Below, in pieces: positions 1-21,559 of a DNA stretch of 21,559 nt; within the stretch, counting starts at the first letter, position 1; each line of letters starts with the position of its first letter. Source of the stretch: a virus; IMG/VR virus record IMGVR_UViG_3300033146_001452, positions 1-21,559 of that record. One strand, given 5' to 3'. The notes beneath the pieces were generated by a model. The model was given only the letters and a program-made list of their open reading frames with translations, made no database searches and was not told the DNA's origin. A program made the position numbers and the translations under genes.

Positions 1-821
1 TAATCATCTGTCCCATCGAAACTATAAGCGTGGTTATTAAATCCTAGATGGTCTGTAGTTAATGTAGCTCAACTTACTGTTCAGTTATTACCTCATATAA
101 TATCACTAGCATCTCAATCAAAGTCATACATAGCTACAGCACCTTTAAACAAAGCTGGGTAATTGTTTTGTCATAATCTACGTAGTCATTCTATATATAG
201 AGCTTGTATCTCGTTAGGGGTTAAAGTTTTGTTGTAAAATCTTACCAATCATAACCATCAATCTACATAATCTTGGCTTGGCCTATACATCAAATGTAAT
301 CAATTAGTGTTGTTTGACTGTCCCCAAGCAGTAGTATCTGTATCTACTAATAAATTATTAACATATCATCTTGTTGTGCTTCAATCTGTGGTTATTGTTA
401 TATGGTATCGTGTGTCAGTAGCCCAAGAAGCTCATAGATTTATATATCAAGATGTAGAAGCATTTTGAAACTGAAAATACAATTTTGTGTCGGCATCCTC
501 TCGATATATTTGCCAATCTCAATTATTTATTCAAGCAGTATCTTTATAAACAAGCCTTTCATCGTCAGACGTAAATGCACTGTCTAATTTAAACCAAAAC
601 GATAAAGAGAAATTATCACTATGAAAATCAGCACTATCGCCTATATTTATATAACTACTACTTCCATTAAAACTTCCACACTCCTTAACAAAACCTCTTT
701 CTGCATCAACTCGTGTAACATTACTAGCTGTTCAATCATTTCATTCTCAACTAGTATCAGAAGCCGAGCCGTCAAGTAATCGCTCCCCTACTAAGTCTTT
801 TCTGTTTATTGAGTCTATCAT
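1..821 (-). CDS. LamG-domain tail fibre / receptor-binding protein, partial (C-terminus off window)
   Basis: About 273 codons are visible from ATG at 821; the 3' end runs past base 1. Two Laminin-G/concanavalin-like modules can be read. The first begins near residue 40 (motif CGSFNGSSSYINIGD, then FSLSFWFKLDS) and ends near residue 210 with LTPNEIQALY. A second begins about 25 residues later with AMYDFDGDASDIIGGNNG and ends at the window edge with YSFDGTDD. These are typical LamG signatures in phage fibres and bind glycans or other surface ligands. Several Gly of the second module (FDG, GGNNG, SGAT) are written TGA, which supports the Gly reading. The start lies one base after the TAA of the upstream ORF (823-825), so translation is probably coupled. 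Likely exposed at the virion tip for host attachment; the ligand cannot be told. Confidence 0.8.
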
Positions 822-822
822 A

Positions 823-1212
823 TTATAGTTCAATGTTAATTGTTAAATCACTACCTGCTGTTCAACTTCAAACCTGTGTAATCACTACATATAAAACATC
901 ATTTGCACTAACGCTTCCATTGTCTATAGTTGTCTTATCCACTGTGTATATTCAATTAGTAGCAGATTGTGATGTTGTTATTTCAAGTTCACTGTCACTT
1001 GTAAATATACTATCTGTAGTTGCTGTTCAGTTTTTTCTTACATCTATCTTTATTGATTGTCAAGTAGGTAATACTCATACAGATGCTTTAATCTTACTAA
1101 TAGTTCAGCTATCAGATACTGTATATCTTTGTATAGTTCCTGTATATAGTTCTCAAACCTCATCAGCCAGAATTATCATCAAAGTATTTCTTATTAACCA
1201 TATCTTCATCAT
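823..1212 (-). CDS. Fibre C-terminal ORF, probably reached by +1 frameshift from the upstream fibre gene
   Basis: As a free ORF it would start at tandem ATG codons (1212-1207) and give 129 aa ending SDLTINIEL. Its first 17 residues (MMKIWLIRN...) overlap the conserved end of the upstream fibre gene in another frame and do not look like a designed N-terminus. From EVGELYTGTIQRY onward it reads like a compact beta-rich fibre domain: ISKIKASVG, LPTGQSIKIDVRKNGT, LEITTSQSATNGIYTV. TGA is used for many Gly, including LPTGQ, KNGT and VGSGT. I see no ribosome-binding site before the ATG pair. Two readings are possible: a separate, translationally coupled gene, or the C-terminal domain of the 1109-3814 protein made by a +1 shift near 1175-1185. 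I favour the second; a one-base assembly error is a third option. Confidence 0.65.
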
Positions 1213-3814
1213 TAGCTGGAACAGCTGTAGATTTAATAGTTCCACTACCCATATCTAAATTATCATTATCTATCAATGGTTTAATTGTATCAGTTTCATC
1301 ATCTCTTCAGAAAGGAGAACTATCACTAGAACTAAATGCTGCTACATCTATTCCTCGTTTAGCTCACAACTTACTTGTTAAAGCAGCTCTTTCATCAGAT
1401 GTTATTGTGTCACTTAAAGCCAATATCTCTCACATCTCTCCAAGATAATCCATTCAAGATATATCACCTATTCCAACCATTAAATCAGCTGTTCCATTTG
1501 GAATATCGTTTGTAACATAAGATGACGAACCTAGTAAATAACCATTTTTATAAACATATAATCTATTTCAAGGTACTCGACTTATTTCTAATACCTCCCA
1601 TTCTGTATAGTTTGATGAATAATTTAATGTAGCTTCATTTCCACTACCGTCAAGCTTTTCATAGATTGTTGATGAATTTGTTAAAAATTTCCATTCTCTA
1701 TTTGGTGTATTATCTGCATATTTACTAATAATTGCATCTCAACCATATGTTGGTTTAATTACTGCTATAATAGTTAATCATCTATTTGCTGTATTACTAT
1801 GTATGTCTCTATCTCCAAAATTTATTGTTGAGTTGTTTTCATTCCATAATGCAGTATTTAATCAGTTTTGTGTAGATAATCAATATTTTACATTACCAGC
1901 TAATGTAGATGTTCAGTTCCAAGAGTTAATACTATCAACAACATTTGTTATGCTATTTCAACTTGTAGTAATACTACTAGCATCAGAGAAATCTATATGA
2001 AAACTCTTATTAGATATATCATCTAAAGATATATTAAAACTTGTATTATGTGATGCAACAACTATTGCTTCATCTCCTACCTTTTCTATTATAAGATACC
2101 CTCAAGGATATATAGCTCTAGCTTGTGTAGAACCTCATACTGTTCAACCATTAGGGTCAAATATTAAGTTATATTCTGTACCAGAGTTTATAAATGTTCT
2201 AGAATTCCCTGTTTCAGCGTTACCAAATACTGTAGGATTTACAGTAGCTGTTATATCTCCTGTACTTGGTGTGGCATTCATTACTCAAAACTCCCAAGAC
2301 TCTGTCTCGTCATAATCAGCAGTTACTTCTATAAGTTTCTTAATAATATTACCACTCATTCGTAGATTACCATTACTTGGACTATTTACATAAGAATATG
2401 TTCCATCTCAGGTTACTCAATCTTCTGCAACTATATCGTCAAAATGAGAATAAAGTGTTTCTGTTGTGTTTATATTACTAAACTTATTCTCTGTAAATCA
2501 AGTTACAGATACTCTATTTCAAGTAGTATGGACTACTCATCATCCTGTTCAATTAAGATGTAAGAAGTTTGCTCACATACTTCAAATTCAGCTAGGTGTT
2601 GTTAATACAACTTTATTATTCATAAGCTCTATCTCATTACTATTCTCACTCATATAGAAACCCACTCATCAAGCATAAGAAGCAGATGTTGCTTCTATAG
2701 TCATATCAATATTTTTAATTATATTGTGTCAGCTACTAATATCATATGCAAACCTTAGCCTGTCAGTAGATGCAGTATCATCTAAACTCATAGTTCAGAA
2801 ACTTTGCATTAAATTAAATGACGATGTTCAGCTAGTATATATAAAATTATTAGGTCATCAGCTTGTTCCTGTTCAATCAAAATCAAATCTACATCAAAAG
2901 AAGTTATAACTTCCAGATTGTAAGTCTATCATCTTTTCAGCATATCAATCATTTATTTCATAATCGAAAGTGATAGAGTTGAATGTAGTCATCATACCAT
3001 TACCTACAAAAAGTTTAGATGGATTAGAACCTGTAGACTCTGATTTAAGTTTTAAGTTTTTAATAAATGCCATACTCATCATAGTAGATGGTACTGTCAA
3101 ACAAGTACTTGTATCGCTTTGAATAACAACAGCACCCATAGTACCCATACCTACCAATGAAGTAGTTCATCCTGCTTTAGTAGTTACTTCTTCTTCATAA
3201 ACACCATCATATATCAGGATAGTATCTCAGTTTGTAGAAGCGTTAATAGCTGCTTGTATAGTATCGTAGTCTCAACCAGACTTAGCTACTATTATAGTGT
3301 TCCCATAATCTACTCAACCTCATCATCAAGTAACACTTACTATAGGATTAACTGGGTCTGTGCTATCTACATTAATACCTGTTCAAGCTACTACACTATC
3401 TACCTGTCATCATCAACCTCAACCATTGTCATCTACATATTTCTTAGTAGCTGGTTCGTAATCAGCATCAGGCGTGAATGGTGTTGTGTTATCTAACTCT
3501 AATACATTAGCTTTGGTTGCTAGACTAGATAAGTCTTGATCCCCAGTGTTTGTACCACTAGTATTTCATATAACTACTTTTTGAGCATCAGTTACATAAT
3601 TTTTATCAGTATCTTCTGATATATTGCCAGTAGTTAATGTTACTGCTCATGTTTCACTATTTACGCTAGTTACTCAAGCATCTACTGCTGTTTTAAGATC
3701 TGATATAGTTATCTTCTCTGCATCTCAACTAGCTGTAGCACTAATTGGTAATACATCACTATCAGCTGTAGAACTATGTGCATCTAGCTCATAAATAAGT
3801 TTTTCTGTTGCCAT
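1109..3814 (-). CDS. Large tail fibre / tailspike: beta-helix plus LamG-like domain
   Basis: 901 aa from ATG at 3814 (MATEKLIYELD) to TAG at 1109-1111, checked open codon by codon with TGA as Gly. The N-terminus has the short repeats usual in tail fibres (VTSVNSETGAVTLTTG; IGNTSGTNTGDQDLSSL; ATKKYVDDN then a poly-Gly linker). Residues about 165-300 look like a pectin-lyase-type right-handed beta-helix (TIIVAKSGGDYDTIQAAIN, GDTILIYDGVYEEEV). Residues about 600-820 look like a LamG/concanavalin domain ending in SDERAALTSKLGAKRGI. The end has the linker motif VPANDEDMVNKKYFDDN followed by GGG, where the frame then gives only a short tail before TAG. Role: host surface recognition, perhaps polysaccharide binding or cleavage; I cannot identify catalytic residues. 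It probably continues into the overlapping 823-1212 ORF by a frameshift. Confidence 0.82.
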
Positions 3815-3835
3815 AAGTATATTTTATAAATTAAA

Positions 3836-4036
3836 TTATTCTCTGTCTATTGTTCGCTCTGTACTGTTTCATCTATTAACTGTTATATTATCTCAAGCTG
3901 TACTGTTAAAGTTAAGATAGTTTCAACCACCACTAGACCATACTAGTTTAGTGGTTGTATTGTTAATCTCTCTATCTTTTGTTCGGTCAGTAGCTGTTGT
4001 TAATCTATCTGTGTCCCATGATGTGTTTATAGTCAT
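3836..4036 (-). CDS. Small conserved-looking virion-region protein, 66 aa
   Basis: ATG at 4036, TAA at 3836-3838; 66 aa beginning MTINTSWDTDRLTTATDR and ending NSTERTIDRE. It lies 9 bases after the stop of the large 4046-6652 gene and 21 bases before the start of the fibre gene, so it is inside the late operon. It is polar, rich in Thr, Asn, Asp and Arg, and carries two similar stretches (TDRTKDREINN and NSTERTIDRE) around a central GGG, which suggests an internal duplication or a repeated beta unit. No signal peptide or membrane segment. I do not recognise the family. By position it may be a small structural, fibre-chaperone or fibre-connector protein; this is only inferred from context. Confidence 0.7.
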
Positions 4037-4045
4037 AGCTTTATA

Positions 4046-6652
4046 TTAGTTATTAAAGTAATTGTTAATGTATGTGTCTAATTGTTTAGGTTTGATTGTT
4101 TTGGTTTCTATTGTCTTTCATGTCTTAGGCTCTGTTATATCTATAATAATCTCGTCTACTCATCTAGACAATTTAGATAATGAAGATAATTGTTTTTCTG
4201 TAGGTTTATGTATTATTTCAACAGCCAATGATGATAGGTCATCTGACATAGATACTCTTACATTTTTGCTTTTATCCATATATTCTTGTAAAACATCAGA
4301 CATTGTTTCTAAATCATTCTCTCATACTCACTCGGAAGCTATTTCTCTATGGTCTACATTTCTTCATTCTGTTATGCTTCATTGTTTTTTTCAGCTGCTA
4401 TCTATCCATTTACCGTCTTCTGTTATAAATGCTGCACTTTGTTTTACATTAGTAGTTCAATATTCTTTTATTGCTTGTTTTTCATAGTTAGGTGCTTTTA
4501 CTGTAGTCTTTAGTTCTGGTATCTTCTCATTTTTCACTGTTTTCTTGGCTTTCTTTGGTTGTTCTTTTACCTCTAACGGTTGCTCTGTTGTCTTAGTGGT
4601 ACTATCTACCTCTGGCATCTCTAAATCTTTTAAAACCTTAGAACTAAATCATCATTTATCTGCTTTTTGTAAGAAATCTTTTAATATTGTGCTTTCTTCT
4701 GTAGATCATCTTTTGATAGCATCATTTATTGCTTCTACTGCTCAATTTTGCTCTACTATCTCTTTTGCTATTTCGTTAAAATCATAATCTTTAAATCATT
4801 TAGATCCTTTCTTTATTCTTTTAAGGTAGCTCTTTAGTCAGTTCTGTACCTCTAATGCACTCATAGTCTTTCAACCTCTAGTCTTTACTAGCTCTCATAT
4901 AATTGTTCATAATGGACTAGTTATAGCTTGTTTTACTCAAGGGAACTCCATTATACTTCATATTATTTTTTGTATAACACTTTGGTCTTCTAGTTTAGCT
5001 TCTATTGATTTAGCTCTTCATTCTTGGTTTTCTAATAGTTTCTTAGCACTATATAGGTTACCATATTCTGTGTTATATTTGACTACATCACTAAATCAGT
5101 TCTCTAAAGCTCATAACTCTATATCACTTTTGATAGCACTTCTTATAGCTCTTAAGTTCTCTGGGTTAAATCATGCACTCTCTTTCCCTGCTTGTGTAAA
5201 TAGATTGTTATATTGTGTATGTAGTTGTTTAACTCTTTGTTTCTCTGTTAATGTTAATCACTCATTCTCATTCTTTCTTAATAGCTCTTCTATAGTAGCT
5301 CTTTTAGCTTGTAGTTTCGGAGCTAATCATTTTTCTTCCCCAAACGCTTCTAATAATCAATCTAATGCAGCTTGATATACTTCGTTTCATTCTGTAGTTT
5401 TAACATATGTTTCATCAGCTTTCTTTAATCAATTTTCTAACTCTGTCCAAGCCTTATTCATAGATTTCTCTGTTTTATTAACAAGATTATCAAATGTTTT
5501 AACTCATTTTCTACCGTTCTCTGATATAGCTTGTACCAATCATTTAGCTCAAGCGTCTGCTGTTCACATCTTATAGTCTGCAGCTGTTGGCTCTAATACA
5601 CTCTCTGCTGCCTTTATTCAATCTTTAGTTATCTCTGGCTGAAATCATTCTTTATACATCTTTATTATATCCTTAGGCATGGCTTCTATTGCCACTGCAT
5701 CTAGATCTCATTCTATTTTACCACGTCTTCATATATAATGTGCTAATCATGCAGTAGTCATCATTCATACAAAACTATCAAACTCTTCTTTTTTGTCCTC
5801 TGATAATCAATCTCTGAATTGAGACAATCATGGAAGTTTATTTATAAGTCATCCACCAAATGTCATAACATCCCCTATAGCTCATAATACTTTTTCTCAT
5901 CATGTTGTATTACCTAGTGTGTTTATTGTGTACATAGCTCAAGGGAAAGCTACATCAAATCATACTGTAGATAATCACATACCTATATCTAAAATATTGT
6001 CATTTAACTGTGTCTCATCTACTTTTTTTTGTTGTGTTAATCTATCTTCTAATACTGATTTAAATTCAGGATCCCTATCTACCACACTATATATATCATC
6101 TAATCTAGCTCTATCTTCCTCTCAATATACATCAGGTCATCTTCAATATAGCTCATTAAACTTAGCTTCAACAAAATTATCTTTTAACATTTCTTTATCA
6201 ACTTCTTTACCTTTATTTTGTATATTTGATAATCATTTATCTGCTTGTTCTATTCATCATATAGCTCATCACAACATATCTCAAGCTCCATGCATTAAAG
6301 TCTTACCAAACCCTTGATAGTTCTCTAATCTATTATAAGCCTTTTCTACAAAACTACCCTCGTATTCTTGAGGTAATCATTTAACAAACCTTTCTTTCTG
6401 TTTAGTCTCTTTCTTGAAACCACCAGAGTTCATCTTGCTAACTAAACTAGATTTTACAAAAGATCTTTTAGCTTCTTCCATTCATTCAGCTTGTATGTTA
6501 TTCTCTTCTAGCTTTTTGAAAAAATCAGATCAAGACATCTTTCCTCCTCATACATATTCATCTCGCTTTTGTTTAGCTTTGTTTCTATCCCATGTAGTTA
6601 TAGCTCAACTCATTGTATTACTCTGTGGGATACCTGCTTGTATATCAAACAT
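4046..6652 (-). CDS. Large virion-associated protein, 868 aa (internal/ejection protein candidate)
   Basis: ATG at 6652 (MFDIQAGIPQSNTMSG), TAA at 4046-4048; the frame is open throughout with TGA as Gly. Residues about 30-200 are charged and helical (SDFFKKLEENNIQAEGMEEAK). Around residues 225-280 there is a Gly-rich, hydrophobic stretch (ILDIGMGLSTVGFDVAFPG, GAIGDVMTFGGGLINKLPG) that could contact membrane. The middle is long alpha-helical, coiled-coil-like sequence (ATIEELLRKNENEGLTLTEK). Residues about 650-720 are a low-complexity Lys/Glu/Pro/Thr linker. Near residues 730-775 a compact module reads AFITEDGKWIDSSGKNGG and then NVDHREIASEG, a pattern I associate with C-terminal modules of large phage and polyvalent proteins. 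Size, position and composition suggest a protein packaged in the head and ejected with DNA, as in podoviruses. No enzymatic motif is certain. Confidence 0.78.
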
Positions 6653-6675
6653 TAGTTATATATTATTTTATAAAA

Positions 6676-9090
6676 TTAGCTTAGAAAGTTATCTGTGTCA
6701 AATGGGTTTCATGTGTCTGTGTTACCTCAACCAAACGCCGAGTCTATTCATCTATTTAGTTTAGTTATTTCTTCATTTAGATTAGTTAAGAATTCATCTT
6801 TACTAGATCGCTTATCTAAGTGTGTTGCCATGCTTGTAATAAAGTTCAATTCACTATCAGATAATGCACCAAATGTTGCTCATTGTGCTTTAAGATCTAT
6901 TAAGTTTTGTAAACTCTCACTAGCTAACACTTGTTTGAATAAATTGTTTATCTCTCTACCATTAGTTAATGGAGTACCAGCTCTAAAGTTTTGCATATCT
7001 AACCAATCTCAATCTCAATCTGTTAATAATGTTTTTATCTCTGTGAGGTGTTTAACTAACTCTTGTGCAGCTGGCTTCATTTTCTGATCTTGTTTAGTTT
7101 TATAATTATATGCTTGTTGCATAAAGTCTTTACTATCTATTCACATATCTTTAATAGCTTTATAATCAGCCGTTGTTAGTTTATTACCTCAAGGGTTAAG
7201 AGCTTTAATAAAGTATGGAGCTAATGTCTCATCAAAATGTGACCCTGTACTACTTGCACTCTCTCCAAACAATTTACCACTACCTCATTCTCTGCTATAC
7301 ATTAGCTTGACTACATCTTGTTTCTCTGGATAGCTCATAGCATCCCATTTCTCATCTGGTATATATGTATGAGTTCGTCTATGCTGTCATTTATAATCAA
7401 ACCCATAAGCGTCTATATAATCTATAGTAGCTTTTACTGGATCTGATACGTTACTCATATCTAATGTGTAGTTATTACTATTAGGAAACTTATCTCATTT
7501 CTTAACATCATACCCTCTATTCTTAAAGAAATTTTCTACTCATGTTGTGTACATTAAAGCAGTAGGGTTATTATTTCTATCTGTTCTCATCTCATCTCAA
7601 CCTGCTGTCCATCTTATATTGGCTGTGGGTGTAGCTGGATCGTAGGAGTCTTTTACGTTACCATAATCATCATAGAATACCATCTTACCATCAACTAAAG
7701 CCATATTATATTTCTTATCTGTAGATCATTCTATTCATTTTTTAAACTTTAACAAATCTTTAACCCAGTTAGCTGCCCCTAACGAGTCTATTTGTGTATC
7801 AGATAAACTAGCTATATCCATTTGCTCTAACATAGATAATTTAGCTAATTCAATCTTTTCTTGTTTATCCATTTGTTTCTCCATAGCTGCATACTGCTTA
7901 TCCCAAACATCTTTTTCCATTCAGTATTCTGATATTAAGTTATCTCTGTTTATCTGTTCTTGTTGTAGATCTAGTTTATAATTCATCTCTGCATTGCTTA
8001 CTGCGTTCTGTACTTTGTTACCTAATGTATCTAACTCTATCATTAAACTATTCTTCTCTCTTATTAGATTAGCTCATCTATCAGCTACGACACTAGCTAT
8101 TAAACTCTTCCCTGCATTACTACCAAACTCATCTTCTACATCTCTTTTTAATCAGTTAAGTAACTCATCTAACTCTTTTACTCTACCAGTCTTCTCTGTT
8201 AATTGGTCTCTATCATCTATTAACTCTTGGCTATTTAAAGCGTCTTGATATGTATTTAAAGCATCTTCTCAATCTGTAGCTTCTAATGCTGTTTTATATT
8301 TCTCATTTAAAGCATCTAAACTATCAAATGCTGTCGCTGTTTTATCATCTCAAAACAAAGCGTTCATACTATCTAATGTAGCATTATTGTTAGCTAAGTT
8401 TCTTTGTTGTTCTATTAAACTGTTTATCTCTGCATATTTAGCAGGGTCATTAGCTTGTAGTTGTGATAAATCACTCATTGAATATGATCCATTCATTACT
8501 CAAGCTACTATTCAATCAGTAGTCATACCACTAATATCATCATACCTTTTAAGTTGTCAGAACCTATTCTTTATATCATTTACTGTGTGCATTACCTCTC
8601 ATTGTGTCACGTCTGGAGCTAATGTACTTATCTCATTATATAATTTGCTCTCATTTAATGTTTTGTTATTAGTAAACAAAGCATCAGCTATTTTTGCATT
8701 CCTATCTTGTCTTTCTGCCATTGTTGTCTCATATCAAAATTTAGGGATAATATCCTGAACTTTAACATCAGTTATATTACTAGTATCAATAGGTTTGTTA
8801 GGGGTGGTAGTATTTACCGGTGGTGGTGTTGTTTGACCGTTAGAGGTGTTTTGGCTGCCAACAGAACTAGTATTTACTGTGTTTTTTGGCACAGTTTGTG
8901 TCACTGCATTAGTCATTGCAGTATTATAAGCATTAGATTGTCTAGATACTCATAAATTACTAGCTGTATTATTTACTACACTACTAGCTGTATTTATATC
9001 TCAAGCCTGTTTAGCTGCCATATAAGCATTATGTGCTCTTCTAGCTTCTAAATCTCTAACCCTTTGTGCTTGTGATTTGCTTATTGCCAT
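6676..9090 (-). CDS. Large virion protein, 804 aa (internal/ejection protein, possible cell-wall module)
   Basis: ATG at 9090 (MAISKSQAQRVRDLEARRAH), TAA at 6676-6678; open throughout with TGA as Gly. Residues 1-60 are helical and basic; residues about 60-105 form a Thr/Pro/Asn-rich linker; residues 110-450 are long helices with coiled-coil character (EKTGRVKELDELLNWLKRD and MEKQMDKQEKIELAKL are examples, the W in the first being Gly by TGA). Near residues 490-590 is a distinct module containing EMRTDRNNNPTALMY and a His-rich QHRRTHTYIPDEKWD; the 'RNNNP' pattern recalls lysozyme-like or transglycosylase-associated phage modules, but I see no certain catalytic residue. The C-terminus has LKAQGATFGALSDSELNFI, a short motif common in phage virion proteins, then a Gly-rich tail. 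Paired with the next large gene, it fits an ejection protein set. Confidence 0.78.
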
Positions 9091-9113
9091 TTGAATTTAG
9101 TTTAAATATAAAT

Positions 9114-9176
9114 TTAGTCTGTTATTATCTCTATTACTCATCAACCTCATCATCCCCCTCATCATATATTAGTCAT
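9114..9176 (-). CDS. Poly-glycine mini-ORF (20 aa, nine Gly in a row, six by TGA)
   Basis: Between the stop of the 9205-10065 gene and the start of the 6676-9090 gene lies ATG at 9176, TAA at 9114-9116. Read with TGA as Gly it gives MTNI, nine consecutive Gly, then VIEIITD. Gly codons in order are TGA TGA GGG GGA TGA TGA GGT TGA TGA. It stands 28 bases after one stop and its own stop is 23 bases before the next ATG. A natural guess is a leader peptide whose ribosomes pause when Gly-tRNA(UCA) is short, so that translation of the 804-aa gene downstream is tuned. It could equally be a chance purine-rich spacer or RNA element (repeated GATGAGG-type units). Under the standard code it would be a 4-residue ORF. 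Confidence 0.4.
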
Positions 9177-9204
9177 CTTATATATATTTAGTTTGTAAAA
9201 TCTA

Positions 9205-10065
9205 CTATACGGGTCAATTCATTATTCTATACTTGTATCAGTTGTTTCATACAAAACATAAATATCAGTATCAATAACTAGCTCATACCAATCATGGTAC
9301 TCGCATATATCATTTACTATCTGTTCATACACTAGTGTTTCATCAATACCATATACCTGCTTCGTATGTTCTTTTCTTATATCAATATTCGTCTACATAA
9401 TATATTCTTCTATTTATTCAGCTATCATCTAACCATATATATCATTTATGATCTGTTCACACAAAGCTACTATAACTTGTGTCTACTGCTATTGTATGTT
9501 CGTATCATGTTCAATTACCTTTGCTTCAGTCCGTATAATGTAAGTAATGTCATTCTACCCATAAATAACCAGCTCTCCTTAATGTGCTATTTATTGATGT
9601 ATTGCTTGTAGTAAAATTTATTGTCTGTTGTACGCTACCATTCTGCAAAAACCTTACTCTATAATGTGAACTATCATCCCATATTTCGTCCCAATCTATA
9701 CCTATATATGAATAAAAAGCATACCAAGCTCAATCTGCTACTGTTTGTGTTCTGTTATAATAATACATTAACTGGTAGCTACTTCATCAGTCTGTGCTCT
9801 TCTCCCATCTTATAGTCATTGTGTTAGATGTTGTGCTTCAAGTGTTATTCTCAAACATATACATAGCCACACATACCTCATGTCAATTCTGAAAACCACT
9901 TAAATCAAAACTTGTTGTCTGATCTATTACATAACTGTCTGCTTGATCTCAAGAAGATCCTCGTGTTATGTTAGGGTTAAAGTCTACTCAATTTATAGTA
10001 TTAGTAGTACCTCAACCTTTGAGGTCTTTTCATAGCTGCATTTTAACATTAGTAAAGTTCGCCAT
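9205..10065 (-). CDS. Gly/Tyr-rich virion protein, 286 aa (tail or baseplate region)
   Basis: ATG at 10065 (MANFTNVKMQLGKDLKG), ending in tandem TAG TAG (9205-9207 and 9202-9204). The start lies 7 bases after the stop of the preceding gene. Residues about 40-190 look like a beta-sandwich (FDLSGFQNGHEVCVAMYMF, TMTIRWEKSTDGGSYQLMY, HYRVRFLQNGSVQQTINF). The last 90 residues form short repeats with a Gly-Tyr rhythm (YTDGSKGNGTGYEH; GTDHKGYIWLDD; VDEYGYKKRTYEAG; GTDSKGYMRVPG; GNNGYKYRIMNG), resembling the beta-hairpin repeats of cell-wall-binding or fibre tips. TGA supplies most of these repeat glycines, so the gene is unreadable under the standard code. Function unknown; position suggests a tail-tip or adhesion component. 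Confidence 0.75.
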
Positions 10066-10072
10066 CTACTTA

Positions 10073-11014
10073 TTAGTTATATAAATTAGTCCCTACTGGT
10101 ATTCTCATCTTACCTACCATATACATTGTTCAGTTAGTATATACATAGTCGCTTGTACTAGGTGTTACTAAACTTAATGCGTTTGTAGTAGATCAATCTA
10201 TTGTATAGCTACTACCTTTAATATCTCATACTGTACTATTATTATATGTAAACTCTAGTGTTGGGATCCCAGAGCTGGTAAACATCTTAATCTCTTTATA
10301 TGTACTTCATCAACTTGTACCGTATCTAGCTAATACGCTTCAGTTTCAACTAGTGTCTGTTTGGATAGTACCTCATGTTATAGTTCCACTTGTTAGTGTT
10401 CACATACTAGCTGTTATTGCACTAAGCTGTGATACATTCATCTGTGTCGCTGTAATAGTATTAGCTGCTATCTCGTTAGCTGTAATAGTATTAGCTGCTA
10501 TATTGTCTGCTGTTATGAATACTCAATTACCCATAGTACCAAACGCTTGGAATTGTGCATCTCATCAACTAGTGTTGCTTGCTACACATACTAATACCTT
10601 ATCTGTTCATACTGCACTAGCTGCTGTTGTTGTAGTCTTTAACACAGCTGTTCAATCAGCATATATATATGTCACTGCTGACATATTGCCTGTGTTTCAG
10701 CTATTTACTGCTAAACTAGATCAATCTGCGTAGTACAATGTACCACTAGTCCACGCTACTGTATCGCTATCTGTTGCACTCATCACTACTGTCGTACTCC
10801 AACTACTAGGTTTTCCTGCTCAACTACTGCTTACTCATCTTAAACCTATATTTCATTCTATTCTTGGCTCATTTATACCATTAACATTATTAAGATCATT
10901 ATATACTGGATCATAATATAGTTTATATTCAGGTACTTTAGGCTCTGCCACCTTAGGTTTAGGTGTAGTATCTACAGTGTTAAACTCTGTTGGTAATAAT
11001 TCTATGTCTGTCAT
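10073..11014 (-). CDS. Tail-tip / central-fibre-like protein, 313 aa
   Basis: ATG at 11014 (MTDIELLPTEFNTV), stop TAA at 10073-10075 followed directly by a second TAA. A Pro/Lys linker (TTPKPKVAEPKVPEYK) leads into a fibronectin-like segment (GTLYYADGSSLAVNSGNTG, YIYADGTAVLKTTTAASAVG, AQFQAFGTMGNG), then the decapeptide repeat NTITANEIAANTITATQM and a beta-rich C-terminus. This arrangement is typical of the C-terminal half of tail-tip (J-like) and prophage tail proteins, where the 'ITA-IAANTI' unit is a coiled trimer stalk. TGA codes Gly at conserved points such as ADGT, AVGTD and TGGTIQ. The start lies within the last 13 bases of the upstream gene, so translation is coupled. Likely part of the host-contacting tail structure. 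Confidence 0.8.
10449..10501 (-). repeat. Tandem direct repeat, 30-base period, in the tail-tip gene
   Basis: Two 23-base identical copies (10449-10471 and 10479-10501) spaced 30 bases apart encode the repeated decapeptide unit around IAANTITA. The near-identity at DNA level suggests recent duplication or recombination of the stalk unit, a usual way phage fibre stalks change length. Confidence 0.75.
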
Positions 11015-12447
11015 TCTCGTTCTATTGGTAATTGGTTAAAGTCATACTCTCGCATCTTTGCACCACCTGTGAACTTAAATCATAGCTCTAATTCGTTACA
11101 CTCTAAACTGTTGTTTAATATATGTGTGTTTCTAGTGTCATCATTTATAGTAGCTCGTTCTGTCCAGCTACCTCAATCTATTTTATAATATACTGTTATA
11201 TATTTGGTGGCACTTACATCAGCTCTTATATATAGCTCCCATCATAACCTTTTAGTTCTACCAAACAATATTTTAGGACTATATATTTGTGCTAAACTTC
11301 ATGCACTTGTATCTTTATCTTTCTTATAACTGTATAGTCTATAGCTATCATATGCTCAATCTGAATAATGATATACCATATATAATGTTTTACCATCTCT
11401 AGATTTAGATAAAGCGTATATCTTTTGTATTTGGTATCATCCACTTCAATCATCATAAGTTTGTACTATCTCTTTATTAAATGCTGTAGGTAGTCAATTC
11501 TCTAATGTACCTCGTGATGTTATACTTCATTTAGTTACTCAATATATGCTACCTTTATATTCTACCATTACTCTTTGTCAATATGTAGCAGGATCTCATT
11601 TAAAACTAAACTTTGTTGTAGTTCAATCAATATTGGCATAATTTTTCACAGCTTTAAGCTTTTGGTAATCTAATCAGTTGCTGACCAATAACTGTTCTGT
11701 ATCTGTTATTACATAATCTGTACCTCTTACTCAAAATACATTGACTGTTCTACCTACCTCTAAGTTTGTTGTATAATCTACATTGCTACTGGCTCAATCG
11801 TATGTTAATACTTGTCAATTCCTTAGATATATTCTTACAAACGTATTAGCACTAGTTAATCATACTATATCATCATTCATATCATCTATCAGCTCTTCTC
11901 GTGTATCACTAGCGTTTAATCTCCATAAACTTCTACCATATCATACTAATAACACATTATTCCATACTAAAGCTGGTATATCATTAGTAACATAGCTTGT
12001 TGTGTTTCCTGTCTTCCAACCAGTAGATTGGCTAGCTTGTCATCCCCAAGCAGTGTTGCCACTAACGTCTGATAATCATATCTTATTTAATGTTAATTGT
12101 TTAGATTGGTTTGTTATATATATTACGTTACTATTATATATTACTGGTACTATTGTTGTAGTAGCACATGCCCAAGATATTACTGTTGTGTTATCTTTAT
12201 ATTTAACATAGGCAGATGTTCAATTATATCAAAACATGTATATCTCATCACTATCTGTTCAGTCACAACAATCTAGTATAGCGTGTGAATAGGCTGTCCC
12301 AAAACTTTGTACTAATGAAGTGTCTGGGTTCGGTGTTATATATTCTAAACTAGATAGATCCATCCTCTCTCAATAAGGAAACTGTCAATCATATACGATT
12401 GAACTTGTATCACTTAATCATCAGTATCGTTTGTTTATTTGTACCAT
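11002..12447 (-). CDS. Propeller-like tail nozzle / DNA-stabilisation protein candidate, 481 aa
   Basis: ATG at 12447 (MVQINKRYGGLSDTSS), TAG at 11002-11004; starts 3 bases after the stop of the adaptor-like gene. The protein is almost all beta strand, with repeated blade-like units (EIYMFGYNGTSAYVKYKDN; NVIYITNQSKQLTLNKIG; FVRIYLRNGQVLTYDG; DGKTLYMVYHYSDGAYD). Length and blades resemble podovirus tail nozzle or DNA-stabilisation proteins such as P22 gp10 (about 470 aa), but no sequence-level match can be claimed. The C-terminal segment (ITVYYKIDGGSWTERATI ... LELGFKFTGGAKMREYDF) is a beta-sandwich common in phage structural proteins. Odd point: the last codons are GAA TGA CAG ACA TAG, where the TGA overlaps the next gene's ATG (ATGA). 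With the standard code it would end four codons before TAG, losing only Gly-Gln-Thr. Confidence 0.75.
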
Positions 12448-12450
12448 ATT

Positions 12451-13197
12451 TTATTCATAAGCATCTAAATTTGGTAAACTGTCTCTACTAGCTCATTCTG
12501 GTATATTGTGTTGCTGTCTTAACATATTAACTTTTGTTACCATATATCTATTACTTGCTATATTCCTTTTACTATCTAGTTGTCTATATCATCGTATATA
12601 TTGTTCCATTCATAGTGCTAATAAGTTATGGTATTCCCTTTGTAGCTTTATATCTGTTTCACTATCGCTTAATCATAGATCTAGTGGTGTATACAACCCT
12701 TGTATCTTTAAACCGTTACTTACGCTCTCATTTGTTACTGGGTTAAGAAAGAAACTAAACGCATCTGATCTAACCATAAATGGGTATGGGAACGTTGTAG
12801 ATGTTCCACTACTTCAACTAGCGTTATCTGTAGCTTTGTATGCTTTATACTCTGCTAAGTAATCGCTACTTGCTGCAAATGTTTCGTAATCTATACTCTT
12901 TAGCTTTGTATAGTTATCATCTGTACTCTTATATTTAATATATACATTTATCATCCTTTTCATTCAAGGTTTACTTGTAGATGTATTAAGTTTAGGGAAA
13001 GTGTACTCATGCTGTCATGCTACAGTAGGAGCTGTCCATTGTTGCCAAACTAGTTTCTTATCAGTCTCTGCTATATCAGCAAAAATCTCTTGGTAAACTA
13101 TATTAAGGTATATCAACATCTGTGCATCACTTATCTGTGTTGTTGTTGTACCTCATGTTTGGTTTCTTGCTAAACTTATTATTCATGCTACATCCAT
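12451..13197 (-). CDS. Head-tail adaptor-like protein, 248 aa
   Basis: ATG at 13197 (MDVAGIISLARNQTG), TAA at 12451-12453. It lies directly downstream of the capsid gene and its terminator. The N-terminal pattern (TQISDAQMLIYLNIVYQEIF, then QQWTAPTVAGQHEYTFP) is the one seen in many phage adaptor/connector proteins: short helices that sit under the portal, then a beta strand with a Tyr-Thr-Phe-Pro motif. The middle has strands and helices (VYIKYKSTDDNYTKLKSIDY) and PTN-type stretches (FSFFLNPVTNESVSNGLKI); the C-terminal third is helical (KLQREYHNLLALGMEQYIRG). Expected role: bind the portal ring and dock the tail. The family call rests on order and the N-terminal pattern, not on a clear signature. 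Confidence 0.65.
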
Positions 13198-13214
13198 TAT
13201 TACATATATTACAT

Positions 13215-13249
13215 ATAAAAGTAAAAGAGAGGAAATTTCTTTCCCCTCT
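13215..13249 (-). terminator. Rho-independent terminator after the major capsid gene
   Basis: On the minus strand a 10-bp stem with one G-U pair (arms 13249-13240 and 13235-13226) closes a 4-base loop and is followed by TTTTACTTTTAT. It begins 8 bases after the capsid stop. It should end or thin the scaffold/capsid transcript, so that adaptor and tail genes are expressed less than capsid. Confidence 0.75.
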
Positions 13250-13256
13250 AATCAGG

Positions 13257-14444
13257 TTATGCTTTGATTTTTACTTCAATCATTCTATCTGCTCCCTCTG
13301 TGAATGTTTTCAATCCATATAGGTCGTAAGATATAAAGTTATAACCAGTTTTGTCTGAAACTTTATTGATTTGTGTTGTAGGCATTTGTTGTATTACCAT
13401 ATCAATAGAAGCTCTTCTCTCTGCTAAACAAGATACAGTTGTATCTCCTAATGTAGCATTATCAAGACTTTCAGCAGCACTAGGGTTTCCACTAGATACT
13501 AATGTCAATACTGTAGCAGTATTAGACTCTGATACTCTTAGGTTTTTTAGTTTTCTTCTGTTTGCTTCTGATACTTCTATATAAGCAGTTCCAGCTCAAG
13601 CACCACCAGTAATAGCAGCAGCTAGATTGTCAATAGATGTTTCAGCATCAGATCATAAATCTACTTCCCCAGCAGCAGCAGGTGCAGCTTTGAATGTAAA
13701 TGTTACTCAACCATAAGTGAATGTGTCATCAGCTGATACATTACCAGTCAATGTCAATTCTACTGTATGTTTCAAGTTGTTAGAAACAAATGTTTTAAAT
13801 CACATAAAGTCTCCTGCATATCCATTTTTCAATGTAAGATCTGCTGTGTTAAACCCATTTGCTACTACTTGTTGTTCTATATATGAAGCTACTGTAGGAG
13901 TTATTACTAGATCCCAAGCTGCGTCTCATTCTATAGAGTTTGTGTTCATCATAGCTTTAACTAATGAAGCTAATTCTACTGCATTTGTTTTACTTACGAT
14001 AACTGGGTTTCCTGCTCCTGAATTTGTAGAAGTAGACATATCCCCATCATCAAAGTCGTTTGTTGCATTAGTAGCTTGTGCTAAGAAAGCACCATCCATT
14101 TCGTTTGCTAATCTGTAACCAGACTTTCTTGTTCGTTCGTCTGCTGCAGAATATAAGTTTTGGATCTTATCTATGTTATCTACATAGAAAGAAATCTCTT
14201 TAGTTGTATCTACTGTTAGATATTCATCTGTAGAGTCCAAATCTTGAATAGTTACTGCTGTTCCTTTTGTGTAATCGTTTACTTGCATATCAGAAGAGTA
14301 AGGTCTGTGTACTGTATCTCCTACTGATAAAGTTTTTCTTTCTTCCATGTTAGCCAATGCCATGAATACTGCAGATTTTTTTATCCATTTCTGCATTCTT
14401 GAGCTCCATAATTCTGGTGTCAAGTTTTCTAAATTGTTTCCCAT
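13257..14444 (-). CDS. Major capsid protein (HK97 fold), 395 aa, with inserted beta domain
   Basis: ATG at 14444 (MGNNLENLTPELWSSRMQ), TAA at 13257-13259. The N-terminal third (KWIKKSAVFMALANMEER, VGDTVHRPYSSDM, KEISFYVDNIDKIQNLYSAA, KSGYRLANEMDGAFLAQ) matches the general N-arm, E-loop and spine-helix pattern of HK97-fold capsids. The P-domain/A-domain continues with WDLVITPTVASYIEQQVV and AGDFMGFKTFVSNNL, a very typical capsid motif in which the second Gly is TGA. Residues about 228-316 form an inserted Ig/beta-like domain (SADTFTYGGVTFTFKAAP, TSIDNLAAAITGGAGAGT, IEVSEANRRKL) found in many capsid proteins as a decoration-like insertion. It ends YGLKTFTEGADRMIEVKIKA. TGA is scarce here: 5 of about 27 Gly codons, none in the first 170 residues. 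Confidence 0.9.
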
Positions 14445-14474
14445 TTGTTTTTTAATTAAAGAATTTAAAAGGTA

Positions 14475-14993
14475 TTACCCCCCATTCTTCTTAAATTCCC
14501 AGTACTTGTCTTGGTCTGTTTCAGATAAATTAAGCACTTCATTAGGTTGTACAGAACTAAAGTCTATATCCCCTCAATCTTCTGCTGCAATACCTGTCAA
14601 ATCTTTTTGACCTGACTCAGCTTTCGCTTGTGTCTGGGAGTCAATAAGTAATGATGGGTCTGTTTTTGAAGCAGCTAACTTATAAGCATCATCATAACTA
14701 AGTCATTTCTCTAAATACTCTTGCATTCATTCCTTTACGGTTTCAGCTTGAGGGTTCTTGGTAAAGAATTTAATCTCTTCCATAATCTCCTGCTTTAGAT
14801 CATTAACATTTACATCATTTGATGTGTCATCAGTTTTACTCTGCTTTTGTTTAGCTTTTTCTTTTTTGAAGTATCATTTATACTTCTCTGCACTAGCTTT
14901 CCACTTTTCAGCTTCTGCTTGGTAATCGATAGTTTCTTCTACAGTATCTGTAGTTTCTTCTACCTCTGGTGTTTCAATGTTTTCATTTTCCAT
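14475..14993 (-). CDS. Capsid scaffolding protein, 172 aa
   Basis: ATG at 14993 (MENENIETPEVEETTDTV), TAA at 14475-14477; 30 bases before the capsid start. It is acidic at the N-terminus, then a long Lys/Glu/Gln-rich helix (YQAEAEKWKASAEKYKGYF, KKEKAKQKQSK), a second helix (DLKQEIMEEIKFFTKNPQ) and a C-terminal end DKYWEFKKNGG. Highly charged, helical, small, and between portal and capsid genes: this is the standard profile of a scaffold that guides procapsid assembly and then leaves. No protease motif (Ser-His-Asp set) is visible, so scaffold removal probably does not depend on a fused protease. The C-terminal basic helix would bind the capsid N-arm. Confidence 0.82.
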
Positions 14994-15000
14994 TGTTACA

Positions 15001-15102
15001 TTTGTTTAGTTGTTAAAATGAGTGACTATCTCAAATAGGGTTGTTTGTGATACCCTCAAACACAAAGGGACTTATACTACATATCTGTAGATGCCACGTT
15101 TA
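15001..15102 (-). other. Non-coding gap before scaffold, with short inverted repeats
   Basis: About 100 bases separate the small gene's stop from the scaffold start. It holds a 5-bp inverted repeat (15037-15041 with 15052-15056, loop 10). No T-run follows on the minus strand, so it does not look like a terminator. A promoter for scaffold and capsid would fit here, but I cannot point to clear -35/-10 boxes. Confidence 0.3.
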
Positions 15103-15432
15103 TTATATCTGTGTTAATACGTCTGCCATTATATCTGTGTCCTCTTCCTCTATATCTTCTTGCACTTCTTCTTTATCTACCATAGTTAGACTGTTTGGTA
15201 AGTTTAATAACCATTTACAAGTAAGTATTTCTCTCCTTAATATATCTGCTCACTCTTCATTCAATATTGTCATTGTACCATTTATCATAGTCTTTTTTAA
15301 CAATATATCTCTGGCTGCTCTCTCCATTCTAGCTTCTAAATACTCTGTTAATATATGTCGTCATCTTTTACTCTTTAACGCTTTCATATAATTACTTATC
15401 TGCTCTCAATCTAATTTATCTATTAGTTTCAT
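15103..15432 (-). CDS. Unknown small protein between portal and scaffold, 109 aa
   Basis: ATG at 15432-15430 shares one base with the portal stop (TAATG), so it is coupled to the portal. It ends in tandem TAA TAA (15103-15105, 15100-15102). The N-terminal two thirds are helical and basic (MKLIDKLDGEQISNYMKA, LTEYLEARMERAARDILL), followed by NEEGADILRREILTCKWLL and a strongly acidic C-terminus (EEVQEDIEEEDTDIM). No signal peptide, membrane helix or known motif. Genes at this position in other phages encode head-assembly helpers, minor head proteins or small scaffolding partners; here only the context argues for such a role. I do not recognise the family. Confidence 0.72.
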
Positions 15433-17357
15433 TATTGTGCATTAGTTTGTAAATTTCATCTTGTTGTTAGGTTTTCTCACTGTGCCTGTTGCACTCACTG
15501 ACTCATTTGGATGTTAGCAGCTGAATTATTCATACCAGCGTCTGCACCTTGTGACATCATTTGAGAAGCGTCTTGCATATCATTCTTGCTTAATATCTTT
15601 TTGAATGTCTCTATCATCACTTTCTTAGCTTTTGTATCTTGTGCTAATTGTGTATATATATATCCAGTAAACATATCTTCTAGTCTTTCAAATATTCATT
15701 CTGGTACTATATCTGCGTTAAGCATTGGAATATAATCATTTACCATAATCATCTCGTCTGGTGTTAATGGTACTTTGACATTTATTTGGTTCTTACTATA
15801 TCATTGTAGTCTTAAGAACTCTCTCTCATACATATTCTTTTGTAATAGTGGTTTATTAGGATCAGCCATTACTTGTGGTAGATATATACTTAAGAATTGT
15901 TTTCTTTTCTCATCTATAGCGTCTAGATCTTGTGCTGTTCATACCTCTATCTGTGGATCTTTCTTATACTTGAATGTATCTTTATCAAATATCTCTGTGT
16001 TTGTTTCAAAGTCATCATCTAATACTACTAGCTTTTTATCTCATGGTGCTAGATATTCTATATAACTTCTCCATCGTAGGTATCGGAAATCTTTATCTCC
16101 TCGACTATCTACTCTCCTATTTCTTACTAATCATAAGTTTGCGTTAGCCTGTAGTTGTTGTGCTTCTGCTTTAGTCATAGACTTATCTGGCATAATTCAT
16201 CTTTGTAGACTATCTATTGCTACTGCTTTATGTCATGCTCATTCTAAAAAGTTATACATTCACATTACATCATTCTTTATAGCTGGTTGTGGTAACTCTA
16301 TACCTGCATTTGCTATACTCTCTCATGGTTGTAATTGTGTCTCGTCTATCCAGAAGTGTTGTGTTTCTACACTAGGCTTTAATATATCTTCTTTATTCTT
16401 AATCAATCTACTATTCCATAGAAATCTTCCTCATAATGCTTCTTTCTTTGCTGTAGCTACTGCTAAGTTAGCAAATATATTCATAGCGTCTTGTTTGTCC
16501 TCTAAGTAATCTCGTACACTCTCTCCAAAGAAGTTTCATCTTTGTGGCTTCCAGTAGTTTAATGCTACTGGTCGTGGTACTAATAAAGGGTTTTTCTTCT
16601 CTGCTTCTGTTACAGCTTTTAACTCTACTTGTCTTAATACTGTATTCATATTTATATCTGTAGTTACTAACCATTTCTTACCTTTATGGATAGTAAAGTG
16701 ATGATATATATCTACAGTAAAGTTCTCTGTTATTGTTTCTATTGTAGGTTCTTGTGTGTTATATGCTTCGTTATATGCTTGTCTATCTAGTTGCTCTTGT
16801 GCATCATAGTAATCTTTTACTATCCTATTTAATCAATCTTTATTATACAATCAGCTAGCCTTTAGCTCATATATACTTGATCTCATAACAAATCATATAA
16901 ACTTATAATTGTTTATACTGTAAGATCATGTTTGGCTAGGTTTAGGATCAGGTATAGCACTTAATGGGTTAATTACTGTAAATTTAGGAGCTACTTTAGC
17001 TTGACTCCATCAGTTCTGTAGTCTTATAGATACTCCAAAGTTATATCTATCTTGCTCTTTCTGGTAATACATCTGATCGTATTCCATATCTTTTTGGTCA
17101 TATCTTGCTATATATGTTATTCATTCTGCTTTATCTTTAGCAAAGAAACCATCTCTACTAATAAACTTTACTGTTAATAAATCAGTATAACTAGAACTAA
17201 TCATAGTATCTATAACTTCTGCTACAAATGTTATGTTAATCTTATTCTTAGATTGGTTGTTGTATTTCTTTATCCTTTTTCTGAATTGTGACCTTTTAGA
17301 GTTTACATATTGAAATCACATGCTTTGTTCAAGTCTTATCTGGCTTAATAGTGACAT
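15432..17357 (-). CDS. Portal protein, 641 aa
   Basis: ATG at 17357 (MSLLSQIRLEQSMGFQYV), TAA at 15432-15434. It follows the large terminase, the usual place for a portal. The N-terminal region is helical and basic (SKRSQFRKRIKKYNNQSK), then a region typical of portals (KAEGITYIARYDQKDMEYDQ, YYQKEQDRYNFGVSIRLQN) and the motif FTVINPLSAIPDPKPSQTG, an 'NP-x-IPDP' strand seen in P22-like portals. The middle has the wing/stem elements (LNYWKPQRWNFFGESVRDYL, where both W are TGG or Gly by TGA as the codons show) and a Gln-rich helix (MTKAEAQQLQANANLGLVRN). The C-terminus is Gln/Asn-rich (QDASQMMSQGADAGMNN), like the barrel tail of long portals. It forms the dodecameric DNA gate of the head. An internal Met at residue 13 is an alternative start. 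Confidence 0.82.
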
Positions 17358-17390
17358 AGACGATCTTAGTTTAAGAAAATAAACACTTAG

Positions 17391-17412
17391 TTTTTAACAA
17401 TTTTTTAACAAT
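17391..17412. repeat. Perfect 11-base tandem repeat upstream of the portal gene
   Basis: Two copies of an A/T-rich 11-mer, TTTTTAACAAT on the plus strand (AATTGTTAAAA-type on the coding strand), lie 34-55 bases before the portal ATG. It could be a protein-binding site or promoter element for the portal/capsid transcript; only two copies are present, so it is weak evidence for any function. Confidence 0.6.
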
Positions 17413-17430
17413 TAGCTTATATATACTAAA

Positions 17431-17466
17431 AAAAAAGTAAAAATCAAGTAAGTGCTTGTCTTACTT
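17431..17466 (-). terminator. Hairpin terminator after the large terminase
   Basis: A perfect 7-bp stem (17446-17452 with 17460-17466) closes a 7-base loop. On the minus strand it is followed by a run rich in T (GATTTTTACTTTTTTTTT). The plus strand reading also ends in a T-rich tail, so it may work in both directions. The stem has few G-C pairs, so it is probably a leaky terminator between the packaging and head-assembly genes. Confidence 0.55.
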
Positions 17467-17534
17467 TTTATTTTATACTTCCACCCATAGGAATTGAGGG
17501 AATACCAGTTAAGGACTATAATCTTTTTTTGCTA

Positions 17535-18914
17535 TTATGTCAAGCCTAGATAGTCTTCAAATGATTGTCATTGTCATTGTGGGATCGGTGTAGCTGTATT
17601 CTCTCTCTTTAGTAATATAAATACCATCCTCATCATCAATGCGTCACTTGTATCTGGACTACGTCATATCTGTCTTTTTATTACATCTTTTCATTCTAGT
17701 CTTATCTTACCATCTTTATCTGGATCTTTAACTAATACGTTATCTAGCTCTTGCTCTATCTCATCTCTTATATATCAATCAGCTTCTACTCTTATCTCTC
17801 TTTTCTCTGCTTTACTTTGTAATAGGTAATAACATTGGGTCTTTAGGTTACTGAAGTTATGTTTAGTCCATGTATCTAATGGTCTACTATTGTTTATGAA
17901 GTTATAACATCATCTTAGTTGGTCTGCTACTCATCATCATACTCAATCACTATCTATACATATATGTGATCTCGGTACTTGTTTCTGATACTCTAACTCC
18001 TTTATCTTCTGTGATGTTTGGTCTGTTGTTAGCTTCTCATATGTATATATGTTCTTACATATCATTCATTCCCAATAGGTTATCTTAGTCTTATCATCTC
18101 ATAGTCTAGCTATATCTGCTACTATATATTTCTCTGTACTTGGTTCTAGTATGTTAGTAAACATATCTAGTATTTCATCATATCTGAATAGCTTTCATTC
18201 AGTATCATCATAATCAAAGTTACCATACAATAGTCTTTGTTGTGTTATTATGTCTGCTTTCTTTAACTGCTCTATATAGTTAGGATCTATATATTTGTTA
18301 TCTGTTACTAATGCTGGTATAAACGCTCTATATTCTGGTAATGTTCATGTCTTTCGTGGTTTATAGTATCTTGTATATATATGTCATTTATCTGGGTTGA
18401 ATGTCTCTAATAACTTAGGTAGTATTCAATGCTCTTTATTCATCTGTCTTCCTAATCTGGTCTTTAGTATATCTAAACAGTTATGCTCTATCTCGTTACT
18501 CTCATCTATAAATCAACCAGTCAATTCTAATGAACCAAATCTAGTATATAATGGATCTGATGGTTTATAAGCTAAATCTAATAACATTATTTCACTACCA
18601 TTATTAAACTTTATAACATTATCCATTCAGTTCAATACTCATCTATTTACATCTGGTATATTATAATCAGCTAAGAACTTATAGTAACTGTTTAATGTTG
18701 TCTTCCTTAAATTAGTTAGCTCCTTTCTCCCAAAGAACCATCTAGTCTTAGGATACTTAGTTGCCATACTCCAAACCCAAAAAACTCACATGTATGACTT
18801 TCATCATCATGCTGCTCATCAATACCCTAGTTCTGTATGTATGTTATCATACAGTATCTTTATAGCTTCTCATTGCTTGCTAGATAACTTCATATCCATA
18901 GTTACTTTAACCAT
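17535..18914 (-). CDS. terL: Terminase large subunit (packaging ATPase and nuclease), 459 aa
   Basis: ATG at 18914 ([15 protein letters not shown]), ending TAA TAG. Walker A at residues 32-40 reads GGAAGGGKS; five of its six Gly codons' positions are TGA (18801-18809, 18816-18821), the best internal proof that TGA is Gly. A second conserved block [17 protein letters not shown] follows, and Walker B is [10 protein letters not shown] with Asp137-Glu138. The RNase H-like nuclease has acidic residues Asp267 (VADIA), Asp321/Asp323 (CIDSDGVGGGVADQL) and Asp424 (PDTSDALMM). It drives DNA into the prohead and cuts the concatemer. The start overlaps the upstream small subunit's stop by 8 bases, so the two are translationally coupled; a later ATG (18899) is possible. 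About 26 of 35 Gly codons are TGA. Confidence 0.93.
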
Positions 18915-19320
18915 CTATTGATATGTTAATGTCTGAAATCTCTTTTAGTCATCAGTCTTTATCAGTAACATCTCCTTTAAAGATAGCGTATCTTGCAGTG
19001 TTCTCTCTTATAATAGTAGATACATCTTTAGCACTAATCTTCTCTTGTACTGGTATAGATGGATCCTGTACATGTTTAGCTAATTGGTTTAATCTAGTCC
19101 TTATTATTTGTTGTCATAGTTTAACTATTTCTAGATCATTTTCACATATTCATAAAATTCTATCGTCTTTTGTTGCAGATTGTTGCAGTTCCTTATCTCT
19201 TCTTGATACAGTAGAATGATCTAATCATATTTCATCTTCCACTTCTCTTACTGTCTTTAGTGGATCTTTTAATCTTGACTCTGCGACTTTAGCTAAACTC
19301 TTAGCTTTATCCTTTCTCAT
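18907..19320 (-). CDS. Terminase small subunit-like DNA-binding protein, 137 aa
   Basis: ATG at 19320 (MRKDKAKSLAKVAESRLKD), TAA at 18907-18909, overlapping the large terminase start by 8 bases. Residues about 20-45 form a helix-turn-helix (LKTVREVEDEIGLDHSTVSR, then RDKEL), in which the turn Gly is TGA. The rest is helical (ENDLEIVKLGQQIIRTRL, KHVQDPSIPVQEKISAKDV), ending in an acidic tail (DKDGGLKEISDINIS) that could contact the large subunit. Length, HTH and direct coupling to terL point to the subunit that recognises the packaging site. A transcription regulator with the same fold would be less likely in this position. Confidence 0.75.
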
Positions 19321-19420
19321 CTATTATTTGAAATGTTATAAATAGTTTATTAAGATAGTCACTTCTTTTATAATCTATTTATGATTTGTTTAGTTTCAAT
19401 TTATTATAATACTTTTGTAA
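19321..19420 (-). promoter_or_regulatory. AT-rich 100-base gap before the terminase pair, possible promoter
   Basis: No gene fits. On the coding strand it contains a TTGAAA-like box followed about 20 bases later by TATAAA-like sequence, at a spacing longer than the usual sigma-70 optimum. A late promoter here is plausible because the following genes form the packaging unit, but the boxes are common by chance in sequence this AT-rich. Confidence 0.25.
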
Positions 19421-19759
19421 TTACATTACTGTTATCTTCTCTAACTCTTTTAGTGTTAATCAATCTATCTCTGCTAATGGTTTTACTTTCTTATCTTTCT
19501 TGTTTAGTTCTGATAGTATAGTCTTTATGTTATTATATGCTTTAGTATAGTTCTCTATGTTCTCTTTATCTTTATCTATTGCTACTTTAGCATTATCTAT
19601 TCATATATAAAACGATTTAATAGCTTCTATAAAGTTTGTAGCATCTTCTTTTAGCTTATCTATGTTTAATGTCTGTTCTTCTACTACCTTTCTTTTGTAG
19701 TTTGTTCAGTCTACTTCATAAGTAATTGTCTGATCTATACTCTCTATAGGTTTATCCAT
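19421..19759 (-). CDS. Unknown coiled-coil protein, 112 aa
   Basis: ATG at 19759 (MDKPIESIDQTITYEVDG), TAA at 19421-19423. A short beta N-terminus (QTITYEVDGTNYKRKVVEE) leads into a nearly continuous helix (TLNIDKLKEDATNFIEAIKS, KVAIDKDKENIENYTKAY, NNIKTILSELNKKDKKVK) and a C-terminal DGLTLKELEKITVM. Heptad-like spacing suggests an oligomeric coiled coil. No membrane helix, signal peptide or catalytic motif. It lies between a DNA-binding-like gene and the terminase pair, about 100 bases from the latter. I do not recognise it; a structural or regulatory helper is possible. Confidence 0.7.
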
Positions 19760-19825
19760 TATGTTTTTATTTATAAATAAATGTATTATCTTTATAACAA
19801 TCTAGTTTGTAAAGTCAAGTTTGTA

Positions 19826-20164
19826 TTACGATAACTTATCTAATATCTCTTTATCTGTTATAATGTCTTTAAATTGTAGTCATCTACTCCTTAGATACTG
19901 ATATACTTTGTTATAGTTTAATCAGTAATGAGCACAGTTTGCACTTAGTGATGATCTTAATCAGTTTCGTTCTTTCTTCTTATATCATCTCTTAGTCTGT
20001 CAAGCATAATTGTTTTCTTCTTCTATTAACTCTTTTATACTTATCTCTCAATATTTATACTTTTCTCGTCTAGCATTAAATCATACAAGACTTACGCTTT
20101 CTAGATCATGTTTCTCACAATACTGTTTGTGCAGCTTATGATGTTTAATTATAACTCATTGCAT
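19826..20164 (-). CDS. DNA-binding-like small protein, 112 aa (start uncertain)
   Basis: From ATG at 20164 (MQGVIIKHHKLHKQYCEKHD) to TAA at 19826-19828. The last 45 residues contain LRSSLSANCAHYGLNYNKV and QYLRSRGLQFKDIITDKE, a helix-turn-helix pattern ('ANCAHYGLNYNKVYQYL') like the small DNA-binding domains found near phage HNH nucleases. The middle is basic and contains NYAGQTKRYGKKKERNG. No HNH catalytic pair is visible. The frame stays open upstream to 20206 and reads RRQNDKTLLNNNEL before the ATG, which looks protein-like, so a longer ancestral gene broken by TAA codons at 20207 and 20246 is possible. Function: probably nucleic-acid binding; otherwise unknown. Confidence 0.6.
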
Positions 20165-20219
20165 CAATTCATTGTTATTAAGTAAAGTCTTATCGTTTTG
20201 CCGACGTTAGCAATACGTT

Positions 20220-20597
20220 CTATTCTTTATATAGTCATTTATCGTTTAAAAGCTGTATTGTTCATCATCTTGTATTAACAAAGTTCGGTCATAAATTTAA
20301 TAACTCTTCTTTTGTTATCTTAGGCATATGTTTTTCTATAATATTTTTTATTCTATTCATTTCCAATCATCAAAAATATTTTCATTCTACATCTTTAGAC
20401 ATTTGCGACAAATCTTTCATTATATCTAACATCCAATCTTTCTCTTCTTGTAACACCCAATCATCAGAGTTCTCTATAAGTTTGGCTGGCAAATAATACC
20501 AAGTCTTTATTTTATCTACCATTTCACACCTATATTCAACACTACTAATACGATACGCTACCAATCATAGCTTTTTATGTTTATAAGTCTTTTGCAT
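20220..20597 (-). CDS. Unknown protein, 125 aa
   Basis: ATG at 20597 (MQKTYKHKKLGLVAYRISS), TAG at 20220-20222. TGA as Gly joins what would otherwise be two fragments. Aromatic and acidic N-terminal half (EYRCEMVDKIKTWYYLPAKL, NSDDWVLQEEKDWMLDIM), then a helix (LEMNRIKNIIEKHMPKITK) and a C-terminus reading GPNFVNTRGGTIQLLNDKG. No recognisable motif, no membrane segment. The last 35 residues may instead belong to a reading shifted into frame with the downstream small DNA-binding gene, as noted in the findings. It lies 84 bases after rtcB and 55 bases before the next gene. I do not recognise it. Confidence 0.6.
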
Positions 20598-20681
20598 CTT
20601 TATCTAATATATCAAATAAAAGTTTCTCTGCTTCTACAATAGCATTTATCTTTTTTTAGTCTAAGTATAATATAAAATTAT

Positions 20682-21559
20682 TTATCACTTTATAACAGCT
20701 AAAGGCGTAAGTTCTGTCTTTATTTTAACTAAATCTTTTTGTTCTTCCATTACAGTATCTATATTTTTATATGCACTAGGTGCTTCATCTAAATCTTTTA
20801 TCTCTTTAATAGAGTGTATTATTCATTGTTTATTTAATAAGTCCTGCTCCTCTTTTAAATTAAGACTTCTTTGTGCTTCTCTTCTTCACATATTTCTACC
20901 AGCTCAATGACTACAAGACATAAAACTTTCTTTATTGCCTAATCATTCTACAATATATGATTTTGTTCATTGGCTTCAAGGTATAATACCTATCTCTCAT
21001 TTTCTAGCACTAGTGGCTCATTTTCTATGCACCCACACATTTTTTCATCAATGACTTTCTAACCTAGCATAATTATGAGCTATATTGATAAATTCTAACT
21101 CCTCTGTTTTTATAAATTTATTAAAACTATCTAAACATCTATTCATCATAAGTTTTCTATTTGCCAGTGCATAATCTATACAATAATTCATTTCTCTTAT
21201 ATATGCTTTTCACTCTTCACTATCAACTGGTAAAAAAGCTAAGTCCTTTATTACTTGTGAGTACCACTTATTATTTAACTCAATAGCTCTTTTATTATAA
21301 TAGTCTGCAACCTGTTTTCATAAATTTCTACTTCAGCTATGTATCATTATCCAAATATGTCCATCATCTCATTTTTGTATTTCTATAAAGTGATTTCATC
21401 ATCATAACGTTCCTAACTGATATAATGAATTATCATATTCTCTACAACAAACCTCATCTAATTGGTGGTTTTTTAAAGTAAGTTCTGAATGTTGCATTTC
21501 ACTATGTTTATTAAATCACACTGGAATAACACCTTTAATTTCTTCAATTATTTTCAAAA
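20682..21559 (-). CDS. rtcB: RNA ligase RtcB, 3' part (N-terminus off window)
   Basis: About 291 residues are visible, open to the window edge, ending VIKG with the final Gly written TGA just before TAA. RtcB joins 2',3'-cyclic phosphate (or 3'-phosphate) ends to 5'-OH RNA ends using GTP and Mn2+. Visible signature blocks in order: LYQLGTLGGGNHFIE (Asn-His metal ligands; the GGG is three TGA codons, 21396-21404), IMIHSGSRNLGKQVADYYN (metal His), GVHRKGATSARKGE (His), GIIPGSQGTKSYIVEGLG, and CSHGAGRNMGRREA, whose His is the GMP-accepting residue in characterised RtcB. All four His/Asn sets are intact, so the enzyme looks active; the catalytic Cys block lies upstream of the window. About 19 of 25 visible Gly codons are TGA. 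In a phage it may repair tRNAs cut by host nucleases or splice/heal viral RNA. Confidence 0.95.

What the first reader, a model, noticed from the sequence alone, without database searches (positions are those of the whole stretch)
1109..1212. Likely +1 frameshift at tandem UGA codons joining two fibre ORFs
The fibre ORF 1109-3814 carries the conserved linker VNKKYFDDN then Gly-Gly-Gly and collapses into a short tail. In the +1 frame the sequence continues immediately as a good fibre domain (EVGELYTGTIQRY). The switch fits near TGA TGA at about 1175-1185. Slow decoding of UGA is the trigger of the classical prfB +1 frameshift, so a programmed event in this code is conceivable. A one-base sequencing error would look the same.
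Basis: inference. Interest (0 to 1): 0.6.

Follow-up and report, generated by a model that had tools for sequence, protein, structure and literature searches.

The report
Tail-fibre gene split by frame slip
In a virus of bacteria that read the stop codon UGA as glycine, the tip domain of a tail fibre is written one base out of step with the rest of the fibre, and this looks like an ordinary break in one gene rather than a built-in ribosome trick.

Summary
On the minus strand, read with TGA=Gly, fibre ORF A (1109-3814) ends in the linker VNKKYFDDN-S-GGGG and then a 15-residue tail with poor codon usage. The +1 frame (823-1155) encodes a jelly-roll domain. This domain sits at the C-terminus of phage tail fibres and of long Gracilibacteria-class proteins, and it is followed here, as in other phages, by a closely abutting gene (here LamG). 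So the two ORFs very probably belong to one fibre.

The tandem-UGA/prfB idea does not hold. UGA is the main Gly codon here (343 of 549), and 22 other tandem-UGA runs carry no frame change. prfB shifting needs UGA as a stop, and no CUU-UGA, shifty-stop, SD-like or RNA element is in place.

The nearest comparable locus, code-25 phage L215, has the same shaft, linker (KKYVDDN-A-GGGGG), a C-terminal domain weakly matching the same family and a LamG gene, all in one frame. None of 29 relative rows or 16 cellular matches is split. The best reading is one fibre gene broken at the linker/domain boundary by a small indel, either an assembly error or a real mutation. A programmed +1 shift, or separate translation from ATG 1179, is not excluded. 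Reads would decide.

The parts
1109..3814 (-). ORF A: tail fibre, 901 aa under code 25 (N-terminal fibre segments, two Gly-rich linkers, shaft-like repeat, C-terminal linker)
   Evidence: residues 70-138 are 73% identical to fibre L215 375-448
1157..1198 (-). linker VNKKYFDDN-S-GGGG in frame 0
   Evidence: same kind as KKYVDDN-A-GGGGG in L215 and KKYVDDNGGGGGG in ORF A itself; an off-frame run of four Gly occurs at 1 of 13,150 positions
1148..1184 (-). range in which the frame changes by +1; best-supported part 1171-1154
   Evidence: codon change-point scores and profile scores
1160..1165 (-). tandem TGA TGA (Gly-Gly in frame 0)
1109..1156 (-). frame-0 tail LRTIYRNYTKIYSIG and stop, poor codon usage
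823..1155 (-). ORF B: +1-frame C-terminal jelly-roll domain and stop (frame open up to 1254)
   Evidence: phrog_27064; AlphaFold pLDDT 87.6-88.2; fold matches
1177..1179 (-). ATG in the +1 frame, possible internal start of ORF B (MIILADE...)
3..821 (-). LamG (Laminin_G_3) gene, ATG one base after the ORF B stop; runs off the contig end
   Evidence: homologue next to fibre L215 (31.5% over 273 aa)
3407..3445 (-). first linker KKYVDDN-GGGGGG in ORF A, with triple TGA and no frame change

Best explanation
ORF A and ORF B are one tail-fibre gene: N-terminal part, shaft, Gly-rich linker KKYFDDN-S-GGGG and a C-terminal jelly-roll head domain, with a LamG gene directly behind it. In this contig the gene is broken at the linker/head boundary by a small indel that moves the reading frame by +1. 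The smallest such change is one base. The break is either an assembly or sequencing error or a real mutation in this phage lineage; I cannot tell which. If real, the fibre ends headless 15 residues after the linker, unless rare frameshifting rescues some heads. Shown: the frames, the domain, the break, and a one-frame counterpart in L215. Inferred: the cause, and the head's role as a receptor-binding trimer tip.
For: The +1 frame is coding (+29.6 bits over 111 codons) and encodes a domain that is C-terminal in phrog_27064. It lies at the C-terminus of one ORF in S-CRM01, Gordonia, Rhodobacteraceae and IMG/VR phages and near the C-terminal end of one ORF in 15 of 353 Gracilibacteria-class genomes, 16 matches. 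None of these 29 phage/viral rows (repeats of the same phage included) or 16 cellular matches is split. Code-25 phage L215 carries the same shaft segment (73% over 74 aa), KKYVDDN-A-GGGGG, a C-terminal domain weakly matching the same profiles (13.4 and 10.1 bits) and a LamG gene (31.5% over 273 aa), in one frame. In the window the next gene starts one base after the ORF B stop; in 10 of 29 relative rows the next ATG lies within -4 to +3 of the domain's stop. No shift-prone site or stimulator was found.
Against: No reads or second copy of this phage were available. The other 17 ORFs are intact, so the contig is not generally error-prone. The site is not a long homopolymer (only TTT at 1183 and 1157). 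Directly after the Gly run the domain lacks the first strand that relatives have, so the lesion may be larger than one base. The +1 frame upstream of the tandem TGA reads MIILADE, which resembles that strand and raises the profile score by up to 3 bits; this would put the change further upstream or favour a separate start.
Confidence: 0.72

Rival explanations
1. Programmed +1 ribosomal frameshift: most ribosomes end at 1109 and give a headless fibre, while some slip in the linker and add the jelly-roll head, as in SPP1 gp17.1* or lactococcal MTP-TpeX.
For: Phages do append C-terminal binding domains by +1 shifts. The second ORF overlaps the first in the +1 frame and ends directly before the next gene. 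GGC, the rarest Gly codon here (9 of 549), lies at 1168-1166 and could act as a slow codon.
Against: No CCC-stop, CUU-UGA or SD-like motif in the right frame. The only codons with matching re-pairing positions 1 and 2 are AAA 1189 and UUU 1183, upstream of the favoured range. No structure beyond shuffles, no Rfam element. The stop is about 45 bases downstream of the favoured change. The arrangement is not conserved in L215 or any other relative seen.
Confidence: 0.1
2. ORF B is translated on its own from ATG 1179 as a small jelly-roll protein, and ORF A ends at 1109.
For: The domain occurs as a separate 130-145 aa ORF in 21 of 29 relative rows, including L001 and Nocardia phage P3.1. ATG 1179 starts exactly at a plausible first strand (MIILADE; strand 2-11, first block pLDDT 91). 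The upstream 20 bases have 25% GC, as 15 of 17 real starts have at most 25%.
Against: Separate relatives carry their own N-terminal extension; ORF B would start at the first strand. The overlap of 71 bases exceeds the largest other overlap (13). It needs CTG, 5 of 489 Leu codons. 33% of 249 out-of-frame ATGs have as low an upstream GC. It leaves the fibre ending in a Gly linker plus a tail with poor codon usage.
Confidence: 0.13

Closest known systems
Fibre and LamG genes of code-25 phage contig IMGVR_UViG_3300028920_000353 (L215)
   Same: shaft segment, KKYVDDN-[AS]-Gly linker, C-terminal jelly-roll-like domain (weak profile match), LamG gene behind, TGA=Gly
   Different: one uninterrupted frame; domain only distantly similar; apart from fibre and LamG (and one weak chance-like hit) the window proteins queried had no match in the part of the contig held
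SCRM01_013 of Synechococcus phage S-CRM01 and its next gene
   Same: same C-terminal domain; next gene is Laminin_G_3 and overlaps by one base
   Different: collagen-like stalk, standard code, one frame
SPP1 gp17.1/gp17.1* and lactococcal 936 MTP-TpeX (+1 programmed frameshifts)
   Same: +1 frame C-terminal extension of a tail protein by a binding domain (passages of PMC6316719 and PMC4759559)
   Different: those slip at CCC next to a stop codon in the tail tube gene; here there is no such site and it is a fibre
prfB (RF2) +1 frameshift (recalled)
   Same: UGA near a +1 shift
   Different: UGA is sense here; CUU-UGA not in frame; no SD-like stimulator

Membership tests
Programmed +1 ribosomal frameshift in phage tail genes | second ORF overlaps the first in the +1 frame | tested here: met
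Programmed +1 ribosomal frameshift in phage tail genes | recognisable shift-prone site (such as CCC-UAA/UAG) | tested here: not met
   motif and re-pairing scan
Programmed +1 ribosomal frameshift in phage tail genes | stimulatory RNA structure or SD-like element | tested here: not met
   pseudoknots were not modelled
Programmed +1 ribosomal frameshift in phage tail genes | split conserved among relatives | tested here: not met
   0 of 29 relative rows and 0 of 16 cellular matches split; L215 in one frame; no close relative of this phage was found
Programmed +1 ribosomal frameshift in phage tail genes | both short and fused products made | not testable with these tools
   needs proteomics
prfB-type autoregulatory frameshift | UGA acts as stop behind CUU, with SD-like sequence | tested here: not met
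C-terminal jelly-roll domain of phage fibres (phrog_27064) | profile match at C-terminal position | tested here: met
C-terminal jelly-roll domain of phage fibres (phrog_27064) | TNF/C1q/CBM6-like jelly-roll fold | tested here: met
   4-1BBL Z 8.9 (rmsd 3.0, 106 aligned) and phage 7-7-1 tail fibre Z 8.3 (rmsd 2.5, 95 aligned), a middling level
C-terminal jelly-roll domain of phage fibres (phrog_27064) | trimer that binds a receptor | not tested
   inferred from fold and position
Genetic code 25 phage | TGA read as Gly | tested here: met
   70 of 116 residues Gly, 0 Trp; the 18 ORFs treated as genes are open under TGA=Gly and broken by TGA under table 11

The most novel reading that the evidence does not exclude
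A real programmed +1 shift in a phage that reads UGA as glycine sets the ratio of fibres with and without a jelly-roll head. It would use a slow rare GGC codon or an unknown site inside a UGA-rich glycine linker, where the usual stop-codon triggers cannot work.
Probability: 0.1. Interest if true: 0.6.

Novelty: new member of a known kind. Interest (0 to 1): 0.2.

Why it matters
It adds a recoded phage to those whose fibre ends in a TNF/C1q-like jelly-roll head followed by a LamG gene, and it shows that tandem UGA by itself is not a shift signal in this code-25 phage. If the split were programmed, it would be a +1 frameshift without stop-codon pausing in a recoded virus and would make recoding there testable. 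As the evidence stands, it is mainly a caution about calling recoding from a single metagenome contig.

Tried and rejected
Close relatives by single-protein scans of viral contigs: the domain gave one distant locus; the fibre C-terminus, LamG and terminase gave none. Code-25 relatives found through the terminase: 0 of 8 records and 0 of 40 match ORF A. For the domain, one search gave 1 of 8 (L001's own record) and one search gave 2 of 40 (L114's own record, and G018). I dropped the G018 match as weak (35% over 64 residues) after reading its ORF. Profile search of 20 of these records: 0. No PDB chain matches the domain profile by sequence below E 0.1.

Tandem UGA as trigger: rejected. Shift exactly at ATG 1179/UUU 1183: disfavoured by codon usage (20.1 bits against 27.7 after UCU 1169 and 26.7 after GGU 1157), though the profile prefers it by 1-3 bits. 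AlphaFold with and without the MIILADE stretch (pLDDT 88.2 and 87.6, pTM 0.81 and 0.79) does not discriminate. In one search the LamG ORF was read one base out of frame; counts were redone.

Literature: search listings. I read passages only of PMC6316719, PMC5009743, PMC10746230, PMC4759559 and PMC8021871. In PMC10746230 (code-25 phages) the term 'frameshift' occurs 0 times in the main text.

Full report
What is there. The window is a whole IMG/VR virus record of 21,559 bases. All 18 long ORFs that I treat as genes lie on the minus strand and are open under code 25. TGA is Gly: at 26 TGA positions in the terminase, 70 of 116 residues in five standard-code relatives are Gly, none Trp, and nine columns are all Gly. 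ORF A (1109-3814) is a 901-aa fibre. Its end reads VNKKYFDDN-S-GGGG and then LRTIYRNYTKIYSIG and a UAG. The +1 frame is open from 1254 to the stop at 823-825. The tandem TGA is at 1165-1160.

ORF B is coding and is a known kind of domain. Codon usage gives +29.6 bits for 111 codons in the +1 frame against -125.9 and -78.3 in the others. It matches phrog_27064 at profile positions 161-246 of 249 (E 1.2e-6). AlphaFold gives pLDDT 88.2, all strand. The fold resembles TNF-like ligands, CBM6 modules and the tail fibre of Agrobacterium phage 7-7-1 (Z 8.9, 8.2, 8.3; these Z values are middling) and many predicted phage tail and collagen-like proteins.

Where the domain sits elsewhere. In 29 relative rows from phages and IMG/VR (S-CRM01_013 counted twice, L090 and L117, and some IMG/VR rows near-identical) the domain is in one open frame. 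In 8 rows it is the C-terminus of a longer protein and in 21 it is a 130-145 aa ORF of its own. In 10 of the 29 rows the ATG of the next gene lies between -4 and +3 of the stop; in the window it is one base after it. S-CRM01 has a Laminin_G_3 gene there, as the window has. Of 353 genomes of the class that the Gracilibacteria genome G010 belongs to, 15 carry the domain (16 matches), each near the C-terminal end of a single ORF, with no stop inside.

The closest comparison. A DNA-pattern scan for the linker gave 9 stretches; 3 of them (L215, L217, L223) are long code-25 fibre-like frames, the other 6 are short frames. L215 shares a shaft segment with ORF A (73% over 74 aa), reads KKYVDDN-A-GGGGG straight into a C-terminal domain, and is followed ten bases later by a LamG gene related to the window's (31.5% over 273 aa, E 4e-22). 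Its C-terminal domain matches the jelly-roll profiles weakly (13.4 and 10.1 bits in a three-sequence search), so its homology is likely but not proven. Everything is in one frame. L217 and L223 have the linker but no convincing match to the domain.

Where the frame changes. Codon change-point scores, two best: after UCU 1169 (27.7) and after GGU 1157 (26.7); after the two UGA codons 25.4 and 25.5; after UUU 1181 20.1. Profile scores differ little: 66.8 after UUU, 65.7 after UCU, 63.9 and 63.6 after the two UGAs, 63.8 after GGU. A run of four Gly codons occurs off-frame at 1 of 13,150 positions, and in frame at 5 of 6,593, all five in ORF A's other linkers. Together with the L215 linker this makes frame 0 most likely genuine through the Gly run, with the change at or just after it. 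Against this, MIILADE in the +1 frame (1179-1159) looks like the first strand of the domain. Its first residues follow in part from the DDN codons: in-frame Asp-Asp reads Met-Ile, Met-Met or Met-Thr in +1 at the five other such sites. If the change is after the Gly run, the head lacks that strand, which could mean that the lesion is larger than one base (inference).

Is it programmed? UGA is the commonest Gly codon (343 of 549) and 22 other tandem or triple UGA runs, three of them triple runs outside ORF A and two inside it, carry no frame change. CUUUGA is present at 1184 but not in frame, and no CCC-stop or SD-like motif was found between 1249 and 1109. Predicted structures are no stronger than shuffles (z +0.94, +0.16, +0.62). 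Rfam gave one chance-level match below its cut-off. Known phage +1 shifts slip at CCC next to a stop (passages), or at a proline codon before a stop or pseudoknot in Listeria phage PSA (passage). GGC at 1168-1166 is the rarest Gly codon (9 of 549) and could be a slow codon, as the slow A-site codon in Ty3 (passage), but an indel could equally create it.

Is it a separate gene? ATG 1179 would start a 118-aa product. Its upstream GC (25%) fits real starts (15 of 17 at or below 25%) but also a third of 249 out-of-frame ATGs. The 71-base overlap is unusual (next largest 13), and separate relatives have an N-terminal extension that this one would lack.

Verdict. One fibre gene with a jelly-roll head, broken in this contig at the linker/head boundary, is the best reading (0.72). 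Separate translation (0.13) and programmed frameshifting (0.10) remain. Reads at 1100-1260 would settle most of it.

Noticed in passing
L095 1324-1758 (Nocardia phage P3.1): Unannotated small ORF with the jelly-roll domain between two annotated tail genes; its ATG follows the upstream stop by one base.
   Followed up: partly
L199-L214: 15 of 353 genomes of the class of Gracilibacteria genome G010 carry the domain near the C-terminal end of 265-1554 aa frames, without in-frame TGA in the match.
   Followed up: partly
window 20682-21557: RtcB-like RNA ligase gene (E 1.7e-87) cut by the contig end, in a phage contig without tRNA genes.
   Followed up: no
window, 17 gene starts: No Shine-Dalgarno-like motif before any of 17 starts; upstream 20 bases average 16.5% GC.
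   Followed up: no
window 1157-1180: 24 bases that look meaningful in two frames: DDNSGGGG in frame 0 and MIILADE in +1.
   Followed up: partly
L008-L011, L017, L019, L081: TGA-rich terminase relatives (44-67% identical) indicate a clade of code-25 phages; the one fibre region read (L089, record of L011) differs from the window's.
   Followed up: partly
window 3-821: Weak sub-threshold Pfam match to a neurotoxin receptor-binding fold beside the strong Laminin_G_3 match; read as shared concanavalin-like fold only.
   Followed up: no
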